Positions 1 to 64,000 of a DNA stretch of 64,000 bases are shown here, piece by piece. How positions within the stretch are numbered: the stretch's first letter is position 1; each line of letters starts with the position of its first letter. The notes below the pieces were generated by a model. That model ran no database searches. It had not been told where the DNA came from and saw only the letters and a program-made list of their open reading frames with translations. The position numbers and the translations under genes were made by a program. Location of the stretch: IMG/VR virus record IMGVR_UViG_3300036770_008729, positions 217,115-281,114 of that record, one strand, 5' to 3'. Source of the stretch: a virus.

Positions 1-462
1 ATAAGGAAGTGCAAAATCATTATATCCTGATAATTTTCTAACTATTTTTTCAAAGTGCCAGATATAAAGACGGTGCCAAACTAAAAAGTGTAATTTTTCT
101 TTACCTGATGGAGTGTGAGTACAATTATCCCAACCATCCATTTTATCACCTACATTGTGATAAGCACCACACCATCGATTGTTTTTAATTGTATCAGGAA
201 CCCAGTGAATGGCACCTTGATAATACCAACTCAGGGGATCTTTACAATCTTTTTTTCTCATAATATCTAAAGCTTTGTTTAAGGCTAAAAGGTCGTTAAT
301 GGCTTCAGGTGAATTTGCATTTTTTCTTGTAAATCTTTGTTGTTCTGTTTGTTTCTCGTTATTACTACAAGAAAAAAGAAACATACTAAAAACGATTAAG
401 AAAAAGATAATAAGACCAATAAATAACTTTTTAAGGTCTTTGTAAGTAGTGAATCGATTCAT
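1..462 (-). CDS. Tyrosinase-like copper oxidase, lipoprotein (3' end outside window)
   Basis: The gene runs off the window edge; 154 N-terminal residues are visible. They start with a lipoprotein signal (hydrophobic stretch, lipobox LFSC with Cys32). A tyrosinase CuA-type region follows: His86 in GAIHW, then THTPSGKEKLHFLVWHR with the family signature F-x-x-WHR, and FEKIVRKLSG...DFALPY. In the tyrosinase/polyphenol oxidase family, CuA and CuB histidines bind two coppers and oxidise phenols with O2. Only the CuA half is visible, so activity cannot be judged. It is an unusual gene for a phage and reads divergently from the gene at 551. Confidence 0.82.
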   Translation of the reverse strand, partial: MNRFTTYKDLKKLFIGLIIFFLIVFSMFLFSCSNNEKQTEQQRFTRKNANSPEAINDLLALNKALDIMRKKDCKDPLSWYYQGAIHWVPDTIKNNRWCGAYHNVGDKMDGWDNCTHTPSGKEKLHFLVWHRLYIWHFEKIVRKLSGYNDFALPY

Positions 463-533
463 TAATTTATTTTTTATTTTTTATATAAAAATAAAAACTT
501 TTGTTTTCAAGATAGAAAATTGGCAAAATAGAT

Positions 534-543
534 TTAATATATA
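534..543 (+). promoter_or_regulatory. TTAATATATA promoter-like motif
   Basis: The motif ends 7 bases before the ATG at 551 and is one of many identical motifs upstream of genes in this window. Confidence 0.5.
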
Positions 544-550
544 ATGAACT

Positions 551-2245
551 ATGAAATGGATTAAAACTAGAAAACAATTTTTGATAGAAGCTATCGAGGA
601 TGAAATATTCCCTAGACAAGCTGAAGCGATTAAAAGGACTTGGGGTGAAAAATATTTAAAAATGACCAAGCCTCCTGTATCAAATGAACTTAAAAAATAT
701 GAAGGTAAATGGAAATTATCCGAAGAAGATAAATTAAAAATGCTAGGATCCTTCTTTCAATGTGATATGAAGGTCATTTTTGATAATATTGCTAGTTTAC
801 CAGATAAGTTTTGTTATACGATTGCTCAATCAATTAGTATTCCACAAACTCCAGAGCCTGAAAAGTATGAAGTAGTTCTAAAAGACTTCAATATGAAAGA
901 ACCTTCTATTGACCAAATTGTAGCAATTTTTGATAACATTTTCCGAAAATTAAATGTTAATGAAACAATTAGTGATTCTATGATTCAAAAAGATGAATCC
1001 GGAAGACCAATTAGAGATTCAGAAGGACAGATGGTAAAGGTTGCAAAAGAAAAAGGATCTCCTATTTTTACTAATAGTTGCACTAACATTACTTCTTTCT
1101 GTGATGATTACAACAGATGTTATCCAGATGAAAAAGTAGATACAAATATTTTCACTGAAAATAATATAAAAAGTTTAAGAAACTTAGCAAAAGAAGATTG
1201 TAACGGTAAATTAAAAGTAGATTTTGAAATTTTTAACAAAGATCTTTACTTATCATTTTCTCACAATGAGAAGGACATATTAAATATGTCTATATCAAAG
1301 TTCTACAATTCTTGTCAAAATCTTTATGATGGAGGATACAGAGAACAATTATTAGGTAATATATTTGATCCTAACTCAGCTCCAGCATTTATGACATTTG
1401 ATACTCCTATTTTCTGGGGAGATGAAAAGGTATCAGATCAATTACCTCTTTCAAGAACAGTAATAAGAAATATTGAGAATTTTGATGGGTCTAGTCGAGG
1501 TATTTTCTTTGATAGAACTTATCCTGATAGATGTGAAAAAGTATTCAAAGAGTTATTAGTTAAGTATAGCAAAATGCAACAAACAATAACAGATAGAGAT
1601 TCTGTTACTTACTTATTTACACCAGACATCGATCCATCAGACACAGGAGTTAAAACTCCTTATATGGATAGATTAGGTGTTGATAGAAAACCAATGATTG
1701 GAGTAAATTGTAAAGCACTTTACTTATCAAGAGTAGGTGATTGGTCTGGTATAAAGATTTCACCAAATGCAAAGATTAAAGAATTAGTGGTTGAAACAAC
1801 CGAAATTCCTCAGAACTTATTTGACCTTAAATTAAACTTAGATTGGATTAAATTTAAGTATTTACATTTGAAAGATTTAAAACCATTTGGTGGTTTATTC
1901 ACTGATTCAGTTGCTTTTGATAAATGTAAATTAAAGAATGAAGTTCTTCAAGAAAGAAAAGAAACTAAGAAGTTACAATTAATCAGTTGTGACATCGATG
2001 CGATTGATTTGTCTGGTTTCTCTAAATTAGAAGAGTTACACTTATTGTTAACTTTAAAAGATATAGATGAACTTAAAAGAACACTTACAGGAACTAAACT
2101 AAAAAAGTTAGTTATCTCTGATGAAATATTAGGATTCTCTAAAAAAGATAGAAAAATGAGAATGTCTGAAGAAGCTTCTCAATTCATCGAAGGATTAAAA
2201 AGAACTGGTGTGTCAGTAGAAATAAAAGGAATTTATAATAAATAA
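551..2245 (+). CDS. Unknown 564-residue protein, leader-like N-terminus
   Basis: No family is recognised. The N-terminus MKWIKTRKQFLIEA resembles the leader shared by many proteins here, but is divergent. The C-terminal part from about residue 400 has leucine-rich, repeat-like spacing (LFDLKLNLDWIKFKYLHLKDLK, then KLEELHLLLTLKDIDELK), which could be an irregular LRR-like solenoid. It is followed one base later by the gene at 2247, so the two are probably co-transcribed. Confidence 0.75.
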   Translation: MKWIKTRKQFLIEAIEDEIFPRQAEAIKRTWGEKYLKMTKPPVSNELKKYEGKWKLSEEDKLKMLGSFFQCDMKVIFDNIASLPDKFCYTIAQSISIPQTPEPEKYEVVLKDFNMKEPSIDQIVAIFDNIFRKLNVNETISDSMIQKDESGRPIRDSEGQMVKVAKEKGSPIFTNSCTNITSFCDDYNRCYPDEKVDTNIFTENNIKSLRNLAKEDCNGKLKVDFEIFNKDLYLSFSHNEKDILNMSISKFYNSCQNLYDGGYREQLLGNIFDPNSAPAFMTFDTPIFWGDEKVSDQLPLSRTVIRNIENFDGSSRGIFFDRTYPDRCEKVFKELLVKYSKMQQTITDRDSVTYLFTPDIDPSDTGVKTPYMDRLGVDRKPMIGVNCKALYLSRVGDWSGIKISPNAKIKELVVETTEIPQNLFDLKLNLDWIKFKYLHLKDLKPFGGLFTDSVAFDKCKLKNEVLQERKETKKLQLISCDIDAIDLSGFSKLEELHLLLTLKDIDELKRTLTGTKLKKLVISDEILGFSKKDRKMRMSEEASQFIEGLKRTGVSVEIKGIYNK

Positions 2246-2246
2246 T

Positions 2247-3881
2247 ATGAAATATCTAAAACTATTTGAAGCTTTCGAATCGACTATATTAAGTAAAACT
2301 TTATCTTTCATCAAAGATGAAGAGTCTAAGAAACAATTCATGTTTGCACTAGACAAGATTTGTTCTACAATTGATTATCCTAAATCTGAGTTAAAAGATG
2401 AATACTTTCAATACTTATCATTTTACCCAGCACTTAAACTAAGTGCTAAAACAGGTGATGAACCTTGTGAAGCTTTATCACGTGATTCTTATCCAGACTA
2501 TGCAGTTGATGGGGCAAAGTGTAAAGGAGGTAAAGTATTAAGAAAGTGGGGAGCAAGAACAAGAGAAGTTGAATGTAGTATATGTAAAGGAACTGGTGTT
2601 AAACCAAAGAAACCTGAAATTAAGTTAGTTAAGTTTTGGTTTTCAACAGAAGGTAAATATATTGCTGTTACAGCAGTTGATGGCTTAATAAGAAACACAA
2701 CGACTTCATCAACCGCGAGAGGGTATTCTAAAGACTATCAAGATTATATAGTAGTTAACACCACTGAAGATTCTAGAGAACTACAAACTGGAATGATAGT
2801 TAGAGTTACTATTAATGGAAGACCTACTATTTGTTATATTGTTAAAGATAGAAATACTTATCCATATGCAATACAAGATGAACACAGTGGATCCACACCA
2901 GATAACATACCTTCTAGAAACTGGAGGAATTTTGGACATAGTTCTTGGCACTTATCAAGAGGTGAATACAGAGGAACAATTGAAATACTTGAACCAAAAA
3001 GTAAAGAAGAGGTTATTGTAGAACCAAATCCTTATACTTGGAATGCAACGCTTAGCTTATCTGGTTATTCAGGTATGAAAGTAGATATTTATTCTGATGT
3101 TCAAGAAAAAATTAAGGATGCAAACTTTGCTATTGTTTTAGATTTCGGTAAGATGAAACAATCAGAATTCAAAACTACTTATTCAACGAGAAGTGAAAGA
3201 GAAGAATCTAGAACTGGTGCATTAGCATTAGAGAAACCTGAAGATATAAAAGCAACTAACATTGAAAGATATATTAAAAGTTTATCTGATAAAGTTGCAA
3301 GTGGAGATGAATTAACAAAAGTAACAAGAGTTATTCCAAGATTAATGGGTGGAAGAAATATTTTGCTTTATATTGGTATGAATAGAAATCTTTCAACTAT
3401 TGATAGTTTAGCTACACGACTTTATAGATTTATTACAGAAGATGAGGACAATAAAGAATACAATGCAAGAGAAATAGTAGCAACAATAAAAAACTCATAC
3501 AAACAAAATCTACAATTTACTACTGATTTAAATGAAGTTTTAGATGAAGTAAGAAAACAATTACAAAAACCAGGAAAAGAAGCTTATTTATCAACATTTG
3601 ACAAAATGTTAGAGATATCACAAAAGATAAATGATAAAGTATTTTCAACAGAAGTTAAATCTATTGAAGATATTGAATACATCTATCAAAAATTGAGGAC
3701 AATTCAAAATATGTTACAATCCAGTCGTAATCCAGCAAATAGATTGAGATACTTTATGGAAAGATTAAGTTATCTAACTACTGATAGATGTGTATCTAGA
3801 ATTTTAGAAATTGACCAAGATGAAATACCAAGTATAATTGAAGGTCTAGAATCAATTGGAAGATTTGTTGAGAGAGTTTAA
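2247..3881 (+). CDS. Unknown 544-residue protein with MKYLKLFEAF leader and Cys motif
   Basis: Begins with the shared leader MKYLKLFEAFES. Around residues 90-120 there is CKGG...CSICKGTG, resembling half of a DnaJ-type CxxCxGxG zinc finger, but only three cysteines are present. The C-terminal half is rich in charged helices (coiled-coil-like, residues 400-540). It is the second gene of a pair with 551; both are probably virion-associated if the leader is a packaging signal. Confidence 0.75.
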   Translation: MKYLKLFEAFESTILSKTLSFIKDEESKKQFMFALDKICSTIDYPKSELKDEYFQYLSFYPALKLSAKTGDEPCEALSRDSYPDYAVDGAKCKGGKVLRKWGARTREVECSICKGTGVKPKKPEIKLVKFWFSTEGKYIAVTAVDGLIRNTTTSSTARGYSKDYQDYIVVNTTEDSRELQTGMIVRVTINGRPTICYIVKDRNTYPYAIQDEHSGSTPDNIPSRNWRNFGHSSWHLSRGEYRGTIEILEPKSKEEVIVEPNPYTWNATLSLSGYSGMKVDIYSDVQEKIKDANFAIVLDFGKMKQSEFKTTYSTRSEREESRTGALALEKPEDIKATNIERYIKSLSDKVASGDELTKVTRVIPRLMGGRNILLYIGMNRNLSTIDSLATRLYRFITEDEDNKEYNAREIVATIKNSYKQNLQFTTDLNEVLDEVRKQLQKPGKEAYLSTFDKMLEISQKINDKVFSTEVKSIEDIEYIYQKLRTIQNMLQSSRNPANRLRYFMERLSYLTTDRCVSRILEIDQDEIPSIIEGLESIGRFVERV

Positions 3882-3882
3882 A

Positions 3883-4476
3883 TTATTTTTTAATACCCCA
3901 AAAATATAAATCACAATGGTTATACTCAATTTCAAACTCGTATGAGGAAAAAATATCATCTACTTTTATACATTCTCGTATATCATTTTCAGTAACATTT
4001 TTGTAATATTCAGAATCCCAATTTTCACGAAATACATTAGGCATAGTTACCCAACTAGTCGTTGTATTACCTTGAGATGTAATTTGTTTTTCCCTATCTA
4101 TAGCGTCTTGTGTTTTTGTACCATGTACTGGTCTACCTGTTGTAGCACAAGTAAAAATAAAATAACCACCAGATTTTAACATTCTTACGGCATTTTGAAT
4201 ACTTTCCTTATAAAACGGATTATGTTCCCAACATTCACAAGATATTATAGTATCAAAAGTTTCGTTTGGTGCATCATATTCATTTGCCGGACATACAACA
4301 TCAACACCTTTACCTGGACCTATATCCAATCCGATAAAATCACAGTTATCAAACCACGGCTTTTCATTACCATTAACGTCAAAAGAACCTATGTCTAAAA
4401 CTTTTCTATTTTTAAAAGCATCTGGAAATTTATTTTTTAGTTTATTCAAATATTCTTTTTGTTCTTTATGTGCCAT
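3883..4476 (-). CDS. SAM-dependent methyltransferase (class I, Methyltransf_11-like)
   Basis: A 197-residue protein with a Rossmann methyltransferase core. Motif I is VLDIGSFDVNGN, the acidic end of strand 2 is FIGLDIG, motif II/III is FDTIISCECWEHNP, and LKSGGYFIFT is the usual post-motif strand. The substrate cannot be told; sugar or small-molecule methylation is plausible given the glycosyltransferase at 5652. It is convergent with 2247 (stops almost touching). Confidence 0.8.
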   Translation of the reverse strand: MAHKEQKEYLNKLKNKFPDAFKNRKVLDIGSFDVNGNEKPWFDNCDFIGLDIGPGKGVDVVCPANEYDAPNETFDTIISCECWEHNPFYKESIQNAVRMLKSGGYFIFTCATTGRPVHGTKTQDAIDREKQITSQGNTTTSWVTMPNVFRENWDSEYYKNVTENDIRECIKVDDIFSSYEFEIEYNHCDLYFWGIKK

Positions 4477-4570
4477 ATTAAAAATCTATTTTTTATTTTT
4501 TAAGTTACAAAATCAGATTTTAAATAACTTTAAAAGTGCTTAATAAAAGGACAAATTATATTCAAATTTT

Positions 4571-4954
4571 TTAATTTAGTTTATTGCACTTTAATTTCAT
4601 TAAGTCAATTTTTTTGAAATAGGTCACAACCATAGAAAGATTTTCACTTAACTCATATTGAGTCATATCCTTTTTTGTAGTAAAGATAAACTGATTTAAA
4701 GTCTGATTGAAACTTACATCCGACTTAAATAAATCTCTTATGTTAGCCGTAACATCTTCTTTTATGTAAGAACCATTTTGAATAAACTCAACTCTATATT
4801 GAAAAAAACTTCCAATAGAATCAACCAAAGCGGTTTCTTCTGTTTGTAAATATTCAACATCTAAAACTTCTTCTGTTTGAACAGAGTCTTTATTTTGAGA
4901 AAATAGTTGAGAAAATCCAACTGCTAATAAAATTGTAAATAAATATTTTTTCAT
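4571..4954 (-). CDS. Secreted protein of unknown function
   Basis: A 127-residue protein with a cleavable signal peptide ending FSQLFSQ, the usual Bacteroidota pattern. No domain is recognised. TATATTTG lies 4 bases upstream of the ATG, so a host-type promoter may make a near-leaderless mRNA. Confidence 0.6.
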   Translation of the reverse strand: MKKYLFTILLAVGFSQLFSQNKDSVQTEEVLDVEYLQTEETALVDSIGSFFQYRVEFIQNGSYIKEDVTANIRDLFKSDVSFNQTLNQFIFTTKKDMTQYELSENLSMVVTYFKKIDLMKLKCNKLN

Positions 4955-5013
4955 AACACAAATATAATAAAAATATTTAATATATAAAAAAACTTTACAA
5001 ATAAAGGCTTTCC

Positions 5014-5322
5014 GTGAGAAATATTTTTCTTTTGATATTCATCTTTTTCTCATCTGTTTTTTTCTCTCAGAGCATAGGTGGTAAATTAAAAGAAGTTCAA
5101 AACCAACATAAATTAAAGAAGACTATCCTAAAAGCAGGTTGGAGGACCAGAGTCAATCAACCAAACTACTTTAGAAGAACTGAACCAGATAGAACTCTTT
5201 TCTTTAGATTTAGAAGTGCTAATGGTAAAAGATATGATAAGTTGCAAAAGAAGATTAATAAAAGGAGAACAAAAATGAGATTAAGAGGAAGAAATCAATT
5301 TCATAAAAGAAAATATACCTAA
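5014..5322 (+). CDS. Small secreted, strongly basic protein
   Basis: 102 residues from a GTG start: signal peptide (IFIFFSSVFFSQS), then an Arg/Lys-rich tail (RRTKMRLRGR). It may bind nucleic acid or envelope polyanions. The GTG start is chosen because it gives the complete signal peptide. Confidence 0.55.
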   Translation: MRNIFLLIFIFFSSVFFSQSIGGKLKEVQNQHKLKKTILKAGWRTRVNQPNYFRRTEPDRTLFFRFRSANGKRYDKLQKKINKRRTKMRLRGRNQFHKRKYT

Positions 5323-5327
5323 GATTT

Positions 5328-5337
5328 TTAATATATA
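5328..5337 (+). promoter_or_regulatory. TTAATATATA promoter-like motif
   Basis: Lies 22 bases upstream of the ATG at 5360. Confidence 0.45.
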
Positions 5338-5359
5338 CAAAAAAAGAAATTACTACGAT

Positions 5360-5584
5360 ATGAGTAAAATAATGAAATTCGATGCTTACTTTGAATGTGA
5401 AGAGTGGAAACTTAAACAGATGAAAAGAAGCACAAAACCTAACTCTTCTGATGAACAACAACACATCGGTAATAGAAAGTGGAAATATAACATTATTACT
5501 AAAAAGTATGATGATTTAAGTCCTGCTGAAGTAGATGATAAGATTCAAGCTATCGAAGATTGGGAAGAAGAAAATAAGAAATAA
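5360..5584 (+). CDS. Small hydrophilic protein, unknown
   Basis: 74 residues, charged, with an acidic C-terminal helix (DKIQAIEDWEEENKK). It forms a single-gene unit between a TTAATATATA motif and an intrinsic terminator. Confidence 0.6.
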   Translation: MSKIMKFDAYFECEEWKLKQMKRSTKPNSSDEQQHIGNRKWKYNIITKKYDDLSPAEVDDKIQAIEDWEEENKK

Positions 5585-5587
5585 AAA

Positions 5588-5613
5588 AACCTCAGAGAAA
5601 TCTGAGGTTTTTT
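5588..5613 (+). terminator. Intrinsic terminator
   Basis: The inverted repeat AACCTCAGA/TCTGAGGTT is followed by a T-run, just after the stop of the gene at 5360. Confidence 0.85.
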
Positions 5614-5651
5614 CGTTAAAACTTATACCAGTTATCTAAATATAACACTTT

Positions 5652-7277
5652 ATGAAAAAACTGCTTTATATCACACCACATCTTTCAACTGGTGGGCTTC
5701 CACAGTATCTACTTAAGAAAATAGAAACATTCAATAATCAATTCGAAATCTGGTGCATTGAATGGTCTAACATAAGTGACCACTTTATAGTACAAAAAAA
5801 TAAAATTAAGCACATCTTAGGTAATAAATTAATAACATTAGGTAAAGATAAATTTGAATCATTAAACATTATTGGTCAAATTAATCCAGATATAATTCAT
5901 ATTGAAGAAATACCAGAAACATTTATTGATTCAAAAATCTTAGACATCATTTACAGAGATGATAGAAATTACAGCATTGTTGTAACAACTCATTCATCTA
6001 ATACTAAACCAGGAAGTATTAAATATACGGCTGATAAATTTATATTAGTATCAGAGTGGAGTAAAGGTGTATTTGATAATATATTCAAAGGAAGTATTCC
6101 ATGTGAGGTATGGGAATATCCTGTTATAAAGGTTGACTATGATAAGGATAAGGTTAAAGAAGAATTAGGATTTGATAAAGAATATAAACATATTTTAAAT
6201 GTTGGTTTATTTACTCCTGGTAAAAATCAAAAACATATAATAGAACTGGCTAGACTTTGTGTAAATGAAAAGATTAAATTTCACTTTGTGGGAAATCAAG
6301 CTGATAATTTCAAAGATTATTGGGAACCTCTAATAGATAATCTACCAGAGAACTGTATATTACACGGTGAAAGAGATGATGTTGATAAGTTCTATATGGC
6401 TAGTGATTTATTTTATTTTCCATCATTATGGGAACTTAATCCAATATCTATAAAAGAAGCTCTTAGTTTTGGTCTTCCGATTTTCACCAAAGACTTAGAA
6501 ACATATCCTAAATACAAAGAGTCTAAATACATAACAGATAATGTATCAGTAAATAAAAATATGATATTAGAGCATTTTGGAATCACTATTGAAAATGATT
6601 CAATTTGTTTAGTTATGGCACATGCTGATACAAATTATAGAAAGAAGTTATTAAATGAATGTTTAAGTTCTATTAATCTACCGGTTGTTTTATCTACAAA
6701 CTATCCAGTAAGTGAAGAAAATCAATTATTATGTGATTATTATATTTATAACAAAAATAACCCCCTATTATATAAAGAAGAATATAGTAAATATAATGTA
6801 TTTTATAACTATTGGTATTTAGATAATAATGGAAATAAGATAACAAAACCATTTGAATTTGAGCATGGTTATGCCGCTTACTCTCTAATAAGAGATGGTT
6901 TAGAGTTTATAGAAAAACTCGGTTATAAAAAAGTTCACATCATAAACTATGATTATCAAATATCAAATAAAACACTTAATGATAATTCTAAATCTTTAGA
7001 TAATTGTGATATTATTGTTTACCAACAACTTGAAGAAAACTATGAAGCTGGATTTATATCATCTAAAATAGACCACATATTACCATTTTTTACCAAATTC
7101 AAAAGCAGAGAATCTTATTATAAATCAGGTGAACCATTTAATATTTTAGAAATAAAGTTAAAAAAATATATAGATGCTCAAAATTCAAATATATCTAAAA
7201 GACCGTTTGATTCACTAAAAGAATATAATAAAGTAAATCAAGAAGGACTCCTTCAATTTTCAAAATCAAAAGAATAA
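5652..7277 (+). CDS. Two-domain glycosyltransferase (GT4/GT-B N-terminal half)
   Basis: 541 residues. Residues 1-330 read as a GT-B glycosyltransferase of the GT4 type: an N-terminal strand LLYITPHLSTGGLPQYL, HIEEIPE, and the donor-binding region HILNVGLFTPGKNQ...FYFPSLWELNPISIKEALSFG with the E-x7-E motif (WELNPISIKE). Residues 335-541 form a second domain (ICLVMAHADTNYRKKLL...), as seen in other phage glycosyltransferases but not assigned here. It may modify host surface glycans or phage structures. Confidence 0.8.
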   Translation: MKKLLYITPHLSTGGLPQYLLKKIETFNNQFEIWCIEWSNISDHFIVQKNKIKHILGNKLITLGKDKFESLNIIGQINPDIIHIEEIPETFIDSKILDIIYRDDRNYSIVVTTHSSNTKPGSIKYTADKFILVSEWSKGVFDNIFKGSIPCEVWEYPVIKVDYDKDKVKEELGFDKEYKHILNVGLFTPGKNQKHIIELARLCVNEKIKFHFVGNQADNFKDYWEPLIDNLPENCILHGERDDVDKFYMASDLFYFPSLWELNPISIKEALSFGLPIFTKDLETYPKYKESKYITDNVSVNKNMILEHFGITIENDSICLVMAHADTNYRKKLLNECLSSINLPVVLSTNYPVSEENQLLCDYYIYNKNNPLLYKEEYSKYNVFYNYWYLDNNGNKITKPFEFEHGYAAYSLIRDGLEFIEKLGYKKVHIINYDYQISNKTLNDNSKSLDNCDIIVYQQLEENYEAGFISSKIDHILPFFTKFKSRESYYKSGEPFNILEIKLKKYIDAQNSNISKRPFDSLKEYNKVNQEGLLQFSKSKE

Positions 7278-7320
7278 TTTATCATAATAACGAAGATTGA
7301 TTATGAAAAAAGATATTCAG

Positions 7321-7557
7321 TCATTCCTCAATAGACTTTCTTAGTTCTGTTATCTTTTCAACAATTATCCTACGTTCTTGAAATTTTCTTTTACGATATT
7401 GAAGTAAATTATCTTCAAGCTCTTTTTTGTTTCCTTTACTTTCGTTACGCATGGCTAAGTTGAAATAATGAGCAGCTAAGTCATCACTAATATCAGAAAA
7501 CTCTAATTTTAGAAAAAATATCTTTATTTTTATATTCAATGTTTTTATCCATTTCAT
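7321..7557 (-). CDS. Small helical protein, unknown
   Basis: 78 residues, mostly charged helix in the C-terminal half (KRKFQERRIIVEKITELRK). Its ATG overlaps the stop of the gene at 7554 (ATGA), indicating translational coupling. Confidence 0.55.
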   Translation of the reverse strand: MKWIKTLNIKIKIFFLKLEFSDISDDLAAHYFNLAMRNESKGNKKELEDNLLQYRKRKFQERRIIVEKITELRKSIEE

Positions 7558-7733
7558 TTGCTTATCAATAGTTCCTCGAGCTTTTTTATTAAATCTTTAT
7601 CTTTTAATTCTCTCCACTCGGTTCCATATTTTTCCCATCTATCTTTAATCTTTTTGTAAGCGCAAAAATGACCAGAACCATCTTCAACATATAGTATTTT
7701 GTATGACACTTCTTCAATCCTTAGTAGTTTCAT
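7554..7733 (-). CDS. Small protein, unknown
   Basis: 59 residues when started at MKLLRIEEV. The ATG at 7763 would force a poorly supported extension MMVLKKKKRI into the upstream gene. The protein is beta-rich then helical, with no known domain. Confidence 0.5.
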   Translation of the reverse strand: MKLLRIEEVSYKILYVEDGSGHFCAYKKIKDRWEKYGTEWRELKDKDLIKKLEELLISK

Positions 7734-8004
7734 GATTCTTTTTTTCTTTTTTAATACCATCAAAAATACCAGATATAGTCATACTTAAACCCAAACTAAT
7801 TGGTATTGTAAATTCTGGATAATGATAAAACGGTCTAACATTACCTCTAAGTAAATAAGGATGAAGTGAAAACCCAGCCCCAACTAAACACATGCCAGTA
7901 ACTATTTTAAATTCTGATTTTTCCACATAAACGGATTGTGGAATTTGTTGACTGAAACTCATCTGTAGTCTTAAAAAGAAAAGTAAAAAAAGAAACCATT
8001 TCAT
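7714..8004 (-). CDS. Membrane/secreted protein, unknown
   Basis: 96 residues from MKWFLFLLFFL: signal peptide or membrane anchor ending SFSQQ, then two hydrophobic segments (IVTGMCLVGAGFSL and ISLGLSMTISGIF). The start at 8004 is preferred over 8052 because it begins the hydrophobic segment directly and lies next to a TATATATTATA motif shared with the divergent gene at 8020. Confidence 0.55.
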   Translation of the reverse strand: MKWFLFLLFFLRLQMSFSQQIPQSVYVEKSEFKIVTGMCLVGAGFSLHPYLLRGNVRPFYHYPEFTIPISLGLSMTISGIFDGIKKEKKNHETTKD

Positions 8005-8019
8005 ATGATATATATTATA

Positions 8020-8190
8020 ATGAAAAGTTCTATAAAAACAAAAAAAGAACATATAGATATAAAGTTCTTAAGAATGAGATTAGAACAATTAATTCATATT
8101 GAAGAATATGAAACTTGTGCAAGAATCCATAAATGGATTGAAGAATTAAAAAAACACCATGATACAATTAAAAACAATCAGAGAAATTGA
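8020..8190 (+). CDS. UVR-motif-like small protein
   Basis: 56 residues. Residues 14-42 (FLRMRLEQLIHIEEYETCARIHKWIEELKK) fit the UVR motif of UvrB/UvrC and related adaptors: a helical hairpin with conserved YE-x-C/A-A-x-I-x-x-W/L spacing. The motif usually mediates protein-protein contact. It is first in a run of four overlapping genes. Confidence 0.55.
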   Translation: MKSSIKTKKEHIDIKFLRMRLEQLIHIEEYETCARIHKWIEELKKHHDTIKNNQRN

Positions 8191-8422
8191 TGATAAAACC
8201 AACGAAGGTAAATTACTGATAGCTGCTCTCGCCATACTTACATCTCTGCAACAAGAAGACATTAAAAATAATATTTGGGGAGGATCGGTCAATCCAGACC
8301 AAGGTTTATCTCAATTGAAAGATTTAGCAAACAAAATCTATTTTGAAAAAGAATGGAAAGCAGAAGAAAAATCCAAAGAAAGGAATAGAAAAATAGAACA
8401 AGTAATAAATGATAGACTTTAA
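8159..8422 (+). CDS. Small protein with shared C-terminal tail
   Basis: 87 residues. The C-terminus ERNRKIEQVINDRL belongs to the RxxKIxxIL tail family of this genome. It overlaps both neighbours (8190 and 8409) in different frames. Confidence 0.6.
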   Translation: MIQLKTIREIDDKTNEGKLLIAALAILTSLQQEDIKNNIWGGSVNPDQGLSQLKDLANKIYFEKEWKAEEKSKERNRKIEQVINDRL

Positions 8423-8621
8423 TGAACTCAAATTCAAAGATTATAAAACCGTTACATTTAGAGGAATTGATATAGATGTATCTGCTGAATTATTACAAGA
8501 TATAAATGCGGGAACTCAACCACTATCATTACTTGAAAGAATAATAACTCAAGAATACAATAGGTTACTGCCAGTTATAAGAAATAAAAAAATTGACTCT
8601 ATATTAGATGCGACTAATTGA
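8409..8621 (+). CDS. Small protein with shared C-terminal tail
   Basis: 70 residues ending VIRNKKIDSILDATN, a member of the C-terminal tail family. The N-terminal part (FKDYKTVTFRGIDIDVSAEL) looks like a small beta domain. It overlaps the genes on both sides. Confidence 0.6.
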   Translation: MIDFNELKFKDYKTVTFRGIDIDVSAELLQDINAGTQPLSLLERIITQEYNRLLPVIRNKKIDSILDATN

Positions 8622-8940
8622 TAAGATAGAATCCACGGAATTTCAATTCTTACTTTTTGTATTTGAGCACTATAAAAAATCAAAGAAAAAATACATTAAG
8701 ATAACATCGGATAGAGATTTCAAATTATCATCTCTTCTTCAAAAATCGGATGACTATAATCTAATTGTTACTAAATACAATAATCTAATAAATCTAATCA
8801 ACTCATTAAAAATAGACAATTTGGATATACCAACACTTAACATTGTTGGAAATACAATTGATGAGTTTGATAAGTTAATCTATGAGATATGTTACAAACA
8901 CAAGATTCTAATTGAAGATCCTGATGATTTGCCTTTTTAG
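8608..8940 (+). CDS. Helical protein, unknown
   Basis: 110 residues, helix-rich, ending in an acidic EDPDDLPF tail rather than the shared tail. The start overlaps the previous stop. Confidence 0.55.
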   Translation: MRLIDKIESTEFQFLLFVFEHYKKSKKKYIKITSDRDFKLSSLLQKSDDYNLIVTKYNNLINLINSLKIDNLDIPTLNIVGNTIDEFDKLIYEICYKHKILIEDPDDLPF

Positions 8941-8963
8941 TATAGCAAAAAATTGGTTTAAGT

Positions 8964-9221
8964 GTGGAAAATTATCAAGATAAATTGACATCAAAGAAAT
9001 GGAATATAAATGCTGAAATGGGTTTCATTGAGGTGGGTATAAACTTTTTTATCGGTCTTAAAATACTCAGTATAACTACACATGACATTCAAATTGATTT
9101 CATTTTATTACATTTAGAAACAGAAGAAGGAAAGTTTATTATAGATAGTAAAGATTGGCAAGAAATACAATCAATTCTTAGAACAATAAAAATTGAAGAA
9201 CTATTGAATAAAAAATCATAA
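8964..9221 (+). CDS. Small protein with shared C-terminal tail
   Basis: 85 residues from a GTG start. The end DWQEIQSILRTIKIEELLNKKS matches the tail family, including the upstream W-x-E-I-Q element also seen in the genes at 10738, 20783 and 21614. Confidence 0.55.
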   Translation: MENYQDKLTSKKWNINAEMGFIEVGINFFIGLKILSITTHDIQIDFILLHLETEEGKFIIDSKDWQEIQSILRTIKIEELLNKKS

Positions 9222-9569
9222 TACCCAGTCTCTCTTAGATTCATCCCATTGCCATCTATCACCACCTGGATGAGGAACCGGTGGTTCCCAAAGACAAGTG
9301 AATTCATTTAATAACCAAGAATCATAAATCTTAGGCGGTATAAATGCATCACGAACCTCATCATAAGTGTAACCAACACCAGCAAAGTTTTTTCTAAATG
9401 GAATACCATTAAGAATATGAACTCCCCCTCTTGTATTATACGAGGTCTTTTTCCAAAAACCTCCTAAAATTTCCGAATATATTTGTTCACCAGTATTCTC
9501 ATATTCATCACCAGCAACAATCACTTGTAAAACCAAACCACTATTATCTATCTGTGCAAAATGTGCCAT
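9216..9569 (-). CDS. Virion/tail-associated protein, 'MAHFA' family
   Basis: 117 residues beginning MAHFAQIDNSGLVLQVI. It is a clear paralogue of the product at 43320 (shared MAHFA start, TSYN, FAGxGxTY, PPVPxP...W). Proteins of this form occur beside tail-fibre genes in marine myoviruses. It follows the glycine-rich adhesin gene at 9585, the same order as at 42473-43676. Confidence 0.65.
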   Translation of the reverse strand: MAHFAQIDNSGLVLQVIVAGDEYENTGEQIYSEILGGFWKKTSYNTRGGVHILNGIPFRKNFAGVGYTYDEVRDAFIPPKIYDSWLLNEFTCLWEPPVPHPGGDRWQWDESKRDWVL

Positions 9570-9584
9570 ATACTATTTTAATAT

Positions 9585-10433
9585 TTATAATCTTATTGTT
9601 CCTGCTCCTGCTTTAAATCTATAAACCCTAAATCCACTTCTTGTTGGTGTATCATATGTTAAACCAACTCCTATTGTTAAAGCAGGATAAATATCAGGAT
9701 AAGCAACAATTACAACACCAGAACCACCATTACCAGACAAACTACCAGCATGTAAATTACCACCACCAGCACCTCCTCCAGTATTAGTCTGACCATTTTT
9801 TGTAGGATCTACAAACGTATCATTTCCAGAACCACCTGTTCCACCACCACCTGTTCCACCTGGACCAGCTCCACCACCACCTCCACCACCAGAGTAGTAA
9901 AGAGTTTGACCGGTGATAGAAGACTGAGTTCCAATACCTCCAACACCACCAACATAGATTATTGTATTATTACCACCAGGTCCACCAGCACCACCACCGC
10001 CACCGCCAGCATTTATAACAGCACTTCCCCCACCAAAACCTTGACCAGGAATTCCACTAGCAGCCGAATATGCTGGTGGACACCAATGAGCACCACCACC
10101 ACCAGAACCACCAGAATTAGCGTTGTAAAGTAAACCAGAACAAGGTGCTCCAGCTCCATAACCTCCACCAGTCGCAGTCAATCCAAAACACCCAGAATTA
10201 CTACCATTAGAAGGAAAAGAACTTCTACTAACACCACCAGACCCACCAGCACCAATACTAACAATGTAGTTTATATCTTTAGTCATTTGAAAACTACCAG
10301 TTCTCAATCCACCAGCACCTCCGCCACCACCAGAACCAGCACCACCACCAGCACCTCCAGCAACAACTAAGTATTCAACTAAAAACTGTACTAGTGTTGG
10401 ATTTCTCAATATACCAATAGTAGATCTAATCAT
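9585..10433 (-). CDS. Glycine-rich tail adhesin
   Basis: 282 residues. After MIRSTIGILRN and a short beta segment (VEYLVVAGGAG), about 200 residues are glycine-rich clusters (polyglycine II-like), ending with a beta segment VYRFKAGAGTIRL. Glycine-rich tips are known host-binding adhesins of T-even-type phages. It is a paralogue of the gene at 42473. Confidence 0.75.
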   Translation of the reverse strand: MIRSTIGILRNPTLVQFLVEYLVVAGGAGGGAGSGGGGGAGGLRTGSFQMTKDINYIVSIGAGGSGGVSRSSFPSNGSNSGCFGLTATGGGYGAGAPCSGLLYNANSGGSGGGGAHWCPPAYSAASGIPGQGFGGGSAVINAGGGGGGAGGPGGNNTIIYVGGVGGIGTQSSITGQTLYYSGGGGGGGAGPGGTGGGGTGGSGNDTFVDPTKNGQTNTGGGAGGGNLHAGSLSGNGGSGVVIVAYPDIYPALTIGVGLTYDTPTRSGFRVYRFKAGAGTIRL

Positions 10434-10528
10434 ATAATAAAATTGAAGAATTAATTAATTTATGTCTTTAGGTATATATTATTTTTCATTTTTTAAACTT
10501 CTCAGTATATTTATATTAAAAAACTATT

Positions 10529-10741
10529 ATGAAATCAATTAGAAGACAATTCAGTATTGAATATTTAGGACATAACTACCCTAAACTTACCATTGAAATA
10601 ACTCACTTAAAACTCAGGAAAAAATATCAATTAATAATTGATAACCCTACCATACTCGATAACATAGATAATATTATAAACGACTATCTTTACCAAATAC
10701 AAAAAGACATAAGAGAAGATTTGATAAATAACTTTATATGA
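10529..10741 (+). CDS. Small protein, unknown
   Basis: 70 residues; basic beta-rich N-terminus (FSIEYLGHNYPKLTIEITHL). The end KDIREDLINNFI is a weak version of the shared C-terminal tail. The stop overlaps the next ATG. Confidence 0.55.
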   Translation: MKSIRRQFSIEYLGHNYPKLTIEITHLKLRKKYQLIIDNPTILDNIDNIINDYLYQIQKDIREDLINNFI

Positions 10742-10971
10742 AAATCTTCAACATTAATACACAAGAAGGACCAATCTCTGTTAGTGTTAAGTTCTTCCAA
10801 GATTTAACCGAATACGAAATTATGGATTTAGGTGATACCATTTTCATTAAAGACCTTAGAAAAAACCCAATTTCTAAAAGATTTATGTTTAGTATGGCAA
10901 CAACAGAATGGAAAGAAGTTCAAATGGAAATTAGAGATAATAAAATAGAAGACTTGTTAAATGGACATTAG
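10738..10971 (+). CDS. Small protein with shared C-terminal tail
   Basis: 77 residues ending EWKEVQMEIRDNKIEDLLNGH, one of the clearest tail examples. Overlaps both neighbours. Confidence 0.6.
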   Translation: MKIFNINTQEGPISVSVKFFQDLTEYEIMDLGDTIFIKDLRKNPISKRFMFSMATTEWKEVQMEIRDNKIEDLLNGH

Positions 10972-11218
10972 AAAATATTCACTCTACTATTTCGATAAAT
11001 GTAAAAACAACTTACCACACGGTGCAGAACTTGTTTCTATCTCACTAAACGGAAGACCTTATAATAACCAAATACCTCAATTCGGAGATATCGTGACACT
11101 TTACTATAAATATGGAAAAACTAAACTAAATCAATCTAAAAGAGCTCACTTCGAATACATTTGGGGTCAACTACAACAGGAAGATAGAAACAGAAAAATA
11201 GACCAACTATTTGACTAA
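10961..11218 (+). CDS. Small protein with shared C-terminal tail
   Basis: 85 residues ending EDRNRKIDQLFD. The N-terminal domain (LVSISLNGRPYNNQIPQFGDIVTLYY) may be a small beta barrel. Last gene of the 10529-11218 operon. Confidence 0.6.
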   Translation: MDIRKYSLYYFDKCKNNLPHGAELVSISLNGRPYNNQIPQFGDIVTLYYKYGKTKLNQSKRAHFEYIWGQLQQEDRNRKIDQLFD

Positions 11219-11281
11219 GTTAAATAAATCTTCTTTTGAAATCGGCTTAATCAAAAGACCAATCATGTTCGTCTTTTTCAT
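11207..11281 (-). CDS. Very short ORF (24 residues)
   Basis: MKKTNMIGLLIKPISKEDLF and four more residues. The start overlaps the stop of the gene at 11281 (TAATG) and the end overlaps the plus-strand gene. Only the coupling supports it. Confidence 0.25.
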   Translation of the reverse strand: MKKTNMIGLLIKPISKEDLFNLVK

Positions 11282-11460
11282 TAAATTCTTTTCTTGAAAT
11301 ATCTTATCAACTCAAATACCAAATGAGCCGGCCAAATACTAATTATTAAAAGTGAAGCAATAACATTACTCTCACTAATCTTATTCTTTAATACTAACCA
11401 ATTAATCCACAGGCCTCCACAAAGTAAGTAAAGACTCCATACTAACCAAAATACTAACAT
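11281..11460 (-). CDS. Small membrane protein, unknown
   Basis: 59 residues with two hydrophobic segments (LVFWLVWSLYLLCGGLWINWL and VIASLLIISIWPAHLVF). It begins one base after the stop of the gene at 11462, so is co-transcribed with it. Confidence 0.5.
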   Translation of the reverse strand: MLVFWLVWSLYLLCGGLWINWLVLKNKISESNVIASLLIISIWPAHLVFELIRYFKKRI

Positions 11461-11461
11461 A

Positions 11462-12052
11462 TTATTTCTTTTTTTTCTTTTTATTCATTTCTTTTGCAAG
11501 CAAAAAAGCCGCCTTTAACTCCTCAGTTGCTAAATCCTTATATATGCTCCTCTTCAATTCTTTATTGTATTCACCCTTTATAATCTTACAATCAATAAAG
11601 TTGTGACACTTCAAAAGAGCACATAACCACTCTGTAGAATTACTAACTTGTAAAAAATACTCTTTATTGTCTACTAATAGACCTTTAAAAGCCTTTTCAT
11701 TATCTTGAAACTTCTTTAATCTTGTAACCCAACTATCCTTTTCACTTGTTTCATATCTTTTACCATTATCTCTATTAACGTGAATAGCAACTTTACCAAT
11801 AGGTGCCAAATTTTCAAATACAGAAATCAGGTCTGTTGACTTTTTTTCAAAATCAGTTAGTTCACCTAAAACCGATCTTAACTGAAGATCACGCTCTCTT
11901 GAAAGAAGATAATCTTTAGCTTCTTGATTCGATTTAAGCTCATACTGAAGAACTTCAACAGTAGAGTTTTTACCAATACGCTTTAATAGTTCATTCTCAG
12001 ACTTACAAAGTTTCCAAGAATACTTTGATTTTAAAATCCATATCTTATCCAT
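11462..12052 (-). CDS. Unknown 196-residue protein
   Basis: No domain recognised; helix-rich, ending in a poly-lysine tail (MNKKKKKK). TATATTTG lies 5 bases before the ATG, suggesting a host-type promoter and a near-leaderless message. Confidence 0.6.
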   Translation of the reverse strand: MDKIWILKSKYSWKLCKSENELLKRIGKNSTVEVLQYELKSNQEAKDYLLSRERDLQLRSVLGELTDFEKKSTDLISVFENLAPIGKVAIHVNRDNGKRYETSEKDSWVTRLKKFQDNEKAFKGLLVDNKEYFLQVSNSTEWLCALLKCHNFIDCKIIKGEYNKELKRSIYKDLATEELKAAFLLAKEMNKKKKKK

Positions 12053-12086
12053 AAATACAAATATACTAAAAATATTTTAAAAACAA

Positions 12087-12182
12087 TTATCTTCTAGTAC
12101 AAATAATCCTAATTTGATGCCAAAACTCTCTTAAAGCCCAAATTAAAATAATAATCTCAATTATTCTGTAAATCCAAATCAT
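12087..12182 (-). CDS. 31-residue membrane peptide
   Basis: MIWIYRIIEIIILIWALREF and a basic tail: a single hydrophobic helix. TATATTTG is upstream. It resembles the other tiny one-helix peptides at 56639, 57921 and 58300. Confidence 0.35.
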   Translation of the reverse strand: MIWIYRIIEIIILIWALREFWHQIRIICTRR

Positions 12183-12237
12183 AACTTAAAACTTTTTTAT
12201 TATATTTATACTACAAATATAAAGTTGTTTCTCTAAA

Positions 12238-12660
12238 ATGAAATTCATTAAACTAAAAATAAGATTAGTAAAACCACCAACAATGAGTAACGCTAAACTA
12301 CATATAGTTAGACTTATTAGAGAATGCTCCGAAAAAGACTTACACTTCTCAAAACACATTTTTGAAGACATCGTTGAAAAATATACAGACTGGCACGAAA
12401 TCGATATACCAGCAAAAAACTACCATAAATTTATCTCTGAAATAAACTCCTATACAGGTGAATTTGAAATAGTAAACCACGAAGAATGGCAAAGAGAAAT
12501 CACTTTACTAAAAATTGGAGTCGGTGAAAAACAAGATTACCAAACCGCAATAAAATCAATTATTGATTTTGGATTACAAGATAAAGATATACTCCTGGAC
12601 GAAATAATTAATAAATTAACAATTGAACAATTAAAAGAAGTAATGAATCTTATCCACTAA
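12238..12660 (+). CDS. Unknown 140-residue protein
   Basis: Central part CSEKDLHFSKHIFEDIVEKY and HEIDIPAKNYHKFISEIN; mixed alpha/beta. No family recognised. Divergent from the peptide gene at 12087. Confidence 0.6.
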   Translation: MKFIKLKIRLVKPPTMSNAKLHIVRLIRECSEKDLHFSKHIFEDIVEKYTDWHEIDIPAKNYHKFISEINSYTGEFEIVNHEEWQREITLLKIGVGEKQDYQTAIKSIIDFGLQDKDILLDEIINKLTIEQLKEVMNLIH

Positions 12661-12673
12661 TTCTATTTTATAA

Positions 12674-13012
12674 TTAAGGCACATTTCTGTAAATCACCGC
12701 AAGCTCCAACACACCATCACCAATCAGCCTCCAATCATCCACATATTTCCTATCAGGATCACCCTCATAAAGAGGTCCCCAATATATTATCCTCCCTCCT
12801 AAATACGACTCTAAATGCTCTAACTCACCCGACATATCCTCCACACTAAATGCGTAATTATTAGACACACAAGACCAAGCACCATCAGACATAGTTGAAT
12901 GATAAACCACAAAACCCTCTTCATCCTTCTTGAAAGCAAATATATCATCTATGTATTGAAACATATCTGAATAAATATCAACACTCTCATTAAACTTCCT
13001 TATATGTTTCAT
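12674..13012 (-). CDS. Leader-tagged protein (MKHIRKFNES)
   Basis: 112 residues. The shared leader MKHIRKFNES starts at the second of two adjacent ATGs (13012; the other is 13015). The rest (VYHSTMSDGAWSCVSNNYAF...) is not recognised. Confidence 0.6.
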   Translation of the reverse strand: MKHIRKFNESVDIYSDMFQYIDDIFAFKKDEEGFVVYHSTMSDGAWSCVSNNYAFSVEDMSGELEHLESYLGGRIIYWGPLYEGDPDRKYVDDWRLIGDGVLELAVIYRNVP

Positions 13013-13027
13013 CACGGGTTTTATTTT

Positions 13028-13399
13028 TTAGAAATTATAAATTTCTAGTTTAATCCATCTCCTATCATCATTCACAACAACAGAATAACCTATCTTTACT
13101 TGAGGGAATTCCATTTCCACTCTTTTAATAGAAACCTTTATCTCATTACAAAATTCCTGCAACCTGGAAGATTTCTGTATATAAGAATCTAAAAATTCCA
13201 CTAAATCTTTATCAACACCCAATTCTCTTGGAGTATTAACCATACTAGGCACCGGTACCATTATCTCATAATATGGATGTGAATACTGAGGTGGTAGTTT
13301 AACCTCTTTAGCATTCCAATCTTCAATAAGATTGAGAAATATATAATGAATTGATAAAAACCCTTCATTAGATTCATTATATTTCTTTAAGTGTCTCAT
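13028..13399 (-). CDS. Leader-tagged protein (MRHLKKYNES)
   Basis: 123 residues with a leader variant MRHLKKYNESNEG. The rest is beta-rich; no family. An AT-rich TATAATATATA motif lies upstream. Confidence 0.6.
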   Translation of the reverse strand: MRHLKKYNESNEGFLSIHYIFLNLIEDWNAKEVKLPPQYSHPYYEIMVPVPSMVNTPRELGVDKDLVEFLDSYIQKSSRLQEFCNEIKVSIKRVEMEFPQVKIGYSVVVNDDRRWIKLEIYNF

Positions 13400-13482
13400 T
13401 TTTACTTTTATTATTCTTATATATTATAACACAAACTTAAAAATTTTCAACTCACAACTTTATTCCTTATATTTACATCATA

Positions 13483-14151
13483 ATGCCATACCATAACATA
13501 TCAAAAATATCAAAACAACTACTAGATTACTCTTTCTGGCACCTACCAGAAAACTCTAGAAATAAACTATTCACAAACATCAAAAGAATAGACCTAAAAG
13601 AACTATACGCAACCATATACCTCAACCTCTACGATAGGGAAATAATAACTGAACAAACCGAACCACATATATCCACCATAATCCCCTTAATAAGAGAGTG
13701 GAAAGAAACTAAAAACCTAATAGAAGAACAAGAAAGAAAAAAACTAACCTATCAAATAAACTCATCATTCCTTAAACTACAAAATAAATACCTCATTCAC
13801 CAAGTCCTGAAAAACCTTTATACCACCCTAACCAAAGACACCAACATCATATACATCGATACAGATGTTATTTACCTAAATAACACCACCAACGACATAG
13901 TAACAAAACTAAATGGAGTATACGGAAACTACCCCTCTGAACTTAATATAACAGACTTAGACTACCTATACATAATAAGACATAAACTGGTAGCAGAACA
14001 AGGAAAAGGAATAACAAAAACAAATCTAGATAGACTAAGTATACACAGACAAAATAATACAGTAAAGTCTAAGATAATCTCAGATAATAATGACCTAAAA
14101 ACAACCTTTAATATACTTATAAGAGAAGATAAACTAAATAAAATCCTCTAA
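13483..14151 (+). CDS. Unknown protein, shared C-terminal tail, DTD motif
   Basis: 222 residues ending ILIREDKLNKIL (shared tail). Residues 126-138 (NIIYIDTDVIYLN), after a helix, recall motif C of family B DNA polymerases (YxDTD), but motifs A and B are not seen, so this is only a resemblance. It overlaps no gene and is followed 2 bases later by 14154. Confidence 0.5.
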   Translation: MPYHNISKISKQLLDYSFWHLPENSRNKLFTNIKRIDLKELYATIYLNLYDREIITEQTEPHISTIIPLIREWKETKNLIEEQERKKLTYQINSSFLKLQNKYLIHQVLKNLYTTLTKDTNIIYIDTDVIYLNNTTNDIVTKLNGVYGNYPSELNITDLDYLYIIRHKLVAEQGKGITKTNLDRLSIHRQNNTVKSKIISDNNDLKTTFNILIREDKLNKIL

Positions 14152-14153
14152 CA

Positions 14154-14477
14154 ATGACATCCCAAGAAATCAAACTCTACGGCAGACAAATAGTAGAATC
14201 AATCACCAAAAGCGATATACCATACACCGATATCAATAAATGTAAAGAATTTCATATCGATTTCTCATTTCCAAGCTGGTCAATAGGCAAAGGCACAAAC
14301 CCTAATCATAATATACTCGGACACTCACATATAATACTAACCTGGAACGCAATGCCTCATAAAAAATCCAGCATAATATGGACTAACCTAAAACAAATAA
14401 AAACAACTGAATTAAACTCAATTATAGAAGCAATTAAAAGAGATATAAAATTAAATACAATACTAATCCATAACTAA
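14154..14477 (+). CDS. Small protein with shared C-terminal tail
   Basis: 107 residues ending AIKRDIKLNTILIHN. Because the next gene is convergent, the conserved tail here cannot be a by-product of a downstream start site. Confidence 0.6.
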   Translation: MTSQEIKLYGRQIVESITKSDIPYTDINKCKEFHIDFSFPSWSIGKGTNPNHNILGHSHIILTWNAMPHKKSSIIWTNLKQIKTTELNSIIEAIKRDIKLNTILIHN

Positions 14478-14969
14478 AAACCATAAATGAATAGGTACAT
14501 AACTATTACAAATAACATCACCATTATCATTTAAATAAGATATACGACTATTTAACTTCGATACCAAATCATATACCCTAGATATCAACATATCCGTAGA
14601 ACTAAAATTCTCCTTACTCAACATCTCCTGACTACCAAAATAATTCCAACCCCATAACACAACCGGCTTCATCTCATAATCAGATATAACATTTAATATA
14701 TGCTGAACTAAATCACCTCCTCTTAACGATTCATCTAAATCATTCCAACTCATAGAAGAATAATCACATGCAAATGAGACATCTATCACCTTCTTTCCAT
14801 AAATACTCTTTGGAATACTACCACTTACCATTATAGCAAATCTATGAGGCTCACCATTTAATAAAAATTCCTTTACTCCAATCTTACTCTTTATTAAATC
14901 AGATAGTGGCCTTAACTCAGATGATTTTAAACCCGATTCAAATATTTTATACTCTTTTATATGTTTCAT
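14463..14969 (-). CDS. Leader-tagged protein (MKHIKEYKIFES)
   Basis: 168 residues with the leader MKHIKEYKIFES, then an unrecognised alpha/beta domain. A TATATAGATT element lies directly before the ATG. Confidence 0.6.
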   Translation of the reverse strand: MKHIKEYKIFESGLKSSELRPLSDLIKSKIGVKEFLLNGEPHRFAIMVSGSIPKSIYGKKVIDVSFACDYSSMSWNDLDESLRGGDLVQHILNVISDYEMKPVVLWGWNYFGSQEMLSKENFSSTDMLISRVYDLVSKLNSRISYLNDNGDVICNSYVPIHLWFLVMD

Positions 14970-15012
14970 AATCTATATATTCTCTTTGAAAATCTAAAAG
15001 CCATAAATTTAA

Positions 15013-15462
15013 TTAAATAACTTGTTTATTAATTACAAAGAATGAACCCGACTTAGTTGGAATTATACCTGCATTTCGATAGAACTTACCATCATAAACG
15101 GAAACACCCATTACTAAGTCTGTTCCAGTCAAACTTGTATCACCATAGTGAATTATATTCTTTGATGGCCAGTCTCCAGATGTATTTGAATTCTGGAAGT
15201 GTATGAATTGCTTATCTGATCCAATGTATGCTGAGTCATCATTAGAGCCTCTTCTAAACAAAGCTCCATTAAGGACATTATTTAAGCGAAATGCTTTTGC
15301 GGACTTTTCCATAGTCTGATTTTCTATATCATATACATCAATTAACAAAACTGTTGAATGATTAATTTCTCTCAACTCGGTTTCAATTTCACCTACTTTT
15401 GCTTCTAATCCATCTACTCTTCCTCTTAGTACTGCTAAATCTTTTTCTTCTGCAAATGCCAT
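15013..15462 (-). CDS. Tail-fibre-like structural protein with coiled coil
   Basis: 149 residues. Residues 5-40 are a heptad coiled coil (VLRGRVDGLEAKVGEIETEL), followed by a beta-rich receptor-type domain. It lies directly downstream of the structural gene at 15479. Confidence 0.55.
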   Translation of the reverse strand: MAFAEEKDLAVLRGRVDGLEAKVGEIETELREINHSTVLLIDVYDIENQTMEKSAKAFRLNNVLNGALFRRGSNDDSAYIGSDKQFIHFQNSNTSGDWPSKNIIHYGDTSLTGTDLVMGVSVYDGKFYRNAGIIPTKSGSFFVINKQVI

Positions 15463-15478
15463 ATTATAATATTATTTT

Positions 15479-17092
15479 TTAGTTTAATAAAGGTTTTATT
15501 AGATATATCTTATCTTTTGTTAGTTGCCAAGCTCTAAAGTCAGCTGTTTTTAAGTCCCCAAACCTAAAGAACTTATTATCAACTCCTGGACCCGTAGAAG
15601 GAATAATCGCATAACTCTCATCAAATGTATCAGTCGTATAACTAGTTATAATCATCGGACAATCTGGATGTGATATAATATTAGAATAAGATAAAATTGG
15701 TATTTCTTCACCATTTTCCCCCATCCTCACCCAAGGTATGTCTGCATATGTTTCCCACCAAGTTTGAATATCTTCTATTAATTCAGTAACTACATTTGTA
15801 GTAATGTCGTATTTGCAGAAACTATAATAGGTAACACTATCTACCTCCTTATTTCTTATATAAAAGAAATTTGTACCCGTCATAAAAGAGGTATCTAAGT
15901 AGTCATTAATATCAAAGTTACCTTCAATGAAGTTATCCCATCCAGTATTCAAGTCACTAAACAAACCATAGTCAGCATCATTTACATCTCTTTTATCTAT
16001 AATCTCACTACCAGTTATTACACCATTACCATCTATAATCATTTTAAATCTTACAAAGGTATTTCCAAAATAGTCAGCAGCAACATAAAAAATTGGATAA
16101 TATATAAACTCTATACCATCTTCAATCTTTCTTAAATTGTAACCAAAAGATTGCCAATTTACATCTGGATAAACCGTATCAGTTACATTAAATGTAATGT
16201 CATTGCCGTCAACTGTTATCGAATCACCAATTTTATAATCCTTTCCAGACTCAGAAACATTAACAGTAGTTTCAATTTTATTAACCGTTTGTATAATAAA
16301 ACTAAAGGTACCATTACCAAGATCATTTGTTGTTACCACATCACCTACTAAATAGTAACCATTACCTGATGTTATTATAGGGTTAGGATCAACATAAATC
16401 TCAAAGTTACCATCTACATCAAATGTCACCTCAATTTGAGCTCCTGATCCGGATCCGGTAGTTGATTCAGCATCAAATATTAATGTTTGTCCTGCATATC
16501 CTGCAGGATCAATAAAACTTACAGTGTCTAGGCCAACTGATGTTATTTCGTAAGTTGATATTACTTCCACAACTAATCCTGTTCCTGATCCACCAGTTGT
16601 GTTATAAGTTCCATCTGAGGAAGTTCCAATTACAGGAGTATCTATTGAAATAACTTGTCCATAATCTAAAACATAATCAGATAATTTCAGACCAAGTTCT
16701 TCTATTGGTGAATGTGCGCTTGTAAATACTAACTTATTTCCTTGTTCTTTAAATAAACCCCAAATTAGCGGATATTTATTTATGTCAAAACTCGGATTTG
16801 GAAAAACATTACCTTGTTCTAGTGTTGCCATTCTACAAATATGAAAAGCATCTGAACTCACATCGAATTTACCCCAATACTCATACACATAAATGGATTG
16901 AGTTCCACGTGGAAAATTTTGACTATCACAGATTAGTGTAGTTGATTCAACACTTTTCTCATATGATGCAACTTTATCAGTTGGTGAGTCACTTCTTAAC
17001 GAAATTTCACCCGAGTCATTAAATGAAAAGGAAATATACCCCTCAGGTGGTGTGTTGGATTCACTTTTCTTAAAGAGAAGTCTTTTTGGCAT
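15479..17092 (-). CDS. Large tail/adhesin structural protein
   Basis: 537 residues. The N-terminus MPKRLLFKKSESNTPPEGYI matches a short module shared by six structural proteins here (21809, 56959, 58437, 59088, 59710). The middle (residues 140-290) has Gly/Ser/Thr-rich beta repeats (TTGGSGTG, TTGSGSGAQIEV). Likely a tail-fibre subunit. Confidence 0.6.
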   Translation of the reverse strand: MPKRLLFKKSESNTPPEGYISFSFNDSGEISLRSDSPTDKVASYEKSVESTTLICDSQNFPRGTQSIYVYEYWGKFDVSSDAFHICRMATLEQGNVFPNPSFDINKYPLIWGLFKEQGNKLVFTSAHSPIEELGLKLSDYVLDYGQVISIDTPVIGTSSDGTYNTTGGSGTGLVVEVISTYEITSVGLDTVSFIDPAGYAGQTLIFDAESTTGSGSGAQIEVTFDVDGNFEIYVDPNPIITSGNGYYLVGDVVTTNDLGNGTFSFIIQTVNKIETTVNVSESGKDYKIGDSITVDGNDITFNVTDTVYPDVNWQSFGYNLRKIEDGIEFIYYPIFYVAADYFGNTFVRFKMIIDGNGVITGSEIIDKRDVNDADYGLFSDLNTGWDNFIEGNFDINDYLDTSFMTGTNFFYIRNKEVDSVTYYSFCKYDITTNVVTELIEDIQTWWETYADIPWVRMGENGEEIPILSYSNIISHPDCPMIITSYTTDTFDESYAIIPSTGPGVDNKFFRFGDLKTADFRAWQLTKDKIYLIKPLLN

Positions 17093-17110
17093 TTATAAAA
17101 TTATTTTCTT

Positions 17111-17120
17111 TATATATTAA
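17111..17120 (-). promoter_or_regulatory. TTAATATATA motif (minus strand)
   Basis: 18 bases upstream of the ATG at 17092. Confidence 0.45.
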
Positions 17121-17217
17121 GATAAATTAGTTAAATAACTTCAACTACCTAAAATTAAAAGAGAATCAAGCAGATGACCTCTCAGAAACCTCCAATTAAA
17201 ACAAATAAGAATATAAC

Positions 17218-17445
17218 CTATTTAAGCATTATAACACCATTGAAATTTGTAAATGAAGTATCTATCTTTTGATAAGATATCATTGAAATTTCATAAACCA
17301 CTTCATCCTTTGGAATTGATAATTGGCCTTCTAAATCAGAATAATAAACCGATTTATTTGTCCTAACCTCAACCCCAGTTAGTTTTTCTCCTGTTTTGGC
17401 ATCAGTAAATAGAAGATTAAATATTAATGTTAAATAAAGTAGCAT
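17218..17445 (-). CDS. Secreted CarboxypepD_reg-like single domain
   Basis: 75 residues: signal peptide, then DAKTGEKLTGVEVRTNK...SDLEGQLSIPK...ISMISYQKIDTS. This is the beta-sandwich repeat found at the N-terminus of Bacteroidota TonB receptors and secreted enzymes. Here it is free-standing, and probably host-derived. Confidence 0.6.
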   Translation of the reverse strand: MLLYLTLIFNLLFTDAKTGEKLTGVEVRTNKSVYYSDLEGQLSIPKDEVVYEISMISYQKIDTSFTNFNGVIMLK

Positions 17446-17612
17446 AATGCAATGTTAAATTTTTAATTTATATATCATTTTTTTGAAAAAAATCGACATT
17501 TTTTTATTACATTTAATATATAAATAATAATTACTTAACAATTCCATAATATAAAAAATTAAAAAAGGTGATGGTTATTTAAAACAAGTACAAAAATATT
17601 TAAGTTTATAAT

Positions 17613-18338
17613 ATGAAATTAATAGGATTAACAAGAATACGAAATGAATCTGAAATAATACAAGATACATTAGACCATATGTCTACATTTTGTTCAGAAG
17701 TTATAGTATATGATGATTGTAGTACAGATAATACTGTTGAAATATGTGAAAATCATCCTATAGTTAGTAAAATAGTTAAAGGGTTAGAGTGGTCTAATAA
17801 TAGATTTAAAGAAGAATATAGAAATAGACAAGAATTATTTTTAGAAGCAAAAAAAATATTAGAACCAAATGATTGGTTTGTTTATATGGATGCTGATGAA
17901 AGAATAGAATTTGATTGGTCTATATTGAATAATAATATAGACGCTGTAAGAATGAGACTTTTTGATTTTTATATTACAGAAGAAGATAAACATTTAAATT
18001 ATAAAAATCGTAAATGGATGGGACCGGAATATAGAGATATTTTATTTGCATTTAGAATGGGAGCATCTTTAGGATGGTTTTATAATGACCAACGAGAATG
18101 TTCTTTGAGTTCTAATAAAATAATTTTAAGTGGTTTTGTTAAACATTATGGAAAATCAATTTCAATAGAGGAATGGGAAAAAACTTGTAATTATTATTCC
18201 AATCATTTTCCCGAACCTTATAAATCTAAATGGCAAAATAGAAAAGGTAAAGCAATTCACATAAAAAGTGATTTTGATAGACCATTAATAACTTGGGATG
18301 AAAAACAGACATCTGTACATTTATTTAAATTACATTAA
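17613..18338 (+). CDS. Family 2-type glycosyltransferase
   Basis: 241 residues. GT-A fold start KLIGLTRIRNESEIIQDTL, VIVYDDCSTDNT, and the metal-binding motif YMDADERIEF (Asp93-Ala-Asp95). The acceptor is unknown. Confidence 0.75.
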   Translation: MKLIGLTRIRNESEIIQDTLDHMSTFCSEVIVYDDCSTDNTVEICENHPIVSKIVKGLEWSNNRFKEEYRNRQELFLEAKKILEPNDWFVYMDADERIEFDWSILNNNIDAVRMRLFDFYITEEDKHLNYKNRKWMGPEYRDILFAFRMGASLGWFYNDQRECSLSSNKIILSGFVKHYGKSISIEEWEKTCNYYSNHFPEPYKSKWQNRKGKAIHIKSDFDRPLITWDEKQTSVHLFKLH

Positions 18339-18391
18339 ATAAGAAAAGAATCTTATTAAATGTCAAATTATAAAAAATTAAACATAACACC

Positions 18392-18721
18392 ATGAAAAAA
18401 CTAATCACCATCGCACTCATCTTCAACTTAGGAGTTTGTTTCTCTCAAACACAAAAGGTTGAAAAAAAAGACCAATCTGGTCGAATCGAAGAAACTGGTT
18501 TCCTAAAATCAGGTGTTAGAGATTCCATATGGACTTCTTATTTCTCTGATGGCACAATTAAAGCAATCGCTTACTATAAAGAAGGAGTAAAAGTTGGAAC
18601 TTGGAAAACATTCCACCAAAATGGTAACTCAATGTTTGAAATATCATATTACGAAGGAAGAAAAAAATCCGGCATCCAATACGATGGTTCTGGTAATGTA
18701 GTTGAGAAAAAAGAATGGTAA
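18392..18721 (+). CDS. Secreted MORN_2-repeat protein
   Basis: 109 residues: signal peptide ending CFSQT, then repeats of the form GVRDSIWTSYFSDGTIKAIA and GVKVGTWKTFHQNGNSMFE (MORN variant repeats common in Bacteroidota). Confidence 0.65.
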   Translation: MKKLITIALIFNLGVCFSQTQKVEKKDQSGRIEETGFLKSGVRDSIWTSYFSDGTIKAIAYYKEGVKVGTWKTFHQNGNSMFEISYYEGRKKSGIQYDGSGNVVEKKEW

Positions 18722-18742
18722 AATCTATATGAAAATAGGAGT

Positions 18743-19342
18743 ATGAAAAATCTAATTCTATTTACATTTATTTGTATCAATTACACTTGGGCACAACAGA
18801 AAGATAGTTCTACTTCTAAAAAAACAGAAGGCTATGTTACTTATGCTACTATTATTAATGGCGATACCCTTCCTATGGTGTATTTAAATCCTGTGTGGTG
18901 TGTCGAGAAAAGAGTATTCAAAAATCAATTTCAGGCATGGAAATACCAACGATTGATAAAGAACATCAAAGCGGCTTATCCTTTTGCAAAAATTGCAGGC
19001 AGAAAAATGAAAGAATATAACAAATTACTGATCAATGTTAAAAGCGAAGAAGAAAAACATCGAATGATGAAAAAAATTGAAAAAGAATTAAAATCAGAAT
19101 TTGAAAACGATTTAAAAAACCTTACTATAACTCAGGGTAGAATTTTACTAAAACTCATAGACAGAGAAACAGGAAATACTTCATATACCATTGTAAAAGA
19201 ACTCAGAGGAACTTTTTCAGCTACTTTCTGGCAAACCATTGCCTTATTATTTGGAAATGACCTCAAATCAGAATACAATTCAACTGGTGACGACAAACAA
19301 ATCGAAGAAATCATTCAACTCATCGAAAAAGGAGAGATTTAA
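18743..19342 (+). CDS. DUF4294 family protein
   Basis: 199 residues with a signal peptide (CINYTWAQQ) and the DUF4294 hallmarks: YPFAKIAGRKMKEYN, LTITQGRILLKLIDRETGNTSY and FGNDLKSEYN. This is a Bacteroidota cellular family of unknown function; its presence suggests capture from a host. Confidence 0.7.
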   Translation: MKNLILFTFICINYTWAQQKDSSTSKKTEGYVTYATIINGDTLPMVYLNPVWCVEKRVFKNQFQAWKYQRLIKNIKAAYPFAKIAGRKMKEYNKLLINVKSEEEKHRMMKKIEKELKSEFENDLKNLTITQGRILLKLIDRETGNTSYTIVKELRGTFSATFWQTIALLFGNDLKSEYNSTGDDKQIEEIIQLIEKGEI

Positions 19343-19461
19343 CCATTTTCTTTTTTTAATAAGAAATTAGATTTACTCACATTTACTCTGACGGTTCCCG
19401 GTTTAAAAAATTTTTCCCACCAACCAGTTTAAAAAAATTTCCACAAGGCCCCACCACACCA
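19343..19461. other. Intergenic region with short direct repeats
   Basis: Contains two similar segments (GGTTTAAAAAATTTTTCCCACC and AGTTTAAAAAAATTTCCAC). No gene or clear terminator. Confidence 0.3.
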
Positions 19462-20145
19462 TCATAATCCAAACCTCGACTTAGTTGCGTTATAGTTTTG
19501 TAATACCTCTGATGGTGAAAGTGATCTGTTATATATTTTAAGATTTGGTAAATAACCATTAGTATAATTTGATGAAGTGTTTCTTCCTACAACATAGTTA
19601 GATGTATACATTTGTAAATTTAAAGAACTAGAACCCACTACTGATATGGTTATCTCAACACCATTGAGATATATTTTAGCTACTGAACCAGTTCTAGTAA
19701 AGGACAAATTATACCATTGGTTTGTGTTTAAAGTTGTAGTTGTAGTAGTATAAAAGTAAGTATTATTACTTAAACTTATCTGGAAATAAATATTTCTACT
19801 TCCATCAGTGCCAAATTGATTACTTTTTACATTCGTATCATTATCCAGATTTGAAAAAATTGTAAACCTATTACCGAGCATATAAATCCATGAATCAATT
19901 GTATATGTGTTATTTAATATTGAAGAATTTAATAAAACATAATCATCACTGCCATCAAACACAATACTTCCACCATTAACAGAACTAAATGCAGGAGAAC
20001 CACTCAAAGTTCCATTATTCAAATTTCCACTCAAATCCCTCCATAAAGTTCCCGACCCTGGATAAGAATCCTTTTTACCAGCATCTAAATGTAAAACCAA
20101 TCCATCCCCCACTATACCTCCATAATATGATATCCTTCCTGACAT
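19462..20145 (-). CDS. LamG-like (concanavalin-fold) tail adhesin
   Basis: 227 residues started at MSGRISYYGG, matching the start of the paralogue at 41716. Hallmarks: LVLHLDAGKKDSYPGSGTLW, FDGSDDYV, NTYTIDSWIY, QWYNLSFTR...KIYLNGVEI. This jelly-roll domain binds glycans and is common at phage fibre tips. Confidence 0.75.
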   Translation of the reverse strand: MSGRISYYGGIVGDGLVLHLDAGKKDSYPGSGTLWRDLSGNLNNGTLSGSPAFSSVNGGSIVFDGSDDYVLLNSSILNNTYTIDSWIYMLGNRFTIFSNLDNDTNVKSNQFGTDGSRNIYFQISLSNNTYFYTTTTTTLNTNQWYNLSFTRTGSVAKIYLNGVEITISVVGSSSLNLQMYTSNYVVGRNTSSNYTNGYLPNLKIYNRSLSPSEVLQNYNATKSRFGL

Positions 20146-20217
20146 ATATCTATATATTCCCCAAATAATTGACAACTTCATATAAATAAATCAAAATAAT
20201 AAAGTATATTTATACTA

Positions 20218-20559
20218 ATGAAAATATCCAACAACCAACTAAAAAACAACCCAGAATTCTATCAATTCCTATGCAGAGTATGCGAAGAAACCACCGGCGA
20301 TGTATTATACAATACACACACAGAAATCGACCACATAACAAATGAAGAAGATTACAAAGATAAAACTAAAGCCTTCAGTATAAAATATAGATTAGTCTAT
20401 CTACCTATGAAGAATGACAGTAACGCAGAACAAATTGAATATTCTATATCTAAATCTCATATAATAGATAACCTCAATTGGACCTGGATATACAATATGA
20501 TAGAAAAAGAAGTTAAAATGATACTAAGAGATAATAAACTAAATGAATTAGGAATATGA
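20218..20559 (+). CDS. Small protein with shared C-terminal tail
   Basis: 113 residues ending MILRDNKLNELGI. First of six genes joined by ATG/stop overlaps. Confidence 0.6.
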   Translation: MKISNNQLKNNPEFYQFLCRVCEETTGDVLYNTHTEIDHITNEEDYKDKTKAFSIKYRLVYLPMKNDSNAEQIEYSISKSHIIDNLNWTWIYNMIEKEVKMILRDNKLNELGI

Positions 20560-20786
20560 ATTGGCAAAGCTTTAAATGCTCAATATCACTACATAATTGG
20601 GAACATAGTAAAGAAGATATTGAATGGGAAAGTTCTATTGGTAAAAAAATAACCATATCAACAAGTATTAGAATATGCCAAAATTGCCATAAAAAACAAA
20701 GATATTCCGTTCAAGGTTGGGTAGATTGGAATAAATTATCAAAAGAACAATTGAGAGATAAAAAGATTAAACAATTAGGAATATGA
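20556..20786 (+). CDS. Putative zinc-binding small protein with shared tail
   Basis: 76 residues. KCSISLHNW...RICQNCHKKQ has C-x(n)-H-W and CxxC elements suitable for zinc. Ends KEQLRDKKIKQLGI. ATGA overlaps on both sides. Confidence 0.6.
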   Translation: MNWQSFKCSISLHNWEHSKEDIEWESSIGKKITISTSIRICQNCHKKQRYSVQGWVDWNKLSKEQLRDKKIKQLGI

Positions 20787-21031
20787 AAGTAGTTTGTATA
20801 GATAATGAATTAAAAAGGTCAAGTGAGCTAGTAAAACCAATTAAACTAACAAATCTTACAATTGGTAAGGTATATGAATCACCAATTGTAGGACTACCTG
20901 GTATGTGGTCTATCATTGGTAGGGTCGCCATAACATGTGATGATGGTATTGTAAGAGATTATTCGACTACTAGATTTATTGCATTAGAAGAGTGGAGAGA
21001 AATACAATTAAATAAAATAGGATTACAATGA
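20783..21031 (+). CDS. Small beta-barrel-like protein with shared tail
   Basis: 82 residues. LTIGKVYESPIVG...ITCDDGIVRDYSTTRFIALEEW is a form frequent in small phage proteins (SH3-like). Ends EEWREIQLNKIGLQ. Confidence 0.6.
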   Translation: MKVVCIDNELKRSSELVKPIKLTNLTIGKVYESPIVGLPGMWSIIGRVAITCDDGIVRDYSTTRFIALEEWREIQLNKIGLQ

Positions 21032-21348
21032 AACTTAGTGATTGGGAAGAAAAACTAGTCGAAGATATCGATATCATTTTTAGTGGTGGTTATAGTGAAA
21101 ACTTTAACGAAGAACAGATTGAAGAAGTAAAACAACTTTCTTTTCTTCTGAATCATATTGAGTTGAAATATAATTCAGTAGTCTTTTCTTATGATGCTTT
21201 TAACCTTATAGTTAGCGGGATAGAAGAATTACCAAGTGAATGGGCTAAAGAACATATCATACAATGCATTAAAAATTCTGATGAATTTAAGGGAGCTTAC
21301 AAATTATTTGTTCGTGATTTTACAATTGATAAGATTATTAAAAAATGA
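21028..21348 (+). CDS. Small helical protein with shared tail
   Basis: 106 residues, helix-rich, ending LFVRDFTIDKIIKK, a divergent tail member. ATGA overlap. Confidence 0.55.
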   Translation: MKLSDWEEKLVEDIDIIFSGGYSENFNEEQIEEVKQLSFLLNHIELKYNSVVFSYDAFNLIVSGIEELPSEWAKEHIIQCIKNSDEFKGAYKLFVRDFTIDKIIKK

Positions 21349-21617
21349 GGAATAAAATGACTTACTGGATAGAAATTAATATAGATGAAATCTACTTATA
21401 TGGAAAAAAAACTCCACTATTAAAAGACCAACAACTCGAAGTCCAAATGATAAACGGAGAAGCTAAAATAATAATAGACGGAATACCACACAAAAACCTC
21501 CTCCTATTCAAAGATAAAACTTATACCATATCATCACTAATCGGAATGAATTATATCTCCGACATAACTGGACAAATCGAAAGAAATAACAAACTAAATA
21601 AATTAGGAATAGAATGA
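21345..21617 (+). CDS. Small protein with shared C-terminal tail
   Basis: 90 residues ending IERNNKLNKLGIE. Possible starts at 21345 (MRNKMTYW) or 21357; the first gives the ATGA overlap. Confidence 0.6.
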   Translation: MRNKMTYWIEINIDEIYLYGKKTPLLKDQQLEVQMINGEAKIIIDGIPHKNLLLFKDKTYTISSLIGMNYISDITGQIERNNKLNKLGIE

Positions 21618-21805
21618 CCAATAATACCTCAATAGTCGATATCAATCCAAATAGATGTCAAATCATAGAAATTATCAATCAACAAGATGATTGGATAGTA
21701 GCTATAGTTAAAGCCAGACTAATAGGTGGCAAACGATGGAAAAAGAGAAAAGTACTCCTAAGTAAATCTGAATTCAGACAAATACAATTAGGTAAATTAG
21801 TATGA
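21614..21805 (+). CDS. Small protein with shared C-terminal tail
   Basis: 63 residues ending SEFRQIQLGKLV. Last of the six-gene chain, convergent with 21809. Confidence 0.55.
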   Translation: MTNNTSIVDINPNRCQIIEIINQQDDWIVAIVKARLIGGKRWKKRKVLLSKSEFRQIQLGKLV

Positions 21806-21808
21806 AGA

Positions 21809-22444
21809 TTATATACTGAACTTTCTTACTGCACGTACAGATTGACTATTAGACTTACCAGTGACATTGGCTAACCCAGTTAGAAAGTTAAAATTACAAG
21901 CGTTAACGCTGAAGTTTTCCGTACTACTCCAATATGCACTCAAAGATAATTGAGTACCACCAACAATCTCTAATCCTTGTGCCACTTCTAACATATTACA
22001 ATATAGCTTATTAAGCTCATGTATAGCAGGAAGATACCAATCATTTTTCCCACCATTAGTTGATGAATCACACAAAAAAGCAGCACCTGAAGTAGCTCCT
22101 GACTGTGTAATAATAAATTGTGTATTTACATCACCACTCCACAAACTATTACCCGATGTTTCACTGTTGGTAATATTACTCCAAGCACTTGATGCTAAAT
22201 TTTGCAAATCCACTACAAGATAAGATTGTGTACTACCTGTTAAATACCTATGAAATATAACCCCACCCTGATCACTAACATATTCACCAACCTCATAAGT
22301 GAATTCTGATGACCCACCAGCATTACTTATTGTCGCTCCACTCTGAATCGATAAATTTCCACCACTTATTCCTAAATATTTATAACCAGTTGGAGCTATT
22401 CCACCAGTTAGACCATTTTCTGATAAAACTATTCTTTTTGCCAT
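21809..22444 (-). CDS. Lcl_C/DUF1566-type adhesin
   Basis: 211 residues: structural N-terminal module (MAKRIVLSENGLTGGIAPTG), then Lcl_C-like features GGKNDWYLPAIHELNKLY, YWSSTE and SVRAVRKFSI. Paralogues at 58437, 59088 and 59710. The C-type-lectin-like fold suggests receptor binding. Confidence 0.7.
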   Translation of the reverse strand: MAKRIVLSENGLTGGIAPTGYKYLGISGGNLSIQSGATISNAGGSSEFTYEVGEYVSDQGGVIFHRYLTGSTQSYLVVDLQNLASSAWSNITNSETSGNSLWSGDVNTQFIITQSGATSGAAFLCDSSTNGGKNDWYLPAIHELNKLYCNMLEVAQGLEIVGGTQLSLSAYWSSTENFSVNACNFNFLTGLANVTGKSNSQSVRAVRKFSI

Positions 22445-22469
22445 TTCTATTACATTATTTTTATATAAC

Positions 22470-22479
22470 TATATATTAA
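22470..22479 (-). promoter_or_regulatory. TTAATATATA motif (minus strand)
   Basis: 25 bases upstream of the ATG at 22444. Confidence 0.45.
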
Positions 22480-22495
22480 ATCACAGAATAAAGTA

Positions 22496-22627
22496 TTATG
22501 GCTTCTTCTTAGTATCTAAACTCTTTAAGTAATAATACCACCACATATATGGGAACTGATAGGTTGCTATAACTAGTGTCATGTAGTTTAATATTAGGTC
22601 TTGAGCAGTATCATTATTTGACTTCAT
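22496..22627 (-). CDS. 43-residue protein, probably membrane-associated
   Basis: MKSNNDTAQDLILNYMTLVI, then a Trp/Tyr-rich hydrophobic stretch (MWWYYYLKS). A TATATACTATATG element abuts the start. Confidence 0.4.
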   Translation of the reverse strand: MKSNNDTAQDLILNYMTLVIATYQFPYMWWYYYLKSLDTKKKP

Positions 22628-22675
22628 ATAGTATATATTATGATACAAAAAAGATATAATTATTTTGTATTACGG

Positions 22676-22800
22676 GGTAAAATGGGCGAAATTTTATACA
22701 AAAAGATGAACGGAATTTTGTAAAGGTTTGAAACAGGATACAGAAAAGTGCGGCGGAATTTTGTATCAGATACAGAAAAATGTGCATATTTTTGTATTAA
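22676..22800. repeat. Iteron-like direct repeats
   Basis: GGAATTTTGTA occurs at about 22712 and 22754 with a degenerate copy near 22685. GATACAGAAAARTG occurs at 22737 and 22769. Base composition is more G-rich than the surroundings. This resembles iteron regions next to plasmid control genes. Confidence 0.45.
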
Positions 22801-22948
22801 AATGAGTCAATCCTATGACGATTCCTAAAAGCCTGTCAGAACCCATCTTTCAGTACTTCAAAGTAAATACACAGTGTCGAAAAAAATCTCACAGCCGTTT
22901 CACACAACTTGATTGAAAACCTGCGCACATTTTCTCCATATATAGTAT

Positions 22949-23128
22949 ATGGAACAGAATGATGAATTTGAATCGGCCAAAAAAGGCGTAAAGAAAACTA
23001 AGAGATTAGCAGTCAGTATTAGCTCAGAAACTTTTGACCGCCTCAAAGCCTATATAGAGGTGAATGGTTATGATACTTCTAAGTTAGTTGATAAGATATT
23101 GCAGAAGTTTTTAGATGTGAAGAAGTGA
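22949..23128 (+). CDS. Ribbon-helix-helix (CopG/Arc-like) DNA-binding protein
   Basis: 59 residues: charged N-terminus, then KRLAVSISSETFDRLKAYIEVNGYDTSKLVDKILQKFLD, which fits strand-helix-helix of the RHH fold (strand RLAVSIS, helices from SSETFD and TSKLVD). Lies downstream of the iteron-like repeats; may regulate or segregate a plasmid-like element. Confidence 0.6.
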   Translation: MEQNDEFESAKKGVKKTKRLAVSISSETFDRLKAYIEVNGYDTSKLVDKILQKFLDVKK

Positions 23129-23143
23129 GACATAATGTGACAT

Positions 23144-23332
23144 CTAACTCTCTCTACTGATAATTATACTATTATGGCGTTGTATTATTAATTCACCACT
23201 CTCACTTTTAGAAGTAGATATCCAACTAGGAATATCAATAGTAGAGGTGGTATCATCTAATAAGGTAATAGTAATGGTTTTCGATGTGATTTCGAGTTTT
23301 TTGATATTGTCTAATTTTGGTGAGTTTCTCAT
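23144..23332 (-). CDS. Small beta-rich protein, unknown
   Basis: 62 residues; KLEITSKTITITLLDDTTST reads as a beta hairpin. No family. Confidence 0.45.
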   Translation of the reverse strand: MRNSPKLDNIKKLEITSKTITITLLDDTTSTIDIPSWISTSKSESGELIIQRHNSIIISRES

Positions 23333-23394
23333 TTGTTTAATATTTTATTTTGGTTTCTGAAGTGAGAGATATTCTCCAAAAAAAGGTTTTTACC

Positions 23395-23455
23395 ATAATA
23401 CAAATATAGGTATTTTATATAAGAAATACAAAAATCCGCTACGTTTTTTTGTATT
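23395..23455. repeat. 61-base intergenic repeat with palindrome, copy 1
   Basis: ATAATACAAATATAGG... then AATACAAAAATCCGCTACG and TTTTTTTGTATT. Identical over 61 bases to 23704-23764. The palindrome arms are AATACAAAAA/TTTTTGTATT with a conserved core TCCGCTACG. The minus strand also carries a TATATTTG box. Confidence 0.75.
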
Positions 23456-23462
23456 GTTAGAA

Positions 23463-23705
23463 TTATAACATTGCATGTGGGCAACTTAATTTATAGCACC
23501 ATTCTTGTGCTTCTGAATAGTTTTTGCAGGGGATTAATTGGTGAGACTTTGCATTAACTACAAAATGTTCTTTATTAATTAGTATATGTGTATATCCAAC
23601 TACATCTTTCATAAGGTCAAATATAGTGAAAGGATCCCCATTGGGATGTAGGGTAATTTCAGCTTTAATATAATGACCGCTTTGAGGTGTGAGGAATTTT
23701 ATCAT
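23463..23705 (-). CDS. Unknown 80-residue protein
   Basis: MIKFLTPQSGHYIKAEITLH...; alpha/beta with three cysteines, no family. TATATTTG 5 bases before the ATG, inside repeat copy 2. Confidence 0.5.
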   Translation of the reverse strand: MIKFLTPQSGHYIKAEITLHPNGDPFTIFDLMKDVVGYTHILINKEHFVVNAKSHQLIPCKNYSEAQEWCYKLSCPHAML

Positions 23706-23764
23706 AATACAAATATAGGTATTTTATATAAGAAATACAAAAATCCGCTACGTTTTTTTGTATT
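23704..23764. repeat. 61-base intergenic repeat with palindrome, copy 2
   Basis: Same sequence as copy 1. On the minus strand the order is terminator, palindrome, TATATTTG promoter, gene. Confidence 0.75.
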
Positions 23765-23768
23765 AATA

Positions 23769-23800
23769 GGCACAAAAAAAGGAGAAAGTTTAATTTCTCC
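23769..23800 (-). terminator. Intrinsic terminator (repeated unit)
   Basis: Minus strand GGAGAAATTAAACTTTCTCC followed by TTTTTTTG. The same sequence recurs at 24426 and 25130. Confidence 0.8.
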
Positions 23801-23823
23801 TCACTCATTGTTTTTCATTGAAT

Positions 23824-24363
23824 TTAAAAATTCAATTTAGGTTTTAAAATTGTTCCACCTTTCTGATTAGACTTCCAATCAGATGCTGAGCTATGTGTCT
23901 TATCTTTTTGTTTATCAAAACCAAAAGAGGTATATGAACTTTTAGCAGTCATACCAATTTTCGCCAAGTGTTCGAATTTTTCTTGATCCATTTCACCCAC
24001 AGTAATTATAACAGCCTTTATAATGCTTTTAGTTTCTTCACCAAAGTCTTGGAGATTCCTGTTGATTCCATCTCTTCTATCTTGAAAGTATTGTCGAGCT
24101 TCTAAATATGGAGTTCTTTCATCAAGCTTCACATCATTTGATACTTCATTTGTAAATACAAGACAAGCTGCTAAAAACTTTTTTTGTGTTGATTTATCTT
24201 CAATTGACTTTTCAATAGTATTTAGTGGTTTACTCATCTGATTCGCAACTGCTGTTGTTGAAACACCACCTAAAAGTGCAATACTTGCTAGTAGATTATG
24301 ATACCAAGCTTCATTGATACTTTGATATTCATTATAATTTTTTACAAACTTCATCTTTTTCAT
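23824..24363 (-). CDS. Leader-tagged protein with hydrophobic segment
   Basis: 179 residues from MKKMKFVKNYNEY (leader variant). Then INEAWYHNLLASIALLGGVSTTAVA, a hydrophobic membrane-like segment, and a helical domain. The organisation (leader, hydrophobic helix, helical domain) recalls the gene at 39206. A start at 24432 would add an unsupported extension. Confidence 0.6.
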   Translation of the reverse strand: MKKMKFVKNYNEYQSINEAWYHNLLASIALLGGVSTTAVANQMSKPLNTIEKSIEDKSTQKKFLAACLVFTNEVSNDVKLDERTPYLEARQYFQDRRDGINRNLQDFGEETKSIIKAVIITVGEMDQEKFEHLAKIGMTAKSSYTSFGFDKQKDKTHSSASDWKSNQKGGTILKPKLNF

Positions 24364-24385
24364 AATTACATTTATTTTTATGATG

Positions 24386-24395
24386 TATATATTAA
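24386..24395 (-). promoter_or_regulatory. TTAATATATA motif (minus strand)
   Basis: 22 bases upstream of the ATG at 24363. Confidence 0.5.
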
Positions 24396-24425
24396 AATGG
24401 AGGAGATATTTTTTTGTATTTAATA

Positions 24426-24457
24426 GGCACAAAAAAAGGAGAAAGTTTAATTTCTCC
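24426..24457 (-). terminator. Intrinsic terminator (repeated unit)
   Basis: Same hairpin as at 23769, downstream of the gene at 24478. Confidence 0.8.
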
Positions 24458-24477
24458 TAATTTGTTTATCATTCTAA

Positions 24478-24996
24478 TTAACTCTTTTTTGTTAACCATT
24501 CTTTGTTAATACGCTCACGTTCACGATTCACATAATAGCGTTTGGTATATATATACTTTTCTCTTAATGACTCAGGTACTTTTGAATATTCCACTTGAGT
24601 TTCAGGAAAAATTAATGAAGAATTTACTGATATTTCAGGTAAAGTTCTTAGCTGAGGTTTTACTAATTCTTTATTTACTTTTGATTCCCATTCACTATGA
24701 TACTCCGACATTACTGATTCTGGTTCCATATCTTCTCTATACATAACATATAATTTTAATCTATATGAACCCATTTGCATAGAATCAGATATTGCAAAAT
24801 TGACAGTTTTTTCATCATTAAGGTATAAATTTTCATTCTCATTTAAAGAATTAACAATATTAACTTTCCAACCATTTTTTTCTAAATGTAATTGTAAGCC
24901 TTCTATAAAATCTTTCATTTTATGATCAATGTGTTCAGAAGTCTTTTGTATAGATAACCAGTTTTCAAATAACTTAATATACTTTAGATTTTTCAT
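24478..24996 (-). CDS. Leader-tagged protein (MKNLKYIKLFENW)
   Basis: 172 residues; leader followed by an unrecognised domain and a basic tail (RYYVNRERERINKEWLTKK). TTAATATATA at 25018-25027 lies upstream. Confidence 0.65.
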   Translation of the reverse strand: MKNLKYIKLFENWLSIQKTSEHIDHKMKDFIEGLQLHLEKNGWKVNIVNSLNENENLYLNDEKTVNFAISDSMQMGSYRLKLYVMYREDMEPESVMSEYHSEWESKVNKELVKPQLRTLPEISVNSSLIFPETQVEYSKVPESLREKYIYTKRYYVNRERERINKEWLTKKS

Positions 24997-25017
24997 AGTA
25001 ATAATTTTACTTTTTAG

Positions 25018-25027
25018 TATATATTAA
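25018..25027 (-). promoter_or_regulatory. TTAATATATA motif (minus strand)
   Basis: 21 bases upstream of the ATG at 24996. Confidence 0.5.
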
Positions 25028-25045
25028 AAAAATGAGATTTTTTAT

Positions 25046-25127
25046 ATAGGTATTTTATTTAAGAAATACTCACTTCGTGAGAGTGTCTTTAGACACTACA
25101 AAAATCCGCTACGTTTTTTTGTATTAA
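25046..25127. repeat. Intergenic repeat, copy 3, with twin-hairpin insertion
   Basis: Same unit as 23395, but two small hairpins (CTCAC-TTC-GTGAG and GTGTC-TTTA-GACAC) interrupt it at about 25068-25097 before TACAAAAATCCGCTACG resumes. Confidence 0.65.
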
Positions 25128-25129
25128 TA

Positions 25130-25161
25130 GGCACAAAAAAAGGAGAAAGTTTAATTTCTCC
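25130..25161 (-). terminator. Intrinsic terminator (repeated unit)
   Basis: Third copy of the GGAGAAATTAAACTTTCTCC hairpin with T-run, after the gene at 25182. Confidence 0.8.
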
Positions 25162-25181
25162 CTTCATATTTTTATTATTTT

Positions 25182-26492
25182 TTATTGTTCATCTGATAGA
25201 GAGTAGTTGATTTCATCCAGAATTGAATCGGTTGGGAATTTTTCTCCTCTTTTATTATAAAAGAAACCATCTCTAAATTTTACCAATTCGGAATCATCAT
25301 TCATATTATCAGGTAATACACAATCATTCCATAATTCGATAATTTGATTAGGTGTAGTAGTTTTGCCAATTTCCACTCTTAATACTTCGAGTTCTTCTGG
25401 AATTTCAATTTGGGGTTCTTGCTCTGATTTAGCTCCTTGTTCTGCTTTTATACGAGCTTCTATTTCTTTGGCATGATCTTCTAAGTTCTTTGCTGAGGCA
25501 TCTGCCTTTCTAATAGGATTGCCTTTTTCGTCCTTAATTAGATTGCCGTCTTTATCTAAAAGAAAGTCTTCTTCATATTCTGGTAGCAACCCTAACTTTT
25601 TACGTTGTTCTAAATCTTTTTTATCTCTTTCTCTAATACCAGCAGCGGCTCTTTTATAAGTCTCTGGATTTAATTCTTCATTAACGAATGATTCAAATAA
25701 TTTTAGGTATTTCATATTATTTTTACTTTCAGCAACTGATTTTTCAGACTCATCAATTACTCTTTTAAGTTCAGCTGTATTATCAACACTAACAACTTCA
25801 TCAAATCCTTCTTTTGATAAAACATCTTTTATTTTTTCTTCATCAAAAGGAATGCCTTTATCATCTTGTAAGTCATATGATGTAAACATTCTATCAAATG
25901 CAGCAGGTGGTATAGTTTTAGATTTACCTTTAGCTTTCATTTCTTCTGATCTTTTAGCTGCCATTTTTTTGATAATTTCTTCAGCTCCTTTGAAGTTAAA
26001 AACAACTGCTACTTTATGATATTCGCCTTCAACACCTTCAATAACTTTAAGTGCTCCTTTTCTTGAACCAGAGTTCATATTGGTCATATCGACTACAATA
26101 TTTTCTTTTCCTTTACCTTCGGCAATTCTTTTGTTAAATATATCTTGAATTTTACCGTTAGCTTCTAAAACTCTATCATAAGAAAGTGGTGCCCAAGTCA
26201 TATAAGCTGGTGATTTAATAACGGTGCCATATTTTTCATTTTTATCACCTTCTTTTTCAACATCTTTAATGGGTAATGAGAAAAGGTCATCATATGTCCA
26301 ACCATACTCTGCATACTCTTCAGCAACTTTTTCGACAATATCATCTCTATTTATTACAAATGGTTGTATTTCACCAAATTTGGTTTTTATCCAAGTTGAT
26401 TTACCTACAGATGGAGGTCCAATAAGAACATATATTGTTTTATCTTTAACTTCTTCACCTTCAAATACTCTGAAATTTTTAATATTCCTCAT
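25182..26492 (-). CDS. P-loop kinase fused to a second leader-tagged protein
   Basis: 436 residues. It begins with the leader MRNIKNFRVFEGEE; residues 19-250 form a P-loop kinase of the polynucleotide-kinase/zeta-like group (Walker A GPPSVGKST at 25-33, INRDD, VVDMTNMNSGSRK). At residue 260 a complete second leader, MKYLKLFESFVNEE, begins an acidic, charged, low-complexity domain (KDGNLIKDEKGNPIRK). This looks like two genes joined by loss of a stop; the internal ATG at 25715 could still start a second product. Confidence 0.75.
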   Translation of the reverse strand: MRNIKNFRVFEGEEVKDKTIYVLIGPPSVGKSTWIKTKFGEIQPFVINRDDIVEKVAEEYAEYGWTYDDLFSLPIKDVEKEGDKNEKYGTVIKSPAYMTWAPLSYDRVLEANGKIQDIFNKRIAEGKGKENIVVDMTNMNSGSRKGALKVIEGVEGEYHKVAVVFNFKGAEEIIKKMAAKRSEEMKAKGKSKTIPPAAFDRMFTSYDLQDDKGIPFDEEKIKDVLSKEGFDEVVSVDNTAELKRVIDESEKSVAESKNNMKYLKLFESFVNEELNPETYKRAAAGIRERDKKDLEQRKKLGLLPEYEEDFLLDKDGNLIKDEKGNPIRKADASAKNLEDHAKEIEARIKAEQGAKSEQEPQIEIPEELEVLRVEIGKTTTPNQIIELWNDCVLPDNMNDDSELVKFRDGFFYNKRGEKFPTDSILDEINYSLSDEQ

Positions 26493-26583
26493 GCTATTAT
26501 ATTTCCTTTTTTATTTATAGTATATATTATAAATTGAGGAGATATTTTTAATAATCAGTTCAACGGTGTATTGGACTCTTTTG

Positions 26584-26696
26584 TAGTCAGGACAGGAATC
26601 GAACCTGCATGTGGGCCTTGTGTGTATTTCAACTATACTGCGGGTTTATCCACTCCGTTTAACTATTCGGTGCGTTTACCATTTCGCTACCTGACT
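26584..26696 (-). ncRNA. tRNA-ended RNA 1 (AGTCAGG family) with long insert
   Basis: 113 nt. Acceptor AGTCAGG/CCTGACT, D-arm GCGAAATGGTAAACGC and T-arm GCAGGTTCGATTCCTGT are intact, but about 60 nt replace the normal anticodon/variable region. A possible anticodon loop GTTGAAA (TGA, Ser) sits near the 3' half. It may be a tRNA with an insertion or a tRNA-mimic. Confidence 0.55.
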
Positions 26697-26698
26697 AT

Positions 26699-26779
26699 TT
26701 GAGGATGAGAAGCCCTCTGTGTTGGTAGTAACTCAACTATCTACATTTACTCATCTCCTTTCTCAAGGGAACAACACAA
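26699..26779 (-). ncRNA. Structured RNA, family A copy 1
   Basis: On the minus strand GTGTTGTTCCCTTGAGAAAGGA ... CAACACAGAGGGCTTCTCATCC. The flanks are conserved with 27774-27867 while the middle varies. Pairings GTGTTG/CAACAC and TTGAG..GGA/TCCTCAA would form a pseudoknotted fold. Class unknown. Confidence 0.45.
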
Positions 26780-26786
26780 AAAATTA

Positions 26787-26871
26787 GAGTTGTTTCGGGA
26801 GCTTCACCCGCCTTCGAATATACTTGTATCTCTCAGTTAAGAGTCAATACGAGCTTTTTACTTTACAACTC
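26787..26871 (-). ncRNA. Structured RNA with terminal helix
   Basis: Ends pair as GAGTTGT/ACAACTC; it contains the hairpin GGCGGGTGAAGCTCCC. It begins inside the stop region of the gene at 26863. Confidence 0.35.
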
Positions 26872-27234
26872 AAATAGTATATTATTTAATTTCATTTCTC
26901 TTATTTTTTCATTTAAGTAAGGTCTTTTAGAAAGCATTGACCATACTGGTCCATAATTGTTAATTAGTGGTTTTGTATGGATTGTGATATCAGATATATT
27001 TAATGTGTAGTCCATTTTTACATAGCCATATCTTTTATCTGCTTTTGCAACACCGGTAGATTCTACTCTGATAAATTCATCAGATATGTTAATAATGTTA
27101 TATTCCCACATATCACCAGCTTCTTCATATCCAGAGTCGTTAGGTATAAACAACCTAAATTGGACTATTGGATCATAAACAAATCCTAGACTGGCAAATA
27201 TATCAATCAGGTCTTTAAGTATTTTATTTTTCAT
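26863..27234 (-). CDS. Unknown protein with shared C-terminal tail
   Basis: 123 residues, beta-rich, ending EKIREMKLNNILFEL (shared tail). It stands alone, not in a tail-family operon. ATGA overlap with 27231. Confidence 0.6.
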   Translation of the reverse strand: MKNKILKDLIDIFASLGFVYDPIVQFRLFIPNDSGYEEAGDMWEYNIINISDEFIRVESTGVAKADKRYGYVKMDYTLNISDITIHTKPLINNYGPVWSMLSKRPYLNEKIREMKLNNILFEL

Positions 27235-27338
27235 AAATTATTAAAACCAATATAAGCAATTATTATTACTAGTATCATAAGGATTAAACATCCATTATCT
27301 TCTGCACCAATTGGGTCGTTATCTAAATTATCATTCAT
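27231..27338 (-). CDS. 35-residue membrane peptide
   Basis: MNDNLDNDPIGAEDNG, then a hydrophobic helix (CLILMILVIIIAYIGF). The stop overlaps the ATG of the gene at 26863. Confidence 0.45.
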   Translation of the reverse strand: MNDNLDNDPIGAEDNGCLILMILVIIIAYIGFNNL

Positions 27339-27343
27339 AAATG

Positions 27344-27449
27344 TAGTCAGGACAGGACTCGAACCTATAATCTGAATAACCTATATCATCTTGATTTATT
27401 ACCAATGATATTTTGTATTCACGCTTTAACCCAATTTCGCCACCTGACT
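27344..27449 (-). ncRNA. tRNA-ended RNA 2 (AGTCAGG family)
   Basis: 106 nt with the same tRNA acceptor, D-arm (GGCGAAATTGGGTTAAAGC) and T-arm as RNA 1. The middle forms nested helices TGAATA/TATTCA and ATATCAT/ATGATAT instead of a normal anticodon arm. Confidence 0.55.
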
Positions 27450-27455
27450 AATTAA

Positions 27456-27595
27456 AATATGAAGGCATATCGGTCGTTCCCAAGTTTGAATGATTAACCC
27501 CTGCCATACTCTTTGACTCGCTAAAGTCATACCATTTGAGATGTTAATCCTTGTCTGATTGGACTATACGTAACTCATCCACTCAGCTTCATATT
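27456..27595 (-). ncRNA. Structured RNA with 9-bp terminal helix
   Basis: 140 nt closed by AATATGAAG/CTTCATATT, with an internal hairpin GACTTTAGCGAGTC. Not a recognised class. Confidence 0.4.
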
Positions 27596-27598
27596 GTG

Positions 27599-27769
27599 TA
27601 GTCAGGACAGGACTTGAACCTGTATGTTTAGTTTTTACACTTTCACTTTTGATCAGATACTTGTGAAGGATGTTAATCAGACTTCGGTGAGATCAAATCA
27701 CCTACACATCTACTCTAAACTTAACCTACCCTTTAGGATTTTCACGTCTACTAATTCCGTCACCTGACT
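27599..27769 (-). ncRNA. tRNA-ended RNA 3 (AGTCAGG family)
   Basis: 171 nt. AGTCAGGTGACGGAATTAGT...CAGGTTCAAGTCCTGTCC ends as in the other family members, with a 110-nt middle containing the helix GGTGA/TCACC. Confidence 0.55.
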
Positions 27770-27773
27770 ATAT

Positions 27774-27867
27774 TTGAGGATGAGAAGTCCTCTGTGTTGT
27801 AGAAGATTACACATCTATTCTTCTCTTTGCATTTCAGTTTCATTCCTTTCTCAAGGGAACAACACAA
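27774..27867 (-). ncRNA. Structured RNA, family A copy 2
   Basis: Same conserved flanks as 26699-26779 (GTGTTGTTCCCTTGAG and ACAACACAGAGGAC), with a different middle. Confidence 0.45.
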
Positions 27868-27875
27868 TATTTTAT

Positions 27876-28088
27876 AAACAACTACCGCCTTCTAAGTTGG
27901 GTGTTTGTATAGGCCCAAACCCCTATACTCCATCCTTTACATAATTTTTCAATGTATCTATAAACACATTAACCTAAACCACCCACATCTTAGAAATGTG
28001 AGGTAACTCTTCCTACTCTGACATGATTAATAATGACCGTTGATAATCATTAATAGAGTCAATATTTAGTGTTAATCAGTAGTTGTTT
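27876..28088 (-). ncRNA. Structured RNA with 10-bp terminal helix
   Basis: 213 nt closed by AAACAACTAC/GTAGTTGTTT; several internal inverted repeats. No coding potential of note. Confidence 0.4.
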
Positions 28089-28109
28089 AATATTTCAAAG
28101 AACTATTTG

Positions 28110-28231
28110 TAGTCAGGACAGGATTCGAACCTGTAAGGTAACATTCGGTTTCAAGACTCTCCTCTATACCGATCAGAGGATGTAGTTACCACTTTACTCG
28201 TCTAATGCGTCTACCATTCCGCCACCTGACT
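28110..28231 (-). ncRNA. tRNA-ended RNA 4 (AGTCAGG family)
   Basis: 122 nt. Acceptor AGTCAGG/CCTGACT, D-arm GGCGGAATGGTAGACGC, T-arm ACAGGTTCGAATCCTGT. The middle has helices GGTAAC/GTTACC and TCCTCT/AGAGGA. Confidence 0.55.
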
Positions 28232-28236
28232 ATGAA

Positions 28237-28308
28237 ATACCGATGCCTTTACTTTCACGAGGACTTGCGTGTCTTCTTAACATTACTGTCTTAGGACCCC
28301 ATCGGTAT
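28237..28308 (-). ncRNA. Structured RNA, family B copy 1
   Basis: 72 nt closed by ATACCGATG/CATCGGTAT. The core GTCCTAAG...GCAAGTCCTCGTGAAAGTAAAGGC is shared with 40983-41075. Confidence 0.5.
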
Positions 28309-28312
28309 ATTA

Positions 28313-28539
28313 TGAATCAATCAAGAGCACTTATCTTTATGTTCAGAAGGTCATTCTCTATTCCACAAATTAATTTTACAGATGGTAGTACTTTTACAAA
28401 AACTTTTGCGTGTTTTATGCTCGGACTTATACACGTTATCAGCCATTAAAAAAGCAGGCCTATCGTAAACACTTACTCAAAGGATGGACATCAAGGAGCC
28501 TAATCCCCAATGAATTGGGTTTAACCAGTGATTGATTCA
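28313..28539 (-). ncRNA. Structured RNA with 11-bp terminal helix
   Basis: 227 nt closed by TGAATCAATCA/TGATTGATTCA. An open frame on the plus strand here has no start context or recognisable product and is not called. Confidence 0.4.
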
Positions 28540-28560
28540 ATATATTCAAAGAACTATTTG

Positions 28561-28635
28561 TCGTTAGGGTAGGACTCGAACCTACAATCTTTCGGGATTT
28601 TCACCCGAACGCTCTATCAAATTGAGCCACCTAAC
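28561..28635 (-). tRNA. tRNA-Phe-like (GAA)
   Basis: Cloverleaf with D-arm GGCTCAATTTGATAGAGC, anticodon region CGGGTGAAAATCCCG and T-arm GTAGGTTCGAGTCCTAC. The anticodon loop is unusual: the TGAAAA core lacks the normal spacing, and the 1-72 acceptor pair is mismatched. Confidence 0.6.
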
Positions 28636-28642
28636 TATAATA

Positions 28643-28674
28643 CAAAGATAATAATAATTTTTATTATGACCAAA
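28643..28674 (-). promoter_or_regulatory. Bacteroidota-type promoter of the RNA cluster
   Basis: Minus strand TTTG, 20-base spacer, TATCTTTG, just upstream of the first RNA (28635). Confidence 0.65.
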
Positions 28675-28686
28675 TTTATTCTGCTT

Positions 28687-28730
28687 TTAAACAATACAAA
28701 AAAACGTAGCGGATTTTTGTATTGTTTAAA
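28687..28730. repeat. Palindromic repeat, copy 4 (inverted)
   Basis: Arms TTTAAACAATACAAAAA/TTTTTGTATTGTTTAAA around the core CGTAGCGGA; inverted relative to copies 1-3. It overlaps the stop of the recombinase gene and could act as its terminator. Confidence 0.7.
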
Positions 28731-29526
28731 TTGGTAGATTTACTTTGGATAATATTTGGTTCGAAACATGAGTGTAAATTTCAGTAGTTTTTACATTTGA
28801 GTGACCTAATATTTTCTGAATTACTCTTAAATCAGTACCATTTTCCAATAGATTTGTTGCACAACTATGTCTCAATTGGTGAATGTGATATTTTTCACCC
28901 AAATATTTTTTAACAATTTGATTACAGCTACCAGAACTATATTGTAAACTATTTTGACCATTGAAAAGGTATTCTTTTGGTCTATATTCTTTAAAATATT
29001 CTCTAAGTAATTCTAATATTTTCTGGGATAGGGGTAAGACTCTATCTTTTCTACCTTTAGCATTTTTAATATGAATAATCATTCTTTTGGAATCGATATC
29101 TTCAATTTTAAGGTTAATTACTTCCGATACTCTTAATCCGACTGAATAAGTTAAAGATAATATCGTTTTATGTTTAAGATTAGTAATTTTAGATAATTGT
29201 TCTTTAATGTAATCACCATCAATAACCTGTGGTAACTTCTTCTCAGATTTGGGTCTTTTGAAACTAACCTTATCATATTTCTTATTAAGTCCGAATTTGT
29301 AGAGGAAACGGATTGCGTTAATAACCTGATTTTGTTGTGAAACAGAAGTAAAACTATAAGTATCTAAATATGATTGAAAATCATTAGATGTGAGTCTAGT
29401 TGGTGAAATTTTTATTGTAGCTAAAAATTGATTAATATAATGGAGATAGGATTTTATTGTCCTATCTGAGTAATTTAAATACTTCAATTTTTGATTACAA
29501 ATTTCGTAATAATCTGTTTTTTTCAT
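28726..29526 (-). CDS. Tyrosine recombinase (XerD/integrase type)
   Basis: 266 residues: an N-terminal SAM-like core-binding domain (to about 95), then the catalytic domain with Arg132 (GLRVSE), Lys near 157-160 (KGRKDR), His216-x-x-Arg219 (HQLRH), His242 (GHSNV) and the nucleophile Tyr251 (IYTH). All catalytic residues are present. It lacks the extra helix typical of integron IntI enzymes. It sits at one end of the cassette-like array 29586-34200 and reads away from it, the arrangement of an integron integrase. Confidence 0.9.
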   Translation of the reverse strand: MKKTDYYEICNQKLKYLNYSDRTIKSYLHYINQFLATIKISPTRLTSNDFQSYLDTYSFTSVSQQNQVINAIRFLYKFGLNKKYDKVSFKRPKSEKKLPQVIDGDYIKEQLSKITNLKHKTILSLTYSVGLRVSEVINLKIEDIDSKRMIIHIKNAKGRKDRVLPLSQKILELLREYFKEYRPKEYLFNGQNSLQYSSGSCNQIVKKYLGEKYHIHQLRHSCATNLLENGTDLRVIQKILGHSNVKTTEIYTHVSNQILSKVNLPI

Positions 29527-29585
29527 ATGTGAAATATATATGAAATAAGAAAAAAAGTTTAATTATAGATATAATCTAGTTAGTG
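29527..29585. other. Possible recombination site next to recombinase (attI-like)
   Basis: Contains CTAGTTAGTG (GTTAG core) and the palindrome TTATAGATATAA between the recombinase and the first cassette. Confidence 0.3.
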
Positions 29586-29843
29586 TCAATATTGCCTATG
29601 CTTATTTACTACCTCTTTACCGCAGCTTTTACACGTCCACTTACCATACTGCTCGCCATTAACCCCAGTTCGGCTAACGCATTGGCAATACTTTTTGCTT
29701 CGCCCACTAACATCGTGTATGCGTAAGGCTGCTTCGTACCCTGCAATAAAATCTCGTACTTTTTGTTCGTACCATCCTGCATCGTCTATCTTATATCTGA
29801 AACTTTCAGCATATAATTCAGCTTGTTTTTTTATATCTTCCAT
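29586..29843 (-). CDS. Cassette protein with C-terminal zinc ribbon
   Basis: 85 residues. The helix YEQKVRDFIAGYEAAL is followed by CQC...WTCKSCGKEV, a plausible zinc-binding ribbon. First cassette next to the recombinase. Confidence 0.55.
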   Translation of the reverse strand: MEDIKKQAELYAESFRYKIDDAGWYEQKVRDFIAGYEAALRIHDVSGRSKKYCQCVSRTGVNGEQYGKWTCKSCGKEVVNKHRQY

Positions 29844-29863
29844 TCTAATTAAATTTATCGTTA

Positions 29864-29898
29864 ATAAATCGCCCTACGCATACACGCAGCCGTTATAC
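29864..29898 (+). repeat. attC-like site 1
   Basis: GC-rich imperfect palindrome ending in CGTTATAC. The stop codon of the gene at 29893 lies in its reverse complement (GTATAACGG). Confidence 0.4.
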
Positions 29899-30171
29899 GC
29901 AATTATATAACACCCAATCGTGAATAAATTTTATTGAAGAATTAAAAGCATCAATCCAATCAGGATAACATCCACAATCTTCTTCTACCCATTCACCATT
30001 TTGCTTCCAATAAACATATCCACGCCAACATATGCCAACATCTTCCAGCTTATATCCATCAGCAAGAACTTCAATAAAAATTCCTTTATCTGAATAACTG
30101 CGTATAACAGCAGGTATATTCAATTGCGGTTTCTGTGCTTCATTCAAGTTTTGTTCTTCTATGCTCATTTG
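29893..30171 (-). CDS. Cassette protein, unknown
   Basis: 92 residues from MSIEEQNLNEAQ. A start at 30354 would run across the neighbouring recombination-site-like sequence and is rejected. Features GICWRGYVYWKQNGEWVEED; no family. Confidence 0.5.
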   Translation of the reverse strand, partial: QMSIEEQNLNEAQKPQLNIPAVIRSYSDKGIFIEVLADGYKLEDVGICWRGYVYWKQNGEWVEEDCGCYPDWIDAFNSSIKFIHDWVLYNCV

Positions 30172-30197
30172 TTCTAAATTTAAGTTTTGTAATTTTA

Positions 30198-30231
30198 AGT
30201 CCGCAACTAAATATACCTGCAAAACGTTATG
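30198..30231 (+). repeat. attC-like site 2
   Basis: CCGCAACTAAATATACCTGC followed by AAAACGTTATGTG; ends in the CGTTATG core. Confidence 0.4.
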
Positions 30232-30301
30232 TGTAAGTGTTCCGTTCATCTTACTAATCAACATTTTGGTTGAAAATTTTAAAAGAAAAATCCCACACAC
30301 A

Positions 30302-31132
30302 TTAAATGATTTTAATATATTTTGGTGGTATATTATCATATGTGAAAAAACCACCCTTGAATCTCAAATCTTTATATAAAGATAATCCTTTGAAGTTTTC
30401 TATTCTTAAATTAACATATTCACCACCTTTATCACCAACTAACTCTTGTTTTATTGAAGACATCCATTCTTCATTAGGCGATAAATAAATTCTCTCAGGA
30501 TAAAAACTTCTAGTATTTTTTGTTTTTGGTATTAAACCATATTTCATTATCTTATCTAAATTTTTGGAGTCGGTTGTGTGATAAAGATATTCACCTTCAA
30601 AATTAACTTTGTCATCATAATTTGGTTCTATCATTATGGATATTCTATCACTAGATATTAAGGTTTTTTCTATATCATTTTTATCAGTTAGTTTTTCACC
30701 TGGTTTAAGATTTACGACAGATATAAAATATCCCATATTATCTATTAATGATATAAGACCAAGTGATAATTCCTTATTATTAAAATCTGTAAATATTGAT
30801 ATATCACCATAATTAAATTCACTTATTTGTTTTTCTAAATCCGAGATAGTCTTGTCTATATCAACCCCTCCTTTAATTAGACTTTTTGTTAATGAATCAT
30901 TTTTGTCTTTATAGCCTTTTAACATTCTATTCATCGTAAATTTATCGGTGATGATTTGATAATATGGTGAATTCACATCTTCGCCAAAATTAGATTTTTT
31001 ATTTAGACCATTTCCAATAAAGAAATTATCTAATTTTTTTATAACAATATCAAGTTTATCTGATTTTAGTGTTTCGTTAAGTAAATTAAATTTTCTAAAA
31101 CTGTTTATATATTTTCTCATTTCCTTACTCAT
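30302..31132 (-). CDS. Leader-tagged ADP-ribosyltransferase-like protein
   Basis: 276 residues: a leader variant (MRKYINSFRKFNLLNE), a helical middle, and from about residue 182 an ADP-ribosyltransferase/Tpt1(KptA)-like fold: LYHTTDSKNLDKIMKYGLIP (H-T and GL motif), RIYLSPNEEW, then beta strands. Phage T4 Alt is a head-packaged ADP-ribosyltransferase, so the leader plus this fold is suggestive. The exact catalytic residues are not certain. Confidence 0.55.
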   Translation of the reverse strand: MSKEMRKYINSFRKFNLLNETLKSDKLDIVIKKLDNFFIGNGLNKKSNFGEDVNSPYYQIITDKFTMNRMLKGYKDKNDSLTKSLIKGGVDIDKTISDLEKQISEFNYGDISIFTDFNNKELSLGLISLIDNMGYFISVVNLKPGEKLTDKNDIEKTLISSDRISIMIEPNYDDKVNFEGEYLYHTTDSKNLDKIMKYGLIPKTKNTRSFYPERIYLSPNEEWMSSIKQELVGDKGGEYVNLRIENFKGLSLYKDLRFKGGFFTYDNIPPKYIKII

Positions 31133-31245
31133 AGTATTTCTTTTATATATAAATATTGAGAATTAAAACTTCCACCCTTCTTTTTCTTTTAAAATTTTTG
31201 TTTAGTTCTCCGAATGAAATTTAGTAGTTAATAACCCACACCTAC

Positions 31246-31299
31246 ACATAACAAATGATAAACAACATTAAAACGATTGTTTATCATTAGTCGTTAGAA
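31246..31299 (+). repeat. attC-like site 3 (strong)
   Basis: ACATAAC, arm AAATGATAAACAA, loop, arm TTGTTTATCATT, AGTC, then CGTTAGAA. It has integron attC features: AAC/GTT ends, near-perfect stem, unequal spacers. Confidence 0.6.
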
Positions 31300-31306
31300 G
31301 CAATGC

Positions 31307-31540
31307 CTAATCAAGCGTTACTTCACTTTTATAAAGTCCGATGTTAAATCGGTATGTTTCGTTCTTTGAGAATGATACAAAAATACTTCCTCCGTATTGG
31401 TTTATATTTGTTGGTTCTCTGCCAAGCGATACATTTTTATAAGTTTCTGCTAAGTATTTTTGTACTTCCATAGGCACAGCTTCTAACAGCAAGTTAGCGT
31501 TATTGCCTATTTCGTTGGTATTCGATGTTTCATTTTTCAT
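31307..31540 (-). CDS. Cassette protein, unknown
   Basis: 77 residues; acidic start, then GGSIFVSFSKNETYRFNIGLY. No family. Confidence 0.5.
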   Translation of the reverse strand: MKNETSNTNEIGNNANLLLEAVPMEVQKYLAETYKNVSLGREPTNINQYGGSIFVSFSKNETYRFNIGLYKSEVTLD

Positions 31541-31583
31541 ATTAAAATTTGTTTAAAATTGATACTGTATTATTTCAAATGTC

Positions 31584-31615
31584 GGCAACAAACGCCAACT
31601 TGCGAATCGTTATAT
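31584..31615 (+). repeat. attC-like site 4
   Basis: GGCAACAAACGCCAACTTGC followed by GAATCGTTATATG. The stop of the gene at 31610 lies in it (ATATAACG reversed). Confidence 0.45.
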
Positions 31616-31900
31616 GCAATTAAAAATGGGCAACGACCATCGTTTTGCATTTGGAAATTTCTTTTTATACATTGCTTTTACTCGAAGTTTTACGAGTTCT
31701 TTAATCTGCTCATCATTCATCCATTGGCTTGCTCTGTCATTCAGCCTTGTTTCTACAATTATGTCTGCTTCTTCGGATAGTAGGAATGGGTGTCCGTGTT
31801 TGAACTCGTAAAACCATCTTTTCAACTGCCAATTTTTAACAGCATATAACAAAGTATTGCCAATAGTGGCAGTTTGTGAGTTGTTTGAAGTTTGTTGCAT
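31610..31900 (-). CDS. Cassette protein, unknown
   Basis: 96 residues; helical, RASQWMNDEQIKELVKLRVK. No family. Confidence 0.5.
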   Translation of the reverse strand: MQQTSNNSQTATIGNTLLYAVKNWQLKRWFYEFKHGHPFLLSEEADIIVETRLNDRASQWMNDEQIKELVKLRVKAMYKKKFPNAKRWSLPIFNCI

Positions 31901-31940
31901 CTTATTTAGTTTATTGGTTAATCAAAATTTATCTCTTTTA

Positions 31941-31974
31941 ATGCCACCATCGGCAATACTTGGCACGTTATAAA
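31941..31974 (+). repeat. attC-like site 5
   Basis: TGCCA...TGGCA stem followed by CGTTATAA. Confidence 0.4.
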
Positions 31975-31983
31975 ACAGTTTAA

Positions 31984-32211
31984 TTATAGTATTTTACCAC
32001 ACTTACTGCACACATAACATTGTCCTTTTTCAATAGCATTATGGTTACAAACCGATTTTATAACATCGGCTTGTTGCAATTTTTTTACTAACTTATCCAG
32101 TTCACTATAAGCTAAGTGTTCCAGTTGAGTTTTGTCGTGTTCACCAAAGTAGTTTCTAATTAACTTTAGGTCTTTAATTTCCTGTTCTGTTATTTCAATT
32201 TCTATTTTCAT
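31984..32211 (-). CDS. Cassette protein with zinc ribbon
   Basis: 75 residues. Helical N-terminus, then VCNHNAIEKGQCYVCSKCGK (C-x-H, CxxCxxC) suited to zinc binding. Confidence 0.55.
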   Translation of the reverse strand: MKIEIEITEQEIKDLKLIRNYFGEHDKTQLEHLAYSELDKLVKKLQQADVIKSVCNHNAIEKGQCYVCSKCGKIL

Positions 32212-32242
32212 TATTATTTAGTGTTGCAAATCCGTAAAAAAA

Positions 32243-32270
32243 CTGACAACAAGCCGCAAACAGTTATAAA
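32243..32270 (+). repeat. attC-like site 6
   Basis: ACTGACAACAAGCCGCAAAC followed by AGTTATAA. The stop of the gene at 32264 is embedded in it. Confidence 0.35.
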
Positions 32271-32551
32271 ACATTTAATGAATCGTCAGTAATATCATCC
32301 ATCACTAAACAAGACTCATTATTAGTTTCGTGATAATTTAAAAATCCTTTTGGGTATTCAAATATTGTTGTTAATAATTTCATCCCTTCACCACAATGAG
32401 AACATTTTAATTCACCACGATATGTGTGTTCGTATTCAAAACTAATTGAGCGTTGTTCCTTATCTGTTCCTATGTGTTTCATTTCAATAAAATGTTCTTC
32501 TCTACATTCTAAACATCTTACTCTAACCAAAGGATTTTTAAATTCTACCAT
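32264..32551 (-). CDS. Cassette protein with CxxC zinc motif
   Basis: 95 residues with VRCLECREEHF and LKCSHCGEGM, a two-CxxC zinc ribbon. Confidence 0.55.
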   Translation of the reverse strand: MVEFKNPLVRVRCLECREEHFIEMKHIGTDKEQRSISFEYEHTYRGELKCSHCGEGMKLLTTIFEYPKGFLNYHETNNESCLVMDDITDDSLNVL

Positions 32552-32563
32552 AAATAAACGTTT

Positions 32564-32655
32564 TATAACAAGGTATATATGAAATACCCTATTAAGGTTT
32601 CTACTAATTTTTAAATTAATCGTTAGGGTACTTCATATATACCCAACCGTTATGT
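32564..32655 (+). repeat. attC-like site 7 (strong)
   Basis: TATAACAA, arm GGTATATATGAAATACCCTA ... arm TAGGGTACTTCATATATACC, CAAC, CGTTATG. A 92-nt imperfect palindrome with AAC/GTT termini. Confidence 0.65.
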
Positions 32656-32678
32656 ATAATAAATTAAAAAATATGAGT

Positions 32679-32930
32679 TTATTCATTTTCCTTAATCCAT
32701 TTATCAAAAAGCTTTTGTGGATTTTTATTATAAAGTCTCCATAATGTAAATCTCATCAAATCACTTTGGTTTAAACACTTCGGATGTTCCTTAACTATCA
32801 AATCAGCTTTCTGTTCATCAGTTAAACAATGTCTCCACCAAGCAAGTGCTTCTTCGGTTGCTGGTGTTTCTTTAGCTATGTGAGATGTATTCGATTTGAA
32901 TCCATACCCTAATTGTGGAAATGCTGCCAT
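32679..32930 (-). CDS. Cassette protein, unknown
   Basis: 83 residues from MAAFPQLGYGF (a start at 33005 would cross site 8). TEEALAWWRHCLTDEQKADL is typical of small phage/Bacteroidota proteins of unknown role. Confidence 0.55.
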   Translation of the reverse strand: MAAFPQLGYGFKSNTSHIAKETPATEEALAWWRHCLTDEQKADLIVKEHPKCLNQSDLMRFTLWRLYNKNPQKLFDKWIKENE

Positions 32931-32966
32931 ATTTTTATTAAGTTGTATATTTTTTAATTTACTGAT

Positions 32967-33050
32967 ACATAACAACAAATATAAGAAATAAGTTTCTATA
33001 AACAAAAAAAGGAGTAATAAACTTACTCCTCATATTTGAGACCGTTATAT
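32967..33050 (+). repeat. attC-like site 8 (strong)
   Basis: ACATAACAA, arm CAAATATAAGAAATAAGTTT ... arm AAACTTACTCCTCATATTTG, AGAC, CGTTATAT. It also contains a terminator-like hairpin on the minus strand (GGAGTAAGTTTATTACTCC with T-run). Confidence 0.6.
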
Positions 33051-33058
33051 TCAATGTT

Positions 33059-33334
33059 TTAAAACTTATTGTCTTTCCATTTGATAATATCATTTACAAT
33101 TTCCTGATTTCTATCCAATACTCGTTTCGCTTCCGTAAAATCTTCTTGTGATACCAGTTTAGGATTTATACATTCCACTCTCGTTTCTCCTTCTCCAATA
33201 GGAATCCAATATGAAATGATATTGTCTTCTTCCTTCGGGGAGAATTTTCTTACAACATCTTCCATAACTTTTGAAACATCATTACGATCTATATTACCTA
33301 CATAGATGTAATAAATTAAAATAATTTTTTCCAT
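33059..33334 (-). CDS. Cassette protein, unknown
   Basis: 91 residues; ISYWIPIGEGETRVECINPK; alpha/beta, no family. Confidence 0.55.
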   Translation of the reverse strand: MEKIILIYYIYVGNIDRNDVSKVMEDVVRKFSPKEEDNIISYWIPIGEGETRVECINPKLVSQEDFTEAKRVLDRNQEIVNDIIKWKDNKF

Positions 33335-33384
33335 AATTTTTTATTTTTTTATTCTTTTAATTTGTATAAGTTTTAAAAAACTAA

Positions 33385-33433
33385 ATATAACAAATGATAA
33401 ACAAAATTAAAACGATGTTTTAATTGTTTTAGA
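33385..33433 (+). repeat. attC-like site 9
   Basis: ATATAACAAATGATAAACAA is almost identical to site 3's left arm; the right end is degenerate (GTTTTAG). It overlaps the stop of the gene at 33407. Confidence 0.45.
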
Positions 33434-33616
33434 AACCCGTTCAACAAAATAATCTATTCGACTTTCTATTTCGTTATCACTTGCCATTGGTTTAAATTTT
33501 AAACCATGTTGTTGATAGTGTGATTTTACATCACAAGCACCATATGCTTCTTCAATCATAAATTGTTTAACAAGTTCCTTGAACTCATTTGTTTTTACCA
33601 TTTCTTCTTTTTTCAT
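33407..33616 (-). CDS. Cassette protein, unknown
   Basis: 69 residues; helical. ATGA overlap with the gene at 33613. Confidence 0.5.
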   Translation of the reverse strand: MKKEEMVKTNEFKELVKQFMIEEAYGACDVKSHYQQHGLKFKPMASDNEIESRIDYFVERVSKTIKTSF

Positions 33617-33813
33617 ATGTTAAAATAATTTTTTCCATAAACATAACAAAGTATAAACAAAATAAAACCTAACAGAATAGTGCTAAGTCCCATCGTTATA
33701 AATATTCTTTTTATTCTATTGTAGTTGAAAAAGGGGTCTTTCTCAACTGATTTATAAGCGTATCGTATTTCTAATACACCAATTAAAATTGCCATTATTG
33801 TTAATATCCACAT
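33613..33813 (-). CDS. Two-helix membrane protein
   Basis: 66 residues with hydrophobic segments at the N-terminus (ILTIMAILIGVLEI) and C-terminus (LSTILLGFILFILCYVY). Confidence 0.5.
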   Translation of the reverse strand: MWILTIMAILIGVLEIRYAYKSVEKDPFFNYNRIKRIFITMGLSTILLGFILFILCYVYGKNYFNI

Positions 33814-33846
33814 ATTGTTAGGTTTTACTTCGTTTATAATAATTCA

Positions 33847-34125
33847 TTAGTGAGAATAAAGAAGAATATAGATTTTATCATCTTCTGGTAGTTTTATATA
33901 ACCAACATCTTCCATAATAGAAATACCAGATTTTATTTTATCTTGTAAATTTGCTATTTCAGATAAAGATGATAAAATCTTCTTGTATTTTTTACCACCA
34001 ATTTCAATCGTTTCTTCTTTACTCTCACTAACATCAGATATACTCGAAGAAGTATCCTTCGAGAGTTCACTATTCAAGTTTTCTTCCGACTCGTTAAATC
34101 TCCTTATGTGTTTTAAATCTTTCAT
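33847..34125 (-). CDS. Leader-tagged protein (MKDLKHIRRFNES)
   Basis: 92 residues: leader, acidic linker, then YIKLPEDDKIYILLY. TTAATATATA at 34146-34155 upstream. Confidence 0.6.
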   Translation of the reverse strand: MKDLKHIRRFNESEENLNSELSKDTSSSISDVSESKEETIEIGGKKYKKILSSLSEIANLQDKIKSGISIMEDVGYIKLPEDDKIYILLYSH

Positions 34126-34145
34126 CTTCGTTTATTAGTTTTTAG

Positions 34146-34155
34146 TATATATTAA
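34146..34155 (-). promoter_or_regulatory. TTAATATATA motif (minus strand)
   Basis: 20 bases upstream of the ATG at 34125. Confidence 0.5.
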
Positions 34156-34201
34156 AAAGAAAACCTAAATATATCTGAGGAACGTTATGCGTAATAAAAG
34201 A

Positions 34202-34312
34202 CTATATTTTATCTTTAAACTCTTTTTTGAGAATATCTATTTTATCTTGTATTTTAGAAGCTCTTTCTAAATCTCCTCTTCTCTCATATCTATTCTTAAT
34301 ATCCTGTAACAT
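34202..34312 (-). CDS. 36-residue UVR-motif-like peptide
   Basis: MLQDIKNRYERRGDLERASK, then IQDKIDILKKEF. Fits a UVR helical hairpin; possibly a remnant of a larger gene. Confidence 0.35.
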   Translation of the reverse strand: MLQDIKNRYERRGDLERASKIQDKIDILKKEFKDKI

Positions 34313-34325
34313 GCTGAGGTACTCA

Positions 34326-34419
34326 TTAGAAGTTCATTAGTTGATCCTTTTTTTGATTCTGGATGAGAACAAGATTGGAGTCACAAAATGAGGGCACTTA
34401 TTACAATTAGTTTTTTCAT
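34326..34419 (-). pseudogene. Frameshifted small lipoprotein
   Basis: Starts MKKLIVISALIL then stops. In the next frame the sequence continues FCDSNLVLIQNQKKDQLMNF, as if one base were lost before the lipobox Cys. Confidence 0.35.
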
Positions 34420-34452
34420 GTTTTAATTAGATAACAAATTTAAGGATTTTTT

Positions 34453-34462
34453 TTAATATATA
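34453..34462 (+). promoter_or_regulatory. TTAATATATA motif
   Basis: 25 bases upstream of the ATG at 34488. Confidence 0.55.
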
Positions 34463-34487
34463 GTATAACGTAAAAAAAATAAACATT

Positions 34488-35009
34488 ATGAAATACTTAA
34501 AATTATTTGAAAATTTTCGATTAAATGAAGAGATTGATATAGATTCAGGAGCCGATAATAAAATGAGAGAACAAAGTCCTAAAATGGTTGAACAAGCCAA
34601 GAAGATTCAAAGTACTTTAAAAGGATTAAAGTTTACATCAAAAGATGTATCAGACAATGACGAAAAAGATAAACTTTGGAAAGAAGCCATTCAAAAAGTA
34701 AAAGAAAAAGAGTGTAAAGAAGCTTATGGCATTATGAAATGGTCAGGTAGTATTTGTCAAAGTTTCAGTATAATAGCACCAGCTAGTGCAATTGAAATTT
34801 TACGTCAACCCCTATATGGATGGGCTAGAAAAATATACTACAGAGAAACACCTGGTGAGTTTTGCACGTTAGAAGTTTATAACAACCCAGGAGGTAAAGG
34901 CGATTCAACATCTCTCTATATGCAATCAGACGGTGAAGTTTTATTTCAGTGGGATGACTATGAAAATGTAGCAAAAGGAAAATTAAAAGATAAAGGAAAA
35001 TCTTTATAA
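34488..35009 (+). CDS. Leader-tagged protein (MKYLKLFENF)
   Basis: 173 residues: leader, acidic linker, helical segment, then a beta-rich domain (GWARKIYYRETPGEFCTLEV). Single-gene unit with promoter motif and terminator. Confidence 0.65.
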   Translation: MKYLKLFENFRLNEEIDIDSGADNKMREQSPKMVEQAKKIQSTLKGLKFTSKDVSDNDEKDKLWKEAIQKVKEKECKEAYGIMKWSGSICQSFSIIAPASAIEILRQPLYGWARKIYYRETPGEFCTLEVYNNPGGKGDSTSLYMQSDGEVLFQWDDYENVAKGKLKDKGKSL

Positions 35010-35013
35010 ATAA

Positions 35014-35038
35014 AAACCCTCTTTAAGAGGGTTTTTTT
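35014..35038 (+). terminator. Intrinsic terminator
   Basis: AAACCCTCTTTAAGAGGG with T-run. Confidence 0.85.
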
Positions 35039-35047
35039 ATTCCTAAA

Positions 35048-35078
35048 TTTGTAAATAGAAATTTATTTCTTATCTTTG
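35048..35078 (+). promoter_or_regulatory. Bacteroidota-type promoter
   Basis: TTTG, 19-base spacer, TATCTTTG; the ATG follows 5 bases later. Confidence 0.7.
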
Positions 35079-35083
35079 CCACT

Positions 35084-35464
35084 ATGATAGATCCTAATTA
35101 TTTACAACAGGAAATATTAAAGATAAATGATAAATACCCAAATATAAACTATGGTGGGTGTGGCACATTCTCCTATCATTTACATAAGACACTAAAAGAT
35201 AAGTATAATATAGATACTGAGATTTGTTATATGCCGGGTCCTCGATGTGCTATTGAATATGATATTAAATTCACACATATCTTACTTAAATGGGAAGGTC
35301 TTCTAATAGATAATACGGGTTTTTATTTGAGTAGTGAGCATCAGGATTTAGAAAGTTTATCTCCTGATAAGTTAGAAGAAATGATAAATATTCCCCAGTT
35401 ATGGAATAATGTATTTGATATGAGTACAAAAGATGAACTCATAAAAGAAATATGGTCTATATAA
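35084..35464 (+). CDS. Putative papain-like fold protein
   Basis: 126 residues. INYGGCGTFSYHL (Cys26 at a helix start), FTHILLKWEGLLIDNTGFY (His then Asp). The C-H-D order fits papain/transglutaminase-like folds in small phage and bacterial proteins. Substrate unknown. Confidence 0.5.
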   Translation: MIDPNYLQQEILKINDKYPNINYGGCGTFSYHLHKTLKDKYNIDTEICYMPGPRCAIEYDIKFTHILLKWEGLLIDNTGFYLSSEHQDLESLSPDKLEEMINIPQLWNNVFDMSTKDELIKEIWSI

Positions 35465-35501
35465 TCTGAATAATATGGATTCTGAGTCAAATAGAAATAA
35501 T

Positions 35502-35525
35502 AAAACCCTTTCAAAAAGGGTTTTA
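35502..35525 (+). terminator. Intrinsic terminator
   Basis: AAAACCCTTTCAAAAAGGGTTTTA. Confidence 0.75.
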
Positions 35526-35551
35526 TTTATAAAGAATATAATTATCCATAG

Positions 35552-35839
35552 TTAATTTCTTGGGGGATAAATACCTTCTATACAAATATAACTTTCTATA
35601 TAAGGTGTTCCATCTGGTAAGTGTTCACCTTGTGAGTAATAATTACCATCAGCTTTTCTTTTTCTTAAATCAGGTAAAACAAACGACACTCTACCATCAC
35701 CACCAAAAGTAGTTCCTAAAAGTGAAAAAAGAGCTTGATTTTCATTAATGAGCATATACTGACCATGACATGCCACCCATCCTCTGATAGGATAGTTAAA
35801 TCCAAATTGTAAAATTGATCCTAAATAACTTTCGTCCAT
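35552..35839 (-). CDS. Phage tail collar domain protein
   Basis: 95 residues matching the tail-collar/microcystin-dependent-protein domain: MDESYLGSILQFGFNYPIRG, GWVACHGQYMLINENQALFS, LLGTTFGGDGRVSFVLPDLR, ending EGIYPPRN. It is the domain alone, a short fibre-type protein. Confidence 0.85.
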   Translation of the reverse strand: MDESYLGSILQFGFNYPIRGWVACHGQYMLINENQALFSLLGTTFGGDGRVSFVLPDLRKRKADGNYYSQGEHLPDGTPYIESYICIEGIYPPRN

Positions 35840-35951
35840 AATAAATATTTTGTTTTATAAGGTGTGAATATCACACGATTGAGTTATATATTACAAACTT
35901 TATCTTTGATCGTAAAAAAATTGGCATTGTAATCTGAATAATAATTTAAAT

Positions 35952-36398
35952 CTAATCATTCATAAATAACTCCCAAACATCAGGTCGAAACTCCCTAAAG
36001 TATTCTAATTCATTATTAGTAGTCTCAACCTCACCTTTATTTCTATTCTCTTCATACTGAGCATGATGTGTAAGTTCATGAATAATTGAAGAACAAGTAA
36101 TATCCCATCTACCTACTTCATTAACTCTATTTCTCACCATACCTAATGATGGTCTCCAATATAAGATAGCGTCTTCTCTATTAGTTGGAATTTGAATAAC
36201 AGGTCTCTCATACTTAGAATCTTTATGGTCATTTCGATAATATCTTGCTCTTGACAAAGATCCACTGAATATAATATCAACTCCAGAGAAATCTACACGT
36301 GGGTATTTGTTTTTAACAAAACATAAGGCTTTGTCTAATATTTCGGATAAGTTCTCCTTATCGTATTTACCTACTGACTTTCTGATTGTTATTGTCAT
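35952..36398 (-). CDS. Putative zinc metallopeptidase (HELTHH)
   Basis: 148 residues with SSIIHELTHHAQY (HExxH, His107-Glu108-...-His111), preceded by strands as in gluzincin/SprT-like folds. The third zinc ligand is not certain. A host-type promoter (TTTG-N19-TACTTTTG, minus strand) lies just upstream. Confidence 0.6.
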   Translation of the reverse strand: MTITIRKSVGKYDKENLSEILDKALCFVKNKYPRVDFSGVDIIFSGSLSRARYYRNDHKDSKYERPVIQIPTNREDAILYWRPSLGMVRNRVNEVGRWDITCSSIIHELTHHAQYEENRNKGEVETTNNELEYFREFRPDVWELFMND

Positions 36399-36399
36399 T

Positions 36400-36615
36400 T
36401 ATTTATATTTAGAATACAAAAGTAGTAAAAATGAGACAATTGACAAATAAATCTTTAAGATTATCTTTATGATGTATATACGTGCCGCCCTCGAGTTACC
36501 CCGTGGTTTTACCCCCGCCCTTCATACTTCAATAAACTATCGGCAAATACTTTATCTTTTCTGACATAACAAATATAAGGACTATTTTTGTAATTTTCAA
36601 AATTTTAATCTTTTT
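36400..36615. other. Intergenic region with a GC-rich patch
   Basis: 36481-36530 is unusually GC-rich (GTGCCGCCCTCGAG, GTTACCCCGTGG, TTTTACCCCCGCCC) for this genome. No gene is seen; it could be a relic or structured element. Confidence 0.3.
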
Positions 36616-36625
36616 TTAATATATA
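36616..36625 (+). promoter_or_regulatory. TTAATATATA motif
   Basis: 24 bases upstream of the ATG at 36650. Confidence 0.55.
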
Positions 36626-36649
36626 GTATATAAAAATTAACATCACAAT

Positions 36650-37279
36650 ATGAAATATTTGAAACTGTTTGATAATTTCAATCTAGTAAAGGAATCGGCA
36701 GACTATGAGCCAGAAGGCGGTCCAGAAAAAAATCTTTTTATTTATGGTAATAAAACTCCGAATAATAAAATGATAATGCATACCTACTTCACCTACAAAA
36801 AGAAAAAATTTTCAGAAAATGAAAATTTGTTTAAAAAATTGATGGATAAAAAAAATTATGGAGCTGCTCAGAATTGGAAATGGGCATATGAGGATGGTGG
36901 TTTTTATGAATATATCGAAGATGATCACGGTCATATTCCAATGATTAGAATACTCAATAAAGATGGAATGCCATCAACAATTGCGGATGATGGAATCGAT
37001 TTAGTTGAAGGTTGGATATCCAGCTCTGTGTTCGCCGGTCATCCATTAAATCCACAAAACTTTAAAGATTTGACTAAACGGAATTCCAGTCCAAGCGGTG
37101 CGTTTATATGTGTGTACGAATTGGAAAAGTTCATCACCTATAACAAAATTACCCACCCAGATGGATTCAAAAAAGCTCTTAGAGCATCTGGATATGGATT
37201 CGTTGAAAATAAAAATATAGAATTTATACACGATCCACAAATTGACCCATCCACAGGATACAAAAAGTGGTCACCATAA
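36650..37279 (+). CDS. Leader-tagged protein (MKYLKLFDNF)
   Basis: 209 residues. After the leader comes a domain with DDHGHIPMIRILNKDGMPST; no family. Ends before a terminator. Confidence 0.65.
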   Translation: MKYLKLFDNFNLVKESADYEPEGGPEKNLFIYGNKTPNNKMIMHTYFTYKKKKFSENENLFKKLMDKKNYGAAQNWKWAYEDGGFYEYIEDDHGHIPMIRILNKDGMPSTIADDGIDLVEGWISSSVFAGHPLNPQNFKDLTKRNSSPSGAFICVYELEKFITYNKITHPDGFKKALRASGYGFVENKNIEFIHDPQIDPSTGYKKWSP

Positions 37280-37314
37280 AATAAAAAATAAGGCAAAAAG
37301 ACAATAATAAAAAA

Positions 37315-37338
37315 AACCAGTCAATTGACTGGTTTTTT
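37315..37338 (+). terminator. Intrinsic terminator
   Basis: AACCAGTCAATTGACTGGTT with T-run. Confidence 0.85.
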
Positions 37339-37357
37339 TGTTATACAACATAGTGAC

Positions 37358-38530
37358 TTAAAAATATAAAGATAATCTCCCAAGTCTATACAACCAATTT
37401 CTTTTTGTAGAAACAATACCCCAGTTTTCAAATATATCCTGTCTGGTTGTCAAACCAGCTTCATTTGTTTCTTTCCCAGTATGGTCATCTCTAAATAAGA
37501 AATTAGTTAAAGATTCAGGTGCAGTACCACCATTGAAGTCTTGTAATTCATATCTATCAAATTTCCATCCAACCCACTTTTCATCATCAGTAAACCAATT
37601 GTGAACATAAGTATCAGTATTATATGGATCTCCAAAATTAGTAACTGGATTTACAGGTCCTCTAAATATAGTATAAGCCTTTTTCGGTCTATCTGAATAA
37701 GCTGGTTGTTCACCCTCATAAAAACAAAAATAATGTTCTAAAGGTCCCATCCAATATCCAAATAAATACTGCCATCCAGTTGTTCCACCATCAGGAGTTG
37801 GCCTGTCATTTTGCCATTGTGGTCCGTTCCAGTCATGACTATCATTCCATCTGGTATAAAATTTATCCCATACATTAGCACTATCAATATGTTTGATAGT
37901 CCATTTAGAAGGTAACATTTTTTTAGTCATCATATATTTAGATTTACCAGCTATAAAAATAGCAGCACTATCATAAGCAACATTTCCCTCTTCTGGTATC
38001 CAATCTATATTAGCCAAATCACTAATAGAAGCTGAATTACCATTGTAGGTATAAACCACCGACCAGTATTGTTCTATATTATCATTCCAAGTATCAATTG
38101 ATAATACAGTAGTATCAAAGGCGCCTTTTACTCCATCCCATACCACATTATAAGTATCTTGTAAATGGTCTGGTTTATTTTCTTTTTCGGTCCATTTATC
38201 TACAAGACCGGTAAGGAGATAAGAAACAACTTTACCACCTAATGTTCCAAAATAAGGAAATTCAATGTCTGCTATTTTTTCAAATCCATATTTCAATAGA
38301 TCGATTAGGTAATCAGAGGTGGTTTTAATGGGTGCGTTAGCAGCAACACTTATATTCTGTGTGATGTTTGCATATTCTAACTCTGATTTATCTTGGCAGT
38401 GATTGATAAATTTAGAAAGTTTTTGTAGTTGTAGATGTACTTTTTGCACTGTTGGGTCATCATATACCTTTTCTCCATTTACTATTTTATAAGTAAATTG
38501 GGGTGTTGTGGTTGTTTTTTTCTTAGGCAT
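37358..38530 (-). CDS. Unknown 390-residue protein, helical N-terminal domain
   Basis: Residues 60-170 form amphipathic helices (KTTSDYLIDLLKYGFEKIAD, IEFPYFGTLGGKVVSYLLTG), and the C-terminal 200 residues are Trp-rich beta sheet. The layout vaguely recalls pore-forming toxins, but no family is recognised; a structural protein is equally possible. Confidence 0.6.
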   Translation of the reverse strand: MPKKKTTTTPQFTYKIVNGEKVYDDPTVQKVHLQLQKLSKFINHCQDKSELEYANITQNISVAANAPIKTTSDYLIDLLKYGFEKIADIEFPYFGTLGGKVVSYLLTGLVDKWTEKENKPDHLQDTYNVVWDGVKGAFDTTVLSIDTWNDNIEQYWSVVYTYNGNSASISDLANIDWIPEEGNVAYDSAAIFIAGKSKYMMTKKMLPSKWTIKHIDSANVWDKFYTRWNDSHDWNGPQWQNDRPTPDGGTTGWQYLFGYWMGPLEHYFCFYEGEQPAYSDRPKKAYTIFRGPVNPVTNFGDPYNTDTYVHNWFTDDEKWVGWKFDRYELQDFNGGTAPESLTNFLFRDDHTGKETNEAGLTTRQDIFENWGIVSTKRNWLYRLGRLSLYF

Positions 38531-38613
38531 AAAATCTATCTTTTTTTTGTATATATCTTAATTCTTAATTTATACTGCACAATTCCAGATTTTAATTATT
38601 ATATATAAGTAGT

Positions 38614-38660
38614 AAAATTTAATCAAACATATGAAATACATTAAAACATTCGAGAGTTAT
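38614..38660 (+). repeat. 47-bp direct repeat covering leader start, copy 1
   Basis: Identical to 39189-39235. It spans 17 bases upstream of the ATG and the first ten codons (MKYIKTFESY). Confidence 0.9.
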
Positions 38661-39197
38661 GATGAATTTCCTGATATGTTTAATAACACACTGATGAGAG
38701 GAGTCAAAACTGATAAAGATGAATATATCGATGATCCTAAGTTGAGAAATATTAACACCGGTGCTTCATCTGATAAAAACTATTTAGAATTCCTGAAGAA
38801 CTATATAAAATTTGGCATTCCTGATCCAACTAAATCAATTCATATGTTTTTTAGACCAAATAGAGATTCAATTGATATGATAAGTTTTTATGGAAATTCA
38901 TATAGAGTAATTCCACAAGAGGGTACCGTATTCGGATTTAATAGAGAGATGAGAAATGGTGGATTGGGTAGTACATGGTTTTATCCACAAAGAACAATAA
39001 AAAAATACTTAGGTAAAGATCTAAATATAGATTTAGAATCAATGAGTAATGATGAGATTACTGAATATCAAAAAATGCTAATTGATAGTGGTGTAGTTGG
39101 TATATTGACTTATGAAGAATTACTTAAAATGTCTACGGAAAAAGGTGAACCTTTACAGGTTTGGACTGAATCACCTTGTTTACATAAAAAAATTTAA
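38631..39197 (+). CDS. Leader-tagged protein (MKYIKTFESY)
   Basis: 188 residues; domain with FRPNRDSIDMISFYGNSYRV and FGFNREMRNGGLGSTWFYPQ. Function unknown. Its leader DNA is duplicated at the next gene. Confidence 0.65.
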   Translation: MKYIKTFESYDEFPDMFNNTLMRGVKTDKDEYIDDPKLRNINTGASSDKNYLEFLKNYIKFGIPDPTKSIHMFFRPNRDSIDMISFYGNSYRVIPQEGTVFGFNREMRNGGLGSTWFYPQRTIKKYLGKDLNIDLESMSNDEITEYQKMLIDSGVVGILTYEELLKMSTEKGEPLQVWTESPCLHKKI

Positions 39198-39235
39198 TCA
39201 AACATATGAAATACATTAAAACATTCGAGAGTTAT
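39189..39235 (+). repeat. 47-bp direct repeat covering leader start, copy 2
   Basis: See copy 1. This copy overlaps the end of the preceding gene. Confidence 0.9.
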
Positions 39236-39757
39236 AATCAATCAGAGAAAGTTGATGAAAATCTTAAATCATTCATCGCTGGTACTCTATTATCATTATC
39301 ATCATTGTTTCCTGGTAAAGCAGATGCTTTTATAGGAGGTGGTGTTTCAGGTGGTCATGTTGTAGCAACAACTAACCATTCAATTAATACTCAAGAGATA
39401 AAGGATGATAGTCAACAGATAAAAGATGATATAACAGATCCAGTATTGAAAGATATAAAAAAATCAATAGATGATGGTATACAATCAAAGGCTGAAATTG
39501 ATAGTATTATAACTAAACTTAAAGCATATGCAGATAAAAACAATTCTCATAGTGATGTTAAAAAAGTATTGGAAGATTTATCTAAAATAGATTTCAATGG
39601 AGATAAAGAAGTAGTAAAAGGTGACTTACTGAAAATAATTATTAAGTTAAATGAAATGCAAAAAAGTGGATCCTTTTCTATTAATGATTTAATGGTCATT
39701 GCTATTTTATTACTTTTTTTAACACTTTTCATTAAATTGATGAATGAAAATGATTAA
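39206..39757 (+). CDS. Leader-tagged protein with membrane segments
   Basis: 183 residues: leader, hydrophobic segment SFIAGTLLSLSSLFPGKADAF, polar helical middle, and a C-terminal helix DLMVIAILLLFLTLFIKL. Possibly membrane-active or delivered with DNA. Confidence 0.65.
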   Translation: MKYIKTFESYNQSEKVDENLKSFIAGTLLSLSSLFPGKADAFIGGGVSGGHVVATTNHSINTQEIKDDSQQIKDDITDPVLKDIKKSIDDGIQSKAEIDSIITKLKAYADKNNSHSDVKKVLEDLSKIDFNGDKEVVKGDLLKIIIKLNEMQKSGSFSINDLMVIAILLLFLTLFIKLMNEND

Positions 39758-39770
39758 TGGGTAAATGAAT

Positions 39771-40190
39771 ATGAAACGAATTAAGAAATTTAATGAAAAT
39801 AATCTGGATTTAGATTATGATTATATCTATAATTGTTTTGCAGAACTTATAGACGATAATAAAGCTTCTATAAGAAATTTTCAAAATGACCATCAAAGAT
39901 ATATTACCATAGATTTAAAGATGAAACCTTTTTCATCAGTTGAGGTAGGCACCAGTTCGAGATTTAATAGAACTCCCGTAGGACCGACTGAAAAGATTAT
40001 CAATTCTAAAATATTTGATTATATAGATGGTGTTAAATACAACTATGATTTACTTAAAGAAGTTGAAGTTGGATTGACGAGATTATCAGAAGAATATCCA
40101 GAGTATATAACTAACTTTGAGATATTTGATAATGTAAACTCAATTCATATTAATATATTTAATAGTTGGAGGACTTACATTAAAGAATAG
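39771..40190 (+). CDS. Leader-tagged protein (MKRIKKFNEN)
   Basis: 139 residues; the leader begins at the second ATG (an in-frame ATG also lies at 39765). No family. Confidence 0.6.
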   Translation: MKRIKKFNENNLDLDYDYIYNCFAELIDDNKASIRNFQNDHQRYITIDLKMKPFSSVEVGTSSRFNRTPVGPTEKIINSKIFDYIDGVKYNYDLLKEVEVGLTRLSEEYPEYITNFEIFDNVNSIHINIFNSWRTYIKE

Positions 40191-40308
40191 AGTCTAATTT
40201 CATTTTTCTAAATTCTGATAGCGAAAACAACCCACGCATTTCATCTTCATTTAAGGTAATTGAATATCTACCCTTTTTAGAATTTTGTTCATCTATAATA
40301 CTTTTCAT
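40180..40308 (-). CDS. Small protein with shared C-terminal tail
   Basis: 42 residues ending LSEFRKMKLDSIL, matching the tail family at a locus far from the operons. Overlaps the end of the plus-strand gene. Confidence 0.45.
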   Translation of the reverse strand: MKSIIDEQNSKKGRYSITLNEDEMRGLFSLSEFRKMKLDSIL

Positions 40309-40341
40309 AGCATTCTTTATTAAAGTTAATTAATATTTTTT

Positions 40342-40351
40342 TTAATATATA
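40342..40351 (+). promoter_or_regulatory. TTAATATATA motif
   Basis: 23 bases upstream of the ATG at 40375. Confidence 0.55.
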
Positions 40352-40374
40352 CATTATAAAATTATATTAAAAAT

Positions 40375-40698
40375 ATGAAACATATTAAAAAATTCAATGA
40401 AGGATATCTTAGTGTTTATAATGCTAAACCTATGGAAATAAACGATGCATTTGTAGGGGTTTTGTCAGCATTGGCTACTTTAGAGACTTCTTTAGAAAAA
40501 AGCGAGTTTAAACAAGGAATTCATGATCCAAAAAAAGGAATTGAAGTTCAAAGAACTAAAGAAGAATTCCTTAAGGCTGTCGAAGACATTGCAAAAGAAG
40601 TTGACTCACTTAAATCAGAATATGAAGGATCTCTTGGTAGAGGTGGTACTATGAATGTAGTCGGTAAAGGTGGTGTTTCTCAAACAAGAAGTTATTAA
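40375..40698 (+). CDS. Leader-tagged protein (MKHIKKFNEG)
   Basis: 107 residues; leader, then a helical domain, and a Gly-rich tail (LGRGGTMNVVGKGGVSQ). Confidence 0.6.
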   Translation: MKHIKKFNEGYLSVYNAKPMEINDAFVGVLSALATLETSLEKSEFKQGIHDPKKGIEVQRTKEEFLKAVEDIAKEVDSLKSEYEGSLGRGGTMNVVGKGGVSQTRSY

Positions 40699-40720
40699 AA
40701 AACTAAATACCGATATCTAA

Positions 40721-40744
40721 AACCCCAGAATATCTGGGGTTTTG
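40721..40744. terminator. Intrinsic terminator (both directions possible)
   Basis: AACCCCAGAATATCTGGGGTT with T-run; lies between convergent units. Confidence 0.8.
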
Positions 40745-40763
40745 TTTTTTAATTTTAGATAAA

Positions 40764-40892
40764 AAGTCAGGACAGGAATCGAACCTGTGCTGTCATAAAA
40801 GGACTTCGGCCTCGGGTTACATCACGTATAGTTATTTCTAACACCCCGATACTATGCGACGGCTTAAGCGTTTTCCACTCCGCCACCTGACT
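40764..40892 (-). ncRNA. tRNA-ended RNA 5 (AGTCAGG family)
   Basis: 129 nt. Acceptor AGTCAGG/CCTGACT, D-arm GGCGGAGTGGAAAACGC, T-arm ACAGGTTCGATTCCTGT; middle of about 77 nt with the helix ATCGGGGTGTTA/TAAC region. Same family as those at 26.6-28.2 kb. Confidence 0.55.
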
Positions 40893-40906
40893 ATTTATAT
40901 TTACAG

Positions 40907-40978
40907 TAGCCCGTACGAGAATCGAACTCGTGTCTACACCGTGAAAGGGTGCCGTCCTAACCCCTAGACGAACGGGCC
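40907..40978 (-). tRNA. tRNA-Glu (TTC)
   Basis: Anticodon arm CACCCTTTCACGGTG; T-arm ACGAGTTCGATTCTCGT. Nearly identical to the tRNA-Glu at 44884, with compensatory change in the acceptor (GCCCGT/ACGGGC). Confidence 0.9.
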
Positions 40979-40982
40979 AAAA

Positions 40983-41075
40983 TTGTTATTTAATATAGAC
41001 GCCTTTACTTTCACGAGGTCTTGCATATCTTCTTCAGGTATTATCCCTTAGGACTCCGCCTACATCAAATAACAA
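40983..41075 (-). ncRNA. Structured RNA, family B copy 2
   Basis: 93 nt closed by TTGTTATTT/AAATAACAA. Core GTCCTAAGG...GCAAGACCTCGTGAAAGTAAAGGC shared with 28237-28308. Confidence 0.5.
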
Positions 41076-41077
41076 TA

Positions 41078-41109
41078 CAAACATAAGAATAATATTATTA
41101 ATATCCAAA
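41078..41109 (-). promoter_or_regulatory. Bacteroidota-type promoter for the RNA unit
   Basis: Minus strand TTTG, spacer of about 20, TATGTTTG, directly before the RNA at 41075. Confidence 0.6.
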
Positions 41110-41120
41110 TTTATAGAGAA

Positions 41121-41654
41121 TTAATTTATAACCCTATCTAAATTATGAGCTATTACTTTATAAATCGGTAAATCACCATGTGGATCATTTACCTTACCTA
41201 TTGCCGGTTCTACCACCTCAACACCTAATTCCTTAAACTTATTATAATAAAGATTTACCTTTTGTTCCGTAACTGATTTATTACCACCCCATCCCCAAGA
41301 TCCTTTCACTACAAAAAGCTTTGCATTTGGAAACTTCTTTTTAATAACCTCTATTAATCCAGGTATATCTTCATTTAAATTAAAACGCCCATTTGTTCCT
41401 ATATTAATAACTACATTCTTTATATCTTTATTTAGAGAGTATTTACTAACCGCCAACTTTAACCATTCTAAGTTGATACCACCTTTCCATAAAGATGATT
41501 GTTGTGGCTTTTTATCAAGCATCTTTACTTTAGATGATTGTTTGGCGATATAAGGAGTTTGACTATCACCGATTATTATAGAATGTGGATTGGTGGTTAA
41601 TGAGAATCTTGTGAAGATAGATAAGATTATAATAAGTATAATGAGTTTATACAT
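41121..41654 (-). CDS. SGNH/GDSL-type hydrolase, exported
   Basis: 177 residues with an N-terminal hydrophobic signal. Block I SIIIGDSQTP (Ser31), block III VVINIGTNGR, and a C-terminal NDPHG (His159) complete the expected catalytic set. Could deacetylate envelope polysaccharide; substrate not known. Confidence 0.65.
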   Translation of the reverse strand: MYKLIILIIILSIFTRFSLTTNPHSIIIGDSQTPYIAKQSSKVKMLDKKPQQSSLWKGGINLEWLKLAVSKYSLNKDIKNVVINIGTNGRFNLNEDIPGLIEVIKKKFPNAKLFVVKGSWGWGGNKSVTEQKVNLYYNKFKELGVEVVEPAIGKVNDPHGDLPIYKVIAHNLDRVIN

Positions 41655-41715
41655 ATTATTTATATATCAATTTTATTAATTATAAAAACAATATACAAAA
41701 TTTAATAAATAGTGT

Positions 41716-42393
41716 ATGAGTGGTAGAATCGCACCTAGAATAGTAACCGATAAATTAATCTTATGTTTGGATGCGGCTAACCCTAAATCATATCCTGGTT
41801 CTGGATTGAATTGGAATAATATTACTAATAATAATGTAGATTTTGTATTAAATGGCACTACTTTCAACTCATCAAATGCTGGCTCTTTGGTATTTAATGG
41901 CACTAGTGATTATGGAACTACATCATATAATTCTAATTTTGATTTATCAAGTACTGATTACACATTAGAAGGGTGGTTTAATTCAAACACATTTTCAACA
42001 CAACAATCTTTAATATCTAAAGATACATATGGAATTAATTTTGATTGGTCATTGCTTATATCAGATTCAACAACATTACTTTTTTATAGTAACGGAACTT
42101 CAACAAACGTTACTGCAACTGTACCAACAATGTCTACAGGTCAATGGTATCAATATGTTGTAACTAGTATATCAGAAACGATTAGAATTTATCTAAATGG
42201 TATTTTATATCAAACCGGATCAATGTCTACATCAAACAATAGCCAATCTCAAATTACGGTAGGTTGTTATTCCTGGAATAATCCAGATGCATTTACCAAT
42301 GGTAAAATATCAATATTAAGAGTTTATAGAAAAGGATTAACAGATAGTGAAGTATTGCAAAATTTTAATACTATAAAATGGAGATTTAAGTAA
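41716..42393 (+). CDS. LamG-like tail adhesin
   Basis: 225 residues from MSGRIAPRIV; CLDAANPKSYPGSGLNW, FNGTSDYG, YTLEGWFN, GQWYQYVVTS...RIYLNGILY. Paralogue of 19462, followed here by the glycine-rich and MAHFA genes. Confidence 0.75.
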   Translation: MSGRIAPRIVTDKLILCLDAANPKSYPGSGLNWNNITNNNVDFVLNGTTFNSSNAGSLVFNGTSDYGTTSYNSNFDLSSTDYTLEGWFNSNTFSTQQSLISKDTYGINFDWSLLISDSTTLLFYSNGTSTNVTATVPTMSTGQWYQYVVTSISETIRIYLNGILYQTGSMSTSNNSQSQITVGCYSWNNPDAFTNGKISILRVYRKGLTDSEVLQNFNTIKWRFK

Positions 42394-42458
42394 TTGGGAC
42401 GTATCTAGTGTAACAAACATGTATTATATATCAATATTGGTCTTTTAAATTGATATGA

Positions 42459-42468
42459 TTAATATATA
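42459..42468 (+). promoter_or_regulatory. TTAATATATA motif, 4 bases from ATG
   Basis: Directly before the ATG at 42473 with a 4-base gap. Confidence 0.6.
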
Positions 42469-42472
42469 GTAA

Positions 42473-43315
42473 ATGATTAGGTCTACTCTTGGAATAATAA
42501 AAGCAGCATCATCTGTATTAGTCGAATATTTTATAGTTGGTGGAGGTGGTAGTTCCGGTGGTAATGGAGGCGGCGGAGGTGGTGCTGGTGGAGTATTAAT
42601 AGGCAGTGAAACATTATTATCAGGAACTGTTTTAACCATATCTGTTGGAAGTGGAGGAACTCCTTATTCTAATGGAGGTCCTTCTAGTATTATAGGTACC
42701 GGACTTTCTAAAACATCTAGCGGCGGTGGTAGAGGTGGAACAAGAGATGGTTCACCCGGTCTTACAGGGGGAAGTGGAGGTGGAGGTTGTGCATCACAAT
42801 CTCCTCCTGCTGGTCCAGCTGGATTCGCCGGTGTATCTGGTCAAGGTAACTCAGGTGGTAGTGGAACTTCATATGCACTATCCACACAAGCTGCTGGTGG
42901 TGGAGGAGGTGGAAAAGGGTCAGTTGGAACCAATGGTTCGGCAACCCAAGGTGGTAATGGAGGAAATGGTTATTTATTAGTTTGGAATAACACAGGATAT
43001 GCTGGTGGTGGTGCTGGATCGGGTCTAAACTATAGTGGTTTTGGTGGAAAAGCTGGAACTGTACAAGCTGGATATGGTGGGGGTGGTCCTCAGAATGGAA
43101 CAAATGTAGGTAGAGTTAATAGCGGAGGTGGTGGGGGAAGTATCGCTAATGGTTTAGGTGGTGGTGATACTGGAGGAGGATTTGCTGGAGGTTCTGGTGT
43201 AGTTATAATTAGATTAAACACATTAGCTTCATCGACTACTGGTCTTCCTACTATATCAGCGAGTGGTTCTTATACTATATATACTTTCACAGGAGGAGGA
43301 ACAATAACAATATAA
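42473..43315 (+). CDS. Glycine-rich tail adhesin
   Basis: 280 residues. MIRSTLGIIKAASSVLVEYF, then Gly clusters throughout and a terminal IYTFTGGGTITI. Paralogue of 9585. Confidence 0.75.
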   Translation: MIRSTLGIIKAASSVLVEYFIVGGGGSSGGNGGGGGGAGGVLIGSETLLSGTVLTISVGSGGTPYSNGGPSSIIGTGLSKTSSGGGRGGTRDGSPGLTGGSGGGGCASQSPPAGPAGFAGVSGQGNSGGSGTSYALSTQAAGGGGGGKGSVGTNGSATQGGNGGNGYLLVWNNTGYAGGGAGSGLNYSGFGGKAGTVQAGYGGGGPQNGTNVGRVNSGGGGGSIANGLGGGDTGGGFAGGSGVVIIRLNTLASSTTGLPTISASGSYTIYTFTGGGTITI

Positions 43316-43319
43316 TAAT

Positions 43320-43676
43320 ATGGCTCATTTTGCAAGAATAAATAATAATAATGAAGTAATAGAAGTTGTTGTAATAAATAACGGGGTTTTATTAGATGAT
43401 AATGGATTAGAATCCGAAGTTAAAGGCATTGAGTTCTGTAAAACTCTATATGGGTTAGATAGTAATTGGATACAAACTTCATATAATTCAAAATTCCGTG
43501 GAGTTTTTGCAGGTATAGGTTTTACCTATAATGTAGAGAAAGATGTTTTTACACCACCAAAGCCATTTGAATCTTGGTCATTAAGTAGTGATGGGTTTAC
43601 CTGGTTATCACCAGTTCCTTATCCAAGTGATGGTGGTTTTTATATTTGGAGTGAACAAAACTTAAATTGGATTTAA
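43320..43676 (+). CDS. Virion/tail-associated protein, 'MAHFA' family
   Basis: 118 residues; paralogue of 9216 (MAHFARINNN, TSYNSKFRGVFAGIGFTYN, PVPYPSDGG). Confidence 0.65.
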   Translation: MAHFARINNNNEVIEVVVINNGVLLDDNGLESEVKGIEFCKTLYGLDSNWIQTSYNSKFRGVFAGIGFTYNVEKDVFTPPKPFESWSLSSDGFTWLSPVPYPSDGGFYIWSEQNLNWI

Positions 43677-43681
43677 AATTG

Positions 43682-43754
43682 TCGGGAAGACAGGACTTGA
43701 ACCTGCGGCCTCCTGGTCCCAAACCAGGCGATCTACCAACTGATCTACTTCCCG
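43682..43754 (-). tRNA. tRNA-Pro (TGG)
   Basis: Acceptor CGGGAAG/CTTCCCG, anticodon arm CTGGTTTGGGACCAG. Third tRNA of attenuated unit 4. Confidence 0.92.
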
Positions 43755-43762
43755 AAAATTGG

Positions 43763-43834
43763 CGGTCTATGACGGTTACGATCCGTCTACTTCTGCGTGA
43801 CAGGCAGATATGATAGCCACTTCACCAATAGACC
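43763..43834 (-). tRNA. tRNA-Asp (GTC), swapped T-loop
   Basis: Anticodon arm TCTGCCTGTCACGCAGA; T-arm GACGG-ATCGTAA-CCGTC, so A54 and U58 replace the usual U54 and A58. Second tRNA of unit 4. Confidence 0.9.
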
Positions 43835-43838
43835 TTAG

Positions 43839-43909
43839 TTGTCAGAGATGGAATCGAACCACCATTTTGTGAGCCAAAATCACATGTCCTCCCTTTAGAC
43901 GACCTGACA
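43839..43909 (-). tRNA. tRNA-Gln (TTG)
   Basis: Acceptor TGTCAGG/TCTGACA, anticodon arm TGTGATTTTGGCTCACA. First tRNA of unit 4. Confidence 0.85.
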
Positions 43910-43920
43910 GTATAAAAACA

Positions 43921-43955
43921 AAAAACCCAGTTAATCTGAGACTAACTGGGTTTTA
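43921..43955 (-). terminator. Attenuator terminator of tRNA unit 4
   Basis: Minus strand AACCCAGTTA/TAACTGGGTT plus T-run. The 5' arm AGTTAGTC (43940-43947) is complementary to GACTAACT in the leader ORF (43992-43999), giving an alternative antiterminator. Confidence 0.8.
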
Positions 43956-43974
43956 CAATGTTTATATTAATATC

Positions 43975-44067
43975 TTAAATTGTAAATACATAGTTAGTCC
44001 TTACGGCACGATCTTGGTCTTGCGGTTGAGGTTGATTAACTGGAGTATTTACAATCATATTTTTCAT
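43975..44067 (-). CDS. Attenuator leader peptide of the Gln-Asp-Pro tRNA operon
   Basis: 30 codons. The core QPQPQDQD (plus an earlier Pro) uses only Gln, Pro and Asp, exactly the three tRNAs downstream. An early CCAGTTAATC (44034-44043) resembles terminator arm 1 and can pair with the later segment, giving the four-region logic of a biosynthetic attenuator. A TAATATATA motif precedes the ATG. Starts MKNM, like the unit 2 peptide. Confidence 0.75.
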   Translation of the reverse strand: MKNMIVNTPVNQPQPQDQDRAVRTNYVFTI

Positions 44068-44069
44068 TA

Positions 44070-44079
44070 TAGTATATAT
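44070..44079 (-). promoter_or_regulatory. TAATATATA promoter motif of tRNA unit 4
   Basis: Minus strand CTAATATATACTATA directly before the leader peptide ATG. Confidence 0.5.
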
Positions 44080-44247
44080 TAGAATATTTTCTTTTGTTTA
44101 GACAAATATAGAAAAAGTTTTAAATAAATTGAAATTTTTTTTAAAAAAGACAAAACAAAGAAAAAATAATTGATATATAGTGTATATATTGAAACCCAAT
44201 AAAAGAGGAATATATAAACGGGGTTCTTCTGAAATTCAATATTTATT

Positions 44248-44278
44248 TTTGAAAATTAAAAATTAGTAATTATATTTG
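44248..44278 (+). promoter_or_regulatory. Bacteroidota-type promoter of tRNA unit 1
   Basis: TTTG, exactly 19 bases, TATATTTG; leader peptide ATG 4 bases later. The 44080-44247 stretch upstream holds no gene, only a degenerate GATATATAG motif near 44173. Confidence 0.7.
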
Positions 44279-44282
44279 TAAA

Positions 44283-44363
44283 ATGAAAACAACATTAAAC
44301 ATAGCGTGTTATTATGAGGGCGGGAATCCAATTCCGGTCAGACTAACAATTGCAATGTTTTAA
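44283..44363 (+). CDS. Attenuator leader peptide of the Tyr-Ile-Gly-Ala(-Glu) tRNA operon
   Basis: 26 codons. The core IACYYEGG is encoded ATA GCG TGT TAT TAT GAG GGC GGG; downstream are tRNA-Tyr, -Ile(TAT, reading AUA), -Gly, -Ala, then -Glu. Only Cys is not matched within the unit. TCAGACT (44338-44344) near its end pairs with AGTCTGA in the terminator 5' arm. Confidence 0.75.
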   Translation: MKTTLNIACYYEGGNPIPVRLTIAMF

Positions 44364-44385
44364 GTGTTTCATAAAACAAAACAAT

Positions 44386-44418
44386 AACCCAGTCTGATTA
44401 ATTAGATTGGGTTTTTTG
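44386..44418 (+). terminator. Attenuator terminator of tRNA unit 1
   Basis: AACCCAGTCT/AGATTGGGTT plus T-run. Its 5' arm can instead pair with the leader ORF. Confidence 0.8.
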
Positions 44419-44432
44419 TTTTAAACACATTT

Positions 44433-44526
44433 GGGAGGCTTCGCCACAAAGAGTCTGTAAAACTCTTCTTCGTTAACAAAATGGTGGCTGGTCTGGAGTT
44501 TAGAGGTTCGATTCTTCGGTCTCCCA
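44433..44526 (+). tRNA. tRNA-Tyr (GTA), long variable region
   Basis: Acceptor GGGAGGC/GTCTCCC, anticodon arm AGAGTCTGTAAAACTCT. The variable region is about 35 nt, much longer than the usual tyrosine arm. Confidence 0.75.
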
Positions 44527-44534
44527 CAAAATAT

Positions 44535-44608
44535 AGGTGAGTAGCTTAGATGGTAAAAGCATGTGTCTTATACACACAAGATAGTGGGATCGTTACCCAC
44601 CTCACCTA
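44535..44608 (+). tRNA. tRNA-Ile (TAT), swapped T-loop
   Basis: Acceptor AGGTGAG/CTCACCT, anticodon arm TGTGTCTTATACACACA. UAU is rare; bacteria usually read AUA with lysidine-modified CAU. T-arm GTGGG-ATCGTTA-CCCAC. Confidence 0.88.
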
Positions 44609-44615
44609 CAGAAAA

Positions 44616-44687
44616 GCGAGTATCGTATAATGGTCATTACTCCAGTCTTCCAAACTGGAGATGTCAGTTCGATTCTGACTACTCGCT
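44616..44687 (+). tRNA. tRNA-Gly (TCC)
   Basis: Acceptor GCGAGTA/TACTCGC, anticodon arm CCAGTCTTCCAAACTGG. Confidence 0.92.
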
Positions 44688-44693
44688 CTAATT

Positions 44694-44771
44694 TGGGGTT
44701 ACATGTTCCAAGGCTTTGGCGAGACTGCTTTGCAAGCAATCTGTGGTGGGTTCGATTCCCACTAGCTCCAC
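44694..44771 (+). tRNA. tRNA-Ala (TGC)
   Basis: Anticodon loop TTTGCAA with an imperfect stem; extended D-region. Acceptor TGGGGTT/AGCTCCA uses G-U pairs. Confidence 0.7.
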
Positions 44772-44790
44772 AAAAAAAATTGAAAAAAGA

Positions 44791-44822
44791 TTTGGTAGAA
44801 TAAAAAACTCTTCTTATCTTTG
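44791..44822 (+). promoter_or_regulatory. Bacteroidota-type promoter inside tRNA unit 1
   Basis: TTTGGTAGAATAAAAAACTC...TATCTTTG, 20-base spacer. Very similar in sequence to the element at 46173. Confidence 0.65.
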
Positions 44823-44883
44823 TAATCAATTAAAACGAAGGTTGGTAATCTACTGTAAAACTCTGGTTTCCTTCTTAAATAAT

Positions 44884-44955
44884 GGTCCGTTCGTCTAGGG
44901 GTCAGGACGACACCCTTTCACGGTGTAGACACGAGTTCGATTCTCGTACGGACTA
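44884..44955 (+). tRNA. tRNA-Glu (TTC)
   Basis: Near-identical to the copy at 40907; anticodon arm CACCCTTTCACGGTG. Confidence 0.9.
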
Positions 44956-45010
44956 CAGCTCATCAGAGTAATTAACTGATGAAGGAGGAACCGTCTTCGA
45001 AGCGGTAAAA

Positions 45011-45106
45011 TGATTAGAGTGTAGGCTGCACACTGGCTCTTGAGTCTTAGACGCGGGTTTAAGATATCGGAGCCGGAGGTTAAAGGATCGTGTCCTTTTT
45101 AATCAG
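45011..45106 (+). ncRNA. tRNA-like RNA with enlarged anticodon loop
   Basis: Acceptor TGATTAG/TTAATCA, D-arm GTGTAGGCTGCACAC, T-arm AAAGG-ATCGTGT-CCTTT. The anticodon stem GGCTC/GAGCC encloses about 30 nt with an inner helix TCTTA/TAAGA, as if an insertion sat in the anticodon loop. Amino acid not assignable. Confidence 0.5.
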
Positions 45107-45135
45107 CAAATAAAAAATAAAGAGAGAAAAACTTC

Positions 45136-45145
45136 TTAATATATA
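45136..45145 (+). promoter_or_regulatory. TTAATATATA promoter of tRNA unit 2
   Basis: Within GAGAAAAACTTCTTAATATATAG, which recurs almost exactly at 46221-46244 upstream of unit 3. Confidence 0.6.
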
Positions 45146-45162
45146 GTAATATAATTAATACA

Positions 45163-45267
45163 ATGAAAAATATGAATCTAAATATCAATTTAATGCTCAC
45201 GGTGGTGAATACGTTATGTATTAGACCTACTGAGGGTGAATTTCTATTTAGAGAATTAAGTATGTAA
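45163..45267 (+). CDS. Attenuator leader peptide of the ten-tRNA operon (unit 2)
   Basis: 34 codons. Residues 3-21, NMNLNINLMLTVVNTLCIR, use only Asn, Met, Leu, Ile, Thr, Val, Cys and Arg: exactly the eight amino acids of the ten tRNAs that follow. Codons match isoacceptors (CTA and TTA for Leu TAG/TAA, ATC/ATT for Ile GAT, AGA for Arg TCT). CTGAGGGT (45230-45237) pairs with ACCCTTAG of the terminator. Confidence 0.8.
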   Translation: MKNMNLNINLMLTVVNTLCIRPTEGEFLFRELSM

Positions 45268-45292
45268 AATATTTAACTTTAATAAAGTGATT

Positions 45293-45326
45293 AACCCTTA
45301 GATAGAAAAAATCTAAGGGTTTTTTG
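45293..45326 (+). terminator. Attenuator terminator of tRNA unit 2
   Basis: AACCCTTAGAT/ATCTAAGGGTT plus T-run. Confidence 0.85.
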
Positions 45327-45335
45327 TTTTATACT

Positions 45336-45407
45336 GGAGTAGTAGCTTAATGGGGAAGCAATCGGCTGTTAACCGATAGATTATAGGTTCGAGTCCTATC
45401 TACTCCG
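45336..45407 (+). tRNA. tRNA-Asn (GTT)
   Basis: Anticodon arm ATCGGCTGTTAACCGAT; acceptor GGAGTAG/CTACTCC. Confidence 0.93.
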
Positions 45408-45413
45408 CAACAC

Positions 45414-45487
45414 TGATGTGTAGCTCAAATGGTCAGAGCGCGAACCTGATAAGTTCGAGGTAGTGGGATCGTTACCCACCACATCAA
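45414..45487 (+). tRNA. tRNA-Ile (GAT), swapped T-loop
   Basis: Anticodon arm CGAACCTGATAAGTTCG; T-arm GTGGG-ATCGTTA-CCCAC. Confidence 0.9.
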
Positions 45488-45496
45488 CAAATAAAT

Positions 45497-45575
45497 GCCC
45501 CAATAACCGAGGTTGCCTTCTAAGCAACTAATCGTAACGGAGTGGAAGATATAGGTTCGAATCCTATTTGGGGTA
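45497..45575 (+). tRNA. tRNA-Arg (TCT), abnormal D-arm
   Basis: Acceptor GCCCCAA/TTGGGGT, anticodon arm GTTGCCTTCTAAGCAAC. Only about 9 nt stand where the D-arm should be, and the variable region is long (about 23 nt). Confidence 0.75.
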
Positions 45576-45580
45576 CAAAT

Positions 45581-45661
45581 GCCGAGATGGCGGAACGGTA
45601 GACGCGCTAGTCTTAGGAACTAGTGTCTAAAGGCGTGAGGGTTCGATTCCCTCTCTCGGTA
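45581..45661 (+). tRNA. tRNA-Leu (TAG)
   Basis: Anticodon arm CTAGTCTTAGGAACTAG, class II variable arm. Confidence 0.93.
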
Positions 45662-45668
45662 CAAAAAT

Positions 45669-45741
45669 AGTTCTGTAGCTCAGAGGAACGAGCAACTCGC
45701 TTACATCGAGAAGGTCACTGGTTCGATCCCAGTCAGAACTA
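45669..45741 (+). tRNA. tRNA-Val (TAC)
   Basis: Anticodon arm ACTCGCTTACATCGAGA; acceptor AGTTCTG/CAGAACT, shared with tRNA-Val(GAC). Confidence 0.92.
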
Positions 45742-45748
45742 CAAATAT

Positions 45749-45821
45749 GACACTGTGTCTGAATGGCTTAGGTCCCGGTCTGCAAAATCGTGGTATGTCG
45801 GTTCGAATCCGACCAGTGTCT
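45749..45821 (+). tRNA. tRNA-Cys (GCA)
   Basis: Anticodon arm CGGTCTGCAAAATCG; acceptor GACACTG/CAGTGTC. Confidence 0.88.
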
Positions 45822-45827
45822 CAGATA

Positions 45828-45901
45828 AGCTTCTTAAGCATTAATGGTGATGCGCTAGTCTTGTAAACTAGAGAAATCGGATCGTTACCGGTAAGAAGCT
45901 C
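45828..45901 (+). tRNA. tRNA-Thr (TGT), swapped T-loop
   Basis: Anticodon arm CTAGTCTTGTAAACTAG; T-loop ATCGTTA. Confidence 0.9.
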
Positions 45902-45906
45902 AAAAT

Positions 45907-45978
45907 AGTTCTGTAGCTTAATGGTAGAGCACTTCCTTGACATGGAAGAGGTAGTCGGATCGTTACCGACCAGAACTA
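45907..45978 (+). tRNA. tRNA-Val (GAC), swapped T-loop
   Basis: Anticodon arm CTTCCTTGACATGGAAG; T-arm GTCGG-ATCGTTA-CCGAC. Confidence 0.9.
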
Positions 45979-45985
45979 CAAAAAT

Positions 45986-46076
45986 GCTCCAGTGGCGAAA
46001 CCTGGTTGAAACGCATAGGACTTAAAATCCTATACCCTTGAGGTAAACATTGTCGGTTCGAATCCGACCTGGAGTA
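45986..46076 (+). tRNA. tRNA-Leu (TAA)
   Basis: Anticodon arm TAGGACTTAAAATCCTA; class II variable arm. Confidence 0.92.
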
Positions 46077-46082
46077 CAAAAT

Positions 46083-46152
46083 GCCGCGGCTTAGTGGAAA
46101 AGAACCTAATCTCATAAGTTGGGTTAAATGAGTTCGACCCTCATACGCGGTA
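46083..46152 (+). tRNA. tRNA-Met (CAT)
   Basis: Anticodon loop CTCATAA in a stem with G-U pairs; acceptor GCCGCGG/ACGCGGT. Short (70 nt). Initiator, elongator or Ile2 type cannot be told. Confidence 0.8.
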
Positions 46153-46172
46153 CAAAAAATAAATTAAAAATA

Positions 46173-46204
46173 TTTGGTAAATTCAAAACTTCTTCCTTTA
46201 TTTG
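46173..46204 (+). promoter_or_regulatory. Bacteroidota-type promoter of tRNA unit 3
   Basis: TTTGGTAAATTCAAAACTTC...TTTATTTG, similar to 44791-44822. Confidence 0.5.
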
Positions 46205-46233
46205 TGTAAAATAAGAAAACAGAGAAAAACTTT

Positions 46234-46243
46234 TTAATATATA
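46234..46243 (+). promoter_or_regulatory. TTAATATATA promoter of tRNA unit 3
   Basis: 6 bases before the leader peptide ATG; a host-type promoter lies 30 bases upstream, so two promoter types feed the unit. Confidence 0.6.
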
Positions 46244-46249
46244 GAAATT

Positions 46250-46345
46250 ATGACAACAATTCGCTCACATAAACATTTTAGTAAATCGAGTAAGTGGTTT
46301 AATACCCGCAGGTTCGGTACTAATAGCGTATTGTTTAAATTTTAA
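46250..46345 (+). CDS. Attenuator leader peptide of the Phe-His-Trp-Lys-Arg-Ser operon (unit 3)
   Basis: 31 codons. The contiguous RSHKHFSKSSKWF uses only Arg, Ser, His, Lys, Phe and Trp, exactly the assignable tRNAs downstream. Arg is CGC, matching tRNA-Arg(ACG); Ser is TCA/AGT, matching TGA and GCT. GGTTCGG (46311-46317) pairs with CCGAACC of the terminator. Confidence 0.8.
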   Translation: MTTIRSHKHFSKSSKWFNTRRFGTNSVLFKF

Positions 46346-46371
46346 TTTAATTATAATAACAATATTCAATT

Positions 46372-46402
46372 AACCCGAACCGTAAAAAGTTCGGGTTTTT
46401 TG
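46372..46402 (+). terminator. Attenuator terminator of tRNA unit 3
   Basis: AACCCGAAC/GTTCGGGTT plus T-run. Confidence 0.85.
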
Positions 46403-46416
46403 TTTTAAACATATTT

Positions 46417-46491
46417 TGGAATCTAAGCTAATCAGGTGAAAGCACTGGACTGAAAATCCAGAGAGTCCGGATCGTTACCGGAAGATTCCAC
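46417..46491 (+). tRNA. tRNA-Phe (GAA), swapped T-loop
   Basis: Anticodon arm CTGGACTGAAAATCCAG; T-arm TCCGG-ATCGTTA-CCGGA. Confidence 0.92.
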
Positions 46492-46495
46492 AAAT

Positions 46496-46569
46496 GGTGA
46501 ATGTAGCTCAATTGGTAGAGCGCTTGATTGTGGTTCAAGAGGTAGCGGGATCGTAACCCGTCATTTACC
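46496..46569 (+). tRNA. tRNA-His (GTG), swapped T-loop
   Basis: Anticodon arm CTTGATTGTGGTTCAAG, extra G-1 opposite C73 as required for tRNA-His; T-loop ATCGTAA. Confidence 0.92.
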
Positions 46570-46577
46570 CAAATATA

Positions 46578-46650
46578 CACACGATACAGACAAGGTGTCG
46601 GTCAGGTCTCCAAAACCTCGATGGGTGAGTTCGATTCTTACATCGTGTGC
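46578..46650 (+). tRNA. tRNA-Trp (CCA)
   Basis: Anticodon loop CTCCAAA in stem AGGT/ACCT; acceptor CACACGA/TCGTGTG. Confidence 0.9.
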
Positions 46651-46685
46651 AAAAAAAAGAATAAGAAAATGAAACGAAAACGTTA

Positions 46686-46724
46686 AGTGATGACTAAAGC
46701 TATTAGGTCATCACTCATAAAAAA
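46686..46724 (+). terminator. Hairpin, terminator-like, within tRNA unit 3
   Basis: AGTGATGAC/GTCATCACT followed by an A-run; may be a processing site rather than a terminator. Confidence 0.5.
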
Positions 46725-46727
46725 TAT

Positions 46728-46800
46728 GACTTCGTAGCTTAGTAGGTAGAGCACCTGGCTTTTAACCAGGGGGTCGCGAGTTCGAATCTCGCCGGAGTCA
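46728..46800 (+). tRNA. tRNA-Lys (TTT)
   Basis: Anticodon arm CCTGGCTTTTAACCAGG. Confidence 0.93.
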
Positions 46801-46812
46801 CAAAAATATAAT

Positions 46813-46947
46813 GGGGATGTAGCTCAGTGGTAGAGTTTTAAAATATCTCTTTTGAGGTTTTACCTCTTGAAAAGGAGTGTTGATTAAAAGAGTTACTTCG
46901 TTTGAATTGAAATCAAAAGGTCGTGGGTTCGAATCCCACCATCCCCG
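46813..46947 (+). tRNA. Interrupted tRNA (135 nt), anticodon unassigned
   Basis: Acceptor GGGGATG/CATCCCC, D-arm GCTCAGTGGTAGAGT and T-arm CGTGGGTTCGAATCCCACC are intact. About 60 nt with a strong hairpin (CTCTTTTGAGG/CCTCTTGAAAAGGAG) separate the D-arm from an anticodon-like arm TTTGAATTGAAATCAAA. Could be an intron or a tRNA-like RNA. Confidence 0.6.
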
Positions 46948-46952
46948 CAAAT

Positions 46953-47025
46953 AGTCTTATCGTCTAATTGGAAAGACGTCTGAATACGAATCAGGAGATT
47001 GAGGGTTCGAGTCCTTCTAAGACTA
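46953..47025 (+). tRNA. tRNA-Arg (ACG)
   Basis: Anticodon arm CTGAATACGAATCAG; acceptor AGTCTTA/TAAGACT. A34 would need deamination to inosine. Confidence 0.88.
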
Positions 47026-47029
47026 CAAT

Positions 47030-47113
47030 GGAGAGCGTCCGGATGGTCGAGGATGGCGTCTTGAAAACGTTCTGGGTGTAATAGCTTCTGGGGTTCGAAT
47101 CCCTAGCTCTCCG
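47030..47113 (+). tRNA. tRNA-Ser (TGA)
   Basis: Anticodon loop CTTGAAA; acceptor GGAGAGC/GCTCTCC; class II variable arm. Confidence 0.9.
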
Positions 47114-47118
47114 CAAAA

Positions 47119-47204
47119 GGAAAATAAACTAATCAGGGTATTAGTCACGATTGGAAATCGTTGAGTTCGTTAATTTGGATGTGGTTCGAGTCCACTGTTT
47201 TCCG
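47119..47204 (+). tRNA. tRNA-Ser (GGA)
   Basis: Anticodon arm ACGATTGGAAATCGT; acceptor GGAAAAT/GTTTTCC; class II variable arm. Confidence 0.88.
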
Positions 47205-47208
47205 CTAA

Positions 47209-47295
47209 GGAAGATTGACCGAGAGGTAAGGTACCAGTTTGCTAAACTGAGGTTAGGTCTTAAAGCCTAGACAGGATCGTTACCTGTATCTTCCG
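47209..47295 (+). tRNA. tRNA-Ser (GCT), swapped T-loop
   Basis: Anticodon arm CAGTTTGCTAAACTG; T-arm ACAGG-ATCGTTA-CCTGT; class II variable arm. Confidence 0.9.
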
Positions 47296-47371
47296 CATTT
47301 TGATACAATCTATTTTTTTATAATAATTATAATATTATATATACATAACTAAAATAACTTTAGTTTAAATT

Positions 47372-47917
47372 ATGAAATACTTAAAATTATTTGAAGACTT
47401 AGAAGAAGACAACTCAAAATATCTTATCGAATTATCATCTGCTAATAGCAGAGGTATTATGGATATGACTAATCCATCAGAATCAATTAAAAAAGGTGCT
47501 GAAGAATGGTGGTCACTTAATGTTGATGCTATCGTTAAATTAGAAATGTATAATAGATACAAGAATTTATCAAATGATATTTTAACAAAACTAATTGGAT
47601 GTAGAAGTGATGTTTATAAATTTGGTCCAAGTTATCTAAGAGCTATTGGTGATTTATCTGAACAAGATATAAAAAGATTTAGATTTACCGGAACTTCTGA
47701 TAAAAACTGTGAAGATACTTATAAGATACTATCCAGAGTTGTAAAGAAGTTCAAGAGAATGAAATTAGACCAGAAAATTTCTTTTTTTGGTGAATTAGAA
47801 AGTGATGAGTTTTTAATTGTAAGAAATTCATATATCTATAAAGTAGTAGATGGGAAGAATCTAATGAATGAAGTCATGGGTATATCAAACAAATTAGATA
47901 TTATATCTCAGGAATAA
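47372..47917 (+). CDS. Leader-tagged protein (MKYLKLFEDL)
   Basis: 181 residues; helical body, no family. Follows the tRNA region. Confidence 0.65.
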   Translation: MKYLKLFEDLEEDNSKYLIELSSANSRGIMDMTNPSESIKKGAEEWWSLNVDAIVKLEMYNRYKNLSNDILTKLIGCRSDVYKFGPSYLRAIGDLSEQDIKRFRFTGTSDKNCEDTYKILSRVVKKFKRMKLDQKISFFGELESDEFLIVRNSYIYKVVDGKNLMNEVMGISNKLDIISQE

Positions 47918-47919
47918 GT

Positions 47920-48102
47920 ATGAAGCATTCAAGAGATAGAGAATATGTTATTGAATTATGGAGTAGGTGTGGAAAATATATGGGCGGTTCTACAATAGGT
48001 TATTACCATCTTCCTAAAGATTTTAACCAATCAAATGATTCTCTTACCTCACCAGTTTCACACCAATGGTTCCAATTATCTCTTAGTCCATCAGTTGGAT
48101 AG
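47920..48102 (+). CDS. Doubtful short ORF
   Basis: 60 residues (MKHSRDREYVIELWSRCGKY...) starting 2 bases after the previous stop but overlapping 100 bases of the better-supported minus-strand gene at 48003. Possibly a truncated gene. Confidence 0.25.
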   Translation: MKHSRDREYVIELWSRCGKYMGGSTIGYYHLPKDFNQSNDSLTSPVSHQWFQLSLSPSVG

Positions 48103-48377
48103 TTTAGGGCAGAACCATTATGTCTAGTTACATAAGACATAATTGATTCTGTATGTATGGAGAAATGCCTATATTCGTTTTCACCACAACCACAGGCGGT
48201 TGAACTACCGTTATTAAATTCCCAAGTAAGAGGTTTCAGATTGCAATTAGGACACTCTTTCCATTCAGATGGTCTATCCGGTATTTTATAGGCAGATATG
48301 GCTTTATGCCTACCTTGTAAAAGGTCGATTTTCATATCTCTGGTAAAGACAGAATTTCCATAGTTATCTACATTCAT
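48003..48377 (-). CDS. Zinc-ribbon-like phage protein
   Basis: 124 residues with ECPNCNLKPLTWEF...STACGCGENEYRHFS and RDNWNHWCETGE. The four-Cys set suggests zinc binding. Form seen in other phages; role unknown. Confidence 0.6.
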   Translation of the reverse strand: MNVDNYGNSVFTRDMKIDLLQGRHKAISAYKIPDRPSEWKECPNCNLKPLTWEFNNGSSTACGCGENEYRHFSIHTESIMSYVTRHNGSALNYPTDGLRDNWNHWCETGEVRESFDWLKSLGRW

Positions 48378-49055
48378 TTATAATTCGAATATATTTCCGT
48401 TACTACTTAACTTACCAAACTTGCCATCAGTCACAACAGTTCCATTACTAAAAATGGTATCAGCGATACTTAGTTTCATAGTTCCTGAATTTATGATATC
48501 CTCACAATTGTGAATGTGCCCAAATAAACAAAGTTTAGGATTTAGACTAATCATCTTCTTTTTTAGAGCAGAATCTCCACAAAATTCTAGTTCATTCTGA
48601 ACATTATAAGATAGGTCTAAAACACCTTTTGGTGGACCGTGACAAATAACTATGTCAGTTCCATCTGGAATTTTACTCCAAACTTCGTGAGTTTTTGCTC
48701 GATTTTTATTGAAAGCCCAACCAGTTCCAAAAGTGGGAGTGATTGGTGAACCCCAAATTTTTATACCTTCAATTTCAGTGAAATCATTCTCTAAATAGAT
48801 AATACCATTAGAAGCAAAATCTAATTTAGTGATTAGTTTCTTTTCGATAGAGGTATCGTGATTACCAGCAACAAATACTTTATATTTGATTGGCAGTTTA
48901 CTAAGCCAGTAGATAAAGTTTTCCATTTCAGCCTTATTAGAATAAGGTTCTTTTGGATTAGTTGCATCACCACTGTGAATAACTATATCTATATTTTCGG
49001 GTATAGTAAGTAGACCGTGAAAGGTGTGAGTATCGGATATGTGCCAGATTTTCAT
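48378..49055 (-). CDS. Calcineurin-like metallophosphoesterase
   Basis: 225 residues from MKIWHISDTHTFHG. All family motifs are seen: DTH, SGDATN, VAGNHD, CHGPPKG, GHIHN. Start placed at 49055 rather than 49103 because TTTG-N19-TATATTTG ends 5 bases before it. Could hydrolyse phosphoesters or cyclic nucleotides; substrate unknown. Confidence 0.85.
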   Translation of the reverse strand: MKIWHISDTHTFHGLLTIPENIDIVIHSGDATNPKEPYSNKAEMENFIYWLSKLPIKYKVFVAGNHDTSIEKKLITKLDFASNGIIYLENDFTEIEGIKIWGSPITPTFGTGWAFNKNRAKTHEVWSKIPDGTDIVICHGPPKGVLDLSYNVQNELEFCGDSALKKKMISLNPKLCLFGHIHNCEDIINSGTMKLSIADTIFSNGTVVTDGKFGKLSSNGNIFEL

Positions 49056-49090
49056 AATACAAATATAAGGAGTAATTTCGGTGAAACAAA

Positions 49091-49100
49091 TTAATATATA
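49091..49100 (+). promoter_or_regulatory. TTAATATATA motif
   Basis: 15 bases upstream of the ATG at 49116, in a divergent promoter region. Confidence 0.55.
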
Positions 49101-49115
49101 CAAAAAAATAAATTT

Positions 49116-49508
49116 ATGAGTGTTATGGAAAGATTAAAGAAACTTATTTTTGGAGAAACTCCTTATGTAAAAGTAGAAGATAAAAATAGATTCTACTACA
49201 TGCTTCAGCAAATGCAAGCAAACAGATGGAAAATAACAGGCATTGTTCTTTTTCTTTTCTTCTTTATAATCTTTGGAATTAATATGGCTGTTATGTTCAA
49301 TGTTGAGATTGCTGAAAATTGGAAAGAAATGTTGCTAATTTTATTAGGTGCTTTTGTTGGTAACTTAAATAAAGTAGTTGATTATTGGTTTAACTCAGAA
49401 GATAGAGATAAGATGTTAATTCAAAAGGTTGATGAAGAAGATGGAAATACTTTATCATCTGTTTTAGAATACTCTAAACCTAAAAAAGACGCTGAAGGCG
49501 AATCTTAA
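49116..49508 (+). CDS. Candidate holin (two-helix membrane protein)
   Basis: 130 residues with two transmembrane helices (ITGIVLFLFFFIIFGINMAV and EMLLILLGAFVGNLNKVVDYWF) and a charged C-terminal tail. The form fits phage holins that end in a VVxYWF-like helix. Confidence 0.5.
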   Translation: MSVMERLKKLIFGETPYVKVEDKNRFYYMLQQMQANRWKITGIVLFLFFFIIFGINMAVMFNVEIAENWKEMLLILLGAFVGNLNKVVDYWFNSEDRDKMLIQKVDEEDGNTLSSVLEYSKPKKDAEGES

Positions 49509-49510
49509 AT

Positions 49511-50422
49511 ATGAAGTATTTAAAGTCATTTAGAATATTTGAATCAGCTAGTAAAAGTGTTTTTTACAATGAGCTAATGGGTAAGTTATTACACCTTTAT
49601 GGTTCTATTCCAGTTCCTAAAGAAAAATCGTCCGTTGTTATAAGTAAGATTATTTATAATTCAATGGGTAAGTTATTTAAGTTAGGAGAGAATGTGGATA
49701 TTAACTTTTGTAAATTACATGATAGAATTAGATTCAGTGATTACTTTGATTCTTTATTAGAAGATAAAGATGTAAGAGGTCATAATTTTGAAGGATTGGT
49801 TTCTGGTCTATTTGGTGGTAAGTTATCTGCTAGAGGAGCTAAATGGGATGTTACGTTAGATGGTTTGAAATATAGTGTAAAGTTTGTGGATAATAAAGGA
49901 AAGGCACCTGAGATTGGTAGATTTAAATATCTTATTAAGGCAAATCCAGAGATAGATAATAAAGTGATGGATGCTGGTGGACTTACTAGAGTTTTTCAAT
50001 CATCTGACTCAGAACTTAAGCTAGATGTTTGGAATTTAATTTCAAAAGATATAGAAGGATGGATAATGGCTTATCCAGATAATATAGAAAATCCAAATAA
50101 TATAGTTATCAACAAGATAGATAAGGCTGAAATGTTTAACTTATTAAATAAGGCGTGTGTTGTGTCACCAAAAGGTGGTTATAGTGATTGGTATTCACTT
50201 GCTTTAAGTTCTACATATGTAAAGAAAGGGGTTTTTACAAGCAGTGTGGTTAAGATACCAAAGGTGACTTTAGATGAGTTACAAGAAGAGATGAAAGCAG
50301 TACAATCAGAAAAATGGGCTGAATCTGTATTTGGTGAGATGGGAAATAAGATAAGACCGGATGTATTGAGATATATCAGAGCTAATAAAGATATGGTGAT
50401 AAAAAGATTAAGTCAGATTTAA
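49511..50422 (+). CDS. Leader-tagged protein with nuclease-like fold
   Basis: 303 residues: leader MKYLKSFRIFES. Residues 90-126 (GHNFEGLVSGLFGG...AKWDVTLDGLKYSVKFV) fit a PD-(D/E)xK nuclease core with Glu94, Asp113 and Lys124. A packaged nuclease would fit co-injection. Not proven. Confidence 0.55.
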   Translation: MKYLKSFRIFESASKSVFYNELMGKLLHLYGSIPVPKEKSSVVISKIIYNSMGKLFKLGENVDINFCKLHDRIRFSDYFDSLLEDKDVRGHNFEGLVSGLFGGKLSARGAKWDVTLDGLKYSVKFVDNKGKAPEIGRFKYLIKANPEIDNKVMDAGGLTRVFQSSDSELKLDVWNLISKDIEGWIMAYPDNIENPNNIVINKIDKAEMFNLLNKACVVSPKGGYSDWYSLALSSTYVKKGVFTSSVVKIPKVTLDELQEEMKAVQSEKWAESVFGEMGNKIRPDVLRYIRANKDMVIKRLSQI

Positions 50423-50525
50423 TTTGTAAATCTGTATACATTTTGTAGAAAATTATATTTACCTGATTAAAAGTAAAACTTGATACCTACCAACAATATA
50501 TAAATTAAAACTAATCCTATTTAAC

Positions 50526-50837
50526 ATGAAAAAACTAATCTTAACAGCATCACTGATTGTTTCAGTATTTACTATTGCAACCAGCCAATCAACCATCGAT
50601 GACCAATATTCTTGTGTCAATCAACATTATTCAAACTTAACTAACTGTTTTCAAGTAAATGATGTCACTGGGACATATACTGGATCTGGATCAATTCTTT
50701 ATTTTCAACCATCAGCGGGTATAAGATTTGAACAATTTAATCCCTGTGTTGACACTTATAATAAAGACAGAGTTAGTTGTCCGACTTCACCACTCTTAGT
50801 TGTTGGCCAATCAAGGAAAAAGAAAACGATATTGTAA
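50526..50837 (+). CDS. Small secreted cysteine-containing protein
   Basis: 103 residues; signal peptide ending IATSQ, then CVNQHYSNLTNC and CVDTYNKDRVSC, likely disulphides. Confidence 0.55.
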   Translation: MKKLILTASLIVSVFTIATSQSTIDDQYSCVNQHYSNLTNCFQVNDVTGTYTGSGSILYFQPSAGIRFEQFNPCVDTYNKDRVSCPTSPLLVVGQSRKKKTIL

Positions 50838-50838
50838 T

Positions 50839-52059
50839 TTATCTTGTTATCTCTTCCCAATCAATAGATCCCCAAACTTGATTTCCACCTCCACCAGCCA
50901 CTTCAGCCGCGATACAAAGTGTAAATTCGGTCGCAACGCTTGTAAAGGTGTTTCTTTTTAATTGATATTGAAATAGTTTGTTTCTGTCTAAAGTCGATGT
51001 AATTGAACCCTGATTTGTATTACTAAAAAATCCTTGACTAATCACTCTACCACTTGAAAATGTATCACCAACTAAATTGTATTCCACAATTGAATCTGTG
51101 TAATTACTCCAAGTGCCTCCTGTTGTTGTTCCACCCTCTACTAACCTCCATGAATAATTACCAGAATCTTGAGCCAGACACGAAATTCCAGTTGGAATAG
51201 CAATACCATCTAAACTATTAGATTTTAGTCTTATTGACACAACTGGATAATATGTACCGGAAACACTCAGTGTGTAAGGTGATAACAATGACGTAGTAGC
51301 ATTTCTTGATTCACCTTTTATTTCGTATCCACCTTCTGAAATCACACTTGAGCAAATTTGCTTAAGTGTACTGGAACCAGAAGTATTTGATGTATTTGTT
51401 ATTTCATAACGCAATGGTAAACAAGCAGTAGTTGTGTATGTTGAATCAATTAAATTAGCATGATGGAATTTATGACAAGTGTAAAATTCACCATCTATTA
51501 CAAAACCACACCTTACTGTTCCAACGCCTAGCCATTCTATGTCCATCCAAAAAATTTGAGCCTTTGTTAGATCCAAGCTTTTACCGGATAATCCACTACC
51601 ATCAAATTTATCTATATTCCAAGATGATTTCTCTACTTCTGTATTTATAATAGCACCAGAAACTTTACTTCTTTTTACTAAATTAATTGTGTTGTCTTTT
51701 TGCTCGAGATAAATGCCATTTTCCAATCCAAAATAACCACATCTTTGTCTTAACCCCGATTGAGTTGCGCCAAAAACAAAAGTGTTTAACACTAACAAAC
51801 TTTTACCTGGTTGGTATGCGAATGTTTTATCAGTTTCTCTTATAACTTCCGATCCACTTATATTATCAACTTGCAATCTTATCAATCCCTGATTGGAATC
51901 AAAGGAAAATGTTCCTCCTCCAGAAATTTTTGTATTCCAATAACCATTATCCCTAAATCTATGACTTGAATCAAACAATGTGAAAGGTTCGGATACTCTT
52001 GTTCTACCGAAGGCGTCTGAATTTTTTGGAATTACTGTATTACTAAATAGGTATGACAT
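50839..52059 (-). CDS. Large virion structural protein
   Basis: 406 residues. DAFGRTRVSEPFTLFDSSHR and GYWNTKISGGGTFSFDSNQG recall structural proteins of marine myoviruses; beta-rich throughout. Confidence 0.65.
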   Translation of the reverse strand: MSYLFSNTVIPKNSDAFGRTRVSEPFTLFDSSHRFRDNGYWNTKISGGGTFSFDSNQGLIRLQVDNISGSEVIRETDKTFAYQPGKSLLVLNTFVFGATQSGLRQRCGYFGLENGIYLEQKDNTINLVKRSKVSGAIINTEVEKSSWNIDKFDGSGLSGKSLDLTKAQIFWMDIEWLGVGTVRCGFVIDGEFYTCHKFHHANLIDSTYTTTACLPLRYEITNTSNTSGSSTLKQICSSVISEGGYEIKGESRNATTSLLSPYTLSVSGTYYPVVSIRLKSNSLDGIAIPTGISCLAQDSGNYSWRLVEGGTTTGGTWSNYTDSIVEYNLVGDTFSSGRVISQGFFSNTNQGSITSTLDRNKLFQYQLKRNTFTSVATEFTLCIAAEVAGGGGNQVWGSIDWEEITR

Positions 52060-52075
52060 AGTTTATTTATTATTT

Positions 52076-52759
52076 TTATATTATCCACCAAGTATTTACT
52101 CTCCACATCAAAGTAATTGAACCATTATCTAAAGCTATTATTGCTTGATTTGATTGGTCAATTTTAGATGCATTAACCGTTATCGGAAAAGTTGCAGCAT
52201 TTCCTGATTCATCTTTTATAATAACTACTTTACCATCAGATGTATAATCCGGTATCGTAATTGTAGCAGATGTTGATGAGTGAGATATTCCGAAATATTG
52301 TGTTGGTGTATTATCAATGACTATACTATATGAGGCTGATGTTACACCAATCGCGGTGTGAAATCCTGAGCTACCGGTTGGACCAATAGGGCCTTGAGGT
52401 CCCGTTGAACCAGTTATACCAGCAATCATCAATGTCCAATGTACTAAATCTAAATCAGGACTTGAATATGTTGGTCCGGGAGTTAGTGAGTCAATACATA
52501 GATAGGTATTTCCATTATAAGACACAATATCATAAAAAGAATATAACATCATATCATCCCAAGAACCAGCCCAATATAAAGAAGTTCCATTTGCACCGGT
52601 TGCTCCTGTTGGACCAACTGGTCCGACTGAATAGGTACCTGGTCCTAAATCGAGTAGTGTTCCAAATCCGTCATAGTATGTATTTGGTGTTCCTAAAACG
52701 ACTTGAACTATTCTACCATATGTTGAAGATACGGTTGCTCCGGTAAGATTATAACTCAT
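52076..52759 (-). CDS. Tail fibre protein with collagen-like stretches
   Basis: 227 residues from MSYNLTGATVSS. GPVGPTGATGANG and GITGSTGPQGPIGPTGSSG are Gly-X-Y repeats around a small domain (LYWAGSWDDMMLYSFYDIVS). Start at 52759 chosen because a TTTATATATA motif lies 5 bases upstream. Confidence 0.7.
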   Translation of the reverse strand: MSYNLTGATVSSTYGRIVQVVLGTPNTYYDGFGTLLDLGPGTYSVGPVGPTGATGANGTSLYWAGSWDDMMLYSFYDIVSYNGNTYLCIDSLTPGPTYSSPDLDLVHWTLMIAGITGSTGPQGPIGPTGSSGFHTAIGVTSASYSIVIDNTPTQYFGISHSSTSATITIPDYTSDGKVVIIKDESGNAATFPITVNASKIDQSNQAIIALDNGSITLMWRVNTWWII

Positions 52760-52790
52760 GATTGTATATATAAAGTTTAAGACGGTCAAA

Positions 52791-52800
52791 TTAATATATA
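52791..52800 (+). promoter_or_regulatory. TTAATATATA motif, 4 bases from ATG
   Basis: ATG at 52805. Confidence 0.6.
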
Positions 52801-52804
52801 ACTT

Positions 52805-53209
52805 ATGTCTCAATTTTATTCTACACTTTTAGGAACATTAATAGATTGGACCGATTCTGAAATTGCTATCGGTAAAAAATTTCTTGATTGGAACGAAGTT
52901 TCTATAAACTGGGAAGAGGTAGACTTGCACTGGGAAGATGTTTTTATACTGTTACAAAGAAGAGGAGGTTCTGGTGGTCAAGGTAGAGGTGATCTGCAAA
53001 AAGAGTTAGAAAAACTTTATCAAGAAGGTAATCCTTGGAAAAAACTATCTGAGATTAATCCAGAAAAAGGCGAAAGGTTAATTAAAGTTATTTGCAAAAT
53101 GAAAGGAATTGAATACTCAACTATTTTAGAAAAAAAGGATGGTGTTAGAGTTTTAATTAATGATTTTGTCAGAAAAGAAAATAAAGTGAGCGTAAAAGTA
53201 AAATTTTAA
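52805..53209 (+). CDS. Unknown 134-residue protein
   Basis: Trp-rich N-terminus (DWNEVSINWEEVDLHWEDV), Gly-Arg linker, then a helical domain. No family. Confidence 0.6.
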   Translation: MSQFYSTLLGTLIDWTDSEIAIGKKFLDWNEVSINWEEVDLHWEDVFILLQRRGGSGGQGRGDLQKELEKLYQEGNPWKKLSEINPEKGERLIKVICKMKGIEYSTILEKKDGVRVLINDFVRKENKVSVKVKF

Positions 53210-53212
53210 TTT

Positions 53213-53222
53213 TTAATATATA
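53213..53222 (+). promoter_or_regulatory. TTAATATATA motif, 4 bases from ATG
   Basis: ATG at 53227. Confidence 0.6.
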
Positions 53223-53226
53223 TCTT

Positions 53227-53808
53227 ATGAAAAAAGACATTCTTACATTTAATGATTTCTTAAGTGATAAACCAACAATCAATTCACACATTGATGATTT
53301 ACAAGATATTACTGAAAACATTGAAGAAATTTTAGAAGAAGAAACAACTGAAGAGGAATTTAATTTATCCATTGATAAGTTAAATCTATTGAAAGAAGAA
53401 TTTGAATTAACTGACGATGAAATTAATAAAATCTCAAGTAATACAAAGAAATCAGAGGATGATGATTTTTACAAATTATGGAGGGACATCAATGAAAAGT
53501 TTGAATGTGATATCTTTATCGAAGGTGCTAGACATGAAGAAACAGAGGTTAGATTAGTAATTGAATCAGAAGATTGGAATTTAATATTCAGAGGATATAT
53601 ACAGGACGGTAAATGTCATATACCAATTAAGAAACTTGAAATATTAGAAGAGAATCTAATCGGTGATATAAAATTAGAGGTTATAGCAGAAGGTAGTGTA
53701 TTTATTCCGTGGAGTGGAAAGTTTGTTGTTAAGTCGTCAAAAAATATAAAAACTCTAAATGAGGGATTGAGACCTAAGATTGGAGTTGAAGTAGGTAAAG
53801 TAAAATGA
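53227..53808 (+). CDS. Acidic protein with divergent leader
   Basis: 193 residues. MKKDILTFNDFLSDKPTINS may be a divergent leader; a very acidic helix follows (ENIEEILEEETTEEEF), then a beta domain. Possibly scaffold-like. Confidence 0.55.
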   Translation: MKKDILTFNDFLSDKPTINSHIDDLQDITENIEEILEEETTEEEFNLSIDKLNLLKEEFELTDDEINKISSNTKKSEDDDFYKLWRDINEKFECDIFIEGARHEETEVRLVIESEDWNLIFRGYIQDGKCHIPIKKLEILEENLIGDIKLEVIAEGSVFIPWSGKFVVKSSKNIKTLNEGLRPKIGVEVGKVK

Positions 53809-53831
53809 ATCAAATGATTCAATCATATTGA

Positions 53832-54182
53832 TCATAAAATGTTATCTAATTTTTCATCACGCCATTTCGCTATAAGCTCAGGTATCATTTCAAAATCAAC
53901 CCCAAAACTCATTTCTTCTATATCTAACTTTTTAAAGTATTTTAATTTAGAGGCTAAAAAGTCTAATTCAATGCAAACATTGCTTATCACATTTGCACCA
54001 TAGATTTTACTTTTAAGTAGATGTTCAATTTTATTTAAATCTTTTTTATCAGATAAAGTGATTATTGATTCTACTTGACCATGTAAATCTTCTCTGATAC
54101 ATTTTTTTGCCTTTTCAATTAATTCTAATCTTTCCCACCAATCAGGTGAAGGTAAGTCACTGTAGTTGCACCAATCTTCCAT
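53832..54182 (-). CDS. Unknown protein with shared C-terminal tail
   Basis: 116 residues ending LIAKWRDEKLDNIL, a clear tail at an isolated locus. Confidence 0.6.
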   Translation of the reverse strand: MEDWCNYSDLPSPDWWERLELIEKAKKCIREDLHGQVESIITLSDKKDLNKIEHLLKSKIYGANVISNVCIELDFLASKLKYFKKLDIEEMSFGVDFEMIPELIAKWRDEKLDNIL

Positions 54183-54206
54183 TTTACAAAAATAGTTATT
54201 ATAATT

Positions 54207-54216
54207 TATATATATA
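54207..54216 (+). promoter_or_regulatory. TATATATATA motif, 4 bases from ATG
   Basis: Degenerate version of TTAATATATA; supports the start at 54221. Confidence 0.45.
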
Positions 54217-54220
54217 CATT

Positions 54221-54718
54221 ATGAGGTATATAAAAAGTTTTCATATTTTTGAAAATAAAAATAGTCCAGAAGTAGTATCTTACCTACAAGAGATATTGGA
54301 TAGTGCAAAGTTAGATGGATTCAAAGTTAATTTTAGCATTAACGATCCTAATTTGTTTCTTAGAGGATTTGCCAGAGTCGTTGGTGCTGGAAAAATACCA
54401 GACATCAATATTAATTTAGAAAAAAATCCAGTAGTTGGATATAATGAAATAGGTCCTTATATTGATCATGTCTTTAGTTATCTCATTGAACAAAAATATA
54501 CAATATATGATTTTTCTGTTTCTACAGTTCATCAAGGAGTTACAGATAATAGAATACCATATAAGTATCCAAGTCATTTAGTATTTGTAAAAGAGGGAGT
54601 TGTTAAAATACCTAATTCTACAGATAAAACATTTGATTGGGTTTATGAATATTTCAACACACCTAAAATGGAAGACGCTTTAGTGAAATCGGTATCAATT
54701 TCATTTGTAAAATCCTAA
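54221..54718 (+). CDS. Leader-tagged protein (MRYIKSFHIFEN)
   Basis: 165 residues. Start placed at MRYIKSF, not 54107, because the leader and promoter motif fix it. Body unrecognised. Confidence 0.65.
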   Translation: MRYIKSFHIFENKNSPEVVSYLQEILDSAKLDGFKVNFSINDPNLFLRGFARVVGAGKIPDININLEKNPVVGYNEIGPYIDHVFSYLIEQKYTIYDFSVSTVHQGVTDNRIPYKYPSHLVFVKEGVVKIPNSTDKTFDWVYEYFNTPKMEDALVKSVSISFVKS

Positions 54719-55243
54719 ACTAAATGCTTCTATCTGTAATTTATTTTGGTCAATAGGATCTCTACCTGTCATATGATAATTGGCTTGTTCTTTATCATTT
54801 AAAAATTGTCTAATACTCTGAAAATCTTTGAAATATAAAAATCCACCATATCCACCCCGACGATTGAAAATTTTGATTTTTGAATAGATATAGTTTGGAA
54901 CTAAACCATAAGCCGAATTTAAATAAGAGGAAAAATAATTATAATAAGTATCTAATTCATCAATATTGAATAACTCGATTTGACCGGATTTAGCTTCAAG
55001 ATTAACCGTAAAAGAATTATTATTGAATGGTTGTAAAACATATTTATTCAATTCAGATGAATTGATATAAAATTGACCTGTTTCTCTTTCTTTCTTATCA
55101 AAATCTATAATAAGAGATGATGATAGACTTAAAGTAACATTGAAATTTAGTTGTTTAAAGTCAATTAATCGGTCTTCAACTTCTTCTAAATCAATTTCAT
55201 CTTTAAGTGATTCAAAAATTCTAAAGGTCTTAATCCATTTCAT
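54701..55243 (-). CDS. Leader-tagged protein (MKWIKTFRIFES)
   Basis: 180 residues; start at MKWIKTF (55243). Shares the divergent promoter with 55269. Confidence 0.65.
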   Translation of the reverse strand: MKWIKTFRIFESLKDEIDLEEVEDRLIDFKQLNFNVTLSLSSSLIIDFDKKERETGQFYINSSELNKYVLQPFNNNSFTVNLEAKSGQIELFNIDELDTYYNYFSSYLNSAYGLVPNYIYSKIKIFNRRGGYGGFLYFKDFQSIRQFLNDKEQANYHMTGRDPIDQNKLQIEAFSLGFYK

Positions 55244-55248
55244 ATTGT

Positions 55249-55264
55249 TATATATTAATATATA
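55249..55264. promoter_or_regulatory. Overlapping divergent TTAATATATA motifs
   Basis: TATATATTAATATATA holds a minus-strand motif (55249-55258, 5 bases from the ATG at 55243) and a plus-strand motif (55255-55264, 4 bases from the ATG at 55269). Confidence 0.6.
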
Positions 55265-55268
55265 AATC

Positions 55269-55808
55269 ATGAAATTTATTTCATCTTATAACTTATTTAA
55301 AATTAATGAGTCTTCACAAGAAGAAGCATGGGAATTAGTTGGCCAATCGCACCCAGTAATTAGCTTTACTGTAAATTCATTAGGTTATAGTTTTGATGAA
55401 GAATCGGTTATTAGATTGAGTGCTATTATAAATGGTCTCCCAGAGTATTTAGCAAATTACTATCATATTAAGGACTTCGAAAATTTAGAAAATAAAGATA
55501 GTGATATTGGTCTTTTACAAAAAATGAAAGAAATATCTACTCTACCAAATGCTAGAAATCTTTACAGAAAACTAATGCTACAAAGAGATTTGATGGATGT
55601 TGATAATGAAGGTAGACCGAGAAAAAGAAGTTATAATGTGGTAGAAAATTTTGATAGAATTTTATCGAGTCAATATGAACCACCGGTAATATTTTATGAT
55701 GGAGAAAAGTATTATGTAGTAGGAGGTAGAACTAGACTTTTTGCATCGGTTGCTGCTAATGTTCCAATTAGAGTAAAGATTTTAACTAAAGAAGACTTAG
55801 TAGTATAG
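55269..55808 (+). CDS. Leader-tagged ParB-like domain protein
   Basis: 179 residues: leader-like MKFISSYNLFKINES, a helical middle, and a C-terminal YYVVGGRTRLFASVAANVPI, which fits the ParB/Srx-type nuclease-fold motif (GGRTR). CTP-binding or nuclease role not testable here. Confidence 0.55.
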   Translation: MKFISSYNLFKINESSQEEAWELVGQSHPVISFTVNSLGYSFDEESVIRLSAIINGLPEYLANYYHIKDFENLENKDSDIGLLQKMKEISTLPNARNLYRKLMLQRDLMDVDNEGRPRKRSYNVVENFDRILSSQYEPPVIFYDGEKYYVVGGRTRLFASVAANVPIRVKILTKEDLVV

Positions 55809-55919
55809 TAAATAATTTAATACTTAAGTATTTTGTCTAATTTTTTATCTCTTAGTTCATCAGAAGATAAAGAAAAAATTACAGATTAGTTGTTAATAAA
55901 TTTTATCAATTTGGTGATA

Positions 55920-56540
55920 TTATGCTATTGAATCAAAACGTTTTATAGAAAATGGCCCTACTTGTTTTTTGATTGATGGATCATTTTTACCTAATCTTTT
56001 TCCTCTTTTTTCTCTCAGTCTCAAAAACCTTTCTTTCTGAGTTCCACGAATTTCAGAATCGCCAAGATTTAAAGCACCAACAGCTTTATCATCGGCGAGT
56101 TTGAATTCAGAGTCTGTTGTTTCTTGTTTCTCAATTTCTTCTGTTGGATTTACTGGTGTTGGTTCAACTTCAACTGGTTTTTTTATTTCACCTAAGATTT
56201 CACCTACAAGTTTTTCAAAAGTATCAACAACTGATTTATATTTTCTACCATCAGTTCCACTAAGCCAAATACCTCTATTTGTTTGTGAAATAATTTTAGT
56301 GATGAAGTTTTTCCAAAGACCTACTTCTCTTTTAGCTCTTGATAAATCATTATACTTACATTCTCTTTCTAACTTATCAAGTCTCATTTGAATTTCTTTA
56401 GCTTCTTGTTTATATCTCTGAGGAACCATAGATTCGTAAGCCATTAATAAAACTCGTTTGGTCTTATTGATATGATTAGTCAATTCTCTAGTGTCTATTT
56501 GATTAGAGGTTGATTCGTTGAATGTCATTAAGTATTTCAT
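55920..56540 (-). CDS. Leader-tagged protein (MKYLMTFNES)
   Basis: 206 residues: leader, helical domain, Pro-rich acidic linker (EVEPTPVNPTEE), basic C-terminus (RLREKRGKRLGKND). Confidence 0.6.
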   Translation of the reverse strand: MKYLMTFNESTSNQIDTRELTNHINKTKRVLLMAYESMVPQRYKQEAKEIQMRLDKLERECKYNDLSRAKREVGLWKNFITKIISQTNRGIWLSGTDGRKYKSVVDTFEKLVGEILGEIKKPVEVEPTPVNPTEEIEKQETTDSEFKLADDKAVGALNLGDSEIRGTQKERFLRLREKRGKRLGKNDPSIKKQVGPFSIKRFDSIA

Positions 56541-56638
56541 ACTTTGATTATTATTTTATAGTTTATATATAAATAAATCTTACAAAAAAGATCTCAAAGT
56601 GTTAAGGATTTAGATAAGGCAGTGTGATCCAAAATAAA

Positions 56639-56785
56639 TTATTTTATATTTGGATTTTGACATTTAAGTTGACCAGTATTTTCGTAATGGTTAAGTCGTT
56701 GTTGTAATTGATATACTTGGTAAGATTGGTAGGCAATAAAGATTCCTAATAAGATGTTGATTATTAATTTAATGGTTTTTTGCAT
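56639..56785 (-). CDS. 48-residue membrane peptide
   Basis: MQKTIKLIINILLGIFIAYQ, then a polar tail; TATATTTG upstream. Confidence 0.45.
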   Translation of the reverse strand: MQKTIKLIINILLGIFIAYQSYQVYQLQQRLNHYENTGQLKCQNPNIK

Positions 56786-56836
56786 TTTTAAATTTTAATT
56801 ACAAATATACAAAATATTTTTCAATTTTTTTAGAAT

Positions 56837-56941
56837 TTAGTCATTGTTGGATCGTTTAGTAAAAAAGTTCCTAATTCTTACTGGTGTTAAGTTTGAAGAT
56901 CCTATGAAAATTGGTGTTGTATTTCCTGTTGTTGCTGACAT
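56837..56941 (-). CDS. 34-residue structural-type peptide
   Basis: MSATTGNTTPIFIGSSNLTP, then VRIRNFFTK. The start resembles N-terminal modules of phage structural proteins; downstream of the fibre gene at 56959. Confidence 0.4.
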   Translation of the reverse strand: MSATTGNTTPIFIGSSNLTPVRIRNFFTKRSNND

Positions 56942-56958
56942 ATGTTATTTGTTATTTT

Positions 56959-57600
56959 TTAAATAAAATTATAATAATTGAATAAGTTTATAGATGGTGA
57001 TGTATAAGTAGTTCCTGCTAATCCTTGAGCACCTTGTGGTCCTTGAACACCCTGACTACCAGTTGGACCTGCAGGACCCTGTGGACCAATTGACCCCTGA
57101 ACACCTTGTGGCCCTTGTGGACCTTGAGAACCTTGTGAAGATAACAATGCCCATCCGATAGTATCTTCATAAGGAGTGCTTGTTGTTGCCGTTGAAATTG
57201 TAGCAATACAAAACCAAGAAGAACCACTAAATCCAACAGCATCATTCACACTATATGTTGATGATGATGTCCATGCTCCCTGCCAATAAAGACCCGCTGG
57301 TCCTACCGGACCTTGTGTTCCTTGAGCACCTTGTGGACCTTGAACACCATTTGGTCCAGTTGGACCTGCTTCTCCTTGTGGACCAGCTATACCCTGTACA
57401 CCTTGAGCACCTTGTGGACCTTGAGGTCCAGCAGGTCCGGTTGGACCAGTAGCGCCACCTCCCCCACCACCTCCACCTTGAACCTCTCTATATTCACCGT
57501 TCTCAAGTATGGTTATGTTATCATTTAGTATACCAATAGCACTATATCCAGGTGCAATTGACCCAGTAAGTCCACTATTTTTAAATATTATTTTTCTCAT
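56959..57600 (-). CDS. Collagen-like tail fibre protein
   Basis: 213 residues: structural N-terminal module ([20 protein letters not shown]), polyglycine, then two blocks of G-x-Q/G-P-x collagen repeats around a small domain ([19 protein letters not shown]). TTTTATATATA lies 5 bases before the ATG. A possible substrate for the hydroxylase at 63144. Confidence 0.75.
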
Positions 57601-57648
57601 TGAAGTATATATAAAATTTAGAAATTGAATCTTTTTTGAAAATTCAAA

Positions 57649-57658
57649 TTAATATATA
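57649..57658 (+). promoter_or_regulatory. TTAATATATA motif, 4 bases from ATG
   Basis: ATG at 57663. Confidence 0.6.
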
Positions 57659-57662
57659 AACT

Positions 57663-57923
57663 ATGAAATATTTAAAATTATTTGAGGATTTTGAAGAAGG
57701 AGCTGAAGTCGAAATCCATGATGAACCATCAGGAGATACTGATGATGTAAAGGTAAAAGGTCATGATTTGACTATTGCTCAATTGAAGCAACAAGGATTT
57801 GTAATCGGGAGCTTTGCATGTGAAGATGGTGAAGTTGTTATGATCAACGGAATGGAAGCTGACGAATGGTTAGATAACCAAGGACCTATGGAAGGAACAG
57901 AAGAAAGTCCAGATAATTATTAA
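57663..57923 (+). CDS. Leader-tagged small acidic protein
   Basis: 86 residues: MKYLKLFEDFEEG, then an acidic domain. Low pI fits DNA-mimic or scaffold-type internal proteins. Confidence 0.6.
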   Translation: MKYLKLFEDFEEGAEVEIHDEPSGDTDDVKVKGHDLTIAQLKQQGFVIGSFACEDGEVVMINGMEADEWLDNQGPMEGTEESPDNY

Positions 57924-58007
57924 TTCCTATCTGAAAATTTTGATACTATTCCTGCGATAAGTACCACAACAGGTACTATTATTGCTACTATTTGTTCTGT
58001 ATTCATA
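57921..58007 (-). CDS. 28-residue membrane peptide
   Basis: MNTEQIVAIIVPVVVLIAGI, then SKFSDRN. TATATTTG 5 bases before the ATG; the stop overlaps the convergent gene's stop. Confidence 0.4.
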
Positions 58008-58122
58008 CTACAAATATAAGCACAGAAATTTAATTTTCCAAATTTATTATTTGATTTATTAAACATGATTCTATATTAATTAGAAGTTAATAAAAAAGAT
58101 ATATAAAATAAAAAGTATTACT

Positions 58123-58287
58123 ATGACAGAAGAATTACCAACAATCAAATTTTTAGAAGATAAAATTATTACAACTAAAGATGGTGTTGTAGAAGTTTGG
58201 AGTAGATGGAACGGAGACGAATCAAAATTTATCGTCTATCAAGGAATAAGATATAAGTTATCAAGAACAAAAGAAGCCTCTCAATAA
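58123..58287 (+). CDS. 54-residue protein, unknown
   Basis: MTEELPTIKFLEDKIITTKD...VWSRWNGDESKFIVYQGIRY; beta-rich. Ends in a terminator hairpin. Confidence 0.5.
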   Translation: MTEELPTIKFLEDKIITTKDGVVEVWSRWNGDESKFIVYQGIRYKLSRTKEASQ

Positions 58288-58299
58288 TGAGAGGTTTTT
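58276..58299 (+). terminator. Intrinsic terminator
   Basis: CCTCTC-AATAAT-GAGAGG plus T-run; overlaps the end of the gene at 58123. Confidence 0.8.
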
Positions 58300-58413
58300 T
58301 CATGATAAGATGATGTAAATAAAAAATGCTAATACGATATAAAAAATAGTTTTTGCGAAGAAAGTACATTCATCAGAATTTCTATTTGTAATGCTTTTAA
58401 TAATATTTTTCAT
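58300..58413 (-). CDS. 37-residue membrane peptide
   Basis: Polar N-terminus then a hydrophobic helix (TIFYIVLAFFIYIIL). TATATTTG 4 bases before the ATG. Confidence 0.4.
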   Translation of the reverse strand: MKNIIKSITNRNSDECTFFAKTIFYIVLAFFIYIILS

Positions 58414-58436
58414 AGCACAAATATAATAAAATTTTT

Positions 58437-59087
58437 TTATATAATGAATTTTCTAATTGCTCTTACAGAAATAGCTAGTGATGATAGTGTCGATACCGTT
58501 TTTGTAGCAACTGTTCCCAATGAATTATCAACTCTATAAATAAGGGCACGTGTGTCAAACTCTGTACTAGTCCAATAATATGGCCTAGCTCTTAAGTCGA
58601 AAGAGACTCCCCCAGCATCTTCAATTCCTTGTGAAACATGAAAAAGATTATTTGTCATTGTTTCAAATTCTTGTGAGGATGGTAAATACCAATCTGTTTT
58701 CCCATTTCTGGAACTATCTAAGCAAAGTTGAGCAGCCGATTGAGTGTGTCCAACTTGTTGTGTAATAGCAACCGAATTACTTAAGCCATTGAATAAACTC
58801 TGAGCACTTACTCCTATGACAGATGTTGTTCCTGACCATCTTGTACCAACTGCTAAATTATCAGTATCAACCACTAAGTAATGTTGTCTACTATTCTCAA
58901 TCCATCTTTCGCAGATTACACCACCCTCATCAGGTACCCACTGACCAATTTCATACTTGAAGTCTAATAATGTGGTTTCGTTACCTACTTTTGTAGATAG
59001 AACACCAGATGTTGCTCCTAATACTACAAATCCAATTGGACTCTTCGAGTCAAGACCGCCATTTTGTATGTATATTTTTGTAATCAT
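58437..59087 (-). CDS. Lcl_C/DUF1566-type adhesin, tandem copy 3
   Basis: 216 residues: module MITKIYIQNGGLDSKSPIGF, NGKTDWYLPSSQEFETM, YYWTSTEFDTR, SVRAIRKFII. One base after the gene at 59088. Confidence 0.7.
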   Translation of the reverse strand: MITKIYIQNGGLDSKSPIGFVVLGATSGVLSTKVGNETTLLDFKYEIGQWVPDEGGVICERWIENSRQHYLVVDTDNLAVGTRWSGTTSVIGVSAQSLFNGLSNSVAITQQVGHTQSAAQLCLDSSRNGKTDWYLPSSQEFETMTNNLFHVSQGIEDAGGVSFDLRARPYYWTSTEFDTRALIYRVDNSLGTVATKTVSTLSSLAISVRAIRKFII

Positions 59088-59708
59088 TTATATGACTAAT
59101 TTTCTTATTGCTCTGACTCTATAGCTAAGACTTTTTAAGTTACCAAATGAATCTGTAATTCTAGATCGATAGTACATTGCATAGTTTGTAAAATCATATT
59201 CCGTACTTGTCCAGTATGCATTAGGTGGTTCGAAAGCAGTTGCTCCAATACTTTCAAGTGTTCTAGAAACTTCAAACATATTAACTAAAAGTAAATCAAA
59301 TTCTTTCAAAGAAGGCAAATACCAATCATTTTTTCCATTATTTGTAGAGTTTAGACAAAGACTCGCCGCTGATGTTGAATGACCAACTTGATTGATTACA
59401 GCGACTGAATTGCTCATCCCATTCCAAACACTTTGAGCAGATGATCCGATAGTAGTAGAAACATTACTCCAGACGGTTCCAGAAGATATATCAGATGTGT
59501 CTACAATCAGATAACTTTGTGAAGCACCTGATAACCATCTATAGTAGACAATTCCACCCTCTGATGGTAAATAGTCACCTATCTCGTATGTAAATCTAAA
59601 TACTCTGGTATTACCAGTCACTAATAATTGACTACTGGTTGCTGTAATAGATATCAGACCTTGATTTGAATCGGAATAATTTGAATTATTAATATACAGT
59701 CTACTCAT
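59088..59708 (-). CDS. Lcl_C/DUF1566-type adhesin, tandem copy 2
   Basis: 206 residues: NGKNDWYLPSLKEFDLL, YWTSTEYDFTN, RVRAIRKLVI. N-terminal module MSRLYINNSNYSDSNQG. Confidence 0.7.
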   Translation of the reverse strand: MSRLYINNSNYSDSNQGLISITATSSQLLVTGNTRVFRFTYEIGDYLPSEGGIVYYRWLSGASQSYLIVDTSDISSGTVWSNVSTTIGSSAQSVWNGMSNSVAVINQVGHSTSAASLCLNSTNNGKNDWYLPSLKEFDLLLVNMFEVSRTLESIGATAFEPPNAYWTSTEYDFTNYAMYYRSRITDSFGNLKSLSYRVRAIRKLVI

Positions 59709-59709
59709 A

Positions 59710-60375
59710 TTAAATGCTAAATTTTCTTACAGCCCTCACAAGTTGTTTATTTGATTTACTGACAAGACTATTAAAGAATCCAGAAAAAAATGAATGACTA
59801 TAGGCCTGAGTAGCAGTTTGTTCAGTACTGCTCCAATGTCCAATATTTGGATTGAATGCTGAGGCACCAGCAGCTACAACACCTTGACTCACATGAAAAT
59901 AATTTATCCATATCTTATTCATTTCAAATATAGCTGGTAAATACCAATCATTCTTACCACCATTCGTGCTCGTATCACAAAGATAAGCCGCACCACTAAC
60001 ATCACCCTGATTTAACATAGCAACTGAATTAGATGGTCCATTCCAAAGACTCTGTGATGTAGTTCCTATCAGAGAAGATGTTACGGAGCTAAAACTTGCA
60101 GATCCACCAAGATATCCAGTATCAACAACCAAATACCATTGCTTTGAGTCTTCGACCCATCTATGAAAAATTATACCACCTTCATCAGAAACCCATTGTC
60201 CTATTTTGTATGTAAATTGAACATCTGCATTTCCAATTGGAGCATCTACTATAGTAGTTGTTACTAATTCAGTTGAATTCTGAATAGCTAAGTTACTTCC
60301 AGTGGAGGTAATTAAAATACCATTAGGTAACGAAGTACTATTGAGTCCAGTTCTTAGAAATATTCTTTTAGGCAT
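59710..60375 (-). CDS. Lcl_C/DUF1566-type adhesin, tandem copy 1
   Basis: 221 residues: MPKRIFLRTGLNSTSLPNGI, GGKNDWYLPAIFEMNKI, HWSSTEQTATQAYSH, LVRAVRKFSI. First gene after the promoter motif at 60380. Confidence 0.7.
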   Translation of the reverse strand: MPKRIFLRTGLNSTSLPNGILITSTGSNLAIQNSTELVTTTIVDAPIGNADVQFTYKIGQWVSDEGGIIFHRWVEDSKQWYLVVDTGYLGGSASFSSVTSSLIGTTSQSLWNGPSNSVAMLNQGDVSGAAYLCDTSTNGGKNDWYLPAIFEMNKIWINYFHVSQGVVAAGASAFNPNIGHWSSTEQTATQAYSHSFFSGFFNSLVSKSNKQLVRAVRKFSI

Positions 60376-60379
60376 AATC

Positions 60380-60389
60380 TATATATTAA
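60380..60389 (-). promoter_or_regulatory. TTAATATATA motif, 4 bases from ATG (minus strand)
   Basis: Minus strand TTAATATATAGATTATG; drives the three tandem adhesin genes. Confidence 0.6.
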
Positions 60390-60439
60390 AAACTTATTGA
60401 AAAATTTTTCTATATATATATGTATGTATAAATTGCTAA

Positions 60440-60606
60440 TCTAAAATTAGTAACCCTATAGTAAGAATAGGGAGTATCTCAGAATAGATCTTACCTCTCT
60501 TTCTGTTTCGCACTAACATCGAGCGAGTTGTTTTGGTTTAAAAATCTAAAACTGCCTTCTTTCAAAAAGGTACTCAAAGTGAGAACGAATCGATGTTTTT
60601 TATTAG
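60440..60606. other. Intergenic region with hairpins
   Basis: Contains CCCTA...TAGGG (about 60453-60471) and a longer inverted pair CATCGA...TCGATG ending in a T-run at 60600; could be a small RNA with terminator or a leader of the gene at 60607. Confidence 0.3.
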
Positions 60607-60873
60607 ATGATAATATTCAATACTATAAAACAAGCCGAGCACTATGTTAAATGGTGTCAAAAAAACATGGACTATAATGTTGGTCATTATGAGTGGAGAT
60701 CTCAAACTACTTATATAAAGGATAATCTAGTCCTACAAAACAACAGTGGTGATAGTTGTGGGTGTGGTTGTGATAATGGTAAATATAGTGATATAATAGT
60801 ATTGGGTAGAATAAAGTCGTATAATACTAAAACGATTAGAGATAGAAAAATGATTCAAATTTTAGATAAATAA
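60607..60873 (+). CDS. Small Cys-rich protein with shared C-terminal tail
   Basis: 88 residues; SGDSCGCGCDNGKYSD may bind metal. Ends TIRDRKMIQILDK (tail), at a single-gene locus. Confidence 0.6.
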   Translation: MIIFNTIKQAEHYVKWCQKNMDYNVGHYEWRSQTTYIKDNLVLQNNSGDSCGCGCDNGKYSDIIVLGRIKSYNTKTIRDRKMIQILDK

Positions 60874-60885
60874 ATTTGAAAATAC

Positions 60886-60915
60886 TTTGACTTTCCAAAA
60901 AAAGCCTTATATTTG
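60886..60915 (+). promoter_or_regulatory. Bacteroidota-type promoter
   Basis: TTTG, 18-base spacer, TATATTTG; gene starts at 60947. Confidence 0.65.
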
Positions 60916-60946
60916 TATAAGGAAATAATAACTAAAAAATAAAATT

Positions 60947-61207
60947 ATGAAAACAAAAATTTTCAACTTTTACTTAGGAAATTATAAATCAATTCATCAT
61001 TTGATAACTATATCAATGATGTTTTCATTTATGTGTTTCATAGATTCGTTAATTGTGAAGTTACCTCTTTTCGAACCTACTATTGACTCTTTCTTATTCA
61101 ATTTTATTTTACTTTTCCTTTCTTATAAAGTAACTAATTTCACTTTAGATAAATCTGGATTAGATGCTCAAATTCAAAAAGAGATCAAAAAAAAACAGAC
61201 AATATAA
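60947..61207 (+). CDS. Membrane protein, unknown
   Basis: 86 residues with two hydrophobic segments (LITISMMFSFMCFIDSLIV and SFLFNFILLFLSYKV). Own promoter and terminator. Confidence 0.55.
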   Translation: MKTKIFNFYLGNYKSIHHLITISMMFSFMCFIDSLIVKLPLFEPTIDSFLFNFILLFLSYKVTNFTLDKSGLDAQIQKEIKKKQTI

Positions 61208-61220
61208 TTGTCTGTTTTTT
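61192..61220 (+). terminator. Intrinsic terminator
   Basis: AAACAGACAATATAATTGTC followed by TGTTTTTTT. Confidence 0.8.
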
Positions 61221-61233
61221 TAGTTTGATAAAT

Positions 61234-61746
61234 CTACCCTTCGGTCATCGCACCACCGGCAGCACCAATCATAGATGAAACAAAAGCTGTTCCCATCAAT
61301 ATTCCAATAAGATTACCTAATGTACAAAGGCCACCTAAAACCATTACAAATCCACTTCCAACTATTGCGATTTTAATTACAGCAATTAGTAATCCAACAA
61401 ATGAGATAGCTGCAACTGAGTAACCTAACCATTTAAGAATTGTCCCAACAACTTCTTTTGCCCCCTCATCTACTTTTCCACCTGGATCAGTTTTAGGATC
61501 AGGTAAATTTTCCTGATTAGCGATTTCTCTAGTTCTCTTCTTGTCCTCTTCTGGTAAAGCTGCAAAAGCCTTTTTAGCCTCTTCTAATTTTTTCATAGCT
61601 TCTGGATTCTTCTCGATAGCTTCAACCATTTTATTACCCAATTCCTGTTTTTGTTTTTGCCACCAAGCTTTTACAGCTTTAAGAAACTCCTCCTCATTGA
61701 TAGGCTCAAATTGACTGAAATTTTCGAAAGTTTTAACGTATTTCAT
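61234..61746 (-). CDS. Leader-tagged protein with membrane helices
   Basis: 170 residues: MKYVKTFENFSQFEPINEEE, charged helix, then three hydrophobic Gly-rich helices (SVAAISFVGLLIAVIKIAIV, GFVMVLGGLCTLGNLIGIL). TTAATATATA at 61772-61781. Confidence 0.65.
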   Translation of the reverse strand: MKYVKTFENFSQFEPINEEEFLKAVKAWWQKQKQELGNKMVEAIEKNPEAMKKLEEAKKAFAALPEEDKKRTREIANQENLPDPKTDPGGKVDEGAKEVVGTILKWLGYSVAAISFVGLLIAVIKIAIVGSGFVMVLGGLCTLGNLIGILMGTAFVSSMIGAAGGAMTEG

Positions 61747-61771
61747 AACAATGTTTTTTATTTTTATTATT

Positions 61772-61781
61772 TATATATTAA
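61772..61781 (-). promoter_or_regulatory. TTAATATATA motif (minus strand)
   Basis: 25 bases upstream of the ATG at 61746. Confidence 0.5.
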
Positions 61782-61862
61782 CTTTCTAAAGTGATTTTTT
61801 CGAATAAAAGGCTATAAAATTTATAAAATATTAAAAAAAGTAATAAAAATGAGATTTAAAAG

Positions 61863-61872
61863 TAAATATATA
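61863..61872 (+). promoter_or_regulatory. TAAATATATA motif
   Basis: 23 bases upstream of the ATG at 61896. Confidence 0.45.
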
Positions 61873-61895
61873 AATTATAAAAAAAAATTAAAATT

Positions 61896-62492
61896 ATGAG
61901 ATACATAAAAACATTTGAATCGTATTCGATTAATGAAAATGAAAATTCAGCAGTAGGGGATGTTAAAACACCTGAGGCTGAAACAGCTAAAAAAGAAATG
62001 GTAGCTGCAGTTGCTGAGGAGATTAAAAAGAATCCTGAAGCTCAAAAACAAGCTGGTCAACAGTTGGAAGATATTTCTAAAAAATTTGGTTTATCAGTTG
62101 AAGACTTAAAAGATCCAGCTAAAGTTGTTGCAGCAGCTGAGAAAAATCCAGCTCTTAAACAAGCATTGGAAGCTTTAGTTCAAGCAACAAACGAGGCAAT
62201 TTCATATTTTGGATATGATAGTCTAAACGAAGAAATTGATTTTGGTAAAATCAAAAATTGGATCAAAGAAAAAGGACAAAAGTTTGCAACAGCACTTGGT
62301 ATGACAGGACTCTTTGGAACAATATTGGGTGTAGCATTAACAGTTGGTACAGGAGCTGTAGCATTTGCAGCAGCTGCTCCAGTAGCTGCTGGTGCATTGG
62401 CTATATCAGCTTTAGCACTTGCAATTGGTGGTAAAAAAGGTGCGGCTGATATAGGTTGGACTGGTGGAGGATCAGGAGGAAGATATTCGTAA
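61896..62492 (+). CDS. Leader-tagged protein with membrane helices
   Basis: 198 residues: MRYIKTFESYSINENEN, Ala/Lys-rich helix (coiled-coil-like), then a hydrophobic Gly/Ala region (GTILGVALTVGTGAVAFAAA, PVAAGALAISALALAIGG). Same plan as 61234, on the opposite strand. Confidence 0.65.
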   Translation: MRYIKTFESYSINENENSAVGDVKTPEAETAKKEMVAAVAEEIKKNPEAQKQAGQQLEDISKKFGLSVEDLKDPAKVVAAAEKNPALKQALEALVQATNEAISYFGYDSLNEEIDFGKIKNWIKEKGQKFATALGMTGLFGTILGVALTVGTGAVAFAAAAPVAAGALAISALALAIGGKKGAADIGWTGGGSGGRYS

Positions 62493-62571
62493 TTTTTCTA
62501 TCTCTTAAAAAACATTCTTTAAAATCGACTTCCACGTTCTTGCTTTGCGTAAATCAAACAAACATAAAAAA

Positions 62572-62600
62572 AAAAGAGTTAATTTAATTAACTCTTTTTT
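62572..62600. terminator. Intrinsic terminator
   Basis: AAAAGAGTTAATTTAATTAACTC with T-run; between convergent genes. Confidence 0.75.
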
Positions 62601-62887
62601 TGTTTTAAAAGGTCTTTATACTCTTGATGAATTTTACAAATTTCAGAATATGCCTCTGAAAGCTCTAAAATTGAATACAACTTTTTGTAAACAAAAAAGA
62701 AAGAAATAAAGTGAACTACTACTAAAGCAAAAATCAACGAAATATCAAAGTTTTTGAAATAAGCAATTAAAAAAAGAGGTATTGCTATAAAGATAAATGC
62801 GAATGATTGTGAAGACAAAAATTTTAATAAACCTGAGATAAGAATAGCTAGTCTAATTTTTAGGTTTTCTTTAATTTGATTTTTCAT
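62588..62887 (-). CDS. Membrane protein, unknown
   Basis: 99 residues with hairpin-forming hydrophobic segments (FAFIFIAIPLFLIAYF and LIFALVVVHFISFFFVY). Confidence 0.55.
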   Translation of the reverse strand: MKNQIKENLKIRLAILISGLLKFLSSQSFAFIFIAIPLFLIAYFKNFDISLIFALVVVHFISFFFVYKKLYSILELSEAYSEICKIHQEYKDLLKQKKS

Positions 62888-63010
62888 AATAAGTTTTTAT
62901 TTATTGTTTTTATCTATTGTTATATACAATACAAATATAAGAATAATTTTCTAATAGACAACTATTTTTTTCAATTTTTTTCTTAAAAATATTTTATAAG
63001 TTTCTATTAT

Positions 63011-63151
63011 CTATTTCCAAAAAACCCCAAAAATCGAAATTAAAAGTGGATTGTCTTTTGCCCATTTCCAGAAGAACTGACTTTGTAATTGTAGATATGT
63101 CAATGACTGTGCTATAACAATCAAAAGAAAAGATAAAAATAATTTATTCAT
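63011..63151 (-). CDS. Small membrane protein, possibly truncated
   Basis: 46 residues: MNKLFLSFLLIVIAQSLTYL, then QFFWKWAKDNPLLISIFGVF. The start resembles longer (about 100-residue) phage membrane proteins, so the stop after FWK may be a truncation. Confidence 0.4.
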   Translation of the reverse strand: MNKLFLSFLLIVIAQSLTYLQLQSQFFWKWAKDNPLLISIFGVFWK

Positions 63152-63809
63152 AATCTATTGTTTTTAAAACTTCTTTTATTTGCTCCTTACTAAATGTCTT
63201 AGATAATTTTTGTAAAAAATGGTGACCAACCGGTATATGTTTATCTTTTCTTATCCAACAACTTAGAATCCACTTTTCGCCTTCATTAGGTGAAGTACCA
63301 GAATGTAACGAGTCTGTAAATACTTTACCATCCAAATCTAAATTATTCCAATAAATACATTCACCAGTATTTAGTTTTATATCAACTCCTAAATTGTCAA
63401 ATCTGGTGAAACCACCAGACACTGCCTCTCTCAGACAAACAATAGATGTAAACAATCTTTGTCCACCCACTAATTCTTCCAATTCTAATTCATTGTCACT
63501 GAAAAAGTCATAATGAGTTTCAAATCTTTGACCTGGCTTATACCTTATTATAGTAAGTAGTTCTTGATTTCTAATCGGTAGACCAGATATATCAGAGAAC
63601 TTTTTCTTGAGTTCTAAAATTATATTTTTAACAGACTGGTCAGTAATCTCATTATGATTGATAAAAAAATCATCGGAGTTTCTTAAAGATGAATCACCAA
63701 TAACTTCAGATGATTTTAGTTTATCTTTAAAATAATCAATTAGTTTATCACAATCAGTATAAGAAATGAATCCAGTCTGTTGAAAATATTTGAATGTTTC
63801 TAAAGCCAA
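63144..63809 (-). CDS. 2-oxoglutarate/Fe(II) oxygenase, prolyl-4-hydroxylase-like
   Basis: 221 residues. Double-stranded beta-helix motifs: HYD (His99, Asp101), the distal His169 in SLHSGTSPNEGEKW and the 2-oxoglutarate-binding Lys/Arg region (KWILSCWIRK). P4H-type enzymes hydroxylate proline; the collagen-like fibres in this genome are plausible substrates. Overlaps both neighbours slightly. Confidence 0.8.
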   Translation of the reverse strand: MALETFKYFQQTGFISYTDCDKLIDYFKDKLKSSEVIGDSSLRNSDDFFINHNEITDQSVKNIILELKKKFSDISGLPIRNQELLTIIRYKPGQRFETHYDFFSDNELELEELVGGQRLFTSIVCLREAVSGGFTRFDNLGVDIKLNTGECIYWNNLDLDGKVFTDSLHSGTSPNEGEKWILSCWIRKDKHIPVGHHFLQKLSKTFSKEQIKEVLKTIDYE

Positions 63810-64000
63810 AGCATTTGTAATTTATTTATTGTACCTCTTTGAACAATAGAAAATTGCTTTTCATTCGTAAGAGGCTTTGCTAATTTCCAATCTTCGGTAA
63901 AAGAAGGATATCCGCCTTTTAATCCACAGAATACTTGGTCATAATCATTTATTATTATGAATTGTTTCTGAGGTTCAATTTTACTTAATAACCTTTTCAT
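63800..64000 (-). CDS. Unknown 66-residue phage protein (start at window edge)
   Basis: KQFIIINDYDQVFCGLKGGYP...EDWKLAKPLTNEKQF is a form seen in small phage proteins. The ATG is the last codon of the window, so the true start may lie beyond. Confidence 0.55.
   Translation of the reverse strand: MKRLLSKIEPQKQFIIINDYDQVFCGLKGGYPSFTEDWKLAKPLTNEKQFSIVQRGTINKLQMLWL

Follow-up and report, generated by a model that had tools for sequence, protein, structure and literature searches.

Huge viruses of Bacteroidota-type bacteria appear to switch on tRNA sets and charging enzymes through leader peptides that stall on cognate codons

The window, that is, the whole 64,000-nucleotide stretch of IMG/VR record IMGVR_UViG_3300036770_008729 that was analysed (record positions 217,115 to 281,114), harbors four tRNA units, each composed of a short leader ORF, an intrinsic terminator and a run of tRNA genes (Table 1). 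All four were found where a sequence-only reading of this DNA had placed them, and the peptide cores quoted there, with 19/19, 13/13, 8/8 and 7/8 residues of units 2, 3, 4 and 1 matching the tRNAs downstream, proved correct. In every unit the terminator lies between its own ORF and the tRNAs, and the four terminators have near-identical tails. Absent from the earlier description is an antiterminator segment, complementary to the 5′ arm of the terminator and located inside each ORF just after the control codons. Among the tRNAs of the window, Arg(UCU), Ala, Trp and Met were seen only at relaxed tRNA-search settings, and the anticodon loops of Arg(UCU) and Met were read by eye; the tRNA-Met of unit 2 shares 76% identity with a tRNA-Met of a relative. 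The anticodon GTA of the Tyr-like tRNA of unit 1 comes from reading by eye only, and a tRNA-Tyr was confirmed by the search tool in units of the same type in related phages.

Table 1. Positions in the window of the parts of the four tRNA units
Unit	Feature	Position	Strand	Details
4 (type F)	Leader ORF MKNMIVNTPVNQPQPQDQDRAVRTNYVFTI	43975..44067	-	Control codons QPQPQDQD at 44011-44034
4	Antiterminator segment GGACTAACT	43992..44000	-	Complement is terminator 5′ arm AGTTAGTCT
4	Intrinsic terminator	43922..43954	-	15-bp stem, T-rich tail
4	tRNA-Gln(TTG), tRNA-Asp(GTC), tRNA-Pro(TGG)	43681..43909	-	
4	Bacteroidota-type -7 box TATATTTG upstream of leader	44103..44110	-	Promoter candidate, consensus match only
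1 (types C+D)	Leader ORF MKTTLNIACYYEGGNPIPVRLTIAMF	44283..44363	+	Control codons ATA GCG TGT TAT TAT GAG GGC GGG at 44301-44324
1	Antiterminator segment GGTCAGACT	44336..44344	+	Complement is AGTCTGATT
1	Intrinsic terminator	44386..44413	+	
1	tRNAs Tyr-like, Ile(TAT), Gly(TCC), Ala(TGC), Glu(TTC)	44428..44956	+	Tyr-like at 44428-44527
2 (type E)	Leader ORF MKNMNLNINLMLTVVNTLCIRPTEGEFLFRELSM	45163..45267	+	Control codons N3-R21 at 45169-45225
2	Antiterminator segment CTGAGGGT	45230..45237	+	Complement is ACCCTTAG
2	Intrinsic terminator	45293..45321	+	
2	tRNAs Asn(GTT), Ile(GAT), Arg(TCT), Leu(TAG), Val(TAC), Cys(GCA), Thr(TGT), Val(GAC), Leu(TAA), Met(CAT)	45336..46153	+	
3 (types A+B)	Leader ORF MTTIRSHKHFSKSSKWFNTRRFGTNSVLFKF	46250..46345	+	Control codons R5-F17 at 46262-46300
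3	Antiterminator segment GGTTCGG	46311..46317	+	Complement is CCGAACC
3	Intrinsic terminator	46372..46397	+	
3	tRNAs Phe(GAA), His(GTG), Trp(CCA), Lys(TTT), insertion-bearing Ser(TGA)-like, Arg(ACG), Ser(TGA), Ser(GGA), Ser(GCT)	46418..47296	+	

The arrangement is much broader than the four units first noted. Followed in 15 related phage records of 25-642 kb, it yielded 63 leaders of tRNA operons, which fall into six conserved unit types; as the records are mutually related, these types are not fully independent. A further 14 leaders stand before aminoacyl-tRNA synthetase genes: IIII precedes IleRS, VVVV ValRS, LLLL LeuRS and HFHFHF a HisRS and PheS-like pair, while FNFFF and DD leaders likewise precede cognate synthetases, so that IleRS, ValRS, LeuRS, AsnRS, AspRS, HisRS and a PheS-like gene all carry a cognate-rich leader. 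The leader peptides are conserved in phages from different samples, and type F leaders have no conserved stretch usable for alignment search. The sequence-only reading had also placed a promoter at the start of each unit, a claim that stands in part: a Bacteroidota-type TAnnTTTG box occurs within 160 nt of 29 of the 40 leaders (expectation about 0.14 in 160 nt), but the strict pattern has no match before units 2 and 3 of the window. A scan for sigma-70-type promoters was uninformative, with 19 found and 20 expected.

The match between leader and tRNA set was scored not over a chosen core but over the whole control region, which runs from codon 3 up to the antiterminator. The four window leaders match their own sets at 14/18, 8/15, 19/20 and 9/20 residues, where 5.0, 4.7, 8.1 and 2.4 would be expected, and of all 24 ways to pair the leaders with tRNA sets the true one scores best. 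Taken alone, unit 1 is weak (P=0.06) and leans on its relatives. For 33 leaders the summed z is 127.7, against a permutation mean of 4.1 (sd 13.2, maximum 68.8 in 100,000 permutations), and when leaders were reassigned to tRNA sets within their genomes 100,000 times, in the seven records scanned in full, not one reassignment reached the observed match. Scoring the whole control region, together with the permutations, rules out chance composition and cherry-picked cores.

Persistence of the peptide/tRNA match in related phages had been named beforehand as a check, and the match does persist, down to operon splits and single isoacceptors. The leaders QQVQQQQ and QYQQQQQ stand before units containing only tRNA-Gln, and a Ser/Arg leader before a unit with tRNA-Ser/Arg alone. 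Ile is encoded by ATA rather than ATY at a ratio of 16:3 in C/D units, which carry tRNA-Ile(UAU), versus 0:13 in E units, which carry tRNA-Ile(GAU) (P=3e-6). Similarly, the ratio of CGN to AGR codons for Arg is 9:3 in A/B units, with tRNA-Arg(ACG), versus 0:8 in E units, where the tRNA-Arg is mostly UCU (P=0.001); for Arg, A/B leaders prefer CGC, which makes up just 0.7% of Arg codons genome-wide. Rare codons are enriched among matched residues (z -13.9), but since unmatched residues (-6.1) and the antiterminator part (-8.4) show enrichment too, rare-codon bias was rejected as the main signal and its enrichment is taken as supporting evidence only.

In order to look at structure independently of composition, seven genomes (2.78 Mb) were scanned with a detector that holds no composition information. 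It returned 50 distinct sites, 30 of which have a tRNA within 900 nt downstream (80 of 4230 for random points) and 8 further ones of which precede synthetase genes, and it returned no site on first-order shuffles of the same DNA. Since intergenic terminators are common and short ORFs plentiful in A+T-rich DNA, one could suppose that the hairpins merely shield the tRNA units against transcription coming from upstream and that the composition of the ORFs is incidental. This is very improbable, as the composition, codon and position matches extend over 77 leaders, the permutation and position tests contradict it, the antiterminators lie within the ORFs, and the peptides are those conserved across samples.

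The reading of the leaders as attenuators, also proposed from the sequence beforehand, is supported by the antiterminator that it needs, which none of the window units and hardly any of the relatives lack. An intrinsic terminator separates leader ORF and regulated genes, antiterminator and terminator are mutually exclusive in sharing the terminator 5′ arm, and the antiterminator follows just 3′ of the control codons; weak antiterminators are those of the type F leader of G001 and of the type B, Val, Leu and His/Phe leaders of G009. Antiterminators score 11.2 for the actual leaders (10-12 in the window units) versus 6.9 after codon shuffling, a comparison that is biased because the antiterminator criterion helped to collect part of the 71 leaders scored, though not the four of the window. 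The frequency of cognate codons by distance 5′ of the antiterminator is 79% at 12-17 nt, 34% at 6-11 nt and 14% at 0-5 nt (18% expected), and such a profile, with its peak at 12-17 nt and background at 0-5 nt, is what a ribosome footprint predicts. The control codons are thus placed such that a stalled ribosome would leave the antiterminator free and a moving one would cover it. Stalling had been predicted to favor the antiterminator, and folding with a stalled ribosome bears this out: the antiterminator probability is about 1 with the A-site on the control codons and 0 just past them. At equilibrium the terminator usually wins over the antiterminator; therefore the switch would have to be kinetic and dependent on transcription-translation coupling in these hosts. 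The stop codon often lies about 25 nt 3′ of the antiterminator, so that a terminating ribosome would not itself cover it. Only some leaders, among them 4 of 8 synthetase leaders, have a visible protecting hairpin of the 1:2 type, and in RNA without a ribosome the antiterminator forms in about two-thirds of the tRNA leaders and not in the remainder.

T-boxes control synthetase genes through uncharged tRNA, and one could therefore think of a T-box-like RNA whose transcript binds uncharged tRNA and in which the ORF is irrelevant. We consider this highly unlikely: an Rfam covariance search of 43600-47360 gave no T-box match even at E=1, the leaders are ORFs with start and stop that contain numerous cognate codons in frame instead of a single specifier codon, and these codons sit at ribosome-footprint distance from the antiterminator. 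It is equally hard to believe that the peptides act as products, e.g. as arrest or regulatory peptides, with a composition reflecting that function. There are conserved tails such as NYVFTIS and PTEGxxLF, but these largely coincide with RNA that must pair with the terminator, and peptide function would not predict a composition that follows the tRNAs downstream and the identity of the codons.

Each unit is thus very probably a ribosome-mediated transcription attenuator driven by shortage of its own charged tRNAs. From the sequence we infer that the leaders are translated, that termination is conditional and that there is a physiological trigger. Transcription would begin 5′ of the leader ORF, which is short (24-38 codons in front of most tRNA units) and has as control codons the ones read by the tRNAs that the genes behind it encode or charge. 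With charged cognate tRNA plentiful, the ribosome would pass the control codons and cover the antiterminator as the terminator 5′ arm emerges, so that the terminator forms and no tRNA is made from the unit. With any one charged cognate tRNA in short supply, the ribosome would stall while its A-site is still about 12 nt or more short of the antiterminator, which would then be free to pair with the terminator 5′ arm before the 3′ arm is synthesized, and the polymerase would continue into the tRNA genes. In most cases a unit would thereby obey an OR logic over 2-8 amino acids and, because the product is tRNA itself, the loop would be a feedback controller of tRNA supply. On a wider view, which we hold to be about evenly balanced, every tRNA group and several synthetases would be separately held off by attenuators and released one by one as charged isoacceptors run out, so that infected cells repair exactly the tRNAs depleted by host defences or phage demand.

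As to what the attenuators respond to, the signal could be amino-acid starvation, i.e. low charging, with the phage producing more tRNA and synthetase in competition for amino acids that are scarce. Attenuators do sense charged tRNA rather than tRNA abundance, and synthetase genes would be controlled too; however, extra uncharged tRNA gives no relief from starvation, and isoacceptor-specific codons better fit the sensing of particular tRNAs, although selective isoacceptor charging (PMC1183508) could also account for the codon choice. On balance we find this explanation rather doubtful. Another possibility is that the main role is counter-defence, the units firing when host tRNA nucleases cut particular tRNAs; a host anticodon nuclease is a possible trigger. 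Phage tRNAs evade tRNA-cutting defences (PMC10264068, PMC11555353), and an OR logic over several tRNAs would be suitable, but nothing here ties the composition of the units to known nuclease targets and the groups are broad, e.g. Asn/Leu/Val/Thr/Ile/Met, so that counter-defence as the main role is at best a tentative proposal.

A host origin of the leader system was rejected, as no leader was found before AsnRS at 80 bacterial loci (mostly Bacteroidota) and no relative of type A leaders in the bacterial/archaeal genome collection. Nor is the system a general property of phage tRNA arrays, judging from one T4-like tRNA cluster, which has neither terminator nor leader.

The class of mechanism is known from bacterial amino-acid synthesis genes. 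In E. coli the PheRS operon pheM-pheST is under a Phe-rich leader and, as here, the synthetase gene lies behind a leader rich in the cognate amino acid; the present leaders differ in being phage-borne and in belonging to a genome-wide set in which tRNA operons are covered as well. T-box riboswitches, too, respond to a scarcity of charged cognate tRNA by turning on synthetase genes, but through direct RNA-tRNA binding without a leader ORF. Ribosome-mediated attenuation of the trp/his type (trpL, hisL), modelled in PMC1183508, shares with our units a leader ORF with regulatory codons, a mutually exclusive antiterminator and intrinsic terminator, and an outcome set by the stall position. In contrast, it controls biosynthesis genes and not tRNA genes in phage genomes; our leaders have isoacceptor-matched codons, in most units for 2-8 amino acids per leader, and the protecting hairpin is often absent. 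Huge phages of the same general genome kind, with many tRNAs and up to 15 synthetases, were described by Al-Shayeb et al. 2020 (PMC7162821), who report genes but not their regulation, the strings ‘leader’ and ‘attenuat’ being absent from the main text. In the literature searched, we found no report of leader-peptide attenuation controlling tRNA genes or acting in a virus, nor of multi-amino-acid OR logic in leader attenuation.

What phage tRNAs are for has been under debate for about fifty years (PMC10264068), and a regulator whose codons spell out which tRNAs each operon should supply would make this debate directly testable. The leaders may also serve as annotations: they suggest that the ligase family SrmL, listed only as ‘mystery ligase’, acts with phenylalanine in these phages.

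The four tRNA units of the window, which is the terminal part of a 281-kb virus record, share one anatomy: a short ORF of 26-34 codons, an intrinsic terminator whose tail is near-identical among the four units, and then the tRNAs. The sequence-only reading had placed a short ORF and an intrinsic terminator ahead of the tRNAs, and this was found in all four units; the leader peptides and coordinates it gave were all correct on rechecking the ORFs. Attenuation also needs an antiterminator, which that reading had not described. In each of the four ORFs, a segment of 7-9 nt located 3′ of the control codons (the leader codons read by tRNAs encoded or charged downstream) is complementary to the 5′ arm of the unit's own terminator, and from this complementarity it is the predicted antiterminator. 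The antiterminator scores of the four units are 10-12, against a mean of 6.9 with leader codons shuffled; in the wider leader set, a small number of antiterminators score poorly when pairing is counted simply, with no gaps allowed.

Positions of features in the window and in related phage records
Feature	Sequence	Position	Strand	Basis
Four tRNA units		43681-47296		
Predicted antiterminator, unit 1	GGTCAGACT	44336	+	complementarity to terminator 5′ arm
Predicted antiterminator, unit 2	CTGAGGGT	45230	+	complementarity to terminator 5′ arm
Predicted antiterminator, unit 3	GGTTCGG	46311	+	complementarity to terminator 5′ arm
Predicted antiterminator, unit 4	GGACTAACT	43992-44000	-	complementarity to terminator 5′ arm
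tRNA-like stretch after unit 1 tRNA-Glu		44957-45105		
Lone tRNA-Glu		40906-40978	-	
Isolated tRNA-Phe		28560-28636	-	
Integrase-like recombinase ORF		28726-29526		
tRNA-Ser(TGA)-like gene, unit 3		46811-46950		ARAGORN relaxed: 46877-46946
SrmL-type ligase		L076:4318-5397	-	423 bits
SrmL-type ligase		L339:1471-2571		434 bits
Lys/Arg-rich protein gene		L104:5208-5411		

Homologous units were found by a distant blastn search in two huge-phage genomes, LR745206.1 (635 kb) and LR756502.1 (642 kb), and more IMG/VR records were recruited by a nucleotide pattern derived from the type E leader and by leader alignments, making 15 distinct records with the window's own. Scanning them gave six unit types: A (Phe/His/Trp/Lys), B (Arg/Ser), C (Glu/Tyr), D (Ile(UAU)/Gly/Ala), E (Asn/Arg(UCU)/Leu/Val/Ile(GAU)/Thr/Met/Cys) and F (Pro/Asp/Gln). 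Some types occur fused in one unit: in the window, unit 1 combines C and D, and unit 3 combines A and B. Leaders were collected by structure alone, by homology to a known leader, or as an ORF and terminator ahead of a tRNA cluster. A leader precedes all 33 multi-tRNA units of types A-F in the first seven records, and 30 further tRNA leaders come from the remaining ones; no leader was found for solitary tRNA genes located elsewhere in these phage genomes. The match between peptide and downstream tRNA set, which the sequence-only reading had proposed to check in related phages, is kept across their leaders. Units holding nothing but tRNA-Gln genes have leaders reading MNNLVQQVQQQQINL... or MRTTTQYQQQQQINP..., and those with Ser/Arg tRNAs alone have ...SSSRSS....

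When the whole control region is used, the window's true leader-tRNA pairing ranks best of 24. Summed over 33 leaders, z reaches 127.7, whereas 100,000 within-genome shuffles average 4.1 (sd 13.2) and peak at 68.8; at the level of unit types the true leader-set assignment ranks first of 720. The match extends to codons: Ile codons are ATA 16 : ATY 3 in units of types with tRNA-Ile(UAU) versus 0 : 13 with tRNA-Ile(GAU) (P=3e-6), and Arg codons are CGN 9 : AGR 3 in A/B units (tRNA-Arg(ACG)) versus 0 : 8 in E units, whose tRNA-Arg is mostly UCU (P=0.001), these counts being drawn from related sequences so that their independence is overstated. A/B leaders usually encode Arg by CGC, a codon that supplies 0.7% of Arg codons across these genomes. 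A composition-blind detector returned 50 sites in 2.78 Mb, 30 of them with a tRNA within 900 nt (random 1.9%) and eight preceding synthetase genes; first-order shuffles of the same DNA gave it no sites.

The geometry fits a stalling ribosome. With 69 leaders aligned on the antiterminator, 79% of codons starting 12-17 nt upstream of it match the downstream set, against 18% expected; the figure is 76% at 18-23 nt, 34% at 6-11 nt and 14% at 0-5 nt. Since the ribosome footprint reaches ~12-13 nt past the first A-site base, the control codons stop where stalling would start masking the antiterminator. When the RNA free downstream of the ribosome was folded codon by codon, antiterminator probability was near 1 over the control codons and 0 directly after, as for example at IIII/R before IleRS and QYQQQQQ/I before tRNA-Gln. 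In folding, the terminator usually wins at equilibrium when the full hairpin is present, so that the decision between the two structures must be kinetic; a protecting hairpin, which bears on how untranslated leaders would behave, is inconsistent among leaders. The leaders would presumably be translated, with termination conditional on, and fed back from, the supply of charged tRNAs.

Fourteen leaders precede synthetase genes: IIII before IleRS (two phages), VVVNV and VVVV before ValRS, LLLPL and LLLL before LeuRS, NNRN before AsnRS, DD before AspRS (three), HTYK before HisRS (two), FNFFF before a PheS-like ligase and HFHFHF before a HisRS and PheS-like pair. In the related record G009, synthetase genes also lie within or adjoining operons of cognate tRNAs (ThrRS and AsnRS in E, LysRS in A, ProRS in F; SerRS adjoins A/B units). 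Two phage ligases exceed the cut-off of NF051887, 'PheS-related mystery ligase SrmL', and their leaders, FNFFF and a HFHFHF that also serves HisRS, point to a role with phenylalanine for these two enzymes. Between a HisRS-type leader and a HisRS-like gene sits a gene for a Lys/Arg-rich protein of 65-67 aa, of no known family, conserved in two phages (L104 and an equivalent in W02). Attenuation is a classical mechanism class, and control of E. coli PheRS by a leader peptide, which the phage synthetase leaders resemble, is already known. Literature searches, which covered mainly open-access papers, turned up no description of tRNA genes under leader-peptide attenuation, nor of such control in a phage.

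TAnnTTTG boxes, typical of Bacteroidota promoters, lie upstream of 29 of 40 leaders, and the enzymes closest to the phage AsnRS are from Bacteroidota (~40% identity), which makes a Bacteroidota host likely. The detector as used for phage found a leader at none of 80 bacterial AsnRS loci. A conserved (A/T/G)ATATATA element lies 12-30 nt upstream of the start codon in 55 of 71 leaders. It also precedes 27% of other ORFs, and may serve as a phage promoter or in initiation.

Of the tRNAs named by the sequence-only reading, Arg(UCU), Ala, Trp and Met were detected at relaxed settings only, Arg and Met being identified by reading the anticodon by eye, and the unit 1 tRNA-Tyr has a GTA anticodon seen by eye, tool-confirmed in the relatives' same unit type and not in the window. 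The stretch after the unit 1 tRNA-Glu carries tRNA-like pieces (a CTGCACA loop, a AATCAGCA end) and might be an odd tRNA, possibly Cys, which would account for the single unmatched residue in the unit 1 leader. A lone tRNA-Glu, ~95% identical to that of unit 1, lies on the opposite strand outside all four leader units, and an isolated tRNA-Phe with anticodon AAA, possibly degenerate, adjoins the ORF of an integrase-like tyrosine recombinase. The tRNA-Ser(TGA)-like gene of unit 3, whose region gave a weak tmRNA-model match (21.6 bits, under the cut-off), has ~65 nt extra before the anticodon arm; its motif GAGTTACTTCGT is found again near similar genes in relatives (at ~9317 in L009), which suggests a recurrent insertion in tRNA genes.
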